Position numbers and translations under genes: made by a program. DNA of 64,000 nucleotides from Halonotius aquaticus (GTDB taxonomy: Archaea; Halobacteriota; Halobacteria; Halobacteriales; Haloferacaceae): NCBI RefSeq assembly GCF_003605575.1, contig NZ_QKNY01000013.1, positions 1 through 64,000 on the forward strand. Direction: 5' to 3'. Numbering within the stretch: the first letter of the stretch is position 1; each line of letters begins with the position of its first letter. Below the pieces are notes generated by a model that searched no databases, had not been told where the DNA came from, and saw only the letters and a list, made by a program, of their open reading frames with translations. Positions 1-64,000 of the stretch are shown piece by piece.

Positions 1-26
1 CGGTGGCCGTCGCACCGCACCCACCA

Positions 27-1412
27 ATGAGCCACCAGGAGTCCGACGGCGAGGCGACCACCGACACTCAGGACGTGCCACGCCACCGGCTGCTCATTCG
101 GAGCCTCATTGAGGGGTGGCTCGTCACTGTCGGCCTCTGGAGCACACTCGGGTACGGCGTTCGTGATGCCTTTAGCCGCCGACTGGCTGTTGGCATCATC
201 TATACTACCGTCGTTGTCGTTGGGGTTGGCGGTGGTGTCGCCGGCGCCGCCATCCTGTTTGAGTATCCGCCGCTGCCAGCGGTCGGGATCGGCGGTGTCG
301 CCGCTGGTGGGCTCATTCTCGCCTCAACGGCTGGCTCGCTGGCACTTGATGACACCGCCCGCCGGGATTACCGCGCTCACATCGTCGCCAGTGTCCCGGG
401 GCTGTCACCGGATTCACTCGCTGATCCACCGGCAGCAGCTGCCGACGCCGCCAGCGACGGTCAGTCGGCGACCGACCAATCGGCAACTCACACTGACGAC
501 GCCACCGACGGCACCGAGGAACCCACTGCCAACGACCAACCCACGGCCGACGAGCAGTCGTCGGGTGAGGAAAACGCGGCGGGCAACGAGGAGCCGGAAT
601 CCGGCCAGAGCGACGCCTCCCAAGGCGATCCAGCGGAATCCGGTAGCAGCACCCAGTACGTCTCTGAACCGCCCGGTATCGACTTCGATGATGTGGCCGG
701 TATGGAATCGGTCAAAACGGAACTCCAAGAACGCGTGATCGAGCCGCTGCAAGAACCTGAAAAATACGCCAAATACGGCCTCTCGGTCGAAAACGGGTTT
801 CTGTTGTATGGGCCACCAGGCACCGGCAAGACCTATCTCTCGAAGGCACTGGCCGGTGAGTTGGGGATCAACTATGTCGGCATCAAGGGGGCTGACATCA
901 TCTCCAAATGGCTCGGCGAGGGCACCCAAAACGTCGCCGCGCTCTTCGATGAAGCCCGCCACCACCAACCCTGTCTCATCTTTATCGACGAAATCGACGC
1001 GTTGACGCCGGAACGCGGCGGCGCAAACCAACATCAGGATCAGACGCAGACGGTCAATCAGTTCCTTGAGGAGGTCAGCGATATCAACGAAGGCGACGAG
1101 CGCATTGTCATCGTGGCAGCGACAAACCGCCGCGATCAGATCGATCCCGCGATGTTGCGCTCCGGACGACTCTCAGTACAGATCGAGGTCGGCAACCCTG
1201 GCCCGAAAACCCGCGTGGCGATCTTTGATACCCATCTTGAGGCCCCACGAGCGTCCGATCTCGATGCCAAACGGATCGCTGAGGCCTCCGGCGGGCTGTC
1301 GGCGGCTGATATGGAGCAGGTCGCTACCGAGGCTGCCCGATCGGCGATGCAACGCGAGGACGCGGTGACCAACGACGACGTTGTGACCGCCATCGAGAAC
1401 GTCCGCTCGTAA
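27..1412 (+). CDS. Membrane-anchored AAA+ ATPase (CDC48/FtsH-like ATPase module)
   Basis: 461 aa from the ATG at 27; an in-frame GTG at 3 means the gene could also begin before the window. Two hydrophobic segments lie at about residues 53-80 and 85-108, followed by a disordered acidic Ser/Thr/Asp/Glu linker to about residue 215. The C-terminal half is one AAA module: an FDDVAGM entry motif, Walker A GPPGTGKT (262-269), Walker B LIFIDEID (317-324) and a second region of homology with NRRDQIDPAMLRSGRL. No protease domain follows, so this resembles the ATPase half of FtsH without its peptidase. Inference: a membrane-tethered unfoldase or remodelling ATPase with unknown clients. Confidence 0.85.
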   Translation: MSHQESDGEATTDTQDVPRHRLLIRSLIEGWLVTVGLWSTLGYGVRDAFSRRLAVGIIYTTVVVVGVGGGVAGAAILFEYPPLPAVGIGGVAAGGLILASTAGSLALDDTARRDYRAHIVASVPGLSPDSLADPPAAAADAASDGQSATDQSATHTDDATDGTEEPTANDQPTADEQSSGEENAAGNEEPESGQSDASQGDPAESGSSTQYVSEPPGIDFDDVAGMESVKTELQERVIEPLQEPEKYAKYGLSVENGFLLYGPPGTGKTYLSKALAGELGINYVGIKGADIISKWLGEGTQNVAALFDEARHHQPCLIFIDEIDALTPERGGANQHQDQTQTVNQFLEEVSDINEGDERIVIVAATNRRDQIDPAMLRSGRLSVQIEVGNPGPKTRVAIFDTHLEAPRASDLDAKRIAEASGGLSAADMEQVATEAARSAMQREDAVTNDDVVTAIENVRS

Positions 1413-1454
1413 CGGGATCGGAACGCCCTCATATCGCCCCGTTGAAATCGGTGT

Positions 1455-2663
1455 ATGGCGATCGGAACCGCCGTTGGGAACCTTCGTGGCGACGGCCGTG
1501 GTCGTACGCTGCTGGCGATCGCATTCGGCTGGGTGTTTGTGCTGGGTGGCCGCTTTCTTGTCCCGTCGGTGTTGCCACAGGTCAAAACCGCCTTTGCGGT
1601 CGGCGATCTCGGGGCCGGCGTCGCCGTCACCATCATCTGGGCTGGGTACGCGGTTATGCAGTCGCCGGCTGGCCTGCTGGTCGACCGGCTTGGCGAACGG
1701 CTACTGCTTGCCGGAAGCCTGCTGTTGACCGCGGGCAGCGTGCTTGTGATCGGGCTCGCGCCGGTCTTTGTGGCGTTTCTCGTCGGGTGTGGGGCTTTCG
1801 GGCTCGCGACCGGCCTGTATGGCCCGGCTCGCGGGACGGCCCTCTCACGAACCTTCCCGGAACACGATGGCGCGGCGATCGGCGCGACGTTGGCCGCCGG
1901 CAGCATCGGCTCAGCTGTCCTTCCGTTTCTCGCGGGCGCACTCGTCGAGACCGCTGGCTGGCGGCTGGTCGTTGCAGGGCTGGCACCGCCGTTGCTGGTG
2001 GTGGCCTTTTTTGCGTGGCGGTCGGTGCCTCCCCGACCTGAATCGACGACACCCCCAACGGCCGCCCCGGGTGACCTCGCTGGCGACATGCTCGATGCCG
2101 TCCGCACGAAAGGTGTCGCCGTTGCCGGCGCGGCGGTCACGCTGATGATCTTCGTCTTCCAGGGCGTCTCAGCGTTCTATGTCACGTATCTCGTCACGAC
2201 GAAGCCGTTCAGTCAGACGGTCGCCGCCGGCATGTTCGCGCTGGTGTTTGTTGGTGGGGCGATCGCCCAACTGGGTGGCGGCGCCTTAGCCGACCGCGTT
2301 GGCGAGCGATGGCTTCTGGCTGGTGTCTCCGCGGCCGGTGTGCCGCTGTTGGCGGCGGTGCCGTCCGTTGGCGGTTTGTGGCCGGTCGCGTTGCTGTCGG
2401 TACTGTTGGGCTCGCGGCTCGCCGTCGCACCGATCACCAACGCCTATGTGATCGCTGTTCTGCCCGAGCAGGTACAGGGGGTGACGTGGGGAACGCTTCG
2501 CACCGTCTTCTTCCTGCTTGGGGCTGGGGGGTCGACGCTTGTCGGCGCGCTGGCGGATCGTGGTCTCTTCGATGAGGCATTATACCTGTTGGCCGCCCTC
2601 ACCGGTCTCGCGGCGGTGTTGTACGCGTTTCTCCCGACTCGGGCGGCCGCGCGTACCGGCTGA
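1455..2663 (+). CDS. Major facilitator superfamily transporter
   Basis: 402 aa, almost entirely hydrophobic, with about 12 predicted transmembrane helices. The loop between helices 2 and 3 carries an MFS signature (PAGLLVDRLGERLLL), and the related LADRVGERWLL appears at the start of the second half, as expected for the internal duplication of this family. The ATG at 1455 lies 42 nt after the AAA ATPase gene. It is a secondary transporter in the cytoplasmic membrane. Substrate cannot be inferred; many haloarchaeal relatives are annotated only as MFS permeases. Confidence 0.9.
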   Translation: MAIGTAVGNLRGDGRGRTLLAIAFGWVFVLGGRFLVPSVLPQVKTAFAVGDLGAGVAVTIIWAGYAVMQSPAGLLVDRLGERLLLAGSLLLTAGSVLVIGLAPVFVAFLVGCGAFGLATGLYGPARGTALSRTFPEHDGAAIGATLAAGSIGSAVLPFLAGALVETAGWRLVVAGLAPPLLVVAFFAWRSVPPRPESTTPPTAAPGDLAGDMLDAVRTKGVAVAGAAVTLMIFVFQGVSAFYVTYLVTTKPFSQTVAAGMFALVFVGGAIAQLGGGALADRVGERWLLAGVSAAGVPLLAAVPSVGGLWPVALLSVLLGSRLAVAPITNAYVIAVLPEQVQGVTWGTLRTVFFLLGAGGSTLVGALADRGLFDEALYLLAALTGLAAVLYAFLPTRAAARTG

Positions 2664-2711
2664 CGCCCGTCGCATTGAAACCCTTATCCCGACAGCCACG
2701 CTACAAGGGCT

Positions 2712-3371
2712 ATGAGTTATGATACTGTCGTGTTTGACAACGACGGTGTCCTTGTTGGCCGTACCCGGTTTGATGTGCTGCGTTCGGCGACCGAGGAGAC
2801 GTTTGAACAGTTTGGCGTGAGCGACCCCGACCCCGATCACATCGAGGATATGACGATCGGTGCAACCCCACGGAGCGTTGCCAACGTGTGTGATGCCTAC
2901 GACCTCCAGCCGGAGACCTTCTGGCGTGTCCGCGATAAGACGATGTCCGGTGCCCAACAGGCCGAGGCCCGCGCTGGCCGCAAGACGCCCTACGGCGATC
3001 TTGGCGTCTTAGACGACCTCGATGCCACCTGCGGCATCGTCAGCTCCAATCAACAGGAGACGGTCGATTTCCTCCTTGATCACTTTGAGATCGGTGGGCT
3101 CTTCGAGACGGCCTACGGCCGTGAGGCAACCGTCGAAAGCCTTGATCTCCGGAAGCCAAACCCCCACTATCTTGAGCGCGCGCTGGCGGATCTCGATGCC
3201 GACTCCGCGCTGTTCGTCGGCGACAACGAATCTGACATCAAGGCCGCCGAAAACGCCGGCATCGACTCGGCGTTCATCCGTCGGCCCCACCGCACCGACT
3301 GGGAGCTCAACGTCTGGCCGACATGGGATATCGACTCCCTTGAGGATCTCCACCGCGTCTGCAGCACGTAG
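2712..3371 (+). CDS. HAD-superfamily hydrolase (phosphoglycolate phosphatase-like)
   Basis: 219 aa. Motif I is VVFDNDGVLV near the N-terminus, with the nucleophile and general acid aspartates; motif II is GIVSSN; the lysine of motif III is in LRKPNPHYL; motif IV is FVGDNESDIKAAENAG. The cap region lies between motifs I and II. The length suits the phosphoglycolate/beta-phosphoglucomutase branch. It is expected to dephosphorylate a small metabolite in the cytoplasm, but the substrate is not evident. It stands alone, 48 nt after the MFS gene. Confidence 0.88.
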   Translation: MSYDTVVFDNDGVLVGRTRFDVLRSATEETFEQFGVSDPDPDHIEDMTIGATPRSVANVCDAYDLQPETFWRVRDKTMSGAQQAEARAGRKTPYGDLGVLDDLDATCGIVSSNQQETVDFLLDHFEIGGLFETAYGREATVESLDLRKPNPHYLERALADLDADSALFVGDNESDIKAAENAGIDSAFIRRPHRTDWELNVWPTWDIDSLEDLHRVCST

Positions 3372-3487
3372 TCGGTGACCGGGCACCTGTCGCGCCCAGC
3401 TAGCGATCAGTGCTAGCAGCAGCCACACCGTGCGTATTCTCACCAGTGTAGAACAGCCACAGTACTCATCTGCGTCGACACCCAACT

Positions 3488-3760
3488 ATGGGTGTGATGA
3501 ACACAGACCGCTGTCGCAAGGTTGGATCGCTCATGGCAATCGGGCAGGGGATCGTGACCGCCCTCGCGCCGGGGCTGTCGGCGAAACTAACGAAAAAGCT
3601 GGTCGGCAAGAACTTCGAGAACGCTGACGCGCTTGAAGCGAAACCGGCCTACCGCCGGCAAACACGCGCCTTCGGCATCGGGCTGGCAGCCGCCGGCATC
3701 GCCGGCTACGTGATCGAGCATGTCGCCGCTGATACGGCGAGCGACGACACCGACGAATAG
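3488..3760 (+). CDS. Small conserved haloarchaeal protein, one membrane segment
   Basis: 90 aa. The N-terminal part is amphipathic with Gly/Ala-rich segments, then a basic stretch, then one clear hydrophobic helix near the C-terminus (GIGLAAAGIAGYVIEHVAA) and an acidic tail. An alternative ATG lies three codons downstream. I do not recognise a function. The pattern resembles small membrane-associated proteins common in haloarchaea. It lies between the HAD gene and cspA, with 116 nt upstream where I see no other feature. Confidence 0.65.
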   Translation: MGVMNTDRCRKVGSLMAIGQGIVTALAPGLSAKLTKKLVGKNFENADALEAKPAYRRQTRAFGIGLAAAGIAGYVIEHVAADTASDDTDE

Positions 3761-3833
3761 CACTCGTATGGTGTCACCCCACGTGTAAACGGCTGCATCG
3801 ACGAGGAAGCACCAAATTCGTGCTTCATAATCC

Positions 3834-3839
3834 TTATAT
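3834..3839 (+). promoter_or_regulatory. TATA box of cspA
   Basis: The sequence CCTTATATCC is centred about 28 nt before the cspA ATG at 3866 in an AT-rich patch. No ribosome binding site precedes the ATG, so the transcript is probably leaderless. Confidence 0.6.
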
Positions 3840-3865
3840 CCGTGTCGCTGCTCCCTGCAGTTGCA

Positions 3866-4060
3866 ATGGCAAACGGTACGGTTGACTTCTTCAACGACAC
3901 TGGCGGTTACGGCTTTATCGATACTGACGATGCTGACGACGACGTGTTCTTCCACATGGAAGACGTCGGCGGCCCGGACCTCGAAGAGGGTCAGGACGTT
4001 GAGTTCGACATCGAGCAGTCCCCGAAAGGCCCGCGGGCCTCGAACCTGACCCGCCTGTAA
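3866..4060 (+). CDS. cspA: Cold-shock domain protein
   Basis: 64 aa, a complete single cold-shock domain (OB fold). RNP1 appears as GGYGFID and RNP2 as DVFFHMED. The surface is acidic and the C-terminus ends in GPRASNLTRL. Such proteins bind single-stranded RNA and act as RNA chaperones. The ATG at 3866 is preferred to an in-frame start 24 nt earlier because it gives the normal family N-terminus (MANGTVDFFN) and correct spacing to the TATA box. Transcription probably ends in the T-rich stretch downstream. Confidence 0.95.
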   Translation: MANGTVDFFNDTGGYGFIDTDDADDDVFFHMEDVGGPDLEEGQDVEFDIEQSPKGPRASNLTRL

Positions 4061-4097
4061 GTCGGTTTCACCGCTTACAGCCACAGACAACTACCCG

Positions 4098-4112
4098 GTT
4101 TTCTTTCATTTT
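4098..4112 (+). terminator. T-rich terminator after cspA
   Basis: About 40 nt after the cspA stop the plus strand reads GGTTTTCTTTCATTTT, an oligo-T tract typical of archaeal intrinsic termination. No strong upstream hairpin is needed in archaea. Confidence 0.5.
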
Positions 4113-4184
4113 CACGACCGCGAGCACCTGCGGTCGCGGTTGCTACCAGAACAATACCGCGTTGGGCTACGATACAGACGGCCG

Positions 4185-4964
4185 CTATGAGGGTGTTGTG
4201 CCTGTTGCTCCCGCATACCCTACCGCGAGCCACGCGACCCCAACGAGCGCGACGCCGACCGCGGCGAGCACGCCACCGAACAGCGGCCAGGCGATGGCGT
4301 CGTAGGCGACCACATCGCCGACAACGAGATACGGTACCGCGAGACCGGCCGCGAGAACGACGCCACCGAGTGCGACCACGAGATCAGCCACCCGCCGTCG
4401 ATTGCTGTGATGGCCGATGACGGTAGCCGCACCGACAAGCACACCCAACGGGAGCAAACCGGCCAGCCACGTGTAGATGCCGACCGACTGCCCGCGGAGA
4501 TCACCTGTCGTATCAGCCCCCGGCTGGACGCCGGTCTGGAGGAGATACCGCTCCTCGCCAACGTCGACGAGGGTGAATATCTCCGATGGCTGAGCCGTGC
4601 CATAGGTGAACACCGTCGGTGGCTCTCGCACCGAATCACAGACGAGGACGCTGTCGACACACACCGGCAGCTCATACCGGTACCAGCCGTCGGCATCCGG
4701 CGAGCCCGAGACAGTCCGCTCGACGACCTGTTGACTTGTCGCCGGTAATGTCGAGATATCGACAGCTTCGTCGGGGTCAAAGCCGTATTCGGCGGTCAGT
4801 CGATCAAACCGATCGCTGGTCTCGGGAACCGCCTGATGGAGATACGGGGCTGGCGCGGTCGTCTCGTACGGCGAGGCGGCGATCGGGGCCGGGAGGAGGC
4901 CGCTGGTACACAACAACACGGCAATGAGCACCCCGACGATGAGTCGGTTGCGAGTGTGGCTCAT
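4185..4964 (-). CDS. Exported/membrane protein of unknown function
   Basis: 259 aa. An N-terminal hydrophobic segment (LIVGVLIAVLLCTSGLL) looks like a signal peptide or anchor and is followed by an extracellular-type region of about 110 residues with two cysteines (VCVDSVLVCDSV). Three or four C-terminal hydrophobic helices follow from about residue 165. The start lies 3 nt after the stop of the pterin synthase homologue gene, so the two are probably co-transcribed. I do not recognise the family. Confidence 0.7.
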   Translation of the reverse strand: MSHTRNRLIVGVLIAVLLCTSGLLPAPIAASPYETTAPAPYLHQAVPETSDRFDRLTAEYGFDPDEAVDISTLPATSQQVVERTVSGSPDADGWYRYELPVCVDSVLVCDSVREPPTVFTYGTAQPSEIFTLVDVGEERYLLQTGVQPGADTTGDLRGQSVGIYTWLAGLLPLGVLVGAATVIGHHSNRRRVADLVVALGGVVLAAGLAVPYLVVGDVVAYDAIAWPLFGGVLAAVGVALVGVAWLAVGYAGATGTTPS

Positions 4965-4967
4965 GGG

Positions 4968-5348
4968 CTAAGCGAGCGACTCGGTGTAGCTGACGGTTGC
5001 GACATCGTCTTCCTGCAGTGCGACCGTGAGCTCTGTCGCCGGCTCCGGGGTGAGCCGATCGGTGAGCCGGTTGCCGAAGATTCGGGCAAAGTGCTCGGCA
5101 CTCGGATTGCGTCCCTCGAAAGCCGGCAGCTCGTTGAGCGTCGCATCCCGAAACGTCTCGACGACGGCCTCGACAGCCTCGATGACCGCGTCGATATCGA
5201 CGAGATAGCCGTACTCGCCGAGTTCCGGGCCGCGGAACGTTACCTCGGCGGTGAACTGATGAGAATGAAGCTCGCCTTCGGGGCCGGGGTTCGGCACGGT
5301 CAGATAATGCTGTGCGACAAAGCGTCGGGTCACCGAGACCGTGTACAT
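4968..5348 (-). CDS. 6-pyruvoyl/6-carboxy-tetrahydropterin synthase family protein without catalytic Cys
   Basis: 126 aa, a full-length COG0720 (PTPS/QueD) domain. The zinc ligands are visible as H14 (AQHYL) and H28/H30 (LHSH). Canonical QueD has a catalytic cysteine before the HGH motif; here there is none, and the protein contains no cysteine at all. Glutamates occupy the -4 and -2 positions (E24, E26), reminiscent of PTPS-III enzymes in which Glu replaces Cys. The ATG at 5348 is chosen because it gives the usual N-terminus and lies 24-30 nt after a TATA box. queC and queE are not adjacent. Archaeosine or folate pterin chemistry are both possible. Confidence 0.82.
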   Translation of the reverse strand: MYTVSVTRRFVAQHYLTVPNPGPEGELHSHQFTAEVTFRGPELGEYGYLVDIDAVIEAVEAVVETFRDATLNELPAFEGRNPSAEHFARIFGNRLTDRLTPEPATELTVALQEDDVATVSYTESLA

Positions 5349-5371
5349 ACCCGTTCCACGACCGAGTCGTG

Positions 5372-5377
5372 AATAAA
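5372..5377 (-). promoter_or_regulatory. TATA box for the pterin synthase homologue
   Basis: TTTATT on the minus strand lies about 25 nt upstream of the start at 5348. The spacing fits a leaderless transcript. Confidence 0.5.
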
Positions 5378-5537
5378 TGATGTGGCCGGCACCCCCGGAT
5401 CGTCGTGTGGAGTATCGATCTGGTCTACTGCCAAGCACTGCTGGATCGATTCTGCTACCTGTTTGCAATGACAGACGCAAACAGTCGATCGAAATGAAAC
5501 CTGATTCTATTACGCGGCGACCGACTACACCCACGGA

Positions 5538-5545
5538 TTTAATTA
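5538..5545 (+). promoter_or_regulatory. TATA box of moaA
   Basis: TTTAATTA is centred about 27 nt before the moaA ATG at 5568, in the 219-nt divergent intergenic region. No ribosome binding site is seen, so a leaderless transcript is likely. Confidence 0.55.
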
Positions 5546-5567
5546 TCGGAACAGAGCAGTCTCAGGT

Positions 5568-6593
5568 ATGAACGGGCCGCTGGCCGACGGGTTCGGCCGG
5601 GAGGTCACCGGTGTTCGGGTGTCGCTGACCGACCGGTGTAACTTCGACTGTGTCTACTGCCACAACGAGGGACTCGGCGACACTCGCGGCCCGATGGAAC
5701 CCGACGATAACGAGATGACTGCCGACGACGTGGTGCGGTTCCTGGAGGTCGTCGAGGAGTTCGGCGTCGAGAAGGTGAAGTTCACCGGCGGTGAGCCGAT
5801 GTTGCGCCAAGATCTTGAAGCGATTATCCGCCGCACTCCCGACTCGATGGAGACGTCGATGACGACCAACGGAACGTTTCTGCCGGGGCGCGCCGAGGAT
5901 CTCAGAGAGGCTGGCCTCGACCGCGTCAACGTCTCACAGGATGCTATCGATCCCGAAGCCTTCGCCGCGATCACGAAATCTGGCGCGTACGAGCAGGTAT
6001 TGGAGGGCGTTGAAGCGGCTGTGGCCACCGGACTCACGCCGGTGAAACTCAACATGGTTGTGTTCAAACACACTGCCGGCTACGTCGAGGGGATGGTTGA
6101 GCACGCCGCCAACAACGACGGCCTCCAACTGCAGTTGATCGAGTATATGCCCGAGTTGACCGGCCATCCAGAGTGGAACATTGACATTCAGCGCGTCCAC
6201 GACTGGCTGGCCGATATTTCAGCACGCGTCGAACACCGCGAGATGCACGACCGCACCCGCTATTGGATCGCTGGCGACGACGCCGCTCCTGGCGCGCGGA
6301 TCGACGCATCCAACGGCGGGATGGTTGAGATCGTCGACCCCGTCGAAAATCCGACCTTTTGTGCAAACTGCCATCGCGTACGCGTCACCCACGAAGGCTA
6401 TCTCAAGGGCTGTCTCAACCGCAACGACGACCTCCGGTCGATGGGTGAGATGAGCCGCGATGCAATCCGTGAGACGTTCCGTGAGACCGTCGCCAATCGG
6501 GTGCCGTTCTACGGTGAGTATATGGTGCGCGACGACAACGACGAGTGGGTCGTCAACGACGCGTATGTGTCACCCCCCACAGCCGCCGACTAA
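5568..6593 (+). CDS. moaA: GTP 3',8-cyclase, molybdenum cofactor synthesis
   Basis: 341 aa, full length. The radical-SAM cluster is C24-x3-C28-x2-C31 (RCNFDCVYC). The second 4Fe-4S site typical of MoaA is C265, C268 and C282 (CANC then KGC, 13 residues apart). The SAM-binding FTGGEPMLR motif is intact. It converts GTP to 3',8-cyclo-7,8-dihydro-GTP, the first step of molybdopterin synthesis, in the cytoplasm. It is transcribed alone, divergently from the pterin synthase homologue. Other moa genes are not in this window. Confidence 0.95.
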
Positions 6594-6627
6594 CTCACAG
6601 CGAGGCGTCGGCTTCCAGTTGGGGGCG

Positions 6628-7515
6628 TCACTCGATCTGTTCGTCGACAAGTTGTCTGATCTCGACGATATCCTGTTGGTGTGTCTCGGCGACAGCTTCC
6701 GTGTTTTCGATCGCACTGACAGCATCGTCAAGCCCGTCGACGGTCTCGTCGATCAGTGAGGCGACCTCTTGGGTGCTTTCGGCCTGCTCGTCGGTTGCAT
6801 CCGAGACCTGCAGCAGGCTCGCTGAGACCTCGTCGATACTCTCGTTGATCTCCGCGAGGTTGTCCGCCGCGGTCTCGATCTCGTCGATCCCGGTGTCGAT
6901 GCGGTCGTGCATCGTCTCTAAGCTGTCGACTGTTTCTTCCGTTGAGGCCTGAATCGCGTTGATCATCTCCTCGATCGTCTCGGCGTTCTCCTGGGACTCC
7001 CCGGCGAGATTTTTGACCTCGTCGGCGACGACCGCGAACCCGTCGCCTGACTCGCCGGCGCGGGCGGCCTCGATCGAGGCGTTGAGTGCCAACAGGTTTG
7101 TCTGGTCGGCGATCCCGTTGATCACCTCAACGATCGCGTCGATCTCGTGGGCCTTTTCTTGGAGGTCTTCGATCTCCGACGACACCGTCTCGGAGGCATC
7201 GGTCACGTCGTGCATCGCCTCGACGGCGTCGTGGGTCGACTCCTCGCCGTGGGCGGCGAGGGTTGCTGCCTCGTCGGCCTGCTCGTCAACGTCGTTGACG
7301 GTCGCGGCGATCTCCTCGATGGTCGCGGTGAGATTTGAGACCTCGTCGTTGATCTCGTTGAGCGTCGGTGCATACCCCTGGATGACCTCGTTGTTGGCGG
7401 TCACCATATCACCGAGCTGTTGACCGCTCTGCTCAAGTTCCGCGATCAGATCCTGTAACTGCGTAAATGACGCTTTGTCAATTTCGACCGTCTCGCCGTC
7501 GGAAGATCGTGACAT
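6628..7515 (-). CDS. Soluble methyl-accepting chemotaxis-type transducer
   Basis: 295 aa. The protein is almost all coiled coil and carries the conserved signalling tip (IADQTNLLALNASIEAARAG, then FAVVADEVKNLA) that contacts CheA and CheW. There is no transmembrane helix, no HAMP and no recognisable sensor domain; only about 25 residues precede the coiled coil. The start at 7515 (MSRSSDGET) is chosen because a TATA box lies 24-31 nt upstream. It resembles soluble haloarchaeal Htr proteins and may sense a cytoplasmic partner. Convergent with moaA. Confidence 0.88.
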   Translation of the reverse strand: MSRSSDGETVEIDKASFTQLQDLIAELEQSGQQLGDMVTANNEVIQGYAPTLNEINDEVSNLTATIEEIAATVNDVDEQADEAATLAAHGEESTHDAVEAMHDVTDASETVSSEIEDLQEKAHEIDAIVEVINGIADQTNLLALNASIEAARAGESGDGFAVVADEVKNLAGESQENAETIEEMINAIQASTEETVDSLETMHDRIDTGIDEIETAADNLAEINESIDEVSASLLQVSDATDEQAESTQEVASLIDETVDGLDDAVSAIENTEAVAETHQQDIVEIRQLVDEQIE

Positions 7516-7850
7516 TACCAACCCAACGCCGGATAGGATATTTAAACTTGTGACCGGGGCTGTGGGACAAGTCTTGTCGGGCGTTGCCACCGAGCAGCCC
7601 CTCTGTGGATCAATCAAGTCCTCTCGACGGTGTTCGGTTGTCACACTGCGACAAGCCTCGATCGCTGCGTTGCCCGCGACCGACCGGTGGTAATCTTTCG
7701 GATCGAACACGTGTCGGTTTGGGTGAACGTCGACACGGGCCTTCCACAGCGCAATCTTCTGTCGCATTCACCGATCCCATCGAAAACCGCTATGCGGATG
7801 TGGAGATTAATACCAGTAAACTTAATAATGCAAACTATCTCGTGGTGAGT
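7516..7850. other. 335-bp divergent intergenic region with two promoters
   Basis: No gene is supported here. The left end holds a TATA box for the transducer (TATTTAAA, 7539-7546, read on the minus strand). The right end holds the lrp promoter. The roughly 240 bp between (about 7560-7800) has open frames but no start context or similarity that I recognise. Confidence 0.6.
7806..7826 (+). promoter_or_regulatory. lrp promoter region with imperfect palindrome
   Basis: ATTAA (7806-7810) and TTAAT (7822-7826) flank an 11-nt spacer. The right half is part of the TATA-like CTTAATAA, 24-31 nt before the lrp ATG at 7851. An Lrp-family protein bound here would cover its own TATA box. Only five bases in each arm match. 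Confidence 0.4.
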
Positions 7851-8309
7851 ATGGCACATGAACATCTTGATGAGAAGCTGATTAATTCGCTGCTCGGTGA
7901 CGGCCGCTCCAGCCTGCGGAGCCTCGCCGAGGAGCTTGATGTGTCGGTGACGACGGTCTCGAATCACCTGAAGGATCTCGAAGCCGAAGGCGTCATCGAG
8001 GGCTACTCGCCGATCGTCGACTACGAGAGCCTTGGCTACGACGTGACCGCGATCATGCATCTCAAAGTCGAGGGGAGTGCTCTTCCAGAGATCACCAACA
8101 AGCTCGAAGCTGAAAAGCAGATGATCTCGGTGTATGAGACGACCGGTGACTACGACATCATCGCCATCGGAAAGTTCGACGACACCGACGACATGAACGA
8201 CCAGATCAAGTCACTCTTGGAGGATGTCGACATCCGCGAGTCCAACACCAGCGTCGTGCTCAACGCTGTCAAGGACAACGAGCAGTTCGAACTCGACATC
8301 CCCGAATAA
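7851..8309 (+). CDS. Lrp/AsnC-family transcriptional regulator
   Basis: 152 aa. An N-terminal winged helix-turn-helix (about residues 5-60, with [28 protein letters not shown]) is followed by an AsnC/RAM ligand-binding domain (about 65-145, with [16 protein letters not shown]). These proteins form dimers or octamers and often respond to amino acids. The ATG at 7851 is chosen over much longer in-frame extensions because it gives the standard N-terminus and correct TATA spacing. The target genes are unknown; autoregulation is plausible. Confidence 0.92.
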
Positions 8310-8358
8310 CGTCGATATCGGCGGTCGATCCTGCGTCGCCACCGATTTTTCGCGTCAC

Positions 8359-8532
8359 CTACAGCCGAAAGGTATCTCCACGTCGACCGTCGGCTGTTCG
8401 CTTTCGGGCACAGTCAGCACACAGTTCCAACTCGCCGTCGTAATGGAGGCGACAGACGGTCGCACCACAGCGACGGCAACTGAATGCTCCAGGTCGTTGG
8501 TCGCAGTGCTCACAGATACCGGCTACAGCCAT
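8359..8532 (-). CDS. Zinc-finger microprotein (HIT/B-box-like)
   Basis: 57 aa, starting at 8532 (MAVAGICEHC). Cysteine pairs C7/C10, C19/C22 and C27 with H30, then C38/C41, can bind two zinc ions in a cross-brace like HIT or B-box fingers. The tail is basic (CARKRTADGRRGD). Role unknown; small zinc proteins are abundant in haloarchaea and usually act through protein or RNA contacts. It lies 25 nt downstream of the SIMPL gene on the same strand and is probably its last co-transcribed partner. Confidence 0.7.
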   Translation of the reverse strand: MAVAGICEHCDQRPGAFSCRRCGATVCRLHYDGELELCADCARKRTADGRRGDTFRL

Positions 8533-8557
8533 ACCGAACCGTGGCGCGAGAGCTGTA

Positions 8558-9247
8558 TCAATCTTTGCCGCTGTCGTCGCCTGATTGCCTGGTTGCCTCG
8601 GCCGCAACGAGTTCATAGGCGACTTCGACCCGCTCGGTGACGCTGATCGGTGCCGGGTGGACGGCCGGATCTGACTCCCAGGCGTCGTCGACGGGCTCGC
8701 TGCCGGGGCGGGCAGGTTGTGTCGTGATCGTCTGGGCCGACCCAACCGCGAGCCCTTCGGCGGCCGCCAGTCGATCGGCCTTCTGACGGGCGCGATCGAC
8801 GGCAGCTGTCATGGCCTCTTCTTGGAGGTCTGCCCGTGTTGCGTCCGTGAGCGCGAACTGAACGTGGTCGACGCCGCCGCCCCCATCGGTCGCCTCGACG
8901 ACGACCGTGGCGACAGCCGCCGGCTCACAGCGGACGTGAAACTCCTCGACCGCACGGAACGCAGCATCCGTCTCGGGCTCGAAGGCGGCCGCGCTGTTGG
9001 TCACCCGGTGGTCGACTGTCTCGATCGTCACCTCGGCGGTCGCCTCGATCGCTGTCCGTACCGTTGCCGCGCGGTTGCGGGCCCGCTCGCGGGCGCGGGC
9101 TGCCGAGGAACCCTCTCCGAGGGCGGTAACCGCGACCGTCGCGCTATCGGGGGCCGCTGCTCGCGTTGCCGACGCTGTCGTCGTTACGGTTCCTGTCACA
9201 CCCCACTGGTCGGCCGAGCGGGTAATGAATCCGGCGGCGAGCCGCAC
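8558..9247 (-). CDS. SIMPL (DUF541) domain protein
   Basis: 229 aa with a GTG start at 9247, 3 nt after the aminopeptidase stop. Typical SIMPL features are seen: an alternating beta/alpha pattern, ALGEGSSAARARERARNRAATVRTA-like helix content, and FALTDATRADLQEEAMTAAVDRARQKADRLA-like helix content in the second half. Bacterial SIMPL proteins are often periplasmic, but no signal peptide is seen here. Function in archaea is unknown. Tight spacing suggests translational coupling to the M29 peptidase gene. Confidence 0.75.
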   Translation of the reverse strand: MRLAAGFITRSADQWGVTGTVTTTASATRAAAPDSATVAVTALGEGSSAARARERARNRAATVRTAIEATAEVTIETVDHRVTNSAAAFEPETDAAFRAVEEFHVRCEPAAVATVVVEATDGGGGVDHVQFALTDATRADLQEEAMTAAVDRARQKADRLAAAEGLAVGSAQTITTQPARPGSEPVDDAWESDPAVHPAPISVTERVEVAYELVAAEATRQSGDDSGKD

Positions 9248-9250
9248 CGC

Positions 9251-10369
9251 TCAGTCTGTTGCTTCCTCGGTAAATCCATCCTCCCACCGGAATATCCCGT
9301 TGCGTTGGATCACCTCGCCGTCAACTGAGAGGCGGCTGTCGGTGCGCATGTCGGCCAGCAAATCCACGTGGATCGCCGACCCGTTGCCGGTCTCGCCGTC
9401 CGGCAGACAGGCGTCGTAGGCCCGACCGATGGCAAGATGAACCGTCTCGGCCATCTTCTCGTCGAAAAGAATCCGGTCGGTGATCCGATCGATGCCGCGA
9501 TTCATTCCGATCCCAAGCTCGCCAAAGCGGCTGGCCCCCTCGTCGGTTTCCAGTAGTTCTCCCAGCGTTGCCTCACCTTGGTCGGCTGCGTAGTCAACGA
9601 CCTCGTTGTCTTCGATGGTGAACTCCACGCTTTCCAGTCGCGTCCCGTCGACGGTTCTCGGCAGATCGAAGGTTATCGTCCCGTTGGCGTCGGCTGGCGC
9701 GGTAAACACCTCGCCGGAGGGGAGATTGTGGGAGTCGTCGGCGACCGAGGCCGTGCTGTTGACCGCGGTTCGGTTCTCGATCGATAGCCGGAGATCGGTC
9801 GTCGGGGTCTCGATGTGGACGGTCGCTCCCTCGTCAAGGATCGTCTTGAGTTGGGCCATCTCTTCGGCCAGCGATTCCCAGTCGCGGAGTACCGCATCGT
9901 AGACGAAATCCTGGTAGGCTTCAAACGACATCCCGGCTTGTTGGGCGAGCGAGCGGGTCGGGTGGACGGTTGAGACCCAGTCGGTCGCCAGCCGAGCTTC
10001 TCGCACCTCCGATTGCGCACGCCGGGCAGCCTGCCGGGTTTCGGGTGGGACATCCGCGGTTGCGGCGGTGTTTCTCCCGCCACCAAGCCGCAGGTAGACA
10101 TCGGTCGCCTCCAGCATCGCACGTTCGTGGCCTGGCGCGTCGTCAAAGTCGGTGTCGCCCGCGGCTCGGCCCTGAAGATACGCTCGTGAGAGTTCCGCTG
10201 AGTCGCTGATCGCCAGGAGGTTGCCACCGCGTTCGCCGACGGCTTCGGCGACGGCGACCCCGAGTTCGTGGGCTCCTTCTGCGACGCTGACGACAACGTT
10301 GTCGCCGGGGTCGATCCGGGCACTCCAGTCGACCAACACAGCGGCGTGATCGTGAATTCGGTCGTCCAT
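9251..10369 (-). CDS. M29-family metallo-aminopeptidase
   Basis: 372 aa from the ATG at 10369 (MDDRIHDHAAVLVDWS); an in-frame start 24 codons upstream gives an untypical Arg/Gly-rich extension and is rejected. The N-terminal part matches the thermophilic aminopeptidase (AmpS/PepS) substrate domain. The C-terminal metal site carries ELGIGMN, HLAIGRAYDA and the HVD of AIHVDLL, as expected for the dinuclear M29 centre. It removes N-terminal residues from peptides in the cytoplasm. It is followed by the SIMPL gene and preceded by the helicase gene, all on the minus strand. Confidence 0.88.
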   Translation of the reverse strand: MDDRIHDHAAVLVDWSARIDPGDNVVVSVAEGAHELGVAVAEAVGERGGNLLAISDSAELSRAYLQGRAAGDTDFDDAPGHERAMLEATDVYLRLGGGRNTAATADVPPETRQAARRAQSEVREARLATDWVSTVHPTRSLAQQAGMSFEAYQDFVYDAVLRDWESLAEEMAQLKTILDEGATVHIETPTTDLRLSIENRTAVNSTASVADDSHNLPSGEVFTAPADANGTITFDLPRTVDGTRLESVEFTIEDNEVVDYAADQGEATLGELLETDEGASRFGELGIGMNRGIDRITDRILFDEKMAETVHLAIGRAYDACLPDGETGNGSAIHVDLLADMRTDSRLSVDGEVIQRNGIFRWEDGFTEEATD

Positions 10370-10469
10370 ACGGATCCGGGGGTCGCCAGCGATAAAACTC
10401 TCACCGCCGCCTCGCCGGCGACACGGCGACATTCCTGCCATGTTGTCACCGACGACGGTGAGCGACGCG

Positions 10470-11822
10470 TTACCGTCGACGTTGTGCGACCCGTTCTTCG
10501 GCGGTTTCGCTGCTCACGAGTTCGTAGAGAATCGCCCGGCCGCCGTCGGCTTTCGGACGGAGGATCCGACCCAATCGCTGGGTAAACTCGCGTTCGCTGC
10601 CACTGCCTGAGAGGACGACGCCGACGTTGGCGTCAGGCACATCGACACCCTCGTCAAGCACGTTGGCGGTGATGATCCGGCTGTACTCACCCTCGCGAAA
10701 CCGTTGGAGGATCTCGCGTCGCTCGCTGGCTCCGGTTTCGTTCGTAATCGCCGGGATGAGGAATCGCTCGGAGAGGTCGTAGACTAACTCGGTGTGGGCG
10801 GTGAAAACGATGAGGCGATCCTCGCGGTGGCGATCAAGGATCCGACCGAGTTGGTGGCGTTTGTTTTCCGCGTTCATCATGATCTCGCGAGCGCGCTGTT
10901 TGGCGAGGAGGGCCTCGCGGGCTTGGGGATCGTTGCCGGAGCGTTTGACCAACTGGAGGTAGTCGCTGCCGCTCGAAAAGGAGATATTCGAACTTCGGAC
11001 GTAGTCGACGAACGTGCCCTGTACGTCGTCGTACTCGGCGCGCTCCTCGGGGGTGAGTTCGACTTCGATCCGCCGGATCTCGTAGGGTGCGAGATGATCG
11101 CCAGCCAGTTCGTCGGTGTCGATGGTATACACGCGGGAGCCGACGAGCTCTGCTATGGTTTCGTGGGCTCCATCGGGGCGTTCGAACGTCGCCGTCAACC
11201 CGAGGCGATCCGGCGCGGCCAACAGCCGGGCGATGTCCTGATAGCCTTCCGCGCCGAGGTGGTGAACTTCGTCGAAGACGACGAGGCCGAATTTGTCTCC
11301 GAGTTCGTCAGCACGGAGGTACGCCGAGTCGTAGGTCGCCACCGTGATGGCTTCGATGCGCTGTTCGCCGCCGCCGAGCCGACCGATGGGAGTATCAAAT
11401 TCGGTTTCGAGTTCGCGCTGCCACTGTTCGAGTAGATCGATAGTCGGGACGACAACGAGGGTCGGCTCATCGCAAGCGGCCATCGCAGCCAGTGCGATGA
11501 CGGTCTTGCCCGCGCCGGTCGGGAGTTCGAGCACGCCGCGGCGGTTATTGTCGAGCCAGGCATCGAGGGCGTCCTGCTGATACTCGCGGAGTTCGTAGCT
11601 CGTTGCCAGCGAGACAGGGTCGGTGTCGAGAACGGTATCATCAACGTCGGCGTCAACACGGCGGAGCACATCCCGGATCGCCGCGTAGTTGTGGGCCGGC
11701 GCGCGGGCGGTGTCGCTCCGGGGGTCGCGCTTGACGCCCGGCAGGCTATCGAGATCGGGATCGCTCTCGCGGTCGCTCTCAACCCGGAGCGTGCCGTCCT
11801 CGAAGCCGAGCGTGATCGTCAC
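10470..11822 (-). CDS. XPB/Rad25-type superfamily 2 DNA helicase
   Basis: 450 aa. Walker A is PTGAGKT, motif II is DEVH (as in XPB), motif III is LTATFERPDG and motif VI is QRLGRILRPK. The N-terminal 70 residues form the small damage-recognition-like domain. Archaeal XPB unwinds DNA in repair and often pairs with the nuclease Bax1, which is not adjacent here. The neighbouring upstream genes are the PIN/RHH pair, 45 nt away. Confidence 0.92.
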   Translation of the reverse strand: MTITLGFEDGTLRVESDRESDPDLDSLPGVKRDPRSDTARAPAHNYAAIRDVLRRVDADVDDTVLDTDPVSLATSYELREYQQDALDAWLDNNRRGVLELPTGAGKTVIALAAMAACDEPTLVVVPTIDLLEQWQRELETEFDTPIGRLGGGEQRIEAITVATYDSAYLRADELGDKFGLVVFDEVHHLGAEGYQDIARLLAAPDRLGLTATFERPDGAHETIAELVGSRVYTIDTDELAGDHLAPYEIRRIEVELTPEERAEYDDVQGTFVDYVRSSNISFSSGSDYLQLVKRSGNDPQAREALLAKQRAREIMMNAENKRHQLGRILDRHREDRLIVFTAHTELVYDLSERFLIPAITNETGASERREILQRFREGEYSRIITANVLDEGVDVPDANVGVVLSGSGSEREFTQRLGRILRPKADGGRAILYELVSSETAEERVAQRRR

Positions 11823-11867
11823 GGCTGGGAGTGCGAGGGCGGAAAGTAAAATCGCTCCGGTGGTCGA

Positions 11868-12440
11868 TTAGCTCTCAAGCTGGTCGCGGAGCAGCGTGAC
11901 GTAGGGGCTGGCTCCCCAGCTTCGATGTACGCCGATGCAATCGAGCAGTTGTCGTGCCTCGTTAGTCGACATGTGGCCGTTGCGGGCATAATCGCGGATG
12001 AGCCGAGGCGTCGGAACGATCCGCGGGCCACGTAGTGCGGCATGCACCAGCGCGAAGTTCGTCCCGCCGAACTCATCGGTTAGAAAGCCGTCAACGCCGA
12101 GGCTGTTTGCGAGAACGATCCCGTCGGTTTCACCGTCGTCGAGCCCGAAGGCCGGCCGCGAGGCGGGCGTTTCCTCGCTGTCGTAGGGATCGACGACCCT
12201 GTAGTGGTTGTCGGCGGCGAGCACGTTGCTGGCCGCCGCGCCGTGGATGTCGTCGTAGTCGGCCATGGTGCTCAGTTCCGACTGTACGGTCGGCGGCAGC
12301 GACACCGTACACGATGTCAGAACGTACTGCAGTGGATCGGGCAACGCGTCGTCGACGGTGGCGTCCGCTCGCGGCACCGCGAGACTGACGAGCGCGCTGG
12401 TGTCGGCGACGACTGTCTGCAGTCGTGGCCCTGCCGTCAT
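11868..12440 (-). CDS. PIN-domain nuclease, toxin-like
   Basis: 190 aa. The first catalytic aspartate is D13 (VVADTSALVSL). Later acidic positions appear in QSELSTM, DDGETDGIVLA and FLTDEFGG, giving the complete PIN active site that cuts RNA using Mg2+ or Mn2+. A C-terminal extension of about 40 residues follows the PIN core. The ATG overlaps the stop of the RHH gene by 4 nt, the usual coupling of antitoxin followed by toxin. The target RNA is not known; a regulatory role independent of toxicity is also possible. Confidence 0.82.
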   Translation of the reverse strand: MTAGPRLQTVVADTSALVSLAVPRADATVDDALPDPLQYVLTSCTVSLPPTVQSELSTMADYDDIHGAAASNVLAADNHYRVVDPYDSEETPASRPAFGLDDGETDGIVLANSLGVDGFLTDEFGGTNFALVHAALRGPRIVPTPRLIRDYARNGHMSTNEARQLLDCIGVHRSWGASPYVTLLRDQLES

Positions 12441-12865
12441 TCCTCGGTGACCTCGTCAGCGTCGCTTGCTTCCTCGGCCTCGTCGGCGTCAGCGTCGCCT
12501 GTCTCGTTGTTTTCGTCTGGGACGATCGCCACAGCGTCGCCGTCGTAGATTTCATTGTCTGTCGGCTCGCCGAGATCCAGCGGTTCGTCGTCGATATCAC
12601 GCTTGAGCAGGCGCAGCCGCTGGGCGGCTTCGGTACCGACGAGCTGTTCAACGGTCTCGAAGTCTAGCTGCCCGTTGTAGTACTTGGTCGCCACCAGTTC
12701 TTGGACGGTGTCGCTGTTTGCGGTTTCCTTGATATACTCGCGGATTGCTTCGACGAGCAGGTCGGTGCGATCCGTATCGAAGAGGTCGGCAATCGCGTCG
12801 AGCCGGTCAACGAGGTACTCCGGCGACTGAAAATGGACGCGCCGCGGATCGTCGCTCGCGCTCAT
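12437..12865 (-). CDS. Ribbon-helix-helix protein, antitoxin-like
   Basis: 142 aa from the ATG at 12865 (MSASDDPRRVHFQSP). Residues about 8-50 form the ribbon-helix-helix: a short beta strand RRVHFQSP then two helices (LVDRLDAIADLF and RTDLLVEAIREYI). A middle helical region (about 55-95) may bind the PIN partner, and the last 45 residues are an Asp/Glu-rich disordered tail. A perfect 6-bp inverted repeat covers the expected TATA position 22-37 nt upstream, as expected for autorepression. Confidence 0.82.
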   Translation of the reverse strand: MSASDDPRRVHFQSPEYLVDRLDAIADLFDTDRTDLLVEAIREYIKETANSDTVQELVATKYYNGQLDFETVEQLVGTEAAQRLRLLKRDIDDEPLDLGEPTDNEIYDGDAVAIVPDENNETGDADADEAEEASDADEVTEE

Positions 12866-12886
12866 GATGTGTCTGTTTTGCATACA

Positions 12887-12902
12887 GATACCTAACGGTA
12901 TC
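12887..12902 (-). promoter_or_regulatory. Palindromic operator over the RHH-PIN promoter
   Basis: GATACC-TAAC-GGTATC is a perfect 6-bp inverted repeat with a 4-nt spacer, centred about 30 nt before the RHH start at 12865. That is where the TATA/BRE of a leaderless transcript must lie. Confidence 0.6.
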
Positions 12903-12937
12903 GGTGGTTGCACACAGCTTGCACATCGGTTGCCAGT

Positions 12938-14098
12938 TTATGCCTCAAGCTCTTCGCCGACCAATTCGGTCGCCTTCTGAACAGCCTGGATCGAACTCAG
13001 ATACCCCGCGCCGACGCTGGCTTTCAGGGCCTTGGCTGCGCTCCCAGTCACGACTTCGGGGCCGACCTGTGCGACCGCGCCGTCGCCGACCGAGACGATC
13101 CAGCCGGGGACGTTGAACCGGAACGGGGTGAGTTCGGGTTCGAAGCCTTCGCGGCCGGCCAACTCCCATTCGACGAGTTTGGCGATGTTCTCTGCGGCGG
13201 GGTTGGCGGCGCGGATCGCCGCGGACGCGCTGGCGGGGACGGCCTCGCCGTCGGCGTCGACGACGCGGGCGGTGTCACCAAGCGCGAACGTCGAGTTATT
13301 CAGCCGGAGGTCGCGCCGGACGACCGGCCGGTCGCCGGCCATCGCCTCCGGGCCGGCGATGCCGCCAGTCCAGACGAACAGGCCGGCGTCGTGTTCGTCG
13401 GTTTCGCCGGTAGCTTCGTGTCGCGTGGCGACTGTCGAGTCGGTCGCTTCGGTGACGGCCGTCTCGGTGTGGATCTCGATGTCGCGGTCGGTCAGTTCGT
13501 CGGCGACCGCGTCTTGGAACGCCTTGGGGAACGCGGGCGCGACGGAGTCGAGTTGTTCGAGCAGGGTGATATCGATGCGGTCGCTGGCACCCTCCTCGGC
13601 GGCGAGGGCGGCGAGTTCGCCGGCGACCTGGACGCCAGAGAGCCCCGCGCCGCCAACGACGACCGAGGCCGGGTCGTCGCCGTCGAACAGGTCGAGTGCG
13701 CGCTCGCGGATCGCCTCGGCGTCGGCGACGGATTTCAGTGGGTAGGCGTGGTCTTCGACACCCGGTAAGTCGTAGAACGCGGTTTCCGCACCGAGACAGA
13801 GCGCGCCGTAATCGTAGGTGAGTGTTCCGCCGCTGTCGAGAGCGACTTCGTTGGCGTCGGTGTCGACGCTCTCGACGCGGGCGGCGATGACCTCGGCGCG
13901 GTCGAACAGCGACGCCAGCGGGACTTCGATGGCGTCGGTGATCGAAGGCCGTCTGATGACGCGGTGGACTTCGTGCTGAACGAGGTGGTCGTCGGCTTCG
14001 TCGACGATGGTGAGGTCTGCTTCCGGTGGGAGGGCGTTTTCGAGCTTGCGGGTGAGGGTGACGCCTGCATAGCCGGCTCCGAGAACAACGATGTGCAT
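12938..14098 (-). CDS. FAD/NAD(P)-dependent oxidoreductase (type II NADH dehydrogenase-like)
   Basis: 386 aa. The FAD-binding Rossmann motif is GAGYAGVTLTRKL at the N-terminus, the NAD-binding one is VVVGGAGLSGVQVAGELA at about residue 145, and the second FAD contact is FALGDTARV at about 275. The single-subunit architecture matches NDH-2 and sulfide:quinone reductase relatives. The C-terminus is soluble but amphipathic, so it may sit on the inner membrane face and pass electrons to menaquinone. The cysteines needed for sulfide oxidation are not present in a recognisable pattern. Confidence 0.88.
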   Translation of the reverse strand: MHIVVLGAGYAGVTLTRKLENALPPEADLTIVDEADDHLVQHEVHRVIRRPSITDAIEVPLASLFDRAEVIAARVESVDTDANEVALDSGGTLTYDYGALCLGAETAFYDLPGVEDHAYPLKSVADAEAIRERALDLFDGDDPASVVVGGAGLSGVQVAGELAALAAEEGASDRIDITLLEQLDSVAPAFPKAFQDAVADELTDRDIEIHTETAVTEATDSTVATRHEATGETDEHDAGLFVWTGGIAGPEAMAGDRPVVRRDLRLNNSTFALGDTARVVDADGEAVPASASAAIRAANPAAENIAKLVEWELAGREGFEPELTPFRFNVPGWIVSVGDGAVAQVGPEVVTGSAAKALKASVGAGYLSSIQAVQKATELVGEELEA

Positions 14099-14178
14099 AC
14101 CTGTGGTTGGGGAGCCAGCCGAATGAACATGGCGTTAGACGTGGTGAGGGATGTAGCGGTTGAGAACGGGTAGCGATA

Positions 14179-14348
14179 GAAAGCCCTCGACGCTATCGAC
14201 TCCCGCGGCTCTCACGGCTCCCTTCGGTCGCCGTTCGAGCGGATCGCGGTCTCCCTGCGGTCGACCGCGCGCTCGCTGCGCTCCTCGCTCACTACGTTCG
14301 CTGCGGTGCTTACGTCGCCGGGGTTCGTCGATAGCGTCTCGCCCTTTC
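14179..14348. repeat. 170-bp element bounded by inverted repeats
   Basis: Arms at 14179-14200 and 14327-14348 are complementary at 18 of 22 positions, including a perfect 12-bp core (GTCGATAGCGTC on the right arm). The inside is GC-rich with repeated CGCTCGCTGCGCTC and CTCGCTCACTACGTTCGCTGCG-like words that favour secondary structure. It fills most of the 281-bp gap between the flavoprotein gene and the ferredoxin gene and has no gene. Target-site duplications were not evident. It may be a non-autonomous repeat or a bidirectional terminator. Confidence 0.5.
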
Positions 14349-14379
14349 AGTCCGCCAGGATTCGGCTGGTCGGCTGTGG

Positions 14380-14727
14380 TTAGTCGTCGGCCGGCTGGCT
14401 GGTGGTGTTGCCAACGCGGTCGGCCTCGGGGCCGAATGCCGATTCGAGCAACGCGGGCACGTCCTCCGGCTGGACATCGGAGTACCATTCGTCGCGCGGC
14501 TGGATCGCAATCGCCGCACCGCCCTCGCTACAGAGGCCGAGACAGCCCGTTTCGACCACCGACACTGACGACCAGAACGCGTCGCGCTCGCGGAGCCAGG
14601 CTTTGACCGCTGTCAGCGTTTCCGCGCCGCCGGCGTCGGCACAGCAGTCGTACTCCTCGCGGCTGTTCGTACAGACGAGGACATGAGCGTCAAGTCGCTC
14701 GCGGTGGTCGGCGGTTCGGTTCTTCAT
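14380..14727 (-). CDS. Thioredoxin-like (2Fe-2S) ferredoxin of the cobalt operon
   Basis: 115 aa. Cysteines in VLVCTNSREEYDCC and TGCLGLCSEGG match the four-cysteine pattern of thioredoxin-fold [2Fe-2S] ferredoxins. The ATG overlaps the cbtA stop by 4 nt, so the two are translationally coupled. In haloarchaea this gene commonly accompanies cbtBA and cobalamin synthesis genes, and it has been proposed to deliver electrons for cobalt reduction. That role here is inferred from context. Confidence 0.85.
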   Translation of the reverse strand: MKNRTADHRERLDAHVLVCTNSREEYDCCADAGGAETLTAVKAWLRERDAFWSSVSVVETGCLGLCSEGGAAIAIQPRDEWYSDVQPEDVPALLESAFGPEADRVGNTTSQPADD

Positions 14728-15443
14728 GATGTTGGCTGCGGTGACTTGGTCGTCGTCGATTCCAACAAGTTCCGCCGCTGGAGCCAGCCGAACGTCGCGG
14801 CGATGAGTAGCCAGATCGAGCCCTGGCTCAGAACGACCATCGCGCGGTAGGCCACGACGAGGTCAGCCGACAACTCCGGATGAGTGACTAGCGTCGGCGA
14901 CACCAGCGGCAGCACAACGACGGTGGCGACAACGGGTGTCGCGCCGGCGACGGCGGCGAGCCCGCGACTCTGTGGTTCGATGCGGTTGTAAGCGAGCACA
15001 CTGGTCGCGGCGATGGCTCCGCCGAGGACGACGAGGCCACCGTAGAGGGCGAATCTGATATCTGTACTCAGTGCCTGTTCGGCTCCCGGCGCGAATGGCG
15101 GCAGCACCAGCCACGGCGTGACCGAGATCGTCAGAAACCCGCTGGCGGCGAGGACGAAGCCCTTCGCCGCGCCGCGACCGGGGAGGGCGGGTTCGAGGAA
15201 ATATAGCGCGATCCCGAAGCAGCCACCGAGAAAGAGGGCCCATAGCAGGCCGCCGCCCACGCTGACGAGTGCAGTCGTCGATTCGGCGACCACGGTGCCG
15301 CCCTCGGGCGCGTGGCTGTGGCCGTGCTGGGCGTGTTCGAGATAGCCGACCAGCGGGTTGGCGACGGTCGCCATGAACAGCCCGTAGGCGATACCGGCGA
15401 CACCGCCGGCCAGCAGTCCGCGTTTGAAATAGGCGAAAAACAT
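14724..15443 (-). CDS. cbtA: CbtA-family predicted cobalt transporter subunit
   Basis: 239 aa with about five or six transmembrane helices. A His-rich loop after the first helix (HAQHGHSHAPEGG) is the metal-binding hallmark of CbtA. Together with CbtB it is predicted to import Co2+ for cobalamin. It begins 3 nt after cbtB and overlaps the ferredoxin gene by 4 nt, giving a compact three-gene operon. The assignment rests on family pattern and context; transport has been inferred from genomics in this family. Confidence 0.9.
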   Translation of the reverse strand: MFFAYFKRGLLAGGVAGIAYGLFMATVANPLVGYLEHAQHGHSHAPEGGTVVAESTTALVSVGGGLLWALFLGGCFGIALYFLEPALPGRGAAKGFVLAASGFLTISVTPWLVLPPFAPGAEQALSTDIRFALYGGLVVLGGAIAATSVLAYNRIEPQSRGLAAVAGATPVVATVVVLPLVSPTLVTHPELSADLVVAYRAMVVLSQGSIWLLIAATFGWLQRRNLLESTTTKSPQPTS

Positions 15444-15446
15444 CGC

Positions 15447-15635
15447 TCAGTGGCAGACGATGCCGGCGGCGTGCCGGAAGTTGTGCAGCGACTCGTGGGC
15501 CAGCGGCTCCTGTAAGACGAGCAGTGTGAACGTGATCGCCGCGCCGAAGCCGAAGATCGCAAGCGCTGTCGTCGGCGCGATCTCGGCGCGAGCCGTTTCG
15601 ATCCGGTCGGCGACCGTGTCGGATTGCGAGGTCAT
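15447..15635 (-). CDS. cbtB: CbtB-family cobalt transporter small subunit
   Basis: 62 aa, one transmembrane helix (about residues 22-42) followed by a C-terminal metal-binding tail with H48, H51, H55 and the final CH (HESLHNFRHAAGIVCH). This is the CbtB signature. It is the first gene of the cbtB-cbtA-ferredoxin operon. The 68 bp upstream is too short for a cobalamin riboswitch, so control is probably by a metal- or B12-dependent repressor; none is adjacent. Confidence 0.9.
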   Translation of the reverse strand: MTSQSDTVADRIETARAEIAPTTALAIFGFGAAITFTLLVLQEPLAHESLHNFRHAAGIVCH

Positions 15636-15703
15636 GAAAGTCTACTTTGCCTTTTGAAAATTAGATTGTAAAGGTTGCGGTTCCGCAGATTCTGTCACCG
15701 AAC

Positions 15704-16690
15704 TCAGAACAGCGCGTCGCTCTCGGGCAGCACGTGTGCCGGGCCGCCGACTTCCCACACGTCGGTCTCGATCCCGATCTCGTCGATGCGAGACCGCACG
15801 TCATCGACGTACTCCTCGGTCGTATTGACGTAGACGCTCGCACCCGTGTCGGTCGAGAAGTAGACCTCGACGCCTTCCTCGCGGAGTTCGCGGACGGCGT
15901 TGAAGACCGCAATCGTTTCGGGCTGCCAGTAGACCCACCCCGAGGGCCCGGTCATCGTCGCCGCCGTCAGCGACAGCGAATCGTGTTCGGCGAGTTCGAA
16001 GACACGCTCGAAGGAGCCCTTCCGCAGGGCGTCCCGCATCTCGACGATCTGATCGGGGATGTGGGCGACCCGCGCCTGAAACATGTGGCTCTCGGCGGCC
16101 TCCTTGTGGGCCTCTTCGGTCTCTTTGTAGGAGGGCACGTGGGCGGCAACGATCCTGAGGTCGTCTTCAAGATCGGATTCCAAGCGATACGAACGACAGT
16201 CCTCGTCGTTGAGGCCGGCGTAGAGATGCGAGAACGCCCCTGTCACGGCACGGGCAGCCGACGACGAGCCGCGACGCGCGACCGTCGAGATTTCTGGGAG
16301 GCTCATATCGAGCCCGGCGGCTTCGACGAGGGCCATTGCGGCCGCAGCGAAGCCTGATGACGACGAGCCGAAGCCGATGTTCGAGGGGAAGGAGTTCTCG
16401 CTTTCGAAGTGGACGGCGTGGTCGAACTCCGCCAGTTCGCGGACGTATTCGACGACCATGTTGATCCGTTCGGCCGCGCGGCCATCGACGTCCTCGCCGT
16501 CGATGATGTAGGTGTCCTGCGCGCCGCCTTCGGCGTCGACATCGGTCAGCCACTCGACGGTCGTCGTCGTGTTCGTCGGCGCGGTGCAGACACTGATCGA
16601 ATCGTGGTACGGCAGCCGAAGTTCCGGATCGCGCATCCCGTGGTATTTGACGAGCCCCTGAATCGGGTGGGCTCGCGCGGTCGCCTTCAT
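15704..16690 (-). CDS. mvaD: Phosphomevalonate/diphosphomevalonate decarboxylase
   Basis: 328 aa. The GHMP-kinase-fold nucleotide loop is FGSSSSGFAAAA (about residues 105-116), and the N-terminal KATARAHPIQGLVKYHG and C-terminal STDTGASVYV are characteristic. In Haloferax the homologue decarboxylates phosphomevalonate to isopentenyl phosphate, so this probably belongs to the archaeal modified mevalonate route to isoprenoid lipids. The ATG at 16690 gives the usual MKATARAH N-terminus; another ATG two codons earlier is equally possible. Other pathway genes are not adjacent. Confidence 0.92.
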   Translation of the reverse strand: MKATARAHPIQGLVKYHGMRDPELRLPYHDSISVCTAPTNTTTTVEWLTDVDAEGGAQDTYIIDGEDVDGRAAERINMVVEYVRELAEFDHAVHFESENSFPSNIGFGSSSSGFAAAAMALVEAAGLDMSLPEISTVARRGSSSAARAVTGAFSHLYAGLNDEDCRSYRLESDLEDDLRIVAAHVPSYKETEEAHKEAAESHMFQARVAHIPDQIVEMRDALRKGSFERVFELAEHDSLSLTAATMTGPSGWVYWQPETIAVFNAVRELREEGVEVYFSTDTGASVYVNTTEEYVDDVRSRIDEIGIETDVWEVGGPAHVLPESDALF

Positions 16691-16820
16691 GCTCATAGAT
16701 CGGTATGGCGGCCGGTTGCGGGTTAGGCGTTCCGGATCATCGACCGCGGCCAATCCGACCGGGAGCCAAGGACAAAACCGATAACAAGAGTTTTGGGCGG
16801 AGTCGCCGAACGCTCGGCAA

Positions 16821-17156
16821 ATGACTGAGTACACTGTCGAGTTCGTCGGAACCGACGAGACGATTACGGTCTCCGACAAGGAAACCATCCTCAATGCCTG
16901 TCTGGAGGCGGGCATCGCACAGGAATACTCCTGTCGCGTTGGGATGTGTCTGGCCTGTTCGGCCGAGATCATTGAGGGCGACGTTGCACAGCCGGCCGCC
17001 CGCGGCTTCACCGATGACGAGAAAGAAAACTACGCGTTGACCTGTATGGCGCGTCCACAGTCTGATCTCAAACTCGAACGCGGCGTCTACCCGCCGAGCA
17101 TCGAAACCGACGCCACAAGCGGGGCCGCCAACGCGGCCCCGGCAGACGACGACTAA
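16821..17156 (+). CDS. Plant-type [2Fe-2S] ferredoxin
   Basis: 111 aa. The cluster ligands are the cysteines of YSCRVGMCLACS (C-x4-C-x2-C) and the later ALTCMARP cysteine. It is shorter at the N-terminus than the classic acidic haloarchaeal ferredoxin, which carries an extra hyperacidic domain, and instead has a low-complexity Ala/Asp tail after residue 93. It is a soluble electron carrier. Divergent from the decarboxylase gene, with 130 nt between starts. Confidence 0.92.
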   Translation: MTEYTVEFVGTDETITVSDKETILNACLEAGIAQEYSCRVGMCLACSAEIIEGDVAQPAARGFTDDEKENYALTCMARPQSDLKLERGVYPPSIETDATSGAANAAPADDD

Positions 17157-17172
17157 CTGTCGGGCGACGCCG

Positions 17173-17487
17173 CTACTGCGCTTCGAATCGGTGCCGCACC
17201 ACGTCTGCGTCGTCATCCCATTCAAAATCCCCACCGTGGGCTCTGACAAGCCGCTTTTTGTACGCGTCTAAGTCTGCTGATCCCTCGCGTTGGGCGTCTT
17301 CATCGGTCAACTCGCCAAGTGTGAGTTCCTCGACGCTCGTGACCGCATAGGTGTCGCCATCGATCTCGAACTGATCGCCCTCGTCGGCGTAGGCTTGCCC
17401 GCGAGTCAGCTGTGTCATCTCACCCTCGGCGACCAGTTCCTTGACGTGTCCGTTCGGCAACAGTGTGTCGGCATCGATGTGTGCCAT
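17173..17487 (-). CDS. ASCH-domain protein
   Basis: 104 aa from the ATG at 17487 (MAHIDADTLL). The core pattern of an early TRGQAY, then GDQFEIDGDTYAVTSVEELTLGEL-like strands, then EDAQREGSADLDAYKKRL and a final RHRFE, matches the ASCH domain, a PUA-like beta barrel that binds RNA or modified nucleotides. The GSxxxY-type helix is well kept. Specific role unknown. It is divergent from pyrB and convergent with the ferredoxin gene. Confidence 0.75.
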   Translation of the reverse strand: MAHIDADTLLPNGHVKELVAEGEMTQLTRGQAYADEGDQFEIDGDTYAVTSVEELTLGELTDEDAQREGSADLDAYKKRLVRAHGGDFEWDDDADVVRHRFEAQ

Positions 17488-17536
17488 ATCGGTGATTACG
17501 CGTCTAATAGCAAAAACATCCGGCTGTGGTAGTTCG

Positions 17537-17581
17537 GCGGGTCGCCCCCAACCCGCGGGATTCAAGAGCGTCGGGCGACCC
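17537..17581 (+). promoter_or_regulatory. Two overlapping, mutually exclusive hairpins before pyrB
   Basis: A perfect 9-bp inverted repeat GGGTCGCCC (17539-17547) / GGGCGACCC (17573-17581) ends 10 nt before the pyrB ATG. A second hairpin GCGGGT (17537-17542) / ACCCGC (17551-17556) shares bases 17539-17542 with it, so only one can form at a time. It may be an operator or a folded leader. Confidence 0.5.
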
Positions 17582-17591
17582 ACCTGCAACA

Positions 17592-18509
17592 ATGCGTCAG
17601 GACCACCTCATCACCGCGACCCAACTCTCGCGGGCCGACATCGAGGCGGTGCTCGACCGAGCGGCGGAGATCGACGCCGATCCCGGGGCGGTCGCCGACC
17701 GGTATCGGGAGGCCGTCCTCGCCCTCTGCTTTTTCGAGCCGAGCACGCGCACGAAGATGAGCTTCGAGACCGCGATCAAACGACTCGGCGGCGCGACAAC
17801 CGACATGGGGACGGTCGAATCCTCCTCGGTCAAAAAGGGCGAAAGCCTCGCCGACACCGTCCGCGTTGTTGAGGGCTATGCCGACGCGCTCGTGCTCCGA
17901 CACCCCAGCGAGGGCGCGGCGAAGATGGCCGCCGAGTTCGTCGACGTGCCCGTGATCAACGCCGGCGATGGAGCGGGCCAACACCCGAGTCAAACGCTGC
18001 TCGATCTCTACACCATCCGCGAGAACGTCGGTCTCGATGATCTCTCGATCGGCATCATGGGCGACCTGAAATATGGCCGGACGGTACACTCTCTGGCTGA
18101 GGCGCTCACCAACTTCGACGTGCGCCAACACTTCATCAGCCCCGAGAGCCTCAAACTCCCGCGCGGCGTTCGGTTCGATCTCCACAACTCCGGCGCCCAA
18201 CTCCGGGAACACACCGATCTTGAGGAGGTGTTGCCTGAACTCGACGTACTGTATGTCACTCGCATCCAGCGCGAACGGTTCCCTGACGAAACCGAGTACG
18301 AACAGATCGCCGGCGAGTACCAGATTGACGACGACACATTGGAGCTGGCCGACGATGATCTCGCGGTGATGCACCCATTGCCCCGCGTTGACGAGATCGA
18401 TCCCGCCGTCGATGCGTTGTCGCAGGCAACCTACTTCGAACAGGCCCACAACGGCGTCCCGGTCAGAATGGCACTGCTTGATTTCTTACTATCGGAGGGT
18501 GAGCTATGA
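17592..18509 (+). CDS. pyrB: Aspartate carbamoyltransferase catalytic subunit
   Basis: 305 aa. The carbamoyl-phosphate loop is [10 protein letters not shown], the second substrate motif is [14 protein letters not shown], and the aspartate-binding [10 protein letters not shown] is intact. It makes N-carbamoyl-L-aspartate for pyrimidine synthesis. The ATG at 17592 ([11 protein letters not shown]) is chosen because the upstream extension would run through the inverted repeat and has no family match. The stop overlaps pyrI by 4 nt, so the holoenzyme subunits are coupled. Confidence 0.97.
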
Positions 18510-18967
18510 GCGACCGTGAACTCCGCGTGTCAAAGATCCGCAACGGCACCGTCATCGACCACGTCACCGGCGGCCAAGCCCTCAACGTCCTGTCGATTCT
18601 CGGCATCGACGGCTCGGAGGGGTTAGGCGTCTCTGTCGTACTGAACGTCCCCAGCGATCGGTTGGGGCTGAAAGACGTGGTCAAGGTCGAAGACCGCGAA
18701 CTGAGCCAATCCGAGGTCGATGTGATCTCGCTGATCGCCCCTGAGGCGACGATCAACATCATCCGTGAGTTTGATGTCGTCGAAAAGAACCGCGTCGACC
18801 GCCCGGAAACCGTTATCGGCCTCCTGTCGTGTCCGAACCGCAACTGTATCACCAACGCCAACGAGCCCGTCGAAACGAAGTTCGATGTCGTCGACGAGGG
18901 CGTTCGCTGCACCTACTGTGGGACGATCATCCGCGAGGAGCTCGCCACCCACATCGATCCCGAGTAG
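18506..18967 (+). CDS. pyrI: Aspartate carbamoyltransferase regulatory subunit
   Basis: 153 aa, normal length. The N-terminal allosteric nucleotide-binding domain is followed by a zinc domain with four cysteines (CPNRNC and CTYC) that contacts the catalytic trimers. Binding of CTP or ATP at the N-terminal domain adjusts activity in the known enzyme. The ATG lies inside the end of pyrB. Confidence 0.96.
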
Positions 18968-19023
18968 GTCGTTGCCGCCCCGGCCACGCAAAGCCTATTA
19001 CCCACCCGACACTGGAGGCTAGT

Positions 19024-19128
19024 ATGTCCAAGAAAGCAAAACTGCTTGGCGTCCTCGTGGTTATCGTACTGGCATACGTCCTCTTCTCGGGCGATACCGA
19101 ACCCGTCGAAGTCAACGTCGACGAGTAA
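19024..19128 (+). CDS. 34-residue single-pass membrane microprotein
   Basis: MSKKAKLLGVLVVIVLAY starts a protein with a basic N-terminus, one hydrophobic helix and an acidic C-terminal tail ending EVNVDE. This positive-inside layout suggests an N-in membrane microprotein. It begins 56 nt after pyrI on the same strand. Function is unknown. The coding call rests on a clean start, a coherent topology and a position consistent with an operon. Confidence 0.55.
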   Translation: MSKKAKLLGVLVVIVLAYVLFSGDTEPVEVNVDE

Positions 19129-19216
19129 TCCTCCGCTCCCCTTCTTCGCGCATCTTTCGGGTAGTCACAACGCCGGAGAGCGAACCACTTACCCACGGCT
19201 GTGACCAATCCGGTGT

Positions 19217-20077
19217 ATGGACGGGATCGTCACGCGGAACGAACCAGAGACCGAGTGGGACGAGTTCGAGCAGGCGTTCTACGAGGTCAAAGACGTGACC
19301 GGCCGTCCCAACGAACCGATCGCGGGCGCGATCAACATGGTCTCTTGTTTCGGCGATAACGCTGCCGCCGCCGAGAATCCGGATCTTGTCCCCGTCGACA
19401 GCGAGGGTCGCCCGGCGACCCGCGAACGAGACTACTTCGATTGGGCCTACATCTGTCCGACCCACGACGCCTACCGCGAGGGGCTGGTTGAGATGATTGC
19501 CGACTGTGGGGCCGAACACGACGATGTTCGGCTCGATGACGTTGGCTTTCCCCGCGATGACTACTGCCGGTGTGACCGCTGTGAGCGGCGGTTTGCCGAC
19601 AGTGAGTTCGACGACTGGCACGCGTGGCGGGCGTCTGTGATCACCGACTTTGTTGCCGCTGCCCGCGAACGTGTTCCGGGGCGACTGTATCTCACCCTCT
19701 ACCCTGATCCCTATCCAGGCCATCTCTCCCAACGAGCCGGACTTGATCTCGACGCACTCGCCCCGTACGTGGATGAGTTTGTCGTCCCGCTGTATGATCT
19801 GGACTACGGCACCACTTACTGGCTGGAGTCGCTCGCCCGCGGGTTCCGCTCCGAGTTGGGTGGCGACTACAACCCCGACGACGCCGATCCCGAGCCCCCG
19901 TTTTCGATCGAACTCTACGCGGTCGATGTCGACGTCGACAACCTGATTCAGGCGGCCGAGGTGGCTGGCACCTACGCAACAAACGTGTTTTTCGGCTACG
20001 ATGCCGCCCAGGCGTCGGCTGCGATTCGGCGCAAAGACGCAGACCAACAGGACGGTGAGACCTATACGCCGGAGTAA
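19217..20077 (+). CDS. Putative TIM-barrel glycoside-hydrolase-like protein
   Basis: 286 aa. The middle carries a motif typical of hypothetical glycosidase-like barrels: LDDVGFPRDDYCRC followed by DRCERRF, a CxCxxC metal-binding knuckle after a DDVGF strand. Later VPLYDLDYGTTYW and FFGYDA look like barrel strands. No signal peptide is present, so the protein acts in the cytoplasm unless exported with a partner. Substrate unknown. A catalytic assignment is inference from pattern only. Confidence 0.55.
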   Translation: MDGIVTRNEPETEWDEFEQAFYEVKDVTGRPNEPIAGAINMVSCFGDNAAAAENPDLVPVDSEGRPATRERDYFDWAYICPTHDAYREGLVEMIADCGAEHDDVRLDDVGFPRDDYCRCDRCERRFADSEFDDWHAWRASVITDFVAAARERVPGRLYLTLYPDPYPGHLSQRAGLDLDALAPYVDEFVVPLYDLDYGTTYWLESLARGFRSELGGDYNPDDADPEPPFSIELYAVDVDVDNLIQAAEVAGTYATNVFFGYDAAQASAAIRRKDADQQDGETYTPE

Positions 20078-20096
20078 GGTTCGCCAATATGCGGAC

Positions 20097-20312
20097 TCAG
20101 TTTGTGTAGTAGTCTGCCCACGCGATCCAGAGACACATCACAGCCGAGAAGCTGAGTATCGCCAGATACAGAATAGTGAGCCCGCCGCTAACCCACAGGT
20201 ACATGGCCCCAAAGAGGACAAAGAGGAGTCCAAAGCCGCCGATCCGCATGCTCTTGAGGTTTGGATACTCCGCGAGCCACCCCACGACGCCGCCGGACTG
20301 ATCGGATGCCAT
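20097..20312 (-). CDS. Small two-helix membrane protein
   Basis: 71 aa starting MASDQSGG. A short soluble N-terminus (WLAEYPNLKSMRIGG) precedes two transmembrane helices (LLFVLFGAMYLWV and LTILYLAILSFSAVMCLWIAW). No function recognised. It is convergent with the glycosidase-like gene and lies downstream of another small membrane gene on the same strand. Confidence 0.65.
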   Translation of the reverse strand: MASDQSGGVVGWLAEYPNLKSMRIGGFGLLFVLFGAMYLWVSGGLTILYLAILSFSAVMCLWIAWADYYTN

Positions 20313-20368
20313 CGTGCTCTCAGCAACCACCGCCGGTGGCTTAAATCACCCTTTCCACCCTCAGTCGG

Positions 20369-20497
20369 CTACTGGAGATAGCTGAGATAGTAGATCACGC
20401 CGATACCCAGGATAAACACGAGCAGTGCGACCCCACCTAGCGCGACCATCAACGTCAGTCCATCGTCGGTTTCGGCCGCAGTCTCGTCAGCACTCAT
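20369..20497 (-). CDS. 42-residue single-pass membrane microprotein
   Basis: The translated sequence begins MSADETAAETDDGLTLMVAL and continues as one hydrophobic helix ending IYYLSYLQ. The acidic soluble N-terminus followed by a single C-terminal helix suggests a tail-anchored topology. It sits 56 nt upstream of the two-helix protein on the same strand, so the two may be co-transcribed. Function unknown. Confidence 0.55.
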   Translation of the reverse strand: MSADETAAETDDGLTLMVALGGVALLVFILGIGVIYYLSYLQ

Positions 20498-20545
20498 TAC
20501 TGGCCGTACGACCGCCAGCCGTTTAGCTGATACGTTGGTCGCCGG

Positions 20546-21286
20546 TCAGTGGACGGTTCGGTCGTCGCTTTCGTCGATGACCTCGATCGGCTCACTGTTC
20601 CCGAACTTGGGGGTCGGCCCATCGCCGGGGGCTGCCCACGCGACCGAATTGGCGAGCACCTGCTGGATCGACTCGTCGTGATAGATCGGATACGTCTCAT
20701 GGCCCGGCCGAAAGTAGAAGATTCGCCCGTTGCCGCGTTGGTAACAACAGCCCGACCGGAACACCTCTCCGCCCTCAAACCACGAGGTAAAGACGAGCGT
20801 GTCGGGGGCGGGGATATCGAACCGTTCGCCGTACATCTCGGCGTTGTCGAGTTCGATGTATTCGTCGAGCCCGTCGGCGATCGGATGCCCCGGCTCGACA
20901 ACCCAGAGCCGCTCGGTTTCGGCGGCTTCCCGCCATTTCAGCGAACAGGAGGTGCCCATAAGCTGGGTGAAGGGCTTCGAGTAATGCCCGGAGTGCAACA
21001 CGAGCAGCCCCATCCCCTCGCGGACGCGCTCACAGACCCGGTCGACGATCTCATCCTGCACCTCGTCGTGGGCGGCATGGCCCCACCAGGTGAGTACGTC
21101 AGTGTCGTCGAGGACGGCCTCTGTCAGGCCGTGGTCTGGTTCGTCCAACGTCGCGGTTTGGGTCTCGAAGCCGGCCTCGCTGAGAGCGTCGGCGATGACG
21201 GTGTGAATCCCCTCCGGGTAGACCTCAGCGACGGTGTCGTTGTGGCGTTCGTGCCGAAACTCGTTCCAGACGGTCACCTGTGTCAT
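20546..21286 (-). CDS. ThuA-like (trehalose-utilisation family) protein
   Basis: 246 aa, a single ThuA domain with a class I glutamine amidotransferase-like fold. Recognisable pieces are the N-terminal [13 protein letters not shown], the [11 protein letters not shown] segment, [13 protein letters not shown] and the C-terminal [14 protein letters not shown]. In bacteria ThuA takes part in converting trehalose or similar sugars to keto-sugars; the exact reaction here is unknown. It is not next to sugar transport genes. Confidence 0.9.
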
Positions 21287-21402
21287 AGCTGCTCGGAGTC
21301 GACCATCGGTGATAGCGTTTGGGCTGCTCCCGTGTGTCGCCTAGGGTAGCTACCGTGTGCTGCAGCTCGATGGTGTAGTGCAACACACAGCGAGAAACTG
21401 TG

Positions 21403-21645
21403 TTAGTCCGCGCTCGGCGCCAGCGGCTCGGCGGTCTCGGCGTCGACGTCCTCCATCGAGGAGGTGATTCCTTTCGCGAGTTCGAAAACAGCTGCTTTGT
21501 GGTCGGTCTTCGATTTGTGGATCGATGTCGGCTTGATGCCAAGCGATTCGTACTCAGTAAGATCAACGTTGTCTTCCCACGCTTCACACTGCGTACGTAC
21601 CTCGGCAAGCAGGCCGTGTAGGTGGATGAGCTCCTGCTTTTTCAT
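21403..21645 (-). CDS. UPF0058 family protein
   Basis: 80 aa from the ATG at 21645 (MKKQELIHLHGLLAEV). The all-helical pattern with HLHGLLAEVRTQCE and a second part HKSKTDHKAAVFELAKGI is characteristic of the archaeal UPF0058 family, whose function is unknown. A TATA-like ACTATAAC lies about 28 nt upstream, so transcription is probably leaderless and monocistronic. Confidence 0.88.
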   Translation of the reverse strand: MKKQELIHLHGLLAEVRTQCEAWEDNVDLTEYESLGIKPTSIHKSKTDHKAAVFELAKGITSSMEDVDAETAEPLAPSAD

Positions 21646-21815
21646 GAGCAACAAGTCGTAACGACTGGAGGGTTATAGTAGTATCCTGAGATAGGTTACC
21701 ATAGGTCGCCCACAATATCACTTGTTGATTTCGTCGTTACTGCCGGTTCAAACGGCCAAAAAACACCGATCAGCACCGAATTTCACACTTCTCACTGTCC
21801 GGCTCATCGCTTTGA

Positions 21816-22793
21816 CTACTGTACTAATTCGCCGTGATCGAGTTCGAGCAGCTCTTTGTAGCGGTTTCGGATCGTGACCTCGGAGATGTCGGCGACCTCC
21901 CCGACCTGGCTCTGTGTGACCTTCTGGTTTGTCAGCAGCGCGGCCGCATACACCGCGGCGGCAGCGAGGCCGACCGGCGATTTCCCGCTGGTGACAGCGG
22001 CATCCTTTGCGGCTCGGAGCAACGCCCGGGCCTCACGTTCGACCTCCTCGTTGAGGTCGAGCCGGGAGACAAACCGCGGAACGTACTGTTCGGGGTCGGC
22101 CGGCTTGACTTCGAGGCCGAGCTGTCGGACGATGTAGCGGTAGGTGCGGGTCATCTCCATCTTCTCGACCCGGGAGACCGCGGCAAACTCATCGAGGCTG
22201 CGTGGGTTGTTCAGCTGCCGGGCCGCCGCATACAGCGCGGCGGTCGCAACGCCTTCGATCGAGCGGCCCGGGAGGAGATCCTCGTCGAGTGCGCGCCGAT
22301 AGATCACCGATGCCGTCTCGCGGACGGCCTTCGGGAGGCCCAACGCCGAGGCCATGCGGTCGATCTCGCCGAGGGCCTGCTTGAGGTTGCGCTCCTTGCT
22401 ATCCCGGGTACGGAACCGCTCGTTCCAGGTGCGAAGCCGTTGCATCTTCTGGCGTTGATTCGAGGACAACGACTTCCCGTAGGCGTCTTTGTCCTGCCAG
22501 CCGATGTTGGTCGACAGCCCCTTGTCGTGCATCATGTTCGTCGTCGGCGCGCCGACGCGAGATTTTGAGTCGCGTTCCGCGCTATCGAAGGCGCGCCACT
22601 CCGGGCCGCGGTCGATCTCGTCGCTCTCGACGACGAGGCCGCACTCTCGGCAGACAGTCTCGCCGTGCTCGTCATCGGTGATGAGCTGGCCGCTACACTC
22701 GGGGCAGCGGGTGGTCTCATCAGCCGACTCGGTTTCGGATTCGGTTTCGTGCTGTCGGACGGTTGGTGAGGGTCGTGGTGTGCTGTTGCTCAT
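21816..22793 (-). CDS. tfb: Transcription initiation factor B (TFB)
   Basis: 325 aa. An N-terminal zinc ribbon (CPEC then CREC) is followed by the B-reader/linker and two cyclin-like repeats (about residues 125-215 and 220-315). It recruits RNA polymerase to TATA-bound TBP and reads the BRE. Haloarchaea carry several TFBs; this one has a Ser/Thr/Glu-rich N-terminal extension of about 35 residues before the ribbon. Strong TATA at 22881-22891 leaves a leader near 65-70 nt, unusual among the leaderless genes nearby. Confidence 0.96.
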   Translation of the reverse strand: MSNSTPRPSPTVRQHETESETESADETTRCPECSGQLITDDEHGETVCRECGLVVESDEIDRGPEWRAFDSAERDSKSRVGAPTTNMMHDKGLSTNIGWQDKDAYGKSLSSNQRQKMQRLRTWNERFRTRDSKERNLKQALGEIDRMASALGLPKAVRETASVIYRRALDEDLLPGRSIEGVATAALYAAARQLNNPRSLDEFAAVSRVEKMEMTRTYRYIVRQLGLEVKPADPEQYVPRFVSRLDLNEEVEREARALLRAAKDAAVTSGKSPVGLAAAAVYAAALLTNQKVTQSQVGEVADISEVTIRNRYKELLELDHGELVQ

Positions 22794-22880
22794 TGATTGG
22801 GTGAGTTTGGATGGCCGCTGCCCGGAGAAAGAACATGTAAGGGCAGGGCCGAGTCCGTATTGTGTACAGGTGACCGAAGC

Positions 22881-22891
22881 TTATAAATATA
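22881..22891 (-). promoter_or_regulatory. TATA box of tfb
   Basis: TATATTTATAA on the minus strand is the strongest TATA match in the window. Initiation about 25 nt downstream would give a leader of roughly 65-70 nt before the tfb ATG at 22793. The near-symmetric sequence could also direct plus-strand transcription. Confidence 0.55.
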
Positions 22892-23030
22892 CCGGTCGAA
22901 TTCAGCACCGTGATAGCTACTCACGTGCTATTTTCATGGGCGACGATCGTGATATTTGGATTGGGATCGGTGCTGTGTTGCGCTGGCTCGTTTCGCTATG
23001 TTGCTACTGCTCGCTTACGCTCACAGATGA

Positions 23031-23103
23031 CGGGCATGGTGGGATTCGAACCCACGATCGAGCGGTTAGGAACCACTCGCCTTGTCCACTAGGCCACATG
23101 CCC
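23031..23103 (-). tRNA. tRNA-Arg (anticodon CCT)
   Basis: 73 nt. Acceptor arms GGGCATG/CATGCCC pair perfectly with discriminator G. The anticodon stem AGTGG/CCGCT encloses loop TTCCTAA with anticodon CCT, and the T arm is GTGGG-TTCGAAT-CCCAC. No intron and no encoded CCA. It reads AGG codons. The DNA just beyond its 3' end contains GTGAGCG/GCGAG words like those after tRNA-Ser. Confidence 0.95.
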
Positions 23104-23140
23104 CAGAAAATCAGGTTCGCGGTCGGCAACTCGAAGCGGC

Positions 23141-23401
23141 TCAGTTCGTCGATTCGCGTTCGGTTTCGAGCTCTTCGTCGTCGAGTTCCGAGACGTCCTC
23201 AACCGGATCGGCCTCTGTATCAGCGGCCTCGTTCAGTTCCTTCTCGATTTCCTCACGACCCTTTTTGAATTCGCCCATCGCTTCACCCGTCGAGCGGGCA
23301 AGCTTTGGGATCTTGTTCGCGCCGAACAGCAACACAAGCACGAGCAGGATGATGAGCATCTCTGGGCCGACCGGACCAAACAGCGGAAGCAGACCACTCA
23401 T
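23141..23401 (-). CDS. tatA: Twin-arginine translocase TatA-type subunit
   Basis: 86 aa. A short N-terminus ending in GPE is followed by one transmembrane helix (MLIILLVLVLLFGANKIP), the FG hinge, an amphipathic helix (KLARSTGEAMGEFKKG) and an acidic tail. TatA forms the pore of the Tat system, the main export route for folded proteins in haloarchaea. tatC is not in this window. The gene lies 37 nt from the tRNA-Arg gene. Confidence 0.92.
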   Translation of the reverse strand: MSGLLPLFGPVGPEMLIILLVLVLLFGANKIPKLARSTGEAMGEFKKGREEIEKELNEAADTEADPVEDVSELDDEELETERESTN

Positions 23402-23496
23402 GGGTTCGGATACTCCGGTGTCGAATATAGGCCTTTTGCTCCGTCTACCGCGCCGCCAACCGTAATCTTCAACGCAAATCGCCGTGTTGGGACGGT

Positions 23497-23973
23497 ATGC
23501 TCACCGTTGGCGACGATGCACCCGATTTTGCGGCCCCACTGGTCGGCGCGGAGACCGAACCGTTCCGGCTGTCGAACCGCCGCGGCACCGGCCCGGTCGT
23601 CCTCGCCTTCTTTCCAGCGGCGTTTTCGACGACCTGTACCGAGGAGTTGTGTACGTTCCGCGACGAATTAAGCGCGTTTAGCGACCTCAACGCCCGCGTC
23701 TTCGGTATCAGCACCGACCTTCCACACGCGCTCAGCCGATTCCGGGCTGAACACGACCTTGGTTTTGATCTCGTCAGCGACAACGACGGGGCGATCATCG
23801 ACGCCTACGATGTCGTCGACGAGTGGGAACACATCAATCTCACCACGGTCGCCCAACGAGCCGTTTTCGTCATCGACGCAGATGGAACTGTCCGCTACGC
23901 ATGGCGCGCGGACAATCCCGGTGAAGAACCCGACTACGATGCGGTCGCAGAGGCTGTCGAATCGCTGGCCTGA
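23497..23973 (+). CDS. Peroxiredoxin (AhpC/TSA family)
   Basis: 158 aa, thioredoxin fold. The peroxidatic cysteine lies in FSTTCTEELC; the second cysteine five residues later matches the BCP/PrxQ arrangement, in which a disulfide forms within one subunit. PVVLAFFPAAF and the downstream VFVIDADGTVRYAW complete the family pattern. It reduces peroxides using thioredoxin-type donors in the cytoplasm. Divergent from tatA. Confidence 0.93.
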   Translation: MLTVGDDAPDFAAPLVGAETEPFRLSNRRGTGPVVLAFFPAAFSTTCTEELCTFRDELSAFSDLNARVFGISTDLPHALSRFRAEHDLGFDLVSDNDGAIIDAYDVVDEWEHINLTTVAQRAVFVIDADGTVRYAWRADNPGEEPDYDAVAEAVESLA

Positions 23974-24001
23974 GCCGAAGCCGCCGCGGCACGACGACCG
24001 C

Positions 24002-24439
24002 TCACGGCCGCTCGGCGCGGCGAATCGTCGACACCCGAGCGTTTTCTTTGAGTGTGAGCCCGGCACCGCCAACGCTGAGGGGAACCCGCCCGAGTGCCTG
24101 TGTGTGACGTGTCGGGTGGAACGCACCGCGCGTCAGAAGCTCGTCGCGCGTCTGGACAACGAGGAACACGTCTTCGGGCGGTGACAGCGTCTCGTTGTAC
24201 TCGATGAGATACTGGCCAGCGTCGAGTGTCCACCACTCGTAGTCGTCATCGGGGTTGCGTTTGGCCGACGGGTGGGGCTCGCTGTCGGCGGATTCCAGTT
24301 CGCCACCGCCGAAATCGACACGCCCCGGTTCCGTGATCTCGTATATCTCGTTGACGGTGAGATCGAGCCCTTGGCCCTCGGTCTGTGTTGGTTCATGGAC
24401 GATCCCGTCGACAAAGGCGGTGAGATCCGTGGTCGGCAT
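24002..24439 (-). CDS. dCTP deaminase/dUTPase-fold protein
   Basis: 145 aa. GQGLDLTVNEIYEI near residue 23 and the later WWTLDAGQYLIEYNETL, LGRVPLSVGGAGLTLKENARVSTI follow the jelly-roll pattern of the dCTP deaminase/dUTPase family. The serine-arginine substrate motif is replaced by TRDELLTRGAF, so the nucleotide specificity, or even activity, is uncertain. Haloarchaeal genomes often carry this shorter paralogue. Convergent with the peroxiredoxin gene. Confidence 0.7.
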   Translation of the reverse strand: MPTTDLTAFVDGIVHEPTQTEGQGLDLTVNEIYEITEPGRVDFGGGELESADSEPHPSAKRNPDDDYEWWTLDAGQYLIEYNETLSPPEDVFLVVQTRDELLTRGAFHPTRHTQALGRVPLSVGGAGLTLKENARVSTIRRAERP

Positions 24440-24511
24440 ATGTTGCCCTACAGCACCCGACAGTAAAGCAGTGGTGTGGGTTTTTCACCGCTGGGCGGCT
24501 ACGCCACCTAC

Positions 24512-25312
24512 ATGCGATCACCCGATGGCGTCTCGGCGTACGATCCCGACGCCGACCACCCGTTTCCTGACGCAGCACTCAATGATATCTTGCCGGTACT
24601 CACCAGCGATCCCGAGATCACGACCTATCTTGACGCCCAGAACGTCACCGCCGTCGACCGGATGGGCTACAGCGATCACGGCCCGAAACACGTCGAAATT
24701 GTTCGCAACCGCGCGCTCGGGTTGTATACGCTGCTGAAACAGGCCGATGTGACGTTCAACGGCGCGAGCCAACAGGGCCTCGACGAGCGATTTGAGCCTG
24801 TGATCCTCGTTTTGGCCGCCACGCTCCACGACATCGGCCACGTTGTCCACCGCGAGGAGCACTCTTACTACTCGATCCCGCTTGCGGCCGACCTCCTCGA
24901 TCGACTGCTCGGCGACCGCTACGACACCGAAACCGCGGTTCGGCTCAAAAGCGAGGTGCTGCATGCGATCCTCTGTCATCACACTGAGGAGACGCCCCTG
25001 ACTACCGAGGCGGGGATCATCCGGATCGCCGACGGCCTCGATATGGAGCGCGGTCGCTCACGGATCCCCTACGAACACGGCGGCCGCGGAATCAACACCC
25101 TCTCCAGTCAGGCCATCGAGGATGTGCGACTCAAAGCCGGCGACGACACCCCTGTTCTGGTCGAAATCGAGATGAACAACGCTGCCGGCGTCTATCAGGT
25201 CGATAATCTCCTGAAAGCAAAGCTTGCAAACTCCCGGCTTGAAGAGCAGGTTCGCATCATCGCGGTCAACACGAAAGGCGACGACGGGCTGGTCGAGCGG
25301 ATCGAACTGTAG
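24512..25312 (+). CDS. HD-domain phosphohydrolase
   Basis: 266 aa from the ATG at 24512 (MRSPDGVSAYDPDADHPF). The metal ligands of the HD superfamily are visible as DHGPKHVEIV, the LHDIGHVVH doublet and the ILCHHTEE region, with a distal IADGLDMERG aspartate. Such enzymes hydrolyse nucleotides or cyclic dinucleotides. An N-terminal extension to a GTG 36 nt upstream is possible but less typical. The pilus motor operon begins 50 nt downstream under its own promoter. Confidence 0.88.
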   Translation: MRSPDGVSAYDPDADHPFPDAALNDILPVLTSDPEITTYLDAQNVTAVDRMGYSDHGPKHVEIVRNRALGLYTLLKQADVTFNGASQQGLDERFEPVILVLAATLHDIGHVVHREEHSYYSIPLAADLLDRLLGDRYDTETAVRLKSEVLHAILCHHTEETPLTTEAGIIRIADGLDMERGRSRIPYEHGGRGINTLSSQAIEDVRLKAGDDTPVLVEIEMNNAAGVYQVDNLLKAKLANSRLEEQVRIIAVNTKGDDGLVERIEL

Positions 25313-25321
25313 CCGGCGAGA

Positions 25322-25329
25322 ATTTAAAT
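25322..25329 (+). promoter_or_regulatory. TATA box of pilB
   Basis: ATTTAAAT lies 33-40 nt before the pilB ATG at 25362, between the HD-domain gene and the pilus motor genes. A short leader of about 10 nt is implied. Confidence 0.5.
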
Positions 25330-25361
25330 CGGAAGCGGCGGCCACAGCGGCACAGTGCTCC

Positions 25362-27389
25362 ATGTCGCCCCCCGACCGCCCCGAACCGATCGATGCTGAC
25401 ACGGCACCCCACGACGAGTCGATCGCTGCTGATCTACTGGCTCGCCTGCGTCAGGTCATCCGCGCACTTCGTGGCTCGACGTTCGACCGCCGCCCCTACG
25501 ATCCCGCAGTTGACGACCCGCTGGCGACGTTCTCGGTTCCCGACGGCGAGCAGGAACTTGATCGCTACTGGGTGAACCGACCGTTCGCCTTCGTCGTTAT
25601 CACCGAACACGACGCCGATGGCGACCGATCGTACTACGCCGTTGAGCCGGATCTCGATGCCTTTGAGGTCGACCTGCTTGATCGCGTCCGCCGTGACATC
25701 CGCGCGCCGCTGCTCTACGATGTCGACGACGACGCTAAAAACGAACCACCAGCCAACGTCGCGACCGACGCCAGTGATGAGACGAGGGCCGATCACGACA
25801 TCGGATCGACGGCCACCCCTACTGAGGAACCGAACGACGACAACGATATCGATGCAGCCTTTGGCGGCAAGTCTGCCGACACGGATGGCGACAGTGACGA
25901 TGTAGTCGCTGAGAGCGCTGTTGATCGCGTTGCTGACGGGGGCGACGACGATGCCGACCCCGCCGCCGAGCGACTGCGTACCGAACTTGCCGGGCTGATC
26001 GAGCGATATGGGATCACTGTCGACGCCCGGACATTTCACGCACTGTGGTACTACCTGCACCGCGATTTCCGCGGCTATGGCCGACTTGATCCGTTGGTAC
26101 AGGACGACCGCATCGAGGATATCTCCTGTGATGGCCCTGATCATCCGGTGTTCATCTACCACGAGACCTACACCGACCTCGAAACAAACGTCGCCTTTGA
26201 GTCGGCCGCACTCGACGATTTCGTCGTCCGACTGGCCCAACAAGCCGGCCGCCATATCAGCGTTGGCGACCCACTCATCGAGGCGACGCTGCCGGACGGC
26301 TCGCGGGCGGAGCTCAGCCTCGGCGAGGAGGTCACGCCACACGGCTCGGCGTTTACCATTCGGCAGTACGCCGCCGACCCGCTCACACCGATCGATCTCA
26401 TTGAGCGTGGAACGTTCGACGCTGCGGGGTTGGCCTACTGCTGGCTCTGTATCGAGCACAAGAAGAGTCTGCTGGTGGCTGGTGGCACCGCCGCGGGCAA
26501 AACCACCACGCTGAACGCGCTATCGATGTTCGTGCCGCCAGGTGCAAAGGTCGTCACCATCGAGGACACCCGCGAGCTCACCCTCGCTCACGACAACTGG
26601 CTGGCGGCGGTCACCCGAGAGCAACTAACCGAGGGTGCCGCCATCGATATGTATGACCTCCTGCGGTCGGCCCTCCGACATCGTCCGGAGTACCTCTTGG
26701 TCGGCGAGGTACGCGGCGAGGAGGCCGAAACGCTGTTCCAGGCGATGAACACCGGCCACACGACGCTGTCGACGATTCACGCCGACTCCATCGAGACCGC
26801 TGTCACTCGGCTGGAAAACGAGCCGATCGGCCTCCCGCGGACGATGGTCGAGTCACTGGATCTGTGTGCCGTCCAAACCCAGCGACGCCTTGGGGGCCAG
26901 CGTGTCCGGCGGGTCGACGGGATCAGCGAGATTCGCGGCATCGACGACCGGACGGGCGATCTCGATTACGCTGAACCCGTCTCGTGGCAGCCCCAAAGCG
27001 ACAGTTTCAGCCGATCACATAGCGAGGTGTTGGAATCGATTCGGGCCGAACGCGGCTGGGATCCCGGCGATCTGCAAGCGGAGCTTGCTGCTCGCGAACA
27101 GTTCCTCAACACGCTGTTGGAGCGTGGGGTGACCGACTACCGCGAGTTCACCGCACACCTCCGCGCCTACGACGCCGACGCTGTTGACGGCGATCACCAG
27201 GCTGACCAGACAGTGTCCGCGATGACGACCGACAGCCAATCCGAATCCGTGTCGCCGCCGGGTGGGTCCGCTGATGATGGCTCGTCGTCGACCGGAACTG
27301 CTGCTCATGGATCGGTATCGGACGATGACACCGTCGACCAGCGCACCGACGCTGTCTCGACGATCACGGAGATTTTATCATATCGATGA
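25362..27389 (+). CDS. Type IV pilus/secretion motor ATPase (PilB-type)
   Basis: 675 aa. Residues about 1-210 are a poorly conserved acidic region, then comes the T2SS/T4P ATPase: N-domain (about 215-360), Walker A GGTAAGKT (374-381), the Asp box with VVTIEDTRELTL, Walker B YLLVGEVRGEE and the His box NTGHTTLSTIHADS. The last 60 residues are disordered and acidic. It powers pilin assembly at the inner face of the membrane. The stop overlaps the PilC gene by 4 nt. The long acidic N-terminus fits haloarchaeal PilB better than ArlI. Confidence 0.92.
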   Translation: MSPPDRPEPIDADTAPHDESIAADLLARLRQVIRALRGSTFDRRPYDPAVDDPLATFSVPDGEQELDRYWVNRPFAFVVITEHDADGDRSYYAVEPDLDAFEVDLLDRVRRDIRAPLLYDVDDDAKNEPPANVATDASDETRADHDIGSTATPTEEPNDDNDIDAAFGGKSADTDGDSDDVVAESAVDRVADGGDDDADPAAERLRTELAGLIERYGITVDARTFHALWYYLHRDFRGYGRLDPLVQDDRIEDISCDGPDHPVFIYHETYTDLETNVAFESAALDDFVVRLAQQAGRHISVGDPLIEATLPDGSRAELSLGEEVTPHGSAFTIRQYAADPLTPIDLIERGTFDAAGLAYCWLCIEHKKSLLVAGGTAAGKTTTLNALSMFVPPGAKVVTIEDTRELTLAHDNWLAAVTREQLTEGAAIDMYDLLRSALRHRPEYLLVGEVRGEEAETLFQAMNTGHTTLSTIHADSIETAVTRLENEPIGLPRTMVESLDLCAVQTQRRLGGQRVRRVDGISEIRGIDDRTGDLDYAEPVSWQPQSDSFSRSHSEVLESIRAERGWDPGDLQAELAAREQFLNTLLERGVTDYREFTAHLRAYDADAVDGDHQADQTVSAMTTDSQSESVSPPGGSADDGSSSTGTAAHGSVSDDDTVDQRTDAVSTITEILSYR

Positions 27390-29437
27390 TGTTTCCTACC
27401 CGATTGATCGACTATCACCGCTGGCTCCGCCGTATTGCGACCATCCGATCGATCGGGGCTCGACTGCGCTGTGGCGTTGATGCCATCGCACTCGCGTGGT
27501 GTCGTCCGCTGGTTCCGGCGTCTGGCCGGCGTGAGCGCAACACACAGCTGGCTGCGATCCATGCTGCCGACCCACCTGAGCTTATCGCCGCCCGAACCGT
27601 ACTGTCCGCTATCATTGCCGGCGTCGCTGCCGGAGTGTTCACATTCGTGACGATCCTCCATCTCCGAGCCGAGCCCGCAGTGGTGACACAGCTCACTAGC
27701 CGAATCGGCATCGATACACTCACGCTTTCACCGGCACCGGCGGCCGTTTTCGCGGCTGGCTGTAGCACTCTCGTCGCCGTCGCAGTCACAGCAGCGACCT
27801 ACCGATTTCGGTGGGTGCTGATTGATCGTCGCGTGACCGCCCGCGAGCGACGGATCGACCGGACGCTGCCGCGGGCTGTCGCGTGCATGTACGCACTCGC
27901 CCGAAGTGGGATGCCGTTGCCGGCGGTGTTGCGGACGGTGGCTGCCCACCGGAACGTCTACGGCGATACTGCCGTCGCCATCGGTGTGACCGTCCGTGAG
28001 ATCGATCAGTTTGGGGCAGACGTGATCACCGCGCTTGCGTCGACCAGTGACCGTACACCCTCGACTGAGTTCGCGGAGTTCGCCTCGGATCTCGCCGCGG
28101 CTGTCGACAGCGGGCAACCGATCGACGACTACCTCCAACAACAGCATGAGCGATACCGTGAGGCTGCCGTGGACAGCCAGCAGGGCTTTCTCGATCGGCT
28201 TTCGACCGCCGCCGAGGGCTATGTGACAGGGTTGGTCGTCGGGCCACTGTTTGTGGTAACGACGCTGACAGTCGTTGGTTTGGTTGTCACAGACACACTC
28301 CCGGTGTTGCGCGTGGTCGTCTTCGGCCTTCTTCCGATCGGGACAGGTGGCGTTCTTCTTGGGCTTGATCGGCTGCTTGCAAGCCACCGGTTCCCCGTCG
28401 CGACACACAGCGACGGGCAGCCTTCCTACCGATCTGTCGCCCCTCCTGGTGATCACGCCACTATCCAGCCGACGGCCTCCTCCCGGGACTGGAGCTCCCA
28501 GCGATCGATGCTTCGGATCGCGGATCGACTGTCGCGGTGCCGGCGCTGGCTGCGGCGGCCAATCGCAACGCTCGCTGCTAATCCGTGGGTGACGCTGCTG
28601 GTGACTGTACCACTCGGGGTGGGGTGGATTCGCCTCGCCATCGAGCCATCGCGGCTCTCGATGGCGACGCTCTCACCAGCCACCCGCCCGCTTTCGATCG
28701 CACTGGTCGGCATCTGTAGCAGCTACGCGGTCGCCTACGAGGTTGGTGCCGCCCGCCGTCGCCGGCTCGCGGCCGCAGTCCCGGTGTTTCTCGACCGGCT
28801 CGCCAGCGTCAACGAGGCTGGTCTTTCGGTCGTCGATGGCCTCGACCGGGTGGCCGACGGTGACCTCGGCGCGCTCTCGGCGCCGCTTGCTCGGGTTCGA
28901 CGTGATGTTCGGTGGGGAGCTGACGTGACAAACGCGTTCCGGCGGCTGGCCTCCCGTGTTCGATCACCGCCAGTCACCGGTGCTGTCGCGTTGGTCACCA
29001 ACGCCCTCCGCGCCAGCAACCGGATCGGCCCTGTCGCTGCCATCGCCGCTGCGGAACTCCGGGCCAGCCAACGACTCGCCGCTCGTCGCCGACGGGCGAT
29101 GGCAACGTATCTTGTCGTGATCTACGTCGCCTTCCTGGTTTTTCTCGGGATCATCGCCGCTCTGTCGGCGTCGTTTTTCCCCGCAGTCGAGGCCGCTGCC
29201 ACCGGGCCGATCGGCGGGCTGTCGACCACTGGCGTTCCCAGAACCGGCATGGCTCGTGTTGGCGGTGTCACGCCTGCCGTCGGTGCGTATGAGACGCTCC
29301 TCATGCAGGTCACGATGATTCAAGCGATCTGTTCCGGGCTGGTCGCTGGTCGGCTCGGTGAAGGCGCGCTGCGAGCCGGCATCAAACATGTCGCGGTGCT
29401 GTTGGCGATCTCGCAGGTCGCTTGGTGGTTCATCTGA
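27386..29437 (+). CDS. Pilus platform membrane protein (PilC/TadC-type)
   Basis: 683 aa with two T2SSF domains. Each has a cytoplasmic helical bundle (for example LPRAVACMYALARSGMPLPA and VPVFLDRLASVNEAGLSVVD) followed by transmembrane helix pairs; about seven to nine helices in total. It anchors the ATPase and converts its motion to pilin extraction. An ATGATG start overlaps the pilB stop, so the two are coupled. The protein ends in a hydrophobic helix. Confidence 0.92.
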   Translation: MMFPTRLIDYHRWLRRIATIRSIGARLRCGVDAIALAWCRPLVPASGRRERNTQLAAIHAADPPELIAARTVLSAIIAGVAAGVFTFVTILHLRAEPAVVTQLTSRIGIDTLTLSPAPAAVFAAGCSTLVAVAVTAATYRFRWVLIDRRVTARERRIDRTLPRAVACMYALARSGMPLPAVLRTVAAHRNVYGDTAVAIGVTVREIDQFGADVITALASTSDRTPSTEFAEFASDLAAAVDSGQPIDDYLQQQHERYREAAVDSQQGFLDRLSTAAEGYVTGLVVGPLFVVTTLTVVGLVVTDTLPVLRVVVFGLLPIGTGGVLLGLDRLLASHRFPVATHSDGQPSYRSVAPPGDHATIQPTASSRDWSSQRSMLRIADRLSRCRRWLRRPIATLAANPWVTLLVTVPLGVGWIRLAIEPSRLSMATLSPATRPLSIALVGICSSYAVAYEVGAARRRRLAAAVPVFLDRLASVNEAGLSVVDGLDRVADGDLGALSAPLARVRRDVRWGADVTNAFRRLASRVRSPPVTGAVALVTNALRASNRIGPVAAIAAAELRASQRLAARRRRAMATYLVVIYVAFLVFLGIIAALSASFFPAVEAAATGPIGGLSTTGVPRTGMARVGGVTPAVGAYETLLMQVTMIQAICSGLVAGRLGEGALRAGIKHVAVLLAISQVAWWFI

Positions 29438-29474
29438 GTTGGGTGCCTGATCCGGGTACCGCTGGCCTGACGCG

Positions 29475-29951
29475 CTACAGCGTGGTGAGCAACACTCCAC
29501 CCAGTAGGATGGCGATCCCGAGTACAACCTTGGTGATCGCTGTGGCTGTCTGCGGATCGGCGATGAGAAACGAATGTGTCGGATCATCCGGATCGTAGTA
29601 GACGGTTGTTTGCGTGCCTGGCTCGTAGTCGGCGATCGCTGTCTCGGCGGCGGCTTCTGTCCCGAACAGTTTGGCAAAACGGCTCTTCCCGGGATAGACG
29701 GTGCTGCCGTCGCGTCGTTCTGTCGGTGTCCGGTACTCGTAGTCGACGACAGGTACATAGTCGTGTGAGCCAGCGGATCCCCTGACCACCTGTATTTCCG
29801 ACTGGTGTATCGTCCCGGTTGTCTCGACGGCTCGCCGATTGATCGCCCGCAACTGCCGGTATCGCCGCAGGCCGATCCCGGTGAGCACCACGCCGCCACC
29901 AACGGCGATGATGGCGAGGATATCAACCAGCCCGAGGCTTGCACTACTCAT
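29475..29951 (-). CDS. DUF3592-like membrane protein
   Basis: 158 aa. An N-terminal helix (LAIIAVGGGVVLTGIGL) is followed by an extracytoplasmic or cytoplasmic beta-rich domain with TTGTIHQSEIQ, VVDYEYRT, YPGKSRFAKLFGTEAAAE and the DUF3592 hallmark TTVYYDPDDPTHSFL, and then a C-terminal helix. Function unknown in all relatives. It is convergent with pilC and divergent from the archaellin-type gene. A TTTTTAAG box about 25-30 nt upstream suggests a leaderless transcript. Confidence 0.8.
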   Translation of the reverse strand: MSSASLGLVDILAIIAVGGGVVLTGIGLRRYRQLRAINRRAVETTGTIHQSEIQVVRGSAGSHDYVPVVDYEYRTPTERRDGSTVYPGKSRFAKLFGTEAAAETAIADYEPGTQTTVYYDPDDPTHSFLIADPQTATAITKVVLGIAILLGGVLLTTL

Positions 29952-30063
29952 ACCACATCTAGACCATCAGACTACTTAAAAACCGGATCGCACACTGGTG
30001 ACACCGGTTGCAGGATCGGCGGAGCGGCCCCACAGCGCCAGGTGCGCTCGTGGCACACGTACA

Positions 30064-30071
30064 CTTATATT
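30064..30071 (+). promoter_or_regulatory. TATA box of the archaellin-type pilin gene
   Basis: CTTATATT lies 33-40 nt before the ATG at 30104 in an AT-rich stretch. A leader of about 10 nt is implied. Confidence 0.45.
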
Positions 30072-30103
30072 ACTGCAATCACAATGTTGAAATAGCGGTT
30101 ACC

Positions 30104-30691
30104 ATGTTCAGCACTGGCTCGCGCGGACAAGTAGGGACAGGTACACTCATCGTCTTCATCTCGGTGGTGCTCGTCGCGGGGGCAGCCGCCGGGGTCGTCA
30201 CCAACACAGCGGGGTTTCTGCAGTTCCAATCCGAGGAGACGAGTGAGAGCAGTACAGCGGAGGTCAGCGACCGGCTTGAGGTCGCATACTCGATCGGCGT
30301 CGTCGACAGCGACAGCGCTGAGACTGAGCTCCAACAGCTGGAGCTCATCGTCGGGCCAGCCCCCGATGCAACAGCGATCGATCTCGACAACACGACGGTG
30401 CAGTTCCAGAGCCCTGATCGAGCGACAACCCTCGTCAGCGACGGTGCTACCGGCACCGGGCCAACGTTCCGCGTTGAACCGCTCCAAGGGGACACCGACG
30501 ACAATGTCCTCAGCGATCCGGGCGATCGATCAAAGCTCGTCATCCCGCTTGATGGCGATACGACAGCGTTAGAACCGCTTCGGCGAGGCGAGGAGGTCGC
30601 CGTCACGCTGACAACCCCGAGCGGTGCCACAACCCACGTCCAGCACACGGTTCCGCCGGCTGATCCCAACGACAGAGCGGTCAAACTCTGA
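30104..30691 (+). CDS. Archaellin-type pilin
   Basis: 195 aa. The N-terminus MFSTGSRG then QVGTGTLIVFISVVLVAG is a class III signal peptide: a short polar leader, cleavage expected after G8 by the prepilin peptidase, and the hydrophobic assembly helix ending TNTAGFLQ, as in haloarchaeal archaellins. The rest is a beta-rich domain with SDRLEVAYSIG near residue 50. The ATG at 30104 is the only start giving this leader. It lies downstream of pilBC with only the DUF3592 gene between. It may be a filament subunit for that motor or a stray archaellin. Confidence 0.85.
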   Translation: MFSTGSRGQVGTGTLIVFISVVLVAGAAAGVVTNTAGFLQFQSEETSESSTAEVSDRLEVAYSIGVVDSDSAETELQQLELIVGPAPDATAIDLDNTTVQFQSPDRATTLVSDGATGTGPTFRVEPLQGDTDDNVLSDPGDRSKLVIPLDGDTTALEPLRRGEEVAVTLTTPSGATTHVQHTVPPADPNDRAVKL

Positions 30692-30757
30692 GTGGATCTG
30701 CTTCGTCGCTTTCACAGCCCCGGCGTTGCTGACGGGCACAGAACCCCTGTGCGGCGG

Positions 30758-31549
30758 TCAGTCGTCGCCTGCCGTGACCGTCGCCAGTCGCTCACCCAGC
30801 ACCTGCCGTACCGCACCGATATCGTCGCCGATGCGGACGATCTGAAATCCGTCGTCGACGGCGTCGGCCGCAGCCGCCGGATCGTTGAGGATTCGCCCTG
30901 CGGGGACGCCGGCATCGAGACAGGCGTCCAGCGTGTTGTCGATGCCCTCCGCAATCGCGTCGGGATGCTTCGCGAGCGGGTCGCCGCCGGACATCGACAT
31001 ATCCATATCCGCCGGGCCGAGGAACGCGAAGCCGAGCTGCGGAACCGAGAGAATCGACTCAAGACTGTCGAGGGCGCGTTCGTTTTCGATCATCGTACCG
31101 ACGAGGACGTCCTCGTCAGCGTCGCCAACGTGGCTGTCGGCGTAGCCGGCCCACCGGCTGCCGCGGCCGATGCCGACGCCGCGGTCGCCGACTTCGCCAT
31201 CGTAGGAGAAGTAGGCAGCCTCGACGGCTGGCCGAAGTTCATCGGCTGTTTCGATCCGCGGGATCAACACGGTTCGAACGCCGGCGTCGACGACCTTGCG
31301 GACGATGGAGGGCTCGGGCATCGGAATCCGCACGAGCAGTTCGATGTCGACCACGTCGGCGGCCCGCGTGAGTTCTTCAAGCGCGGTGCTGTCGTACGGG
31401 CTCGGCCCGCCGTGTTCGAGATCCAGCCAGACGAAATCGAGGCCAAGATCACCGAAGATCTCGATCATCGTCGGCGAAAAGGTCGCTGCGCTCGCCCCGA
31501 AGACCGCCTCGTCGTTCTCGACGGCGCGACGGATCGCGTTGTGTGTCAT
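30758..31549 (-). CDS. HpcH/HpaI-family aldolase
   Basis: 263 aa. The TIM-barrel class II aldolase pattern includes DFVWLDLEHGG near the N-terminus, LVRIPMPEP, VLIPRIETADEL with the metal-binding Glu, and AFLGPADMDMSM with the metal-binding Asp. Family members cleave 2-keto-3-deoxy acids to pyruvate plus an aldehyde. Its ATG overlaps the stop of the 2-hydroxyacid dehydrogenase gene, so both likely act on the same sugar-acid or hydroxyacid route. The exact substrate is unknown. Confidence 0.88.
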   Translation of the reverse strand: MTHNAIRRAVENDEAVFGASAATFSPTMIEIFGDLGLDFVWLDLEHGGPSPYDSTALEELTRAADVVDIELLVRIPMPEPSIVRKVVDAGVRTVLIPRIETADELRPAVEAAYFSYDGEVGDRGVGIGRGSRWAGYADSHVGDADEDVLVGTMIENERALDSLESILSVPQLGFAFLGPADMDMSMSGGDPLAKHPDAIAEGIDNTLDACLDAGVPAGRILNDPAAAADAVDDGFQIVRIGDDIGAVRQVLGERLATVTAGDD

Positions 31550-32517
31550 TGGATCGCCCCCTCGATTGCCTCACGGTTAACCGTTGGTTCGGGAATACCA
31601 CCCTCATAGACCGTTCGGACATTGGCGGCCGCGCCCTCGCTCATCCGTCGGAGGGCTTCGACGGTGACCCCACCGATATGTGGCGTCAACAGGACGCTGT
31701 CGTGTGCACACAGGGGGTGGTCAGCCCCCGGCGGTTCGTTCTGGAACGTATCGAGGCCAGCCCCGCCGATGGCGTTGCGGTCAAGCGCCTCAACCAGTGC
31801 GTCCTCGTCGATGACGCCGCCACGGGCTGTGTTGATGACGACGCCGGTTTCGCCGAGGGCGTCGAGTTGCTCGGCCGAGACCGCATTGCGGGTGCCGTCG
31901 GTCAGTGGGACGTGGAGGCTGACAGCGTCAGAGCGTTCGAACAGTTCGGTCAGCGTTGTGACGCGGACGACGCCGTCGCGGATCGACTCGTCGTGATGTG
32001 GGTCGTAGGTGATGATATCGAGCCCGATCCCTTCGGCCAATCGGGCGGTCTCTCTGGCGATCGACCCAAAGCCCATCAACCCGAGGGTGTCGCCGTCGAG
32101 TTCGTGGCCGCGGTAGGTGTTGCGCTCCCAGCCGCCAGCGCGAACGTGTTTGTCGGCTGTATGGAGGTTTCGCTGGACGCCGAACAGCAGCGCGATGGCG
32201 TGTTCGGCAACCGAGCGGGCGTTGACGCCGGGAGTGTTGCAGACGACGATGTCGCGGTCGCTGGCGGCGTCGATATCGACGTTATCGAGGCCGGTGCCGT
32301 GTTTGGCGATCACCTTCAGTCGGTCGGCACGGTCAAGCACGTCAGCGTCGATGGGTGCGACACGGACGATCACCGCATCATAGCGGTCGATATCAGCCAT
32401 GGCGTCGTCGACGCTCTCGTACTCGTCCATCCCGGTACACTCAGCAAAATCGCTGATTGCAGCCGGGCCTGCTGGATCGATCGCCGGCGGCAACAATACG
32501 TGCCACGAGTCTGTCAT
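31546..32517 (-). CDS. D-isomer-specific 2-hydroxyacid dehydrogenase (SerA/GyaR-like)
   Basis: 323 aa. The NAD-binding Rossmann motif is LGLMGFGSIARETARL. The catalytic Arg is in INTARGGVIDEDAL, the Glu in DTFQNEPP and the His in LTPHIGG. Family members reduce 2-keto acids such as glyoxylate, hydroxypyruvate or 3-phosphohydroxypyruvate; the ACT domain of serine-pathway enzymes is absent. It is the first gene of a two-gene operon with the aldolase, overlapping by 4 nt, which argues against serine synthesis and for keto-acid metabolism. Confidence 0.9.
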   Translation of the reverse strand: MTDSWHVLLPPAIDPAGPAAISDFAECTGMDEYESVDDAMADIDRYDAVIVRVAPIDADVLDRADRLKVIAKHGTGLDNVDIDAASDRDIVVCNTPGVNARSVAEHAIALLFGVQRNLHTADKHVRAGGWERNTYRGHELDGDTLGLMGFGSIARETARLAEGIGLDIITYDPHHDESIRDGVVRVTTLTELFERSDAVSLHVPLTDGTRNAVSAEQLDALGETGVVINTARGGVIDEDALVEALDRNAIGGAGLDTFQNEPPGADHPLCAHDSVLLTPHIGGVTVEALRRMSEGAAANVRTVYEGGIPEPTVNREAIEGAIQ

Positions 32518-32606
32518 AGCGGCTGTTCAACGCGAAGGTGGAAAAGTATACCCTGTTTGTGACCCCGTGTCGAGAGATTTACGGGCACGGCCCCTGAGGG
32601 TGTAGT

Positions 32607-32744
32607 ATGGCACTTGGCCCACTGACAACGCTGATCAATCTTGTTGGGCCGTTTGTGATCCCCGTTGTGCTCTTTGGTGGTGGGCTTATCGGTTATCTCG
32701 TGTTGCGATGGCTGTTTCAGCGACTGGACAGCGACACGGTGTGA
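32607..32744 (+). CDS. 45-residue membrane microprotein
   Basis: The protein begins MALGPLTTLINLVGPFVIP and contains one long or two short hydrophobic segments (VGPFVIPVVLFGGGLIGYLVLRWLF) ending in a polar QRLDSDTV. It lies between the divergent dehydrogenase gene and aIF1A. No function is recognised. Compact DNA, a clean start and a coherent membrane topology support coding. Confidence 0.5.
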   Translation: MALGPLTTLINLVGPFVIPVVLFGGGLIGYLVLRWLFQRLDSDTV

Positions 32745-32817
32745 GGCTGTCACCAACGTGCATGCCTGCGGCGGGAAGATGCCACGATTTAACTGGCTTC
32801 GGAGCCCCTAGAAGGGT

Positions 32818-33102
32818 GTGTCAGAAGAATCAGGGCGGAACGACCTCCGGATGCCCGACGAAAACGAGATGTTCGCGGTCGTCACCGATATGCTCGGTGG
32901 GGGCCGCGTTCGGCTGCGCTGCAACGACGGTAAAGAGCGGATGGGCCGCATCCCCGGCCGGATGCGGTTCCGCACGTGGATCAACGAGGACGACATCGTC
33001 CTCATCGAACCGTGGGATTGGCAAGACGAAAAGGCCGACGTGGAGTGGCGCTACGACAGCCAAGACGCCGACCAACTCCGCCGCGAAGGCCACATCGACT
33101 AA
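32818..33102 (+). CDS. eif1a: Translation initiation factor aIF1A
   Basis: 94 aa with a GTG start. The S1/OB-fold core reads [18 protein letters not shown], then [18 protein letters not shown] and [19 protein letters not shown], which is a textbook aIF1A. It binds the ribosomal A site during initiation. The first 15 residues are acidic and disordered. The gene is monocistronic, with 295 nt before the next gene. Confidence 0.96.
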
Positions 33103-33397
33103 CACCACAGATTTTCCCGCCCGTCAGCGATCGTTGCCAGCGTCGCTGAGCACCGACTGCGGCGTCACCCTCGCTGTATAGCGACGCACTGCGTTCTTCA
33201 GCTGACCCGCGGGGTCGCTCGCGATTGTGGCTCTCTCATCGACCTTTGGGTCTGTAGTGACGATTACTAGAGGGTGAGGCTTACAGCAGGGAACGATCAC
33301 GACGGGGTATGCAGTTGTACGACTCACTGTCCAGTACCATGCACGTCGGCGTGCAGCCACACCACCCGCCAGTTGACCGTCAGCGTCGCTAGTTGGT

Positions 33398-34426
33398 ATG
33401 GACGAGTCCACTGACGTCCCCGAGTCGACATCGATCCCCCCGGACGCGCTCCCGGTTCCTGTCGTCGGCGTCGACGATCAAGCCGCCGAGGCCACCATCA
33501 CGACCGGTAACGACGCCTTCGAAGCAACCTTTGGTGACGCCGTCGGCACGCCAGCTACCGCGTGGGTTGCCAACCACGTTGCGTCGACAGCGGCTGACAC
33601 CGAGGCGGCCGTGGCTGTCCTCCGGGGTGATCGCGACACCAGTACCACCCTTCGGCTCACACCGCCGGGCGACACTGAGCCGACCTGCTACCGACTCCAG
33701 CCGATCGAGGTGTCGGCCGACCGACCGGTGTACACGCTGTTGACCCCCGCTGACTCGTCGTGTACGGTCAAGGTTGACCGGCTGGCCAGCGTCATCAGCC
33801 ACGACCTCCGAAACCCGCTGGATGTCGCCGACGCCCATCTCCAGGCCGCTCGTGAGACGGGCAACCCCGAACATTTCGAGCAGTTGGCTGCGGCGCACGA
33901 CCGCATGGAACGCATCATTCAGGACGTGCTCACGCTCGCCCGCGGCGAAGACGCCCTCGCCCCGGTCGCTGGCGTCGATCTCGGGGCTGTCGCCGTCGAC
34001 GCATGGGCGACCGTTGATACCGAGACCGCGTCGCTGTCGGTCGTCGATGACCTGCCGACGCTTGCGGCCGACCGCGACCGCCTCCAACGACTGTTTGAAA
34101 ATCTGTTTCGCAACAGTGTGGAACACGGGTCAACGACCACCCGATCGCAGTCCAGCGATGACACCAACGACGCCCTTACCGTCACTGTCGGCCGCGATGG
34201 TGACGGGTTCTTTGTCGCCGACGATGGGGTCGGGATTCCGGTCGCCGACCGCCAGCAGGTCTTTGACTCCGGCTATGTCCGCGACGATAGCGGCCGCACC
34301 ACCGGGCTGGGGCTGACGATCGTCGAGGAGATCGCCGACGCCCACGAGTGGGAGATCTCACTGACCGAGAGCGACGCCGGCGGTGCGCGCTTCGAGTTCC
34401 ATCCACGTGAGCCGTCAACCACATGA
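33398..34426 (+). CDS. Soluble sensor histidine kinase
   Basis: 342 aa. An N-terminal PAS-like region (about 20-110) is followed by the HisKA helix with H135 in SHDLRNPLDV, then the HATPase with N box LFENLFRNSVEH, G1 FFVADDGVGIPV, and G2 TTGLGLTIVEE. No membrane helix is found. It autophosphorylates on H135 and passes the phosphate to a response regulator; the HalX gene 1.7 kb downstream is a candidate partner. It is related to the kinase at 59609-61099. Confidence 0.92.
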   Translation: MDESTDVPESTSIPPDALPVPVVGVDDQAAEATITTGNDAFEATFGDAVGTPATAWVANHVASTAADTEAAVAVLRGDRDTSTTLRLTPPGDTEPTCYRLQPIEVSADRPVYTLLTPADSSCTVKVDRLASVISHDLRNPLDVADAHLQAARETGNPEHFEQLAAAHDRMERIIQDVLTLARGEDALAPVAGVDLGAVAVDAWATVDTETASLSVVDDLPTLAADRDRLQRLFENLFRNSVEHGSTTTRSQSSDDTNDALTVTVGRDGDGFFVADDGVGIPVADRQQVFDSGYVRDDSGRTTGLGLTIVEEIADAHEWEISLTESDAGGARFEFHPREPSTT

Positions 34427-34463
34427 GCCTACACGTTGTACAGCCGACAGCCCCCGCGTCCGT

Positions 34464-36110
34464 ATGAATGAGGCATTGACGACCGCCCCGATCGGTGTGA
34501 TCGAGGCGACACGCGACGGCGAGATCACCGCGATCAACGAGCGGGCAGCAACGCTGATCGAGTCCGAGCCCGACGCCGTCGTCGGCGAGTCGCTGTCGGC
34601 CGGCTTTCCGACCGCCGCCACCGACCATCTCAGCGAGGCCCTCGACGACGAGCTAACGCCGACCGACTTCGAGGAGTATTACCCCCGCATCGATCGCTGG
34701 CTTGCCGTCGACGTGCAGGTCGACGATGGCCTTCGGCTGTTCGTGCGTGAGACAACCGAGACCCACGAACTCCAGCAACGCGTCGACCGCCTCGACCGGC
34801 GGCTCGATCGCGTCCAGCGAATTGACGCGCTGATCGTCCGCGTGCTCCAGCAGGTGCTCGGCGCGGCTGACCGCGAGGAGATCGCAACCTCGGTCTGTGA
34901 CCGCCTTGGTGGGGCCGACCGATACGATTTCGTCTGGGTTGGCGACCGGGCGTTCCAGACAGATAGTCTTCAGGTTGTCGCCGCCGCGGGAACCGCCCCG
35001 GAGCTTCGCGACCGGATCGATACTGCCCTCGGCGAGCCTGACAGCCTGCCGGGGCAACGCGCTGTCGACACCGGCGAGACGCAGGTGATCGATGCCTTTG
35101 CCGACGACGCGTCGGTTCCGCGAGCGGTTCGGCAGGCGGCGTTCGCCAGCGGCTTGCAGTCCTGTCTGGCGGTGCCACTACAGTATCAAGAGACGGTCTA
35201 CGGCGTCGTCTCGGTGTATGCCAGCCAGGCCGAGGGATTCAGCGAACAGGAGCGCGCCGGCCTCGAAACGCTCGGCCGCGTCGCCGGCTTTGCGATCCGG
35301 GCGATCCGACAGGAGGATCTGCTCGTCGCCGACACCGTCACCGAGGTGACGCTCTCGGTCTCGGGTGACTCGATCCCCCTCGATCAGGCCGCTGCCGCAA
35401 CCGACACGACGTTCTCGCTGGTGGGGGCTGTCCCCCGTGGCGACGGCCCAGTTGTATGCTACGTTACGCCGGACGACAGCGTCGAGGAGGCTGCTCCCGA
35501 CGACGATGTCACAGCTGCCGACGACGCGGCTACCGGCGACGACGAAACCGTCGCTGGCAATGGGATGCTCACGCCGACGACGATCGAACAGACACTCCAC
35601 GACTACGAGCAGGTCGCGGATGTGTCATGGATCCGAACCGGCGACGACCCGTTGGTACAGGTCACTGTCGACGGCGAGACACCGGTGACCGCGCTCACGT
35701 CGTGGGGGGCGTCGATCCGGTCGGCAACCTACCGCGGCGGCTCGACGCGGATCGTCGCCGAGGCGCCACCGGCCGAAAGTGTCCGACAGCTGATCGAAAC
35801 CGTTGATGAGACGGTCGCCGAGACTGACCTCCGTGCCAAGGAGGCAACAACACCCAGCGCGGAGTCGGTCGCGGCGTTCCAAAACGAGCTGGCTGATCGG
35901 CTGACCGACCGCCAACAGGCTGTTCTCCGGGCGGCCTACCTTGCTGACTACTTCGAATCACCGCGAGGCAGTACCGCCGCTGAGGTCGCCGACAGCCTCG
36001 ATATCGCGGGGCCGACGCTGTTGTACCATCTTCGGCGAGCCGAGCAAAAGCTCGTGGCGGCGTTTCTGGCGACCGATCCGACGACCCCTGCGGGCGACGC
36101 CGATCAGTAG
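34464..36110 (+). CDS. Bat-type PAS/GAF transcriptional regulator
   Basis: 548 aa from the ATG at 34464 (MNEALTTAPIGVIEAT). Domain order: PAS (about 5-100), coiled coil (100-130), GAF (about 135-290), a bacterio-opsin-activator-type middle domain (about 300-465), and a C-terminal HTH (about 480-535, with LTDRQQAVLRAAYLADYFESP). It resembles Bat, which controls bop genes in response to oxygen and light, but many Bat paralogues have other targets. It follows the kinase gene by 37 nt and its 3' end overlaps the convergent HalX gene by 7 nt. Confidence 0.88.
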   Translation: MNEALTTAPIGVIEATRDGEITAINERAATLIESEPDAVVGESLSAGFPTAATDHLSEALDDELTPTDFEEYYPRIDRWLAVDVQVDDGLRLFVRETTETHELQQRVDRLDRRLDRVQRIDALIVRVLQQVLGAADREEIATSVCDRLGGADRYDFVWVGDRAFQTDSLQVVAAAGTAPELRDRIDTALGEPDSLPGQRAVDTGETQVIDAFADDASVPRAVRQAAFASGLQSCLAVPLQYQETVYGVVSVYASQAEGFSEQERAGLETLGRVAGFAIRAIRQEDLLVADTVTEVTLSVSGDSIPLDQAAAATDTTFSLVGAVPRGDGPVVCYVTPDDSVEEAAPDDDVTAADDAATGDDETVAGNGMLTPTTIEQTLHDYEQVADVSWIRTGDDPLVQVTVDGETPVTALTSWGASIRSATYRGGSTRIVAEAPPAESVRQLIETVDETVAETDLRAKEATTPSAESVAAFQNELADRLTDRQQAVLRAAYLADYFESPRGSTAAEVADSLDIAGPTLLYHLRRAEQKLVAAFLATDPTTPAGDADQ

Positions 36111-36685
36111 CCTTCTCTGTCGATCCCGTCGAACGTTGACAGCAGTGATTCAGCCTCGGGCAGTAGGTCACGAACACGTGCTTCAGCCGTTTCAAGATCG
36201 GCTTCGATCGCGGCGAGTCGCTCGTCGGCGTCGGTGGCTGTGGTGGCATCGGCCGCGAGGACGGCCCGAGTTGACTCACGCCGGAAATACTCGCCAAGGA
36301 GTTCGTAGGCCAACACCTGACACTGTTTATCGACAGCCGCATACAGATCGGCGCGGTCGACCGGCTTCGAGAGATAGTCGTCGAACGGCATCTCGACGAT
36401 GCCAAGGTCGGGATCGATGGCGGTCACCATGATCACACGCGTCGTCAGGTCGCGCTCGCGGAGTTCGTCGAGCACCTCATCGCCGGACAACCTCGGCATG
36501 TGGCGATCCAAGAGGACGACATCCGGTGGGCGGCCTTCAGCAACGATCGCCAACGCCTCCTCGCCGCCGTAGGCGACAGTCACGTCGGCGACATCCTGCA
36601 GGCGCAACGCGTAGGCGTCGGCAACCTGCTTTTCGTCGTCGACCATGAGCACCCGTGGTTCGTCGACGTGGAGGCCCTCACCCAT
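36104..36685 (-). CDS. Response regulator with HalX domain
   Basis: 193 aa from the ATG at 36685 (MGEGLHVDEPRV). The receiver domain has acidic DD near residue 17, the phospho-acceptor Asp in VVLLDRHMPR, Thr in VMVTAI and Lys in YLSKPV. The C-terminal 75 residues form the helical HalX domain of unknown role found after receivers in haloarchaea. No DNA-binding domain is seen. Convergent with the Bat-type gene. Confidence 0.92.
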   Translation of the reverse strand: MGEGLHVDEPRVLMVDDEKQVADAYALRLQDVADVTVAYGGEEALAIVAEGRPPDVVLLDRHMPRLSGDEVLDELRERDLTTRVIMVTAIDPDLGIVEMPFDDYLSKPVDRADLYAAVDKQCQVLAYELLGEYFRRESTRAVLAADATTATDADERLAAIEADLETAEARVRDLLPEAESLLSTFDGIDREGY

Positions 36686-36768
36686 TGTCTGATGGTGAGA
36701 CGGCACCGTACTAATAGCCGGTGGACGGCGACGCCAGGATATCCTGCCGTTCCCGCCAGTCGAGTGAC

Positions 36769-36826
36769 GATAGCTAGATGAATATGTGCCGGGCGGTTGT
36801 GACTGGTAGCCGGTCTCTATAGCTGG
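36769..36826 (+). promoter_or_regulatory. TAGCTA/TAGCTG motifs before the HTH pair
   Basis: GATAGCTAGA (36769-36778) and TATAGCTGG (36818-36826) lie upstream of the first HTH gene, and TATAGCTAGA recurs at 37313-37322 upstream of the second. The 36818 copy overlaps the likely TATA box. The shared core is palindromic. Confidence 0.35.
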
Positions 36827-36851
36827 TCGCCGACACAACAGGCAGCTATCG

Positions 36852-37220
36852 ATGTCAACGACCCAGCACTCTCACGGGGGCGTCGTTCAATCCGCTGCGG
36901 CCGCCACCGAGGAAACGCGACGAACAGCCGCCGAGGTTGAGACCGATGCCGTACTTGAGCTACTGAGCGACGAGTACGCCCGTCGGGTACTGGAATCGCT
37001 GTGTGATCGGCCCGCGACAGCATCCGCGCTCGTGGAGTCGATGGCGGCCTCACGAGCGACGATCTACCGCCGGCTCAACGATCTTGAAGCCGCCGGGATC
37101 GTCGAGGCCGCTGTCGCTGTCGACCCTGATGGCCACCACCGCAAACGCTACCATCTCGTTGTTGACGACCTCCAGGTTCGGTTTGGGGCTGACGGCATCG
37201 AGATCGACCGCATCGACTGA
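36852..37220 (+). CDS. Winged-helix (ArsR-like) DNA-binding protein
   Basis: 122 aa. After a 30-residue Ala/Thr-rich N-terminus, the winged helix covers about residues 33-100: VLELLSDEYARRVLESL, then ASALVESMAASRATIYRRLN as recognition helix and GIVEAAVAVDPDGHHRKRY as wing. It binds DNA, probably as a dimer. It is a paralogue of the protein at 37395-37787, which shares DEYxRxxxxxL, TxYRRLxxLExAGxVE and VDPDGHHR. The genes are in tandem, 174 nt apart. Confidence 0.88.
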   Translation: MSTTQHSHGGVVQSAAAATEETRRTAAEVETDAVLELLSDEYARRVLESLCDRPATASALVESMAASRATIYRRLNDLEAAGIVEAAVAVDPDGHHRKRYHLVVDDLQVRFGADGIEIDRID

Positions 37221-37394
37221 TCTCGCTGTGTGCTATCAACGGGACGCTTTGTCCGTCGGTGTCGTCTGCTTGCTTGTTGGCATCGTTTCTGCCTGCAACG
37301 CCCGACTTTCTGTATAGCTAGAGGCTCACCTGCTGTGGCCTGAGAGATAGAAGCCCCAGTATAGATGCCCCGGGCGTTCGATGATATACCTACA

Positions 37395-37787
37395 ATGGTG
37401 ACCTCGCCACCGACCCTGTCGCCGTCTCAGGAGTCTCCATCCGACGACCGCTTGGTCGACCCCGAGCAGTTGCTCACGCTGCTTGGCGATGAGTACACCC
37501 GCGCGATCATCGATGCTCTCGGCACCGAGTCGCTGCCAGCCCGGGAGATCGCTTCTCGCACCGAGATCTCCCGGCCGACCGTCTACCGTCGCCTCGATCG
37601 CTTGGAGACCGCCGGGGTTGTCGAACCAACGATGACAGTCGATCCTGACGGCCACCACCGACAGGCCTTCGAGGTCGTGATCGATGGGCTTGAACTGAGT
37701 CTCGGCGACACAGCAGCCCAACCGGCTACCACAACCACAGACATAGCATCGCCGATCACGCTCTCAGTGCTGTCAGATTCGACCTGA
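37395..37787 (+). CDS. Winged-helix (ArsR-like) DNA-binding protein, paralogue
   Basis: 130 aa from the ATG at 37395 (MVTSPPTLSPSQE); an ATG 30 nt upstream is also possible. The winged helix contains LLTLLGDEYTRAIIDALG, the recognition helix ISRPTVYRRLDRL and the wing VVEPTMTVDPDGHHRQAF. The C-terminal 30 residues are Thr/Ala/Ser-rich and lack clear structure. It is closely related in layout to the preceding gene, suggesting local duplication. Confidence 0.86.
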   Translation: MVTSPPTLSPSQESPSDDRLVDPEQLLTLLGDEYTRAIIDALGTESLPAREIASRTEISRPTVYRRLDRLETAGVVEPTMTVDPDGHHRQAFEVVIDGLELSLGDTAAQPATTTTDIASPITLSVLSDST

Positions 37788-37847
37788 CTCTTTGACTGTG
37801 TGGCCGAGAACAGAATCGATTTGTGACTCCCCACAGACCCCACGATC

Positions 37848-38501
37848 ATGCCCTCCATGAGCGACAGTGATGATGCCACCGAGAAATTCGATACCGTTGT
37901 CACACGCTACCGCCGGGTTGAACGCGCGGCGAGTTGGGCAACAGCCCTCTTCGTCGGCCTCGTTGCTGCCGAACTGATATTTTCTCTGCCGTTGTGGCAG
38001 GGACTTCTTGGAGCCGTGGCCGTCCTTGCCGTCTTTCGGGTGCCGTTGTTCACCACCGGCGGTACCGCGTGCCTCCGGACGACGGCGACGCCGACTGCTG
38101 TCCGAGACGCGTTCAGTGGCGCCCACCCGCCGGTGCTTGTCATGCAGTGGGCGATCGCTGAGGAGCGTACCACCACTGCGGACGGTGCCACATTTGAGCT
38201 CAGCTATCTCCTCGGATTGCGGTCGATCACAATGTCGACAACGGTTGCGGAGACACCGGCTGCCGAAACCGATTTTGAACTTCGGGTAACCGCCGGCGAC
38301 AAGCCGTGGGGCACCTACGGCGTCACACTGACCGACGAGGCCGACGAGACGCTCATCGAGATCGATGTCCGGAGCGATCGGCGGTTCGGCCTTCGGGGAC
38401 TCCCCTCGTGGCTGGTCGCCCAGCGATATTATGACGCTGCCCTCACCGCCCAAGGATACACTGTCTGTACCCGTGATCGATCACTCTCACTTCGTCGCTG
38501 A
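37848..38501 (+). CDS. Membrane protein of unknown function
   Basis: 217 aa. Two adjacent transmembrane helices (about residues 30-70: ASWATALFVGLVAAELIF and LWQGLLGAVAVLAVF) are followed by a soluble domain of about 140 residues that is probably cytoplasmic, with ISMTT-like beta strands and a final LVAQRYYDAALTAQGY helix. An alternative ATG is three codons downstream. No family recognised; the pattern is shared by several haloarchaeal hypothetical proteins. Confidence 0.7.
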   Translation: MPSMSDSDDATEKFDTVVTRYRRVERAASWATALFVGLVAAELIFSLPLWQGLLGAVAVLAVFRVPLFTTGGTACLRTTATPTAVRDAFSGAHPPVLVMQWAIAEERTTTADGATFELSYLLGLRSITMSTTVAETPAAETDFELRVTAGDKPWGTYGVTLTDEADETLIEIDVRSDRRFGLRGLPSWLVAQRYYDAALTAQGYTVCTRDRSLSLRR

Positions 38502-38561
38502 GCACGGCAAAACGAGCGGGTATCACCCGTGAACACCACGCTGCAGATCGTCTTGAGTTCC

Positions 38562-39296
38562 TCAGTTTTCGTCGTCTTCAACCGCGTCGTCGTCGCCGTA
38601 GCGACCCCCGTCGTCGACCGCTTCCGGTTCGTCCGGTTCGTAGGCGTCATCCTCACCGTAGGATGATCGTGCAGCGATGACTGAGGCCTCCTCCGACCAC
38701 CGGGTTTCGATCTCGCCGTACAGCGATTCCGGTGCTGTCTCGGCATGATCCTCGAAGGGTGTGGCCTCATCTTGGCCGTAGACGTCACCGGCTTCGACGG
38801 CTTCGGGTTCCGGCGGTTCGTAAGCCACCCCGTCGCCGTAGCCGGGAGCCGCGCTGTCGGTATCGGCTGCGGTCACCTCCTCTGGGAGGTGAACAACAGT
38901 CTTCGGTGGCTTGGCGTCACTGGGTTCCAGTGTGGTCGTTTTGCCATCCGCAAACTCGATGACGACTGTCGGCGGTGTGAGCCATGCCTCCAGCGCGTCG
39001 GCGATGCCGCCGGCGTAGGAGTAGGCGGTTTCGATGCTTTCGCCGTCGGCCAGCGAGATCGTCAGTTCGAGTTCGTCGTCTCGCGCTGTCCAGTGGTCGG
39101 CCGTCTCGGCGTCGAACTCAATGAGAGCTCCATCAGCATCCGCCGGGATCGACTCGGTGACGGTTATCTGCGTGGCGTCGGGCTCGAACTGTTCGATGAT
39201 GATCACAATCGCTGGCTCCGGGTAGGCGGCGTCGTGGTAGGACTTATGTACCGTTACGCCGCCGCCGGAGAGGGCAATCGGGTCTGCGTCGCTCAT
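38562..39296 (-). CDS. Acidic protein with exact 20-residue Tyr-Gly repeat
   Basis: 244 aa. Residues 1-135 look like one or two beta-sandwich domains (alternating hydrophobic strands such as PAIVIIIEQFEP and TPPTVVIEFADG). From residue 153 the sequence is a disordered acidic tail in which Tyr-Gly occurs at 153, 173, 193, 213 and 233, exactly every 20 residues. The first and fourth units share AYEPxEPEAV. No signal peptide. Not assigned to a family; the head may bind a partner while the tail repeats a short docking motif. Confidence 0.75.
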   Translation of the reverse strand: MSDADPIALSGGGVTVHKSYHDAAYPEPAIVIIIEQFEPDATQITVTESIPADADGALIEFDAETADHWTARDDELELTISLADGESIETAYSYAGGIADALEAWLTPPTVVIEFADGKTTTLEPSDAKPPKTVVHLPEEVTAADTDSAAPGYGDGVAYEPPEPEAVEAGDVYGQDEATPFEDHAETAPESLYGEIETRWSEEASVIAARSSYGEDDAYEPDEPEAVDDGGRYGDDDAVEDDEN

Positions 39297-39767
39297 ATAT
39301 CGGGTGGTCTATTCCCCATTCCAACGGCCCAGTAATGAGTGTATGGGTTCCCCTCACACTGGCCGCGGCAATCGAGCGGTGTCGGGTCGATGCCTCCCGA
39401 TCTCGGTGAGATACACGCACTGAAATACGGCCACCACCTGACGCGATACACCCCCGATGTAGCGGCCGCAAGATAGGGTGGCGGCAAAAAAGAACAGCAG
39501 CAAGGCGGGACGACAGCACGATGATCGGCGTGTCGGTGTGGGCGATCCTGTCAGCGGGGATGTGGCCGACAACGGGGGCGGAACCGTCAACGGGGATGGA
39601 ATCACCAGCGGAGAGGGTGTTGTTGTCGGGGACGAGGTGGCGGTCACAGCGTGTGGTGGTGATCCCATCTGCACCCATGCGTTCCCACATAAAAACGACC
39701 CATGGCGTGTTTCAGCGACAGAAACTCGTGATGTCGGTTTAGGGGACATGGGGTCGATACATGATAT
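39297..39767. other. 471-bp region without a supported gene
   Basis: Several open frames exist, including plus-strand 39478-39864 and minus-strand 39354-39749, but they have poor start context and unnatural composition (Pro/Thr/Ser-rich or Arg-rich). The plus strand has repeated ACGGGGATG-like words between 39550 and 39610. It may contain the promoters of both flanking genes, a decayed gene, or an RNA. I see no tRNA, 7S RNA or RNase P signature. Confidence 0.5.
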
Positions 39768-40100
39768 ATGCCACTCGCAACCCCGACTCAGCAGTCGACG
39801 ACCCCCGAAGCGACCTGTACAGATGCTTTGCTTTTCCGCAACTACGAGGGTGCGAACCCGGTGACGGTTGATGTCACCGTCAGCGATGACGGCCAGCCCG
39901 TCTGTGAGACGACGGTCACCCTCGATCCGCTGACGATCGAAACCGTTGATCTTCCGGTCGCGCCCGGCGAGTACCGCGTGACGGCAACGACCGCCGACAG
40001 CGCCGCCGCGGCGACCTGCGACCTTGGTGACGCGCCGACCGCACTCGCGTTCGTCGAAGCCGGCAACGGGATCGTCAGCGTTGTCGACGAGGCCTACTGA
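39768..40100 (+). CDS. Small Ig-like beta protein of unknown function
   Basis: 110 aa. Alternating beta strands (VTVDVTVSDDGQPVCETTVTL, here cited in part, then IETVDLPVAPGEYRVTATT) resemble a single Ig-like or CARDB-like domain, with three cysteines. There is no signal peptide or membrane helix. The start ATG at 39768 follows an AT-rich GATACATGATAT. Function is unknown. Confidence 0.65.
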   Translation: MPLATPTQQSTTPEATCTDALLFRNYEGANPVTVDVTVSDDGQPVCETTVTLDPLTIETVDLPVAPGEYRVTATTADSAAAATCDLGDAPTALAFVEAGNGIVSVVDEAY

Positions 40101-40142
40101 GCAGCCACAAGGTTCATCGGGGTCTCGATTACGCTATCACAC

Positions 40143-40370
40143 ATGTCAGATTGGTCGCCACCCACCCTCTCACGAGGCCAACTCGCTGGGCTCATCGTTG
40201 GACTGCTTGCGGTCGCTGCCTACTCGCTGGTCATCGCCCAACAGTTGCTGCTTGTCATCTTTCCGGCTGCCGCAGTCGTTGTCGTCTATCTCGCCTGGCG
40301 GTTCGTCGTTGCCGTCGAAGCGATCGCCGACGCGCTTCAGCGGCTTGCGGCCCACAAACCCGACGAGTAG
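40143..40370 (+). CDS. Small two-helix membrane protein
   Basis: 75 aa. Two transmembrane helices are evident (LAGLIVGLLAVAAYSLVIA and LLLVIFPAAAVVVVYLAW), followed by an amphipathic helix FVVAVEAIADALQRLAA. The ATG at 40143 lies 42 nt after the previous gene. Similar small proteins are common in haloarchaea and uncharacterised. Confidence 0.72.
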   Translation: MSDWSPPTLSRGQLAGLIVGLLAVAAYSLVIAQQLLLVIFPAAAVVVVYLAWRFVVAVEAIADALQRLAAHKPDE

Positions 40371-40478
40371 TGCGCCGCAACAACACGATTTATTTGCCTC
40401 AGCACCCTACCCCACATCCGTGTCCCCTGTCGTTGCTCGCCGTGTCGGTGTCGACGACGCTCACGTTGGAGGTCGCCG

Positions 40479-41963
40479 ATGAGCCTTCGGCGTCGCCTCG
40501 GGAGCCTCTTTAAGAGCCAGTCAGAACTTGATCTCACCGACGGCTCAATCCCACGGTCGCTGTTTTTCCTCTCGTTTCCGATCGTTATCACCAATCTCCT
40601 CCAGGTCGGCTACAACCTTGCCGACACCTTCTGGTTGGGTCAGTACAGCACGGAGGCGTTGGCGGCGATCAGCCTTGGGTTTCCGTTGGTGTATCTGTTC
40701 ATCTCGTTGGGCCTCGGGCTCACCGTCGCCGGGAGCGTGCTCGTCGCCCAACATACTGGGGCCGACCAGCCCGAGCAAGCTGAGTACGCCGCCTCGCAAA
40801 CGGTCATCTTCACGCTGCTGGCGGGGCTTGTGCTTGGGACTCTTGGCTTCCAGTTTGTCGCCGAGCTGTTGGGCGTTTTTGGGGCGGAGCCGGCCGTGTT
40901 GACGCTGGCGACCGACTACATGGAGGTCATCAGCCTCGGACTGCCGTTCCTGTTTGGCTTTACCGTCTTCATCGCGCTAATGCGTGGAGCCGGCGACACC
41001 GTCACGCCGATGCTCGTCATGTTCGGCACTGTCGTCCTCAACGTCGCCCTCGATCCGCTGTTGATCTTCGGCGTTGGGCCGCTGCCGGAACTCGGCGTTG
41101 AGGGGGCGGCGATCGCCACCGTCTTCGCCCGCGGGTCGGCGATGGTTGTGGGGCTGTGGCTCATGTTCCGTGGGGCCCACGGGATTCAGATCCACCTCCG
41201 ACAGATGATCCCGGATCTCGCCTACAGCAAGAAGTTGCTCCGGATTGGTGTGCCCGCGTCGGTCGAAAACACCGGGCGGGCGATCTCGGTCAACGCCGTG
41301 TTGGTCATCGTAACGCTGTTTTCGACGCCGGTCGTCGCCGCCTTTGGCGTCGGCATCCGCGTCTTCTCGATGATCTTCATGCCCGCGATCGCCATCGACC
41401 GCGGCGTCGAGGCGATGACCGGCCAAAATATCGGCGCGGGCCGGCAGGATCGCGTCGTCGCCACCAACCGGTTTGCGGCGAAAACGTCGTTTTTGATCCT
41501 CTCGGCGCTCGGCGTTATCACCTTCCTCTTTGCGCCGGAGATCATCGGCGTCTTCGATGACTCGCCGTCGGTCGTCGCCGAGGGGGCAACGTTCCTCCGG
41601 TGGATCGCGCCGACGTTCGGCTTCGTCGGGATCCTGCGTGCCTACAGCGGCGGCTTCCGTGGGGCGGGCAAGACGCTGACCGCCGCTGCCATCGCGGTGT
41701 TGTTGTTTGGGTTCATTCGCCTGCCGATCGCTTATGTGGCCTCACAAGGGCTGGTTCCGATCGACGGGTGGTTTTTCGCTGAACCCAATCCTACCGGGAT
41801 CTGGTTTGCCTTTGCCGTCTCCGGGATTATCGCGGCGGTCGTCGCTGCGGGCTGGTTTGAACGCGGCGGCTGGCGCGGCGGCGACCTGACAGAGCGATCG
41901 CCGACCGAGGCCGACAGTGAGGCCGAACCGGGTGATGAGCCGACCGCTGTCGGCGACGACTGA
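40479..41963 (+). CDS. MATE-family efflux transporter
   Basis: 494 aa with 12 transmembrane helices in two MatE domains. Typical motifs include the start RSLFFLSFPIVITNLLQVGYN, LADTFWLGQYS and, in the second half, the related KKLLRIGVPASVENTG and GQNIGAGRQDRV. The C-terminal 35 residues are acidic and cytoplasmic. It exports cationic organic compounds in exchange for Na+ or H+ in known relatives. Substrate unknown. Confidence 0.93.
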   Translation: MSLRRRLGSLFKSQSELDLTDGSIPRSLFFLSFPIVITNLLQVGYNLADTFWLGQYSTEALAAISLGFPLVYLFISLGLGLTVAGSVLVAQHTGADQPEQAEYAASQTVIFTLLAGLVLGTLGFQFVAELLGVFGAEPAVLTLATDYMEVISLGLPFLFGFTVFIALMRGAGDTVTPMLVMFGTVVLNVALDPLLIFGVGPLPELGVEGAAIATVFARGSAMVVGLWLMFRGAHGIQIHLRQMIPDLAYSKKLLRIGVPASVENTGRAISVNAVLVIVTLFSTPVVAAFGVGIRVFSMIFMPAIAIDRGVEAMTGQNIGAGRQDRVVATNRFAAKTSFLILSALGVITFLFAPEIIGVFDDSPSVVAEGATFLRWIAPTFGFVGILRAYSGGFRGAGKTLTAAAIAVLLFGFIRLPIAYVASQGLVPIDGWFFAEPNPTGIWFAFAVSGIIAAVVAAGWFERGGWRGGDLTERSPTEADSEAEPGDEPTAVGDD

Positions 41964-42053
41964 CAACCTGACACGTCGCCGCCGAGCAGGAATTCCGACC
42001 GACTGGGAATACCAACAGCTTATTTTGATACTATATCTCTTAGTCCGTATGGC

Positions 42054-44789
42054 ATGGTCGTGAGCGATCCCCTCTCAATCCGAGGCGTGTACGTACTCGC
42101 CTTCGGACTGGCGGCGGTGATCTGCCTTGCCGGCACCGTCGGTGTTCGGAGCCTCTCGCATCCTGATATCCGACGGGGGCTTGGCGGGTTGCTCGGATTG
42201 AGTGGGCTGTGGTCGCTGTTTACCGCCGCCCAGTTGGCGACGCCCTCGCCGCTGGCCCAGCGGATCTTTCACCTTGGCGGGCTGATCGCCGGCCTCTCGA
42301 CGATCGTCGCGTGGGTTGTGTTCGCCGCGGCTTACACCGGCCGCTCCTACCACCGACAACGCTCCTTTCAGATCGGCAGCGCGCTGCTGCTTGCCATCGT
42401 TATCGGGATCAAGCTCACAAATCCGATTCATGGCCTCTATTACACCACGACAGCGGCAACAACGCCGTTTTCGTATCTCCAGTTCAACTACGGGGCGATC
42501 CACTGGTTTGTCACCGGTATCGTCTACACGATCGCCTTCGTCGGCTTCGGCTGGCTGTTTGAGTCCTTTGAGCGAAGCGACAGCCGCCCGACGGTGCTCT
42601 ACATCCTTGTCGCTGTGACAGGGGTACCGCTGATTCCATATCTGGTTTCACCATCAGTCGACCCGCTGTTGGGGATCAACTACGAGCCGCTTGGTGTCGC
42701 TGTCTTCGCCGTCGGCATCCTCCAATATGCTCGGACGGAATTTGCCAACCACAGTTCGCCGGGATTGTCGACACTGGCCGACAGCGTCGCCGTCGGCGGG
42801 CTTGTTCTCGATAGCTCGGCGACAGTCATCGCCTACAACGACGAGGCGACGACGATTCTCGACAGGGAGACGATCCCGCGGCGACCCCTGGCGGCCATCG
42901 ACGATGGGTTGGCGTCGATCCCTTCCGGCGAAACAGGCCACCGAACATACACGGTCGCCGGCCGAGAGCGAACCTACGAGGTCACCCGCTCGCCGATCGA
43001 TGACGAAGTGATCGCCGAGGAGATCCTCACGCTGAAAGACGTGACCCGTGTCACCCGGATCGAGCGGCTCGTCCGGCTCAACCGGGATCTGACCGACGCG
43101 CTGCTTGAATCGCCTGCGCCGTGGGAGCTGATCCAACGTGTCCCCGAGCGCATGGCTGAAGTGGGCGCCTACGATCTCGTGTGGCTGGTGCCCGTCGCTG
43201 CCGCCGACTCGACGGCGGCCGATAGCTCACTGTCCGCTGATGGCGGCCCAGCCGACCATCCCGGCGGTCGGCAGTTCCGTACCGACGCCGACCCGGTTGC
43301 TGGCGTTGTTGCCGGCGATGCAACCGACTACGCCGAGTGGGTCGCCGACGACATCCCCGAAGCGGAGCCGGTGATCGACGCCGCAACGACCGCCGCGGCG
43401 AGCCACGTTGCTGTCGATGAGGCGGACGCCGCCTGGAGCGGGCGGGCAGCCGACCACGATATCACCGATTCGCTGGCTGTGCCTGTTGTCTTCGATAACC
43501 AGCAGGCGTTCGTCCTTGGGGTCTACACGACCGCTCCGACCGGCTTTGATGCCGTCGAGCGAGAGGTCATCGAGGAGATCGGTGAGAGCATCCCGCAGGT
43601 CGTCTCGACGATCGAAACCCACGAGGAAGCCCTCCAATACGAGGAGGCGATGAAACACGCCGGCGTCGCCATCAGTATCACCGACAGCGACGGCGTGATC
43701 CAGTATGTCAACCCCGCCTTCGAGGAGTTGACCGGCTACAGCGCGGCCGAGGCCGTCGGCTCAACCCACAGTATCCTCAAATCCGGCGAAATGAGCGAGA
43801 CACACTACGAACAGCTGTGGGACACGATCACCGGCGGCGACATCTTCGAAAAACAGGTGATCAACCGAACGAAGGATGGCGACCGGTACATCCTCCAAGA
43901 AACCGTCTCGCCGGTCACGAACGACGACGGCGAGCCGGAAGCCTACGTCGCCGTTCAGTTCGATATCACCGACAAGCTGCTGCGCGAACAGCGACTTGAG
44001 GTGCTGAACCGCGTCCTCCGGCACAACCTCCGGGCCAGCGTCAACGTCATCACCGGGCAAACCGGGCTGCTGGAAGACCGCATCCAGGAGGCGATCGGCG
44101 AGGACGCACTGCCGGCAGCCATCGAGGACTCCCTCCAGACGATCCGTGATCGGGTCGAACATGTCCACTCACAGGCCGAAACCGCCCGTGAGATCGAGGC
44201 CGTGTTGGGCGACAACCCAGCCGAGCAAACCTGGGAGTCAGTCGAAACGCTGTGTGAGACCGCCACCGAGACCGCGGCCGCCTTTGGGGCGAGTTGTGTC
44301 TGCGATGTCGACGGCGATATCGACGACCGGCGGGTCGACGGTGAGGTGACCCGGATCATCGAGGAGCTGGTGGAAAATGCGATCCTCCATCACGATGACC
44401 AGCCCTCGGCCGTTGAGGTGCGGGTAACGCTGTCGGTTGCCGGCGATGACCTCCTCCTGACTGTTGCCGACGATGGCCCGGGCCTCTCCGAGCAGGAGTT
44501 AGTCGTCGTCGAGGAGGGGGCCGAAGATCCGCTCCGGCACGGCAGCGGCCTCGGGCTGTGGATGGTCAACTGGCTGGCGATCGCCTGTGGCGGCTCGATC
44601 AGCGCGACGACGGGCGACAGCGGGACGACGATCAGCGTTCGCGTCCCGCTGCGTGACACCGAGGGTGCGTCCACAGCCACTGATCCGGGGGTTGACGCCG
44701 GCTGGGCGGCCGAAACCGGGGCGTCAGATACTGAGCGCATGCCTGCTGACGGCACTGATCCCGACGATCACCCGACCGAGGGCTTGTAG
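42054..44789 (+). CDS. Histidine kinase with 7TM sensor, PAS and GAF domains
   Basis: 911 aa. Seven N-terminal transmembrane helices (about 1-225) form the histidine-kinase 7TM sensor domain. They are followed by a PAS-like segment (about 235-330), a GAF-like region (about 340-525), a second PAS with PAC (about 540-650), the phospho-acceptor H657 in LRHNLRASVNVITG, and a HATPase (about 770-870, N box VENAILHH, G1 VADDGPGLSE, G2 GSGLGLWMV). The tail is acidic. AT-rich TTATTTTGATA lies 24-34 nt upstream. No receiver gene is adjacent. Confidence 0.93.
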   Translation: MVVSDPLSIRGVYVLAFGLAAVICLAGTVGVRSLSHPDIRRGLGGLLGLSGLWSLFTAAQLATPSPLAQRIFHLGGLIAGLSTIVAWVVFAAAYTGRSYHRQRSFQIGSALLLAIVIGIKLTNPIHGLYYTTTAATTPFSYLQFNYGAIHWFVTGIVYTIAFVGFGWLFESFERSDSRPTVLYILVAVTGVPLIPYLVSPSVDPLLGINYEPLGVAVFAVGILQYARTEFANHSSPGLSTLADSVAVGGLVLDSSATVIAYNDEATTILDRETIPRRPLAAIDDGLASIPSGETGHRTYTVAGRERTYEVTRSPIDDEVIAEEILTLKDVTRVTRIERLVRLNRDLTDALLESPAPWELIQRVPERMAEVGAYDLVWLVPVAAADSTAADSSLSADGGPADHPGGRQFRTDADPVAGVVAGDATDYAEWVADDIPEAEPVIDAATTAAASHVAVDEADAAWSGRAADHDITDSLAVPVVFDNQQAFVLGVYTTAPTGFDAVEREVIEEIGESIPQVVSTIETHEEALQYEEAMKHAGVAISITDSDGVIQYVNPAFEELTGYSAAEAVGSTHSILKSGEMSETHYEQLWDTITGGDIFEKQVINRTKDGDRYILQETVSPVTNDDGEPEAYVAVQFDITDKLLREQRLEVLNRVLRHNLRASVNVITGQTGLLEDRIQEAIGEDALPAAIEDSLQTIRDRVEHVHSQAETAREIEAVLGDNPAEQTWESVETLCETATETAAAFGASCVCDVDGDIDDRRVDGEVTRIIEELVENAILHHDDQPSAVEVRVTLSVAGDDLLLTVADDGPGLSEQELVVVEEGAEDPLRHGSGLGLWMVNWLAIACGGSISATTGDSGTTISVRVPLRDTEGASTATDPGVDAGWAAETGASDTERMPADGTDPDDHPTEGL

Positions 44790-44854
44790 GGGCGGTGCTA
44801 TCGGGGGTCGTCGACAAACGGTATTCCTATACTCGCCGCCACACGACGACCGGT

Positions 44855-45310
44855 ATGGATCTGTTCGGGCGCGATGAGCCGGCCGACGGCATCGCGCTGT
44901 TTGTCGACGGGCCGAACATGTTGCGCGATGAGTTCGATGTCGATCTTGACGACATTCGAGAGGCGACGGCAGCAAAAGATCGGTTGGCGACCGCCCGGCT
45001 CTACGTCGATGAACACGCGACTCCGGGGCTGATTCAGGCCGCGGAAGCGCGGGGCTTTGAGGTGATCGTTACCAGTGGCGACGTCGACGTGAAGCTCTCA
45101 GTCGACGCGACGCGGTTTGCAACCGAAGGGCGGGCGGAGACGCTGGCGATCGCTTCACGGGATACGGATTTTAAGCCGGTGTTGGAGGTTGCCAACAGCT
45201 ACGGGCTGTCGACGCTGGCGATCGCGCCGGCCAGCCACGGTCGATCGGATGCGCTCCGGAACGCTGCCACGGAGAGCCTCACGCTTGCCGAGGGCGACAG
45301 CGATACTTGA
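44855..45310 (+). CDS. NYN-domain (PIN-like) nuclease
   Basis: 151 aa from the ATG at 44855 (MDLFGRDEPADG). The catalytic acids fit the NYN pattern: ALFVDGPNMLR, then TSGDVDVKLSVDA and IASRDTDFKPVL. Members bind and cleave RNA using metal ions, like PIN nucleases. It follows the 7TM kinase gene by 65 nt on the same strand and is convergent with the methylthiotransferase gene. An upstream extension to 44795 is less typical. Confidence 0.9.
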   Translation: MDLFGRDEPADGIALFVDGPNMLRDEFDVDLDDIREATAAKDRLATARLYVDEHATPGLIQAAEARGFEVIVTSGDVDVKLSVDATRFATEGRAETLAIASRDTDFKPVLEVANSYGLSTLAIAPASHGRSDALRNAATESLTLAEGDSDT

Positions 45311-45333
45311 TCCGTCGGCAGCGTTGCGTCATG

Positions 45334-46593
45334 TTATGTCGAGATCGGCTTTCCGAAAGCGTACATCGTCTGATGATCGGTTACTTCGACGGTCGCAAAG
45401 TCGCCGGGCGAGAGGTCGTATTCGTCGGCGTGTTGGACGATGATCTGTCGGTACGCACCGTCACGGCATTTCACCGAGTCGCCGGTGCCCTCCTCGACGA
45501 CCAACACATCCTGTGTTGTGCCGACCATGTTTTCGTGTACCTCGCCGACGATCTCGCGTTTGACCGCCGACATCTCCTTTGAGCGTTCCTTCTTGAGTGT
45601 CCCGCCGAGGCCCTTCATCTCGTCGGCGTCGGTGCCAGGTCGCTTCGAAAAGCGGGTGACGTTGACCTTCTCGGGGCGGATCTCCCGCAGCAGCTCCATC
45701 GAGGCTTCGTGGTCGGCGTCGGTCTCGGTCGGGAAGCCAACGATGAAATCCGTCGACAGCGTCCAGTAGTCCAGCCGGTCGTCGAAGGCAGCGACGACCT
45801 CGCGGAACTTCTCGACTCTGTGCTGGCGGCGCATCTCTTCCAGCACGTCGTCGCTGCCGGATTGGACGGGGGCGTGGATGAAGTTGTAGAGCTTGTCGTG
45901 GCGGGCAAACACGTCGGCGAGTTCCTCGTGAATGCCGTGAATCCCACCAGGGTTGGCCATTCCCACTCTGACCCGGAACTCGCCGTCGATCTCGGTGCAG
46001 ATGCGATCCAGCAGTTCCGGCAGCTTGCGATCGCCGTCATCCCAGCCGTAGACGGCGGTGTCCTGACCGGTGATCCGGATCTCCTTCGCGCCGGCGTGGA
46101 CGAGCGCGCGGGCCTTCTCGACGTTTTCCTCGACCGGCGGGGAGTCAACCCGGCCGGTAGCGAACTTGGTGATACAGTACGAGCAGTTGCTCATACAGCC
46201 GCGGGCGATCGGGAGGATACCGATTTCCCCCTCCAAGATCGGTTGGGTATCGGGGGCGACAGTGGGGCATTCACCGTTGAGTACGGCCTCCGGCACCTCA
46301 TCCCAATGGAGGATCTGGGCGTCGATGCCGGCCTCGTCGAACTCCTCGCCCTGTGCGAGGGCCATACAGCCGGTGACGATGAGGTCAGCCGTCTGTTCTT
46401 GGAGCTCCTCAGCCCGGCGGAGCATGTTGCGCTCGGTCTTCTCGACGACGGTGCAGCTGTTGAGAATCGCCACGTCCGCCTCCGCCGGCCCGTCGGCTGG
46501 GTAGTGGCCACCCTCGCGGAGGGCCTGCTCGATCTGCCGGCTCTCGCCGCGGTTTGACGTACAGCCGTACGTCTCGATGTGGTAGGAGGCCAT
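45334..46593 (-). CDS. tRNA threonylcarbamoyladenosine methylthiotransferase (MtaB/e-MtaB)
   Basis: 419 aa. The N-terminal UPF0004 domain has three cluster cysteines (YGCTSNRGES, LNSCTVV, VTGCMAL). The radical-SAM motif is CMSNCSYC. The C-terminal TRAM domain begins near residue 355 with VGEVHENMVGTTQDVLVVEE-like sequence. It adds a methylthio group to t6A37 (ms2t6A) in ANN-decoding tRNAs. It ends near the NYN gene, and its start faces the tRNA-Ser gene. Confidence 0.93.
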   Translation of the reverse strand: MASYHIETYGCTSNRGESRQIEQALREGGHYPADGPAEADVAILNSCTVVEKTERNMLRRAEELQEQTADLIVTGCMALAQGEEFDEAGIDAQILHWDEVPEAVLNGECPTVAPDTQPILEGEIGILPIARGCMSNCSYCITKFATGRVDSPPVEENVEKARALVHAGAKEIRITGQDTAVYGWDDGDRKLPELLDRICTEIDGEFRVRVGMANPGGIHGIHEELADVFARHDKLYNFIHAPVQSGSDDVLEEMRRQHRVEKFREVVAAFDDRLDYWTLSTDFIVGFPTETDADHEASMELLREIRPEKVNVTRFSKRPGTDADEMKGLGGTLKKERSKEMSAVKREIVGEVHENMVGTTQDVLVVEEGTGDSVKCRDGAYRQIIVQHADEYDLSPGDFATVEVTDHQTMYAFGKPIST

Positions 46594-46764
46594 CCAGTTA
46601 CCACCTGTTGCGCCCCGGCGAGCAAAAGGCCGACGATCCGGGTTACGGCGTCGTCCTGGTGGAACAGAAATCGATTACATACTCCGGCTCACTGGGCGTG
46701 TGTCGCCACCGACAGTCGACATAACCAGAACCGTTTTTACCCGCCATCGCCGTCTTGCGAATGC

Positions 46765-46847
46765 GGTGGGATGGCAGAGCGGACTATTGCGCCTGCCTTG
46801 AAAGCAGGTGGCCTTTGGCCTCCTGGGTTCGAATCCCAGTCCCACCG
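46765..46847 (+). tRNA. tRNA-Ser (anticodon TGA)
   Basis: 83 nt. The acceptor stem GGTGGGA/TCCCACC is perfect with discriminator G. The anticodon stem CCTGC/GCAGG encloses CTTGAAA, giving anticodon TGA. A long variable arm (TGGCCTTTGGCCTC) is typical of serine tRNAs, and the T arm is CTGGG-TTCGAAT-CCCAG. No intron and no encoded CCA. A 21-bp copy of its 3' end lies 158 bp downstream. Confidence 0.96.
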
Positions 46848-46868
46848 AATTTTCGTGCGAACAACAAC

Positions 46869-46998
46869 GGCGAGCACCGGGTGTGCTCGCCAGCACTGTG
46901 AGCGCGTCGCTCGTGGTCGGGATTCGAGCAGCGAACAGTGCGAGGTCGCTTGCGACCTCGAAAGCGAACGGCGAAGCCGTGAGCAAATCTTCGATTTG
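46869..46998 (+). repeat. Four consecutive hairpins after tRNA-Ser
   Basis: Perfect stems follow each other: GGCGAGCAC/GTGCTCGCC (46869-46877, 46883-46891), CGAGGTCGC/GCGACCTCG (46941-46949, 46952-46960, 2-nt loop), ACGGC/GCCGT (46968-46972, 46976-46980) and CAAATC/GATTTG (46984-46989, 46993-46998). They fill most of the gap between the tRNA and the copy of its 3' end. Confidence 0.7.
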
Positions 46999-47005
46999 TG
47001 AGTGA

Positions 47006-47026
47006 GTTCGAATCCCAGTCCCACCG
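47006..47026 (+). repeat. 21-bp duplicate of the tRNA-Ser 3' end
   Basis: Bases 47006-47026 are identical to 46827-46847, the T-arm and acceptor 3' part of tRNA-Ser plus the discriminator. Direct repeats of a tRNA 3' end are the usual product of integration by tRNA-targeting integrases (attL/attR). No integrase remains between them, so this looks like an empty or decayed site. Confidence 0.7.
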
Positions 47027-47091
47027 CGTTTTTGCCGATCACCACGCCGAGCACTGCTATGTGTGGCTCCGTCGCAGTTCGATTTGCCTGC

Positions 47092-47622
47092 CTAATATCG
47101 CAGCACGGCGTCGCCGATGCCGAGCGTTTGGCCGACGGCGGTCACCCCGATCCCAGCGATGGCGATGAGGTCGACCCCGACGAGAAATGAGAGGAAGTAG
47201 ATGATCGGCCCGACGATCGAGAGCGTCCCGCTGGCGACATAGATGATCGCCGCCTCCGGTAGTACCGCGCCGGTGTAAAACAGCCCGATCGCGGGGATGA
47301 CCATCCACCCGATGAGGCTGATCGCCAACAGCGGTGTCGCCACCGAGTCGATGAGGAAGCCGGCGATCCCGCTGAGCGTGATGCCGACGCCAACAACCAT
47401 GACAACACGCCAGCCCTGGAGGGCGCGATCGTTCATCTCGTCCCACCCCGTCACAAGGAAAAACATGATAAACGCCACCATCACGAGATGTGCGATGAAG
47501 ATCGATCGGGTGCTGACCACCCCACGGTGGGCCGCGGCGACGACGAGCCACGCTGCGGGGACAAGCAGCCCTGGGCCGGACTCGCGCAGTGTTCGAAGCA
47601 CGACGGCGGCTTTCACAGCCAC
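47092..47622 (-). CDS. Polytopic membrane protein of unknown function
   Basis: 176 aa with a GTG start and about five transmembrane helices from residue 15 on. A conserved-looking loop (GWDEMNDRALQGWRV) lies between helices 2 and 3. No family recognised. A second in-frame GTG two codons downstream is an alternative start. Divergent from the DsbA-family gene. Confidence 0.7.
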   Translation of the reverse strand: MAVKAAVVLRTLRESGPGLLVPAAWLVVAAAHRGVVSTRSIFIAHLVMVAFIMFFLVTGWDEMNDRALQGWRVVMVVGVGITLSGIAGFLIDSVATPLLAISLIGWMVIPAIGLFYTGAVLPEAAIIYVASGTLSIVGPIIYFLSFLVGVDLIAIAGIGVTAVGQTLGIGDAVLRY

Positions 47623-47691
47623 CTACAAGAGCGTTATTCGTTGGGCTGCCCCACCGGCCTGTTTTTGTGACCTGAGACCCAACACATTGTA

Positions 47692-48327
47692 ATGAGCGAA
47701 GCCACCACGGCGTCGATTACGGTGTACTCGGATTACGTCTGTCCGTTCTGCTATCTTGGTCGTGAATCACTCTCCCGGTATCAGGCTGACCGAGAAGAGC
47801 CGTTACGGATCGATTGGCAGCCGTTCGACCTGCGAGCCGGCAAGCGAACCACCGACGGTGAGATCGATCACCCGGTCGACGACGGCAAAGACGATGACTA
47901 CTTTGAGCAAGCCAAGGAGTCCGTGCGTCGCCTCCAACAAGAGTACGATGTTGAGATGACACTGGAGTTGGCAACCGAGGTCGACTCGCTTGACGCTCAG
48001 GTTGCCTCCGCCTACGTCAGCAACGAGCATCCCTATGAGACGTGGCTGGCCTTCGATGAGGCAATCTTCGCCGCCCTCTGGCAGGATGGCCGCGATATCG
48101 GGAGCGAGGACGTGCTCGTCGACCTTGCAACAAGCGTTGGCATCGACGGCGATGAAATCACCGCCGCACTCAACGACGAGGCTCACCGGGAGACGGTCAC
48201 CGACGCGTTTACCGCTGCCCAGCAGGCCGGCATCACCGGCGTCCCGACGTTCGTCGCCGACGGCCACGCCGCACGCGGGGCAGTACCGCCGGCCCAACTT
48301 CGCCGACTCGTTGAGGGCGCGGAATGA
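47692..48327 (+). CDS. DsbA-family oxidoreductase (FrnE-like)
   Basis: 211 aa, thioredoxin fold with an inserted helical domain. The active site is CPFC in SDYVCPFCYLGR, and the cis-proline region is ITGVPTFVADG. No signal peptide is seen, as usual for the FrnE branch, so it works in the cytoplasm as a disulfide isomerase or 2-hydroxychromene isomerase-like enzyme. Its stop overlaps the start of the SDR gene by 4 nt. Confidence 0.92.
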   Translation: MSEATTASITVYSDYVCPFCYLGRESLSRYQADREEPLRIDWQPFDLRAGKRTTDGEIDHPVDDGKDDDYFEQAKESVRRLQQEYDVEMTLELATEVDSLDAQVASAYVSNEHPYETWLAFDEAIFAALWQDGRDIGSEDVLVDLATSVGIDGDEITAALNDEAHRETVTDAFTAAQQAGITGVPTFVADGHAARGAVPPAQLRRLVEGAE

Positions 48328-49229
48328 CACAGCCCGCCGAACAGGCTGGCGTCGCCGACATTGACTGTGCGGGACAGACTGCGTTGGTCACCGGCTCGAC
48401 CAGTGGGATCGGCCGCGAGACCGCCCTCGCGTTGGGGCGGCTCGGTGCCGATGTGATGGTACACGGCCGCGATGCCGACGCCGCCCGCGCGGTCGTCGAC
48501 GACCTTACCGCGATGGGTGTGGAGGCGACTTTCGAGACAGCCGATTTTGCTGCTGTCTCCGCGGTCAGCTCGCTGGCGACCGCAGTCGACGACTGGGTCG
48601 ACGATCTCGATATCCTCGTCAACAACGCCGGCGGGCTGTTCCGTGACGGTCGACTCACCGATATCGGCGTTGAATACACCTTCCACGTCAACCATCTCGC
48701 ACCGTACCTGCTGACTGCCGAGCTGTTGCCGACGCTGGCTGACGATGCCCGGATCGTCACCACGGCCTCAGCTGCCCACCGCGGGGCGTCGCTGGATCTC
48801 GATGCCGTCGACTCCGTCGCGGACTACTCCTCGTTCAGCGCCTACCAGCGGTCAAAGCTCGCCAACATTCAGTTTGCCTTCGAGCTCGCGCGTCGATTGG
48901 AACAGTCCGAGCATGGGATCACCTCGAATACGTTCCACCCCGGGGCGATCCCCGGCAGCGGCTTCACCCGGTTTCTGCCAGGGCCGCTGTCCGACCTTGC
49001 GAGCCTCGCTGGCGGGCTCCCGTTCGTGCCGACCCCGGCCGACGGCGCGGCTACCGCGGTCTATCTCGCGGTCAGTCCACGCGTTGCGTCGGTGTCGGGT
49101 CGCTACTTTGCTTACTGTGAACCAACCCAACCCTCGGCTGCCGCTCGCGACCGGGCGGCCGCACGCCAGTTGTTCGAGCGCAGTGCCGCCCTGCTCGACA
49201 TTCCGGACCCGCTGTCGGCCGACGACTGA
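48324..49229 (+). CDS. Short-chain dehydrogenase/reductase
   Basis: 301 aa. The cofactor motif is TGSTSGIGRE, with LVNNAGG, a catalytic Tyr-Lys in YQRSKLAN and Ser in TTASAAHRG. The pattern is closest to retinol dehydrogenase-like SDRs (VNHLAPYLLT). NADP(H) preference is plausible. It overlaps the DsbA-like gene by 4 nt. Substrate unknown. Confidence 0.92.
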   Translation: MTQPAEQAGVADIDCAGQTALVTGSTSGIGRETALALGRLGADVMVHGRDADAARAVVDDLTAMGVEATFETADFAAVSAVSSLATAVDDWVDDLDILVNNAGGLFRDGRLTDIGVEYTFHVNHLAPYLLTAELLPTLADDARIVTTASAAHRGASLDLDAVDSVADYSSFSAYQRSKLANIQFAFELARRLEQSEHGITSNTFHPGAIPGSGFTRFLPGPLSDLASLAGGLPFVPTPADGAATAVYLAVSPRVASVSGRYFAYCEPTQPSAAARDRAAARQLFERSAALLDIPDPLSADD

Positions 49230-49262
49230 CGGATTTATGCGGCTTCGTCGCCGACGACCGGT

Positions 49263-49736
49263 ATGGCAATCGAGGCTGGCGATACGGTCGTCATCGAGTA
49301 CATCGGCCGCTTCCCCGACGGGAGCGTCTTCGACACCTCTCGCTACGAGGTCGCCGAGGAACACGGGTTGGTCGAGGCCCAAGACGCCGATCCCGACGAC
49401 TACTCCTCGCTGTCGTTCAAAGTCGGCGACGAGGAGGTCATCGAAGGGTTAGAACAGGGCGTGATCGGCCTCGAAACCGGCGACACCGAGACGCTGACGA
49501 TCCCACCCGAAGAAGGATACGGCGCGTTCGACGACGAAAAGGTGCGCGAGTACGATCCAGAGGTCTTTGAGGGGATGGTCGGCCAACCACCTGAGGTTGG
49601 TCTCCACGTTCATGCGGAAAACGGGCTCCACGGCGACGTAACTGCGGTGACTGATGACGCCGTCGAGATCGACTTCAACCACGAACTCGCGGGCCGGACG
49701 CTGGAGTTCGAGGTCGAGATCCTCGATACGTGGTAA
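49263..49736 (+). CDS. FKBP-type peptidyl-prolyl isomerase (SlyD-like)
   Basis: 157 aa. The FKBP core includes DTVVIEYIGRFPDGSVFDTS, then VIEGLEQGVIGLETGDTETL and IPPEEGYG, followed by an inserted IF-type chaperone flap (about 90-130) and the terminal LAGRTLEFEVEIL. It catalyses proline isomerisation and aids folding. The N-terminal insertion EEHGLVEAQDADPDDYSS is characteristic of archaeal members. It starts 33 nt after the SDR gene. Confidence 0.94.
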   Translation: MAIEAGDTVVIEYIGRFPDGSVFDTSRYEVAEEHGLVEAQDADPDDYSSLSFKVGDEEVIEGLEQGVIGLETGDTETLTIPPEEGYGAFDDEKVREYDPEVFEGMVGQPPEVGLHVHAENGLHGDVTAVTDDAVEIDFNHELAGRTLEFEVEILDTW

Positions 49737-49773
49737 TCACTGTCGACCGCGAACTGAAACGCTGCTGGAACGC

Positions 49774-50178
49774 TTAGGATTCTGCCGGGACGCTCACGTC
49801 GGCAGCATCGCTGTATTTTTCCTCGAACTCCTGAATCAGTTGGCCCATCTCAGCATACCAGTCGTTGAGGAGTCGCTGCATATCCTCTCGGATCGCACCG
49901 GGATCAGCCGGCTTGTAAACGTGGTAGTAGCCGCCTTGGTCGTAGTTGATCTGCTCTTTTTGAATCAGACCGGCGTTGAGCAGCCGCTGTACCGAGCGAT
50001 AGACCGTCGAGCGTTCGCGATCGACATGGTCAGAGAGGTCATCGATCGTTACCGCGGTCTCGGCGTCGACGAGTTCCCGAAAACATCGCTTATCGAGCTC
50101 CTTGAGTCCGTGAAAACACTCAAGCAAGCCTTCGCATTCCATATCGGATCGGAGCATTTCCGCGAGGGAATTGGTCAT
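49774..50178 (-). CDS. TrmB/MarR-like winged-helix regulator
   Basis: 134 aa. A winged helix (about 25-95) contains TIDDLSDHVDRERSTVYRSV as helix-turn-helix and NAGLIQKEQ as wing. A C-terminal coiled coil (about 100-130, NDWYAEMGQLIQEFEEKY) probably dimerises. It lacks the sugar-binding domain of TrmB. A TATA box, CTTATATG, lies about 30 nt upstream. Convergent with the FKBP gene. Confidence 0.88.
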   Translation of the reverse strand: MTNSLAEMLRSDMECEGLLECFHGLKELDKRCFRELVDAETAVTIDDLSDHVDRERSTVYRSVQRLLNAGLIQKEQINYDQGGYYHVYKPADPGAIREDMQRLLNDWYAEMGQLIQEFEEKYSDAADVSVPAES

Positions 50179-50302
50179 TTTGGTTCACCTGTTATTATCA
50201 CCGCCGACATATAAGTTTGCAGGATACGTACAACACACTCCACACCAGTCGGTCTCGGCCCGATTCGACGACCAGTGATCAAAACGATCGGCTCTCGTCG
50301 GC

Positions 50303-50569
50303 TTAGATTCGGCCGACGTCTTCGACGGCGACGCTCTCGACGCCCTCAACCTCGGCGAAGGCATCCTCGACGACCTCGGTACCACCGGCGTCGTCGGCGA
50401 CGATCACCGTCGGCAGCAGAGCGACGAGGCCGAAGGCGACATCGTCGCGCTCGAAGCCGTTGATCTGGGCTCCCTCGGGGAGGGACGCTTCGAGTCGCTC
50501 CTGGAGCTCGTCGAGATCGATCTCTGGGCTATGCGGCATGATCTTCATGTTGGCGGCGACCTTCCCCAT
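50303..50569 (-). CDS. ef1b: Elongation factor 1-beta (aEF1B)
   Basis: 88 aa from the ATG at 50569 ([12 protein letters not shown]). The ferredoxin-like fold of the GEF domain is seen, with [31 protein letters not shown] and the C-terminal [12 protein letters not shown]. It exchanges GDP for GTP on aEF1A. Its start lies 2 nt after the stop of the zinc microprotein gene, so both share one transcript. Confidence 0.94.
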
Positions 50570-50571
50570 CG

Positions 50572-50751
50572 TTATGGCCCCCGGAAGCCGCAGTCGGGAC
50601 ACTCATAGAGGTTGCTCTGCTTGCGGCAGGTCGGACAGCGGTGGATCTCGGTGCCACACTCCGGACAGTCAAAGGCCGCAGCGTTCATCGCTGCGACCTT
50701 GATGCCGCAGGAGACACATTGGCTCTCGGACTGCTGTTCGGTCTCGCTCAT
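50572..50751 (-). CDS. CPXCG zinc-finger microprotein (HVO_2753-like)
   Basis: 59 aa ([12 protein letters not shown] start). Four CPXCG-type knuckles are present: C12VSC15G, C29PEC32G, C39PTC42 and C51PDC54G, enough for two zinc ions. Length and motif order match the Haloferax volcanii protein HVO_2753, reported to affect swarming and biofilm formation. Coupling to aEF1-beta suggests a translation-linked role; that is inference. An ATG two codons earlier is an alternative start. Confidence 0.88.
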
Positions 50752-50855
50752 ACCCATAGGGATCACCGCGCGGGTTTTAACCATTGTCTTTCGGCTCGTC
50801 ATGATCGCCCTGCCGTCGGTGGAGAACGTGCTGTGTCGGCGATTCCCACACCCTC

Positions 50856-52082
50856 TCACAGCAGCAGTGGGCCGATCAACACCCCCATCAGATGAACCCG
50901 GCGGGCCCCGAACCGCGGCGGCAGCAACCCGACGAGCGTAGCGACCAGAAAGACCCCAACCCCGACCCAGCCGGTGAACACAAACGACAGCCCAACGAGC
51001 AGCGTGAAGACGACGCCGGAAACGACCGTGTAGTTCAGATTCCCAACCGTCCGAAGGTACCGATCGCCGACTCCCACCACGAGCAGGAAGCCACACGCCG
51101 AGCCGATGATGACGGCCGTCAGCAACGCCGGAAGCGTTAGCGGCACGCCGGTGGTATCCATCGCCACCATCACACCGGTTCGTGGGGTACCGAGCGCGAG
51201 CAACGCACACAGCGCAAAGACGGTGTTTGCTGTGCTGGCCCCGCTGGTGGCGACGATGAACCCCCGATCGGGATCACTGTTTGGCACCGCCGGCAGCGCG
51301 ATTACCGAGGCGATCGCTGCCGACACCCCCGGCAGATAGCCGACAAGCGCGCCAGCCAGCGAGCCTGCCCCCGCCGTCAGCCCTAACTCACGGCCCGGCA
51401 TCGCCAGTTTCGCGTCGGCCTGCGGCGGCACCCCGCCACCACCCATCGCGTCCAACAGGATCGGCGAGCCGAACAAGCCGGTGAGCAGCGGCGTCAACAT
51501 GCTCCCGGCATCCAGTGGCGCGGCCGGCTGCACGTCGAGCGTTGCCCACCCCAACGCGGCCGCTAACCCGAACGCAAACAGCCCACCGAGCGCCGCCCGA
51601 AGCGACGACTCGGTTAGGAGGAGAAACACGACGACACCAATTAAGACGAGCGTGAGATGGGCGTTGATCGTTGGATACCACGACACCATGAGCCACGTAA
51701 TCGGCAGTGCGAGCGGTAACGCGACCGCGACGGCCAGCGCACTCCCGACCGCCGACAGCCGGAGGGCTTCCCGGCCACGACCCGCCAACACGAGTCGGTG
51801 CCCCGGCAACGCGGCGATCGCCATCGACGCGTCGGGTACCCCAAGCGTGAGCGCGGGGACAATGTCGAGAAACGTGTGGACGACCCCCGCCGCGAGCATG
51901 GCGACGCCGAGCAACAGCGGATCGGCCGGAATCGACGGCGCTGCCGCCGCCAGCAACACCGCAAAATTGTTGGCGTGCAGCCCGGGAACCAGCCCGCTAC
52001 AGGTGCCGAGGGCGACGCCGCCAAGCGCGAAGGCGACGACGCCCGCCGTCAGTCCCGGATCGATACCAACTGCGACCCCCAT
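50856..52082 (-). CDS. TctA-like membrane protein (COG1784)
   Basis: 408 aa from the ATG at 52082, with about 10-12 transmembrane helices. [16 protein letters not shown] near the N-terminus and [18 protein letters not shown] in the second half are duplicated Gly-Pro-Gly loops typical of tripartite tricarboxylate transporter large subunits. The archaeal COG1784 branch lacks obvious TctB/TctC partners, and none are here. Substrate unknown. Confidence 0.85.
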
Positions 52083-52174
52083 CGGGCTGGCTGGTCGCGG
52101 CTTTAGGGTTAAATCTCCGCACGAGTGGCTGCGCAACTGCTATTCGATAGCTGTCGCTGTCTCGGTTGCGTCGC

Positions 52175-52184
52175 AATAAAAAAC
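52175..52184 (-). terminator. T-rich terminator of the L1-L10-L12 operon
   Basis: On the minus strand GTTTTTTATT lies about 22 nt past the rpl12 stop. An oligo-T tract of this kind is the usual archaeal terminator. Confidence 0.55.
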
Positions 52185-52206
52185 GGAACTGCTGTCTGAC
52201 CGCGAT

Positions 52207-52566
52207 TCAGCCGAAGAGGTTGCCGAGGCCCTCGCCGTCGGCTTCCTCGTCGTCGTCACCGGCGTCGTCCGGCACGTCGGCGTCGTCGCCGTCGTCAGCG
52301 TCGGCTTCTTCTTCAGCGTCGTCGCCGCCGTCGTCAGCACTGCCGGCGTCAGCCGACGCGCCGCCAGCGGCCCCACCGGCTGCGGGGGCTGCGGCTGCGG
52401 TCTCGACGGCTTCCTCGATGTCGACGTCTTCGAGCGCGGCGACGAGCGCCTTGACTCGTGACTCCTCGACATCGACGCCTGCGGCCTCGAGGACGGCGGT
52501 GATGTTGTCTTCGGTGATCTCTGCGTCTGCTTCGTTCAGGGTGAGTGCTGCGTAAACGTATTCCAT
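52207..52566 (-). CDS. rpl12: 50S ribosomal protein L12 (P1)
   Basis: 119 aa. The N-terminal dimerisation domain ([10 protein letters not shown], then [20 protein letters not shown]) is followed by an Ala/Gly hinge and a very acidic tail ending [10 protein letters not shown], the conserved factor-binding terminus. Multiple dimers bind L10 to form the ribosomal stalk. A ribosome binding site, AGGAGA, lies before the ATG, since this gene is internal to the operon. Confidence 0.97.
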
Positions 52567-52584
52567 TGGTGTAATCTCCTGTTG

Positions 52585-53634
52585 TTAGAGCATATCGAGC
52601 CCGGCACCGGCGTCGCTGTCGTCGTCGCCGTCATCGGCCTCGGCTTCATCTTCGTCGTCAGTCTGTGCATCGTCTGCGTTGGCTTCCTCAGCCTCGCCGT
52701 CGTCAGCCTCGTCGGCTTCCTCGGCGTCGTCGTCACCGAGATCCTGGAACTCCTCGGGGAGTGCCTCCGGATCGTCGATCTCGCTGGCAAGCGCGCGTAC
52801 CTGCGCGTCGGCCTTGCCGATGAGGTCGTCGACCACATCCGGGCTCTCGACGGCGGCAGCGAGGGCCACGGATTTGGCCTCGCCGGTCGCCTTGGCGATG
52901 AGCGTCGGCGCGGTCTGGGCTGTCGGATACTCGGCGTTGACCGAGAGGTTCCGGGCGGCTGCGGCGGCCGACTGGATATCCGCGCGGTAGTCGTCGATAT
53001 CGATCTCGAGTTCCTCGGGCGCGAACAGCACGCCTTCGGAGTAGACACTCTTGAGATCGAGGCCGACCTCTTTCGGCTCGATGCCGAGTTCGCTCAGCAC
53101 GTTTTCGAGGTCGGCGTCGACGGTCTCGCCAGCCGAGAGGACGGTGCTGTCCGACAACACCTGAATCGAGCCTTCCTCGATCCGGGCGTCGGCACCGATC
53201 TGCTGGAGTTCGCCGACGAACGGGCCGGGGTCGACGCCCGTGTCACCCTCAGGGATGACGATATCGTTGGGCGCGACCTCGCCCGCGCTGATCGGTGCGG
53301 GGGTTTTCGAGGCTTCGAGCTGCTGGAACAGCGCGAATGGGTTGTCGTTCGTGCCGATCAGGGCGATCTGCCCGCCGACGTGCTCGGTGAGCTGCTCGAC
53401 GCCGTCGTTGACGGCCTCAAGGGCGCGCACGACGAGCGTGTTGCGACTCATCCGAACTTCCGCGCTGCCATGGAGCTCCCGCCGCATGGACTGGAGCTGT
53501 CGGCTCGGAATGCCCTCGACGCCGACGATGCCGACCGAGGCGTACCGCTCGATAAAGTCGGTCAGCTCGTCGACTTCGTCTTGTTTCCACTGTGGGATGG
53601 TCTCGGTTTTGCGGACGGCTTCGCTGCTGCTCAT
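52585..53634 (-). CDS. rpl10: 50S ribosomal protein L10 (P0)
   Basis: 349 aa. The N-terminal rRNA-binding domain ([18 protein letters not shown], then [10 protein letters not shown]) is followed by the archaeal insertion, the L12-binding helices and an extended acidic tail ending GAGLDML. It is the stalk base. The ATG overlaps the rpl1 stop by 4 nt, and rpl12 follows 18 nt later. Confidence 0.97.
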
Positions 53635-54272
53635 GCGTCCACCTCAACAGCGGGGCCCATCGTCGTTTTCACGTAGATGGTATCGAGGTTCAGCGGCCCC
53701 TTTTCGAGGTCAGCTTCGAGGCGCCGGATGATCACGTCGATGTTGTCGGCGATCTCTTCGGCGTCCATGTCGTCGGCTCCCACGCGCGTATGGAACGTGC
53801 GTCGGTCGCCGGAGCGAAGCTGCACCGTGTTTTTCATTCGGTTGACTGTCTCGACGACGTCGTCGTCTGGCTGCAGTGGCGTCGGCATCTTCCCTCGTGG
53901 ACCGAGCACGGTTCCGAGGTAGCGACCGATGTCCTGCATCAGACTGGCCTCGGCGACGAAGAAGTCGGTGTCGTCGGCGAGGTCTTTGGCGGCGTCGTCA
54001 TCGTCACCGAGGTCTTCGAGGTCGTCCCCCGAAAGCACCTCGTCGGCAACATCCTCGGCCCGAAGGGCGGTTTCACCCTCCGCAAACACAACGATCTGTG
54101 TTTCTTGGCCGGTGCCGGACGGGAGCACGATGCTCTCGTCGACGCGATTCGATGGGTCGTCTAGGTCTAGATCACGCAGATTCACCGCGAGATCGACGGT
54201 CTCACTGAAGTTCCGTGGTGGGGACTCGTCGAGCGCGCGAGAAACTGCTTGTACTATCGTATCGTCTGCCAT
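53631..54272 (-). CDS. rpl1: 50S ribosomal protein L1
   Basis: 213 aa. The L1 fold is complete, with [22 protein letters not shown]-like beginning, [15 protein letters not shown] in the second domain and a C-terminal strand [17 protein letters not shown]1 binds 23S rRNA at the mobile stalk and, in archaea, a similar fold in its own mRNA to repress translation. A strong GGAGGTG precedes the ATG, which is unusual among leaderless neighbours and fits the regulated leader upstream. Confidence 0.97.
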
Positions 54273-54276
54273 TATT

Positions 54277-54367
54277 CACCTCCGTAGTACGCAGGAATGC
54301 TCCTACGGGTCAGTGACACAGGCGAGGCCTGTCTCATCGGAGAGTGTCGGATGACGCCTAAAAGCCC
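54277..54367 (-). promoter_or_regulatory. Structured rpl1 leader and promoter
   Basis: A TTTTA box (within 54356-54367) implies a leader of about 60-70 nt. It folds into ACAGGC/GCCTGT (54318-54332) and CCGTAG/CTACGG (54282-54287, 54303-54308). The second stem takes in the first two Gs of the GGAGGTG ribosome binding site. This fits known L1 feedback control of the L1-L10-L12 mRNA. Confidence 0.6.
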
Positions 54368-54536
54368 GTCGAAGCCATTCGCAGCGTCTGTGGGTCGGTC
54401 ACACGGGTATTGTCATAGAGACACACGGCATACTCAACTCCACAGTACCCCGTGATAGAACAGCCGCTCACAGCTATCACTCTGCAGTTGTACGCCGTCG
54501 ACAGAAACACCGCAGCCGAACACCTTCCCTGCCGGA

Positions 54537-55031
54537 TTACGCGGTCGCTTCCGCGTCGTCGACGAGCACGTCGTCGTACTCGCCGTCGTCAACGCGCTCT
54601 TTGAACGTGCGTGCGTCCTCGCCGTCGATAGTGACACCGAGGGTCATGCAGGTGCCGCTGACCTCTTTGGCGGCGTTTTTCACGTCGTAGGAGAGTAGGT
54701 CGGTCGACTTCTGCTCGGCGACCTTTTTGACCTGTTCGACGGACATGTCGGCGACGAAGTCCTCGTGGGGTTCGCCGCTGCCGCTGTCGAAGCCGGCCTC
54801 ATCCTTGATGAGTTCCGATGTTGGCGGCACACCGACATCGATCTCGAAGGAGCCGTCGTCCTCGTAGTCGACGGTGATCGGGACTTCCATCCCGTCGAAG
54901 GCGTCGGTTTCGTCGTTGATCTGCTGTACGACAGCCTGCACGTCAACCGGCGTCGGGCCGAGTTCTGGCCCGAGCGGCGGGCCGGGATTGGCCTGCCCGC
55001 CAGGGACGAGTACTTCGATAGTTCCAGCCAT
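54537..55031 (-). CDS. rpl11: 50S ribosomal protein L11
   Basis: 164 aa. The conserved N-terminus IEVLVPGGQANPGPPLGPELG is cited here in part; the RNA-binding C-terminal domain includes VKNAAKEVSGTCMTLGVTI. It binds the GTPase-associated region of 23S rRNA. Two ATGs two codons apart (55031, 55037) are possible. A TATA box about 27 nt upstream implies a leaderless, separate transcript, as in other haloarchaea where L11 is transcribed apart from L1-L10-L12. Confidence 0.97.
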   Translation of the reverse strand: MAGTIEVLVPGGQANPGPPLGPELGPTPVDVQAVVQQINDETDAFDGMEVPITVDYEDDGSFEIDVGVPPTSELIKDEAGFDSGSGEPHEDFVADMSVEQVKKVAEQKSTDLLSYDVKNAAKEVSGTCMTLGVTIDGEDARTFKERVDDGEYDDVLVDDAEATA

Positions 55032-55054
55032 ATCCATGTGCAGTCGGTTGCTGT

Positions 55055-55061
55055 TTTTAAG
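55055..55061 (-). promoter_or_regulatory. TATA box of rpl11
   Basis: CTTAAAA on the minus strand is 24-30 nt upstream of the rpl11 ATG at 55031, giving a leaderless start. Confidence 0.55.
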
Positions 55062-55223
55062 GGTTGTTTTTTCGGAGTCGCCACGCGGGAGTCTCACACG
55101 GCGGTGTATCGTCGTCGCCGACAGCAGTGTTGACGCTGACAGGCCGTCAGCACACCATTGACCGACACGCTGGATCGCCAACAGTAACGGCTTGGAGTGT
55201 TTTTCACAAGCCACCCACGCACC

Positions 55224-55658
55224 ATGAATGAAGATACCGACGCCGAGTCGATTGATGCCGACAGCCGGGCGGCGTTGGTCGAGCGCGTCAACCGACAGAG
55301 TGCGACTGTCGGGGCGAAAACGCCGGAGACGATCACGATCAACGGCACCGAGATCAACCTCCATGAGTTTTTGATCGAGACCCGGAACCTCCCGGAGATC
55401 CCGCCGGGCACCAAGGATCTGGTGTCGACAGCGAAACGCCGGCTCAAAACCGAACGCGAGGCGCGCGTCGAGCGACTCAAAACCGAGGAGTCGCTCAGCG
55501 AGGCGGCGGCAGAGACACTAGCCGAGGAGATCATCGGGATCGACCGCGCACGCAACGCGCTCGATGGAGTGTACCGACCCGACTACGGTGAGGAAGCCCA
55601 CAATATGACCATCGATGACTACAAGCGGTGGCTCGGGTTCGTCGAATCAATCCAGTGA
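55224..55658 (+). CDS. DUF5788-like haloarchaeal protein
   Basis: 144 aa, mostly helical. Recognisable pieces are ALVERVNRQSATVGAKTPETI, cited in part, a short beta segment INGTEINLHEFLIE, LPEIPPGTKDLVSTAKRRL and IIGIDRARNALDGV. The pattern matches my memory of the DUF5788 family; that name should be verified. Function unknown. Divergent from rpl11 and 101 nt before gatE. Confidence 0.7.
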   Translation: MNEDTDAESIDADSRAALVERVNRQSATVGAKTPETITINGTEINLHEFLIETRNLPEIPPGTKDLVSTAKRRLKTEREARVERLKTEESLSEAAAETLAEEIIGIDRARNALDGVYRPDYGEEAHNMTIDDYKRWLGFVESIQ

Positions 55659-55759
55659 TCGCCGATCACGGCTGTCGGCGACAGTGATCGATACCTGCTG
55701 TCGACCGGGCGGTCGTCGCATCTGCACCTTTTTAGGCTCCCGTCGCACACACCACACCA

Positions 55760-57634
55760 ATGAGTTCCGACGCCTACGACTACGAGGCTCTCGGCTTGAT
55801 CGCCGGCCTCGAAATCCACCAACAGCTCGATACTGAGACCAAACTGTTCTGTGAGTCGCCGACCGACCTCCGTGAACCCGAGGAATCCGACCGAACGATT
55901 ACGCGCTTCCTCCACCCCACGAAAAGCGAGTTGGGCGAACTCGACGATGCCGCCCTCGAAGAGAGCCGTGTCGACCGCGAGTTCGAATATCTCGCCTACG
56001 ATTCGACCTGCCTCGTCGAGGAGGACGACGAACCCCCAACCGAGGTCGACGGCGAAGCACTCGATGTCGCCATGCAGATCGCCTCGCTGCTGGATATGGA
56101 GATCGTCGATCAGCTCCACGTCATGCGAAAGCTCGTTATCGACGGCTCGAATACGTCGGGCTTTCAGCGGTCGATGCTCCTCGGCCAGGAAGGCGAGATC
56201 CAGACCAGCGAGGGGCCGGTCTCGATCGTCGATCTGCTGCTCGAAGAAGAGTCCGCCCAACGCGTCGAGGAGTACGACGGCGGTGTCCGCTACAGCCTTG
56301 ATCGGCTCGGTATCCCGCTGGTCGAGATCGGCACGGGGCCGGACATTCGCTCGCCCGAACAGGCCAAGGAGGCCGCCAAACGGATCGGCATGCTACTGCG
56401 CTCGACCGGGACGGTCAAACGCGGCCTCGGCACGATTCGCCAAGATGTCAACGTCTCCATCGAGGAGGGTGCCCGCGTCGAGATCAAAGGCGTCCAAGCC
56501 CTCGATCAGATCGATGAGATCGTTCGGCTGGAAGTCGGTCGCCAGTCGGAACTCGTCGATATCGCCGAGGAACTCCAAGCCCGAGATGCCAGCGTCGGCG
56601 ACACCCAAGACGTAACCACGGTCTTCGAGGATACCGACTCCGGCGTTATCGGCGGCGCACTCGGCGACGGCGGCACGGTGACGGCTGTCCCACTGTACGG
56701 CTTCGACGGCCTCGTTGGCCGCGAGATCCAGCCCGACCGCCGGCTCGGTACCGAGCTCTCGGATCACGCCAAGCGCAACGGCGCGGGTGGCATCTTCCAC
56801 ACCGACGAACTGCCAGCCTACGGCGTCACCGACGAGGAGGTCGCCGCGCTCCGCGATGCTGTTGATGCGGGCGACGACGACGCCGTCGCCATCGTCGCTG
56901 CCGACCCTGAAACGGCTGATCTCGCTATCGAGGCCGCTGCCGAGCGCGCCGAAACCGCTATCGAGGGTGTTCCCGAGGAGACCCGAGACGCGACCGACGA
57001 GGGTACCACGCGCTATCTCCGCCCGCTGCCCGGTGCGGCGCGGATGTACCCCGAAACCGACGTGCCGCCGGTCGAACCCGACCCCAGCGAGATCGACGAG
57101 CCCGAACTCCTGACCGAGAAGGTCGACCGCTACCAAGAAGTGTTTGATCTCGACAGCGGGCTGGCCGAACAGGTCGCCTACGGCCGCCGAATGCCGCTGT
57201 TCGAAGAGGCGGTCGACCGCGGGATCGACCCGACGTTTGCGGCCTCGGTGCTGGAGAGCACGGTCACCGAACTCCGCCGGGACGACGTTGCCGTCGAAAA
57301 CATCGCCGACGCGCACTTCCTCGCGGTCTTCGATCTCGTTGCCGACGACGAGTTGGCGAAGGAGGGCGTCAACGACGTGCTAACCGTGCTTGCCGAACAG
57401 CCCGATCTGACAGCCGAGGCAGCCATTGAGGAAGCCGGCCTCGGCGGCGTTGACGACGAGGAAGTCCGGGAGATCATCGCCGGTGTCGTCGAACGCAACG
57501 CCGACCAAGTCGCCGAGGAGGGGATGGGCGCCTTCTCCGGACTGATGGGCGAATGTATGGCAGAACTCCGCGGAAAAGCCGACGGCGACACGGTCAGCGA
57601 CGTGCTGCGCGAGGAGATCGGCAAACGGAGCTAA
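55760..57634 (+). CDS. gatE: Glu-tRNA(Gln) amidotransferase subunit E
   Basis: 624 aa. The GatB/E cradle begins LGLIAGLEIHQQLDT, with PLVEIGTGPDIRSPEQAKE and GTIRQDVNVSIEEGARVEIKG, cited in part. A GAD-type insertion near 290-410 separates it from bacterial GatB, and a YqeY-like tail (about 470-620) binds the tRNA. With GatD it converts Glu-tRNA(Gln) to Gln-tRNA(Gln). gatD is not in this window. Confidence 0.96.
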   Translation: MSSDAYDYEALGLIAGLEIHQQLDTETKLFCESPTDLREPEESDRTITRFLHPTKSELGELDDAALEESRVDREFEYLAYDSTCLVEEDDEPPTEVDGEALDVAMQIASLLDMEIVDQLHVMRKLVIDGSNTSGFQRSMLLGQEGEIQTSEGPVSIVDLLLEEESAQRVEEYDGGVRYSLDRLGIPLVEIGTGPDIRSPEQAKEAAKRIGMLLRSTGTVKRGLGTIRQDVNVSIEEGARVEIKGVQALDQIDEIVRLEVGRQSELVDIAEELQARDASVGDTQDVTTVFEDTDSGVIGGALGDGGTVTAVPLYGFDGLVGREIQPDRRLGTELSDHAKRNGAGGIFHTDELPAYGVTDEEVAALRDAVDAGDDDAVAIVAADPETADLAIEAAAERAETAIEGVPEETRDATDEGTTRYLRPLPGAARMYPETDVPPVEPDPSEIDEPELLTEKVDRYQEVFDLDSGLAEQVAYGRRMPLFEEAVDRGIDPTFAASVLESTVTELRRDDVAVENIADAHFLAVFDLVADDELAKEGVNDVLTVLAEQPDLTAEAAIEEAGLGGVDDEEVREIIAGVVERNADQVAEEGMGAFSGLMGECMAELRGKADGDTVSDVLREEIGKRS

Positions 57635-57662
57635 CTTCCCTGTCGCCGCCGACCGTTCGGTG

Positions 57663-58109
57663 ATGACGATCTATTTCGAGGATCTGGCAGTCGGCGACGA
57701 GTGGACGAGCGACACCTACGAGATCACCCAAGACGAGATTATCGAATTTGCCGAGCAGTATGATCCACAGTGGTTCCATACCGATCCCGAGCGTGCTGTC
57801 GAGGAGTCGATCTACGGGAGCCTGATCGCCGCGGGGTTCCACACGGCCGCGATCTCGACGCGGCTGTTCGTCGACTGTTTTCTTGCGGATACTGCGACGC
57901 TCGGCGGGAAAGGGATCGACAAGCTCCGGTGGCATGAACCGGTGCGGCCAGGCGATCGACTCTCGGTTCGCGCCGACATTCTTGAGTTGGAGGTAGAAAC
58001 CGACAGCCGTGGGTTGGCTGACATTCGGATTGAGACCTCGAACCAGGACGGCGAGGTCGCCTTTTCGATGATCGCGCTGGTAATGTTCGCCCGGCGTGAT
58101 GAGGACTAA
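57663..58109 (+). CDS. MaoC-like hot-dog fold dehydratase
   Basis: 148 aa from the ATG at 57663 (MTIYFEDLAVGDEWTS). The MaoC hydratase pattern is intact, with the active-site Asp/His region EQYDPQWFHTDPERA and IAAGFHTAA, and the hot-dog helix. It likely hydrates enoyl-CoA substrates. It starts 29 nt after gatE. Substrate unknown. Confidence 0.9.
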   Translation: MTIYFEDLAVGDEWTSDTYEITQDEIIEFAEQYDPQWFHTDPERAVEESIYGSLIAAGFHTAAISTRLFVDCFLADTATLGGKGIDKLRWHEPVRPGDRLSVRADILELEVETDSRGLADIRIETSNQDGEVAFSMIALVMFARRDED

Positions 58110-58178
58110 AATCGCCTGCCGAAACGGCTGTCAATGACCGTGGTTCGCCATCACACGGTCGACAGGGTTTGAAAGCGC

Positions 58179-58185
58179 TTTTATG
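58179..58185 (+). promoter_or_regulatory. TATA box of the rpl7ae operon
   Basis: TTTTATG in GAAAGCGCTTTTATGC suggests initiation near 58208, which leaves a leader of about 90 nt before the L7Ae ATG at 58298. That length is exceptional beside the leaderless genes around it. Confidence 0.5.
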
Positions 58186-58211
58186 CAGGTGTCGCAAACG
58201 ACGGGGTACAG

Positions 58212-58285
58212 CCTATCCGGGTTGATGATACGCCTCGCCGTTAGGGATCTACCGTTTGGCGAGGTTGTGTGAGCCCGAGGATAGG
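58212..58285 (+). promoter_or_regulatory. rpl7ae leader hairpin with box C/D-like motifs
   Basis: CCTATCC (58212-58218) pairs with GGATAGG (58279-58285), GGG with CCC (58219-58221, 58274-58276), and CCTCGCC with GGCGAGG (58233-58239, 58258-58264). Between the stems TGATGA (58223-58228) faces GTGA (58269-58272), which resembles the box C/D kink-turn bound by L7Ae. It is not a perfect K-turn: the usual C-G pair is G-G and the bulge is short. Confidence 0.55.
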
Positions 58286-58297
58286 GAGAGGAAAACT

Positions 58298-58660
58298 ATG
58301 GCAGTTTACGTCAACTACGAAACCCCAGCCGACCTCGAAGAGCGCGCACTTGACGCCCTTGAGGTCGCCCGAGACACAGGCAGCGTAAAGAAAGGAACAA
58401 ACGAGACCACGAAAGCCGTCGAGCGCGGCAACGCCCAACTCATCTTCGTCGCCGAGGATGTCTCGCCGGAAGAGATCGTGATGCACCTCCCCGAACTCGC
58501 CGAGGAGAAGGGCATCCCGGTCATCTTCGTCGAGACCCAGGACGACGTTGGCCACGCCGCCGGCCTCGAAGTCGGCAGTGCCGCGGCCGCCGTCACCAGC
58601 GCGGGCGACGCCAGCGACGACATCGAAGATATCGCCGAGAAGGTCGAGGAACTCAACTAA
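58298..58660 (+). CDS. rpl7ae: Ribosomal protein L7Ae
   Basis: 120 aa. The RNA-binding signature [20 protein letters not shown]-type loop is present ([16 protein letters not shown]), with [19 protein letters not shown] and [17 protein letters not shown]. It binds kink-turns in 23S rRNA, box C/D and H/ACA RNAs and RNase P. The ATG at 58298 is preferred to an in-frame GTG at 58256 that would translate through the leader hairpin. S28e and L24e follow closely. Confidence 0.97.
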
Positions 58661-58666
58661 CCACCC

Positions 58667-58894
58667 ATGAGCGCAGAAGAGGAGACAACTGGCGACTCGA
58701 CGGCCGCTGAGGTCATCGAGGTCGTCGGCAAAACCGGGATGCACGGCGAGGCCATGCAGGTCAAATGCCGCATCCGCGAAGGCTCGAACAAGGGCCGCAT
58801 CATCACGCGCAACGTGCTGGGCCCGATCCGCGAGGGCGACGTGCTCCAACTGCGGGAGACCCAGCGCGATGCGGACTCAATCGGAGGGCAATAA
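58667..58894 (+). CDS. rps28e: 30S ribosomal protein S28e
   Basis: 75 aa. The OB-fold core [20 protein letters not shown] and [20 protein letters not shown] is textbook S28e, ending in the conserved RET motif. It lies 6 nt after rpl7ae and 2 nt before rpl24e in the same operon. Confidence 0.97.
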
Positions 58895-58896
58895 CG

Positions 58897-59088
58897 ATGG
58901 TTGAAACACGAACGTGTGACTACTCAGGCGAAGAGATCGAGCCCGGCACGGGGACGATGTTCGTCAAGAAAGACGGCACGATCCTCCATTTCAAGGACTC
59001 GAAAGCTGAGAAGAACTACCGTCTCGGCCGCGAAGCCCGCGACCTCGAATGGACCGAGGCTGGCCGCAACGACGGCGGCCAACAATAA
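58897..59088 (+). CDS. rpl24e: 50S ribosomal protein L24e
   Basis: 63 aa. The zinc-ribbon-like fold begins RTCDYSGEEIEPGTG and continues MFVKKDGTILHFKDSKAEKN. Only one cysteine remains of the four zinc ligands in many homologues, as is common in haloarchaea. It follows S28e by 2 nt. Confidence 0.96.
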   Translation: MVETRTCDYSGEEIEPGTGTMFVKKDGTILHFKDSKAEKNYRLGREARDLEWTEAGRNDGGQQ

Positions 59089-59112
59089 GACCCCACGGAG
59101 TATACCCTTCCT

Positions 59113-59577
59113 ATGTCCTACGACGAGCGAACCTTTGTGATGGTGAAACCGGACGGTGTCCAGCGTGGCTTGATCGGCGAGATTATCTCACGGTTCGAGC
59201 ATCGAGGGCTGAAGCTCGTCGGAGCCAAAGCTCTCCAACTCGACGAGGAGCTTGCGAAAACGCATTACAGCGAACACGAAGGCAAGCCCTTCTTTGAGGG
59301 CCTCATCGAGTTCATCACCTCCGGCCCGGTGTTTGCGATGGTCTGGGAGGGGAAAGATGCGACTCGACAGGTGCGTCGGATGGTCGGCGCAACTGATCCC
59401 GCCGAGGCTGCGCCAGGGACGATCCGCGGCGACTACGGCCTTGATCTTGGTCGCAACGTGATCCACGCCTCAGACCACGAGGACGAGGGCGCGAATGAAC
59501 AAGAGATCAAGGTCTTCTTCGACGACGCGGAACTCTTAGACTACGAGCAGGCGACCGACGAGTGGCGGTACGAGTAG
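59113..59577 (+). CDS. ndk: Nucleoside diphosphate kinase
   Basis: 154 aa. The active-site histidine lies in NVIHASD, and [17 protein letters not shown] and [20 protein letters not shown], cited in part, are canonical. It transfers phosphate between NTPs and NDPs. It closes the L7Ae-S28e-L24e-Ndk operon, an arrangement widely kept in archaea. Convergent with the histidine kinase gene. Confidence 0.97.
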
Positions 59578-59608
59578 TAACCCACAGTAGCCTCCGCTGA
59601 CTACTCTG

Positions 59609-61099
59609 TTATTCGACGCCGGTAATCTCGATACGAACGCCACCAGTCTTGCTGTCGGCAACTGCCACATCCCACCCGTGTGCAGCCGCGATTTCATTGA
59701 CAATATAGAGCCCCAAGCCGGTTCCCTCACGGCTTGTCGTGTAGCCCCGCTCGAAAATCGTCTCGCGGTCGTCGACCGGAACCCCCGGGCCGTTGTCGGC
59801 AACAAAAAAGCCGCCAGCGCAGTCGCCGACCGTGATCGTCACCTCGCCATCGGCGTGGTCGACACTGTTGCGAAAGAGGTTGTCGAGCAGTTGGCGGAGT
59901 CGACTCCGGTCAGCTGTGAGTGTGCGTGCCGTCTCGACGTGGAGGGTTGCCGTCGCAGTCGACAGCGTCGTCCAACACTCACGGGCGACCGTCTCAAGTG
60001 TAACCACTTCAACATCGTCGATCCCCTCGCCCTGTGTGGCTAAGACCAGCAGATCGTCGATCAACTGTGCCATCCGATCGACGGCCCGTTCGGCGCGCTC
60101 GAAGTGTTCGGATTCGCCCGTCTCTGCGGCCAACTCCAGTGAGCTCCCTATCACGTGTAGTGGGTTCCGGAGGTCGTGGCTGGCGATGCTGGCGAACTCT
60201 GCGAGCCGTTCGTTTTGGGCTTCGAGTTGCTGTTGAGTCTCTCGGTGGTCGGTGATATCGACGTAGTGTTCGATCCGGCCGCCGGCGTAGGGCCCGTCGG
60301 GGATCGGGTAGCTGGAGTGTTCGAGCCACCGATCGGTGCGGCTGTCGTCGCCGACGACATGGCAGGTGAACTGCTCGACGTAGGTGTTGTCGTTGTAGGT
60401 GGCACACACGGTCTCGGCGAACCGCTCGGGCTCAGCAAAGATGTGTTTGAGACGGTCGTTGATGAGGCGCCGTTTGTCTCTGCCGAGGACGTCGGCACGG
60501 TCGATGCCAAAGTAGTCCTCGATGCCGTCGTTCAGCCAGACGACCGAGAAGTCGCTGTCAAGGACGAAGGTGCCGACCGAGGAGATCGCCAGCCCATCTT
60601 CGATGAGCGATCGGTAGGCTGGTTCGTTGTCGCTCGCTGTGTCGATATCGGTTGTCTCGCGGTGTTGGTCACAGGCCCTTGCGGTTTGGTGGCTCGATAT
60701 CGTCGCGTCGGTGGTGTCGGTCGTCGGTGGGGTGTCGACGGCCGTGCGAATTCGGTTTGCCAGTGTTGTCGTGTGATCGTGGTTCACGTCGCTAGTGGGG
60801 GCTCCACCGGCTGTTCCCTCGCCGACGACCGGTGGATCACGTGGCGGCGGCGCAAGCAAACACGGACACTCAGGAGCGTCATTCCAAAGCCCACGGAGTT
60901 CGGTGCCGTCGCTTCCACTGACCGCTGTGGGGCCGACGACGATACAATCAGTCGGTGTTGTCGACAACTGGGCACGCCCCTCTGCCACGCTGTCGGTCGT
61001 CCTCACGTCGAAGCCATCGCGGTCGGCCAGCGGCGGCGACTTCGATCCGGGCGTCGAACCGCTGATATAGAGGACGCGGATCGCTGCAGGCATTACCAT
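59609..61099 (-). CDS. PAS-domain soluble histidine kinase
   Basis: 496 aa. A degenerate receiver-like N-terminus (about 1-95) and a low-complexity linker precede a PAS domain (about 170-285), HisKA with H308 in SHDLRNPLHV, and a HATPase (N box LLDNLFRNSVDH, G1 FFVADNGPGVPV, G2 GTGLGLYIV). No membrane helix. The catalytic core is a close paralogue of that at 33398-34426. An AT-rich palindrome lies 55-76 nt upstream of the start. Confidence 0.92.
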   Translation of the reverse strand: MVMPAAIRVLYISGSTPGSKSPPLADRDGFDVRTTDSVAEGRAQLSTTPTDCIVVGPTAVSGSDGTELRGLWNDAPECPCLLAPPPRDPPVVGEGTAGGAPTSDVNHDHTTTLANRIRTAVDTPPTTDTTDATISSHQTARACDQHRETTDIDTASDNEPAYRSLIEDGLAISSVGTFVLDSDFSVVWLNDGIEDYFGIDRADVLGRDKRRLINDRLKHIFAEPERFAETVCATYNDNTYVEQFTCHVVGDDSRTDRWLEHSSYPIPDGPYAGGRIEHYVDITDHRETQQQLEAQNERLAEFASIASHDLRNPLHVIGSSLELAAETGESEHFERAERAVDRMAQLIDDLLVLATQGEGIDDVEVVTLETVARECWTTLSTATATLHVETARTLTADRSRLRQLLDNLFRNSVDHADGEVTITVGDCAGGFFVADNGPGVPVDDRETIFERGYTTSREGTGLGLYIVNEIAAAHGWDVAVADSKTGGVRIEITGVE

Positions 61100-61153
61100 A
61101 GCTGTGAACGGTGCGCAGAAAATAGTGCCGATTGCTATCTGAGTGTAGCTGAA

Positions 61154-61175
61154 ATATAGTAATTATATACTATAT
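61154..61175 (-). promoter_or_regulatory. AT-only palindrome between the kinase and top6A
   Basis: ATATAGTA (61154-61161) and TACTATAT (61168-61175) form a perfect 8-bp inverted repeat around ATTATA in GC-rich surroundings. It may be the kinase promoter with an operator, or help terminate the top6BA transcript. Confidence 0.45.
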
Positions 61176-61189
61176 ATTCGCTAAATCGG

Positions 61190-62284
61190 TTAGAGAACGC
61201 CCATTTGGTCGAGTCGTTCCGGCAGATAGGTTTCGGTGACGAAGTCCAGTCCGTTAGCCGCCAGCGACTGCTGTTCGGCCTTTTTGCCGATATCGAGCTG
61301 GAGTTCGATCTGCTCCTCCCAGTAGTCGGTCTGGAAGCGTGGATCGGTGAGCTCGGACTCAAGGGCGTTGATATCGGAGTCAGCCAGCGGATCGGTCGGC
61401 AGGTCGTACTCGACGATATCGCTCGGCTGGATGCCGACGTAGCGCGCTTCGGGCGTGGCGAGATGTTCCGAGAGGTGGGCGGATTTAATCGAGCCGTAGG
61501 CGACCGAGCCGTAGATTCGGTACGACCACGGGTCGCCGTCACAGAAGACCACGACGGGCAGATCGAGTTCGTCGTGGAGCCGTTTGGTGATCCGGCGGGT
61601 CGCCCGGGCTGGCTGGCCTTTGAGATGGACGACGAGGCAGTTGTACTGCTCGTCGAACCCATTCTCGATGAGTCGATCCCGCATGCCGCCGGTCTCGACA
61701 CAGAGGACAAAGTCGATATCGGCATCGAGGAACTCGATGGTGTCAGGATTATTCGGGATCTGATAGCCGCCCTCGCCGACATCCTTCTGACAGTGGATCT
61801 CGCGTTCGCCGCGGCGGGTCTGCTCGCGCAGTTTGAGCGGCCCCATCAGCGTTGCCCCGGACTCCTCGGGGCGCATGTGGAAGTCCTCGCGGGTGACCTC
61901 CGAGACGATTTCGAGATCCTCGATCATCTGGTTTGACTCGTCTTGGTCGGAGAAATGGGCTTCCTCGTTGTCCCAGGACTCCGAGAGGTAGTAGAGTTCA
62001 CGCAGTGTGGAGGAACGACCCTGATCGAGTTGGTCGGCGAGGAATTCGATGGTGTACACAGCTTTCAGCAGCTTGCGAGCCCCACGGACGGAGTTCGCGC
62101 TGCGGGTCGACGTGCGATCGCCGTAGACCCAGACCCCCGAATCGGGATCGTACTCGATGTTGCTCTTCGTTCGGGTTGGCAGCGTCATGTGCGGGATTTC
62201 ACCGCCGGCAAACTGGTCGTAAAACTCCGCGGCGAGGTCGATAAGCTGTTCGCGGGCGCGTTCTTCGTTGAGTTTCGTGCTCAT
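61190..62284 (-). CDS. top6A: DNA topoisomerase VI subunit A
   Basis: 364 aa. The catalytic tyrosine lies in [10 protein letters not shown] within the winged-helix 5Y-CAP domain, and the Toprim metal site is [15 protein letters not shown] with an upstream [10 protein letters not shown] glutamate. It is the Spo11-like DNA-cleaving subunit, working with Top6B to relax and decatenate DNA. It follows top6B by 15 nt. Confidence 0.97.
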
Positions 62285-62299
62285 GGTTTTGATCTTAGC

Positions 62300-64000
62300 T
62301 CAGGCGTTCAGCGTTAGTTTCTCAGTTTCGACACCCTCGACGGTGATGTCGAACTCGGCGTCGTCACCGACGGTGTAGGTAAGTTTGGTCTCCTCGCCGG
62401 CCGACAGCGACGGCGACCACTGGATAAACCACTCGCCGTCGAGGTCGACGACATTGGCTCCGTCGCCCTCGACATCGGTCGGTTCGACCGAAACGATCTC
62501 GGTGATCTCGGGTGTTTCGGCGCGATCAGAGTAGTTCTCGACGTGGAGCGTCACGGTGTCGTCGTCGACTTCGCGGTCGATACAGAGGTTGTTCATGATC
62601 CGGCCCATCGCGGCGTCGATGTTTGGTCGCTCTTGGCCGGTCACCTCGGCGACCTTGTCGGCCATCTCGGGGAGAATCTGGCTGAGAACGCTCTGTTTCT
62701 GCTGGCGTTTCTCAAGGGAGCGTCGCTTGTTGAGATAGGATTTGAGTTCCCGGGCGGCCTCTCGGATCGCCAACTCGATCTCATCTTCGATCTCGGGGAT
62801 GTTTGCGATGGCGTCCTTCGATTCGCTGGTGAAGGGAACGTTTGTTGAGGCAACGTGAATCATCAAGACGGCCGGCCCGTTCGGCAGGCCACTCCCGCCG
62901 GGCTGATCAAGCCCGTAGTTCCGCCAGCCGATCTGTTTGACCACATCTGTTGAGCTACAGGCACCCTGCTGGTAGACCAGCGGGACGCGGTTGGCAAATC
63001 GCAGGAGATCGATCTTGCCTTCCGATTGGAGTTCCCCGCCGTAGGCGATGCCGGCTTCGACGATGAACGGGTCGCCGCCGTGAACTTCGGCGTCCCGTGT
63101 TGCGGCAGCAAAGAAATCCGCGTCGTACTCCTTGCGGAGCCCGGCCTCAACGAGATCGGCGGTGATCGGCGAGAGGCAGTCGGTCGGCGGCGCGAGGATG
63201 TCAGTCGCTCGCATCGCCTCCAACAGTTCGCTGGCGGTATCGCGGTCGCCCTCGATCTCGGTGATCTTTGGCACCTCGTCGGGAACGGTTCGGGCGGCCG
63301 TCCACAGCGTGTCGGTAATCTTCTCGCGGGCGGTCTCGCCGAGGGTCACATCGTCGTACTCAACGGTCGCATCGGCCGCTGCCTCGACCAACGCGGACAG
63401 ATCGTCGTGGGTTACCCGGAACCGCCTGGCCCCATCGTCGCCGAGTCCGTCGGCGCGGCGGGCCAAGCGTTCGGCGAGCGCTTGGACGGTTTCGTCGTCC
63501 TTTCGGCTGCTCGTGGCGTCGTCAACGAGGCCGTAGAGCCCGGGTGTGAGGTGATCGCGGCCAGGTTCTTCGCCGTTTGTTGCCTCGTCGTCATCGAAGG
63601 CGGTGAGTTCACCCCATGCGGCGGCGACGGCGTTTTCTCTCACCGTCGCCCCGAAGGTGCGGCCGGTGTCGGCTTCGACATCGTCGGCGATCTCGTCGAC
63701 GAGTTCCTCCAACTCGCTGTACGCTGTTCGATCCCGGCCGATCAGTGTCGACTCGATTTGCTCCGCAAATGTCTCAGTTGCCTCGGCTCCCTTGTTCGAG
63801 ACGGCCTTGGTGACCGCGTCTGCGATATCGATCCCGGTCGCCGGTGTCGGCCACGCGAGTTCTCTGCCAAAATGGCGGTCGCGGAAGCTATTGAGCACCT
63901 TGTCAGCAGTTTTCTTGCCGACGCGGGTGAACTCCTCCTGTAAAAATCCGGAGACGGAGTAGGATTCGGTCGCGGCAACCATCTTGATCAGCGTCCCAAG
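62300..64000 (-). CDS. top6B: DNA topoisomerase VI subunit B (5' end outside window)
   Basis: 566 C-terminal codons are present and the frame stays open to the window edge (…LGTLIK before MVAATESYS), so the GHKL ATPase N-terminus lies beyond 64000. Visible are the H2TH region ([13 protein letters not shown]), the transducer with [12 protein letters not shown] and [20 protein letters not shown], and a C-terminal Ig-like domain typical of haloarchaeal Top6B. It precedes top6A in one operon. Confidence 0.95.

Follow-up and report, generated by a model that had tools for sequence, protein, structure and literature searches.

Why should a haloarchaeal tRNA gene be followed by a row of hairpins and then by an exact copy of its own 3' end, with no gene in between? 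In archaea and bacteria, mobile DNA lands mainly at tRNA 3' ends, and the question was raised by a 64,000-nucleotide stretch of the Halonotius aquaticus genome (contig NZ_QKNY01000013.1, positions 1 to 64,000; hereafter the window), in which a tRNA-Ser(TGA) gene anchors such an array at 46765-46847 on the plus strand (Rfam RF00005; ARAGORN gives 46764-46848). As originally predicted, the tRNA 3' end GTTCGAATCCCAGTCCCACCG at 46827-46847 recurs at 47006-47026 with 21 of 21 positions identical. The 158-nt gap between the two copies is filled with hairpins, and the four perfect ones that the prediction had listed were all recovered: HP1 at 46869-46891 (9-bp stem), HP2 at 46941-46960 (9 bp), HP3 at 46968-46980 (5 bp) and HP4 at 46984-46998 (6 bp).

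No gene lies between the copies; the listed frames of 140 and 105 amino acids cross the tRNA itself and are not gene-like. An Rfam scan of the locus gave only the tRNA above the gathering threshold and no other structured-RNA family, and single-strand folding of the stretch was better than for 200 of 200 dinucleotide shuffles (z of -3.76). The claim that no integrase is present was borne out, with none between the copies or on the contig and no recombinase near the locus; tyrosine recombinase genes (PF00589) are present in the genome.

Recurrence in the window's own genome

A downstream copy of the tRNA's own 3' end, matching at 17 or more of the 21 positions, was found for 11 of the 40 tRNAs of this genome and an upstream copy for none of the 40, so the repeat in the window is not a matter of chance. 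When all 41 tRNA loci were read, the array plan set out below was found at about one third of them, with two tandem units behind several tRNAs (Asn, Asp, Ser-CGA and Leu-TAA); the tRNA-Asp unit resembles the one behind tRNA-Asp in Halonotius terrestris (L238). This survey gives an unbiased figure, whereas the other sets were mostly collected through sequence patterns and their numbers are therefore not frequencies. Searching the genome with the window locus returned three other matches, behind tRNA-Val(TAC), tRNA-Ser(GGA) and the 3' end of aspS (about 51.6 kb on contig C9; gene identity confirmed), where the last bases of the gene itself are duplicated. At this non-tRNA anchor a direct copy, a partial inverted copy and hairpins are seen in the window genome, a similar arrangement with 46-nt copies is seen in the relative G026, and G002 has hairpins without a copy.

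Anatomy and folding of the units

The anatomy was derived from 134-192 units of many genomes (142 for the B profile). Most Halorubrum tRNA-Asp arrays finish with an A module, and the array formula that the sequences give is therefore tRNA - A - (B - C - D - A)n; when the 14 nt that directly follow the last D are compared with A, a strong resemblance is seen in 14% of all units and in 1% of random pairs. D corresponds exactly to tRNA positions 53-73, that is the T-loop, the 3' strand of the T-stem and the 3' strand of the acceptor, and 95 of 132 first copies match at 21 of 21 positions. Identity to the local tRNA is 93-100% at offsets 0-20 and at background on both outer sides, with D ending exactly at the tRNA 3' end, although the left edge could lie anywhere inside its first four bases (GTTC), which are universal. 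In a non-cognate control, agreement with the D of other tRNAs was 29-57% where the acceptor is variable. B repeats the 11 nt of positions 53-63 in inverted orientation and reaches background beyond offset 10; its cognacy to the T-loop base is apparent from the counts (G-C 34 and G-T 0; A-T 90 and A-C 10). That B also copies the acceptor was ruled out for the main class, at 14% against 13% in the control. Rare variants (L007, L011, L222 and L235) have the acceptor strand inverted instead of the T-arm and the polarity of C reversed.

The lengths of C peak at 38 and 49 nt and those of A at 33-50 and 60-77 nt, the two together making up about 60-190 nt, and of 121 units that could be scored, 119 have the purine-rich motif of C on the sense strand of the tRNA. 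Over all sets, units are carried by 31 tRNA species (isoacceptors), over which the anatomy of A, B and C is uniform. An identical 49-nt C stands behind tRNA-Arg and behind tRNA-Asp, with B and D cognate to each local tRNA. By these comparisons, B and D follow the local tRNA, and the A and C modules are common to different tRNAs.

Read in this way, the window locus begins with a 71-nt module A (46848-46918, plus strand), assigned from the equivalent module position in relatives and holding HP1. It is followed by B (46919-46929, minus strand; GGGATTCGAGC), an inverted T-arm copy with one mismatch against the cognate T-arm, by a 76-nt C (46930-47005, plus strand), and by D (47006-47026, plus strand), the exact 21-bp direct copy whose source is tRNA positions 53-73 at 46827-46847 on the same strand. 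Behind D, at about 47027-47056 on the plus strand, stands a decayed second A module (CGTTTTTGCCGATCACCACGCCGAGCACTG), which resembles the start of A and is placed by repeats and by the relative G003, in which the equivalent sequence comes straight after the tRNA. The original list of features thus had the hairpins and the 21-bp copy right and missed B and the decayed A. HP1 is the hairpin of module A and HP4 that of C itself, lying within an apparent base C (AGCGAGCAAATCTTCGATTTGTGAGTGA; cf. units L039 and L066). HP2 and HP3 (46941-46980, plus strand) seem to be a secondary insert lodged inside C, and similar two-hairpin inserts are found inside the C of units L036, L356, L376, L431 and L435. 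Given that haloarchaeal insertion sequences of the tnpB (IS1341) type (L383-L388, identified from the translated C-terminus) bear the HP3 hairpin (GCGAACGGCGAAGCCGTGAGCGAGTAG) at their right end too, the nested hairpin in the window may be of IS605-family origin.

B-C-D forms one long hairpin, in which B pairs with D to form stem 1, followed by an asymmetric loop, a covarying stem 2 and an inner hairpin. An automated longest-stem search inside C was noisy, hardly rising above shuffles for stems of at least 6 bp, and covariation was therefore assessed only on the aligned 49-nt C class (20 units). Pairing was found in 96.3% of cells, compared with at most 48% for slid control structures, and the covariation score was 0.285 against 0.081 for shuffled alignments, none of 500 shuffles reaching the observed value. 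RNAalifold predicted the same 23 pairs. A T.T mismatch follows stem 2 in 16 of 22 units, and the inner hairpin has tandem G.A pairs in 20 of 22 and usually a GNA loop. As modelled here, B-C-D is a conserved foldback with compensatory changes; the acceptor part of D is unpaired in it, yet is 93-100% identical to the tRNA. A scarcity of G.U/G.T pairs was considered as a mark of DNA-level structure and dropped, tRNA acceptor stems likewise having only 2.9% in these GC-rich genomes.

Distribution and variation among the Halobacteria

The original prediction called for a search for similar arrays at other tRNA 3' ends, and they were found across the Halobacteria. A pattern of an inverted followed by a direct T-arm copy was present in 97 of 145 Halobacteria genomes, the reversed pattern in none. 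Across 84,980 species with one genome each, about 75 of 80 among the matches listed were from Halobacteria, and the signature thus appears essentially confined to this class among the matches listed; the five others (two Nitrosocosmicus, a Rhodococcus, an actinomycete MAG and a Methanomassiliicoccales MAG) were read and no unit could be established. Nearly all haloarchaeal matches lie directly 3' of a tRNA, and eight that seemingly had none adjoin intron-bearing or degenerate tRNAs that ARAGORN missed. None of about 75 haloarchaeal matches spans a gene. Because these loci had been picked by their T-arm pattern, we also searched with an independent C-core pattern that contains no tRNA sequence, and this occurred in 50 of 145 Halobacteria genomes with a reversed control of zero. 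Of the 33 occurrences that were read, 31 are found 49-512 nt downstream of a tRNA and always in the sense orientation, and a T-arm copy follows the C core in all 33, the other two included. These results point to a family of hairpin units at tRNA 3' ends that is spread across the class Halobacteria.

Plasmids gave one match only, and in viral and phage collections the unit had no match. In viral contigs, a strict T-arm pattern gave 20 matches, which were ordinary tRNAs, terminators or chance; a looser one had picked up the anticodon arm of the usual tRNA-Ser(TGA) as well. A search of the open-access literature, with subscription papers outside it, returned no earlier description of these arrays.

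A comparison of the tRNA locus among close relatives, likewise called for originally, revealed both presence or absence and length variation, the comparison being between species with one genome each. The four-hairpin unit is shared by the window genome (G000) and G001, the unit of G002 has a single hairpin in C, G004 has kept A alone, and in G003, which shares the next gene, there is no unit and the tRNA runs into the sequence that stands behind D in the window. Two genomes of one genus (G005 and G032) have two units at tRNA-Ser(TGA) in opposite order (L039 and L049). The units of G000 and G025, which belong to different genera, share 87% identity, compared with 64-65% for their flanks and 59% for random sequence; in the same-genus comparison, conservation of the window unit does not exceed that of its flanks. 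In G007, a degenerate, near-full-length second tRNA-Ser stands behind tRNA-Ser(TGA) in place of a unit (L051).

The orthologous tRNA-Asp of 29 Halorubrum species carries 0-3 units with differing combinations of A and C (A57-C38, A57-C37, A72-C38, A70-C49 and others), and the two modules appear to have been combined almost freely between these species. A Halorubrum C resembles the C behind a different tRNA of the genus (median 0.92) more closely than the C behind the same tRNA in other genera (0.79), and the values for A are 0.82 and 0.65, respectively; in the window's own genome, similarity of C and A by genus and by tRNA is about equal. One Halorubrum locus has four tRNA-Asp copies (L425), most congeners having two. 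Taken together, the comparisons of loci and modules suggest that units have moved and been shuffled, more than that they were simply inherited under constraint. The original prediction was to be abandoned if neither arrays at other tRNA ends nor length variation came to light, and both were seen: the arrays recur at tRNA ends and vary in length among relatives.

Origin of the arrays

Replication itself could generate much of this arrangement. If a polymerase folded back on the tRNA gene, template switching would leave inverted and direct T-arm copies, and slippage between D-A repeats would resize the array with no dedicated enzyme. Adjacent inverted and direct copies are the expected trace of such a fold-back, in several arrays D and A together form a direct repeat some 60-90 bp long (in L380, for example, a 66-nt identical A stands after the last D), and deletions between 10-19 bp direct repeats have been described in Haloquadratum (PMC3119063). 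We nevertheless consider this origin unlikely: it explains B and D, but not the C family, which is conserved and structured across species and tRNAs and is not a tRNA copy, nor the confinement to one archaeal class (among the matches listed) when tRNA genes are universal, and D stops exactly at the tRNA 3' end. The fold could alternatively act in RNA, as the original prediction also suggested, the tRNA transcript continuing through A and B-C-D to give a folded trailer with a role in 3' processing or termination, or a small RNA. The sense-strand bias of the C motif, the structure kept by compensatory change, the direct junction with the tRNA and the strict sense orientation would all suit such a role. 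It is hard to reconcile, however, with an acceptor part of D that pairs with nothing and still matches the tRNA, with the lack of a unit at most tRNAs of the same genome and at the same tRNA in close relatives, with unit conservation not above that of the flanks within a genus, or with the comparable arrangement behind the protein gene aspS, and we regard it as quite unlikely.

Very unlikely, in our judgement, is the descent suggested by the original comparison with attL/attR, in which ordinary tRNA-targeting integrative elements collapsed after gene loss. Such elements are classically recognised by a tRNA 3' end that is repeated exactly and directly, as it is here, and the genome has tyrosine recombinase genes. 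Against the comparison, B-C-D lies almost always right behind the tRNA instead of marking the distant ends of large elements, the unit is missing from the viral and phage collections, and the anatomy of A, B and C is uniform over 31 isoacceptors. There is one displaced case: Haloferax larsenii (L261) has identical B-C-D copies at 43-89 and 3649-3695, 3.6 kb apart, the second of which follows a 5'-altered copy of tRNA-Glu, as if carried by a large insertion.

The reading that we prefer, and hold to be somewhat better than an even chance, is that the window locus belongs to a set of modular cassette arrays without genes, mobile or recombinational and with a 21-bp core, on tRNA 3' ends throughout the Halobacteria. 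The original suggestion of a minimal mobile unit or recombination substrate gains support from the recurrence, presence or absence, length variation and shuffled modules at orthologous tRNAs. Strand exchange at the sites derived from the tRNA would add, remove and shuffle units and modules; B:D would most likely be folded as a cruciform or single-strand hairpin and be recognised by a recombinase supplied in trans, and B and D could be matched to the local tRNA by templated copying, quasi-palindrome correction or gene conversion. Several observations sit uneasily with such a cassette. The units could be linked to no recombinase, phages and viral contigs yielded no vehicle, and neither excision nor insertion was seen to happen. 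The cognacy of B and D to the local tRNA is unlike simple donor-circle insertion, the strict orientation to tRNA transcription would suit an RNA role too, and ordinary recombination could expand or contract the D plus A repeats with no enzyme of their own.

A bolder version, which we put forward only tentatively and think rather doubtful, is a class-wide haloarchaeal recombination system, a gene-less counterpart of the integron, in which hairpin cassettes would move between tRNA 3' ends and the target would be the source for rewriting the guide arm B and the core D; every tRNA whose T-loop reads GTTCRA could then serve as anchor. As it stands, a whole archaeal class appears to have structured, gene-less, shuffling arrays at tRNA 3' ends, with a 21-bp core taken from dozens of tRNAs. 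If they are mobile, they would imply an unknown recombinase or a templated matching of element to target, and would account for the high variability of haloarchaeal tRNA neighbourhoods. Cultivable test systems are offered by the tRNA-Asp loci of Halorubrum and the tRNA-Asp and tRNA-Gly loci of Haloferax.

The cassette reading has parallels in several known systems. Integron arrays (attC) likewise consist of tandem cassettes, each with a terminal foldable site, behind one fixed anchor, with modules reordered between relatives, and the covarying foldback with its T.T mismatch and tandem G.A pairs would be a candidate for a single-strand foldable recombination site with conserved unpaired bases. 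Unlike integrons, these cassettes are gene-less, none of the PF00589 genes of the genome is assigned to IntI, dozens of different tRNA genes act as anchors and the anchor sequence is copied in the foldback stem. Shufflons also re-assort segments between inverted sites, but here the segments are not protein-coding, no Rci-like enzyme was identified and the orientation of C is nearly fixed. Haloarchaeal tRNA-targeting elements (e.g. with an SNJ2-type integrase) share insertion at a tRNA 3' end that leaves a direct copy, and a direct copy is present at both ends here; the arrays differ in their lack of integrase, cargo or any gene, in their length of about 100-240 bp, in being arrays of units, and in their inverted T-arm copy and hairpins, and apart from the displaced Haloferax case the same ends were not seen on free or large integrated elements.

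The PATEs of Haloquadratum, non-autonomous derivatives of IS200-IS605 elements, are similarly short, with palindromes near their ends and no terminal inverted repeats (PMC3119063). In the arrays, hairpins of A and B-C-D lie near both ends and terminal inverted repeats are lacking, and the occurrence of the HP3 sequence at tnpB element ends adds to the likeness. PATEs make no target duplication (PMC3119063), whereas the arrays have a 21-bp duplication, occupy tRNA ends only and occur in genomes without a Y1 transposase. Such a transposase was considered as the mover and set aside: it is not required in the same genome, PF01797 being absent from the window genome and several others with units, where it could have been lost later. 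With REP/BIME sequences, which are dispersed intergenic copies with a GTAG/CGTC-type tag and a RAYT transposase, the units share imperfect palindromes arranged head-to-head and conserved mismatches; they differ in that all C-core matches lie at tRNA 3' ends and are not dispersed, the stem is cognate tRNA sequence, and the window genome has no Y1 gene. An integrase locus behind tRNA-Glu(TTC) in the same genome was examined as a possible full-length relative and rejected, since tRNA-Glu is not repeated anywhere within 15 kb. The recombinase there is a tyrosine recombinase pseudogene some 1.7 kb downstream of the tRNA (L337; contig C13, 13.4-14.0 kb).
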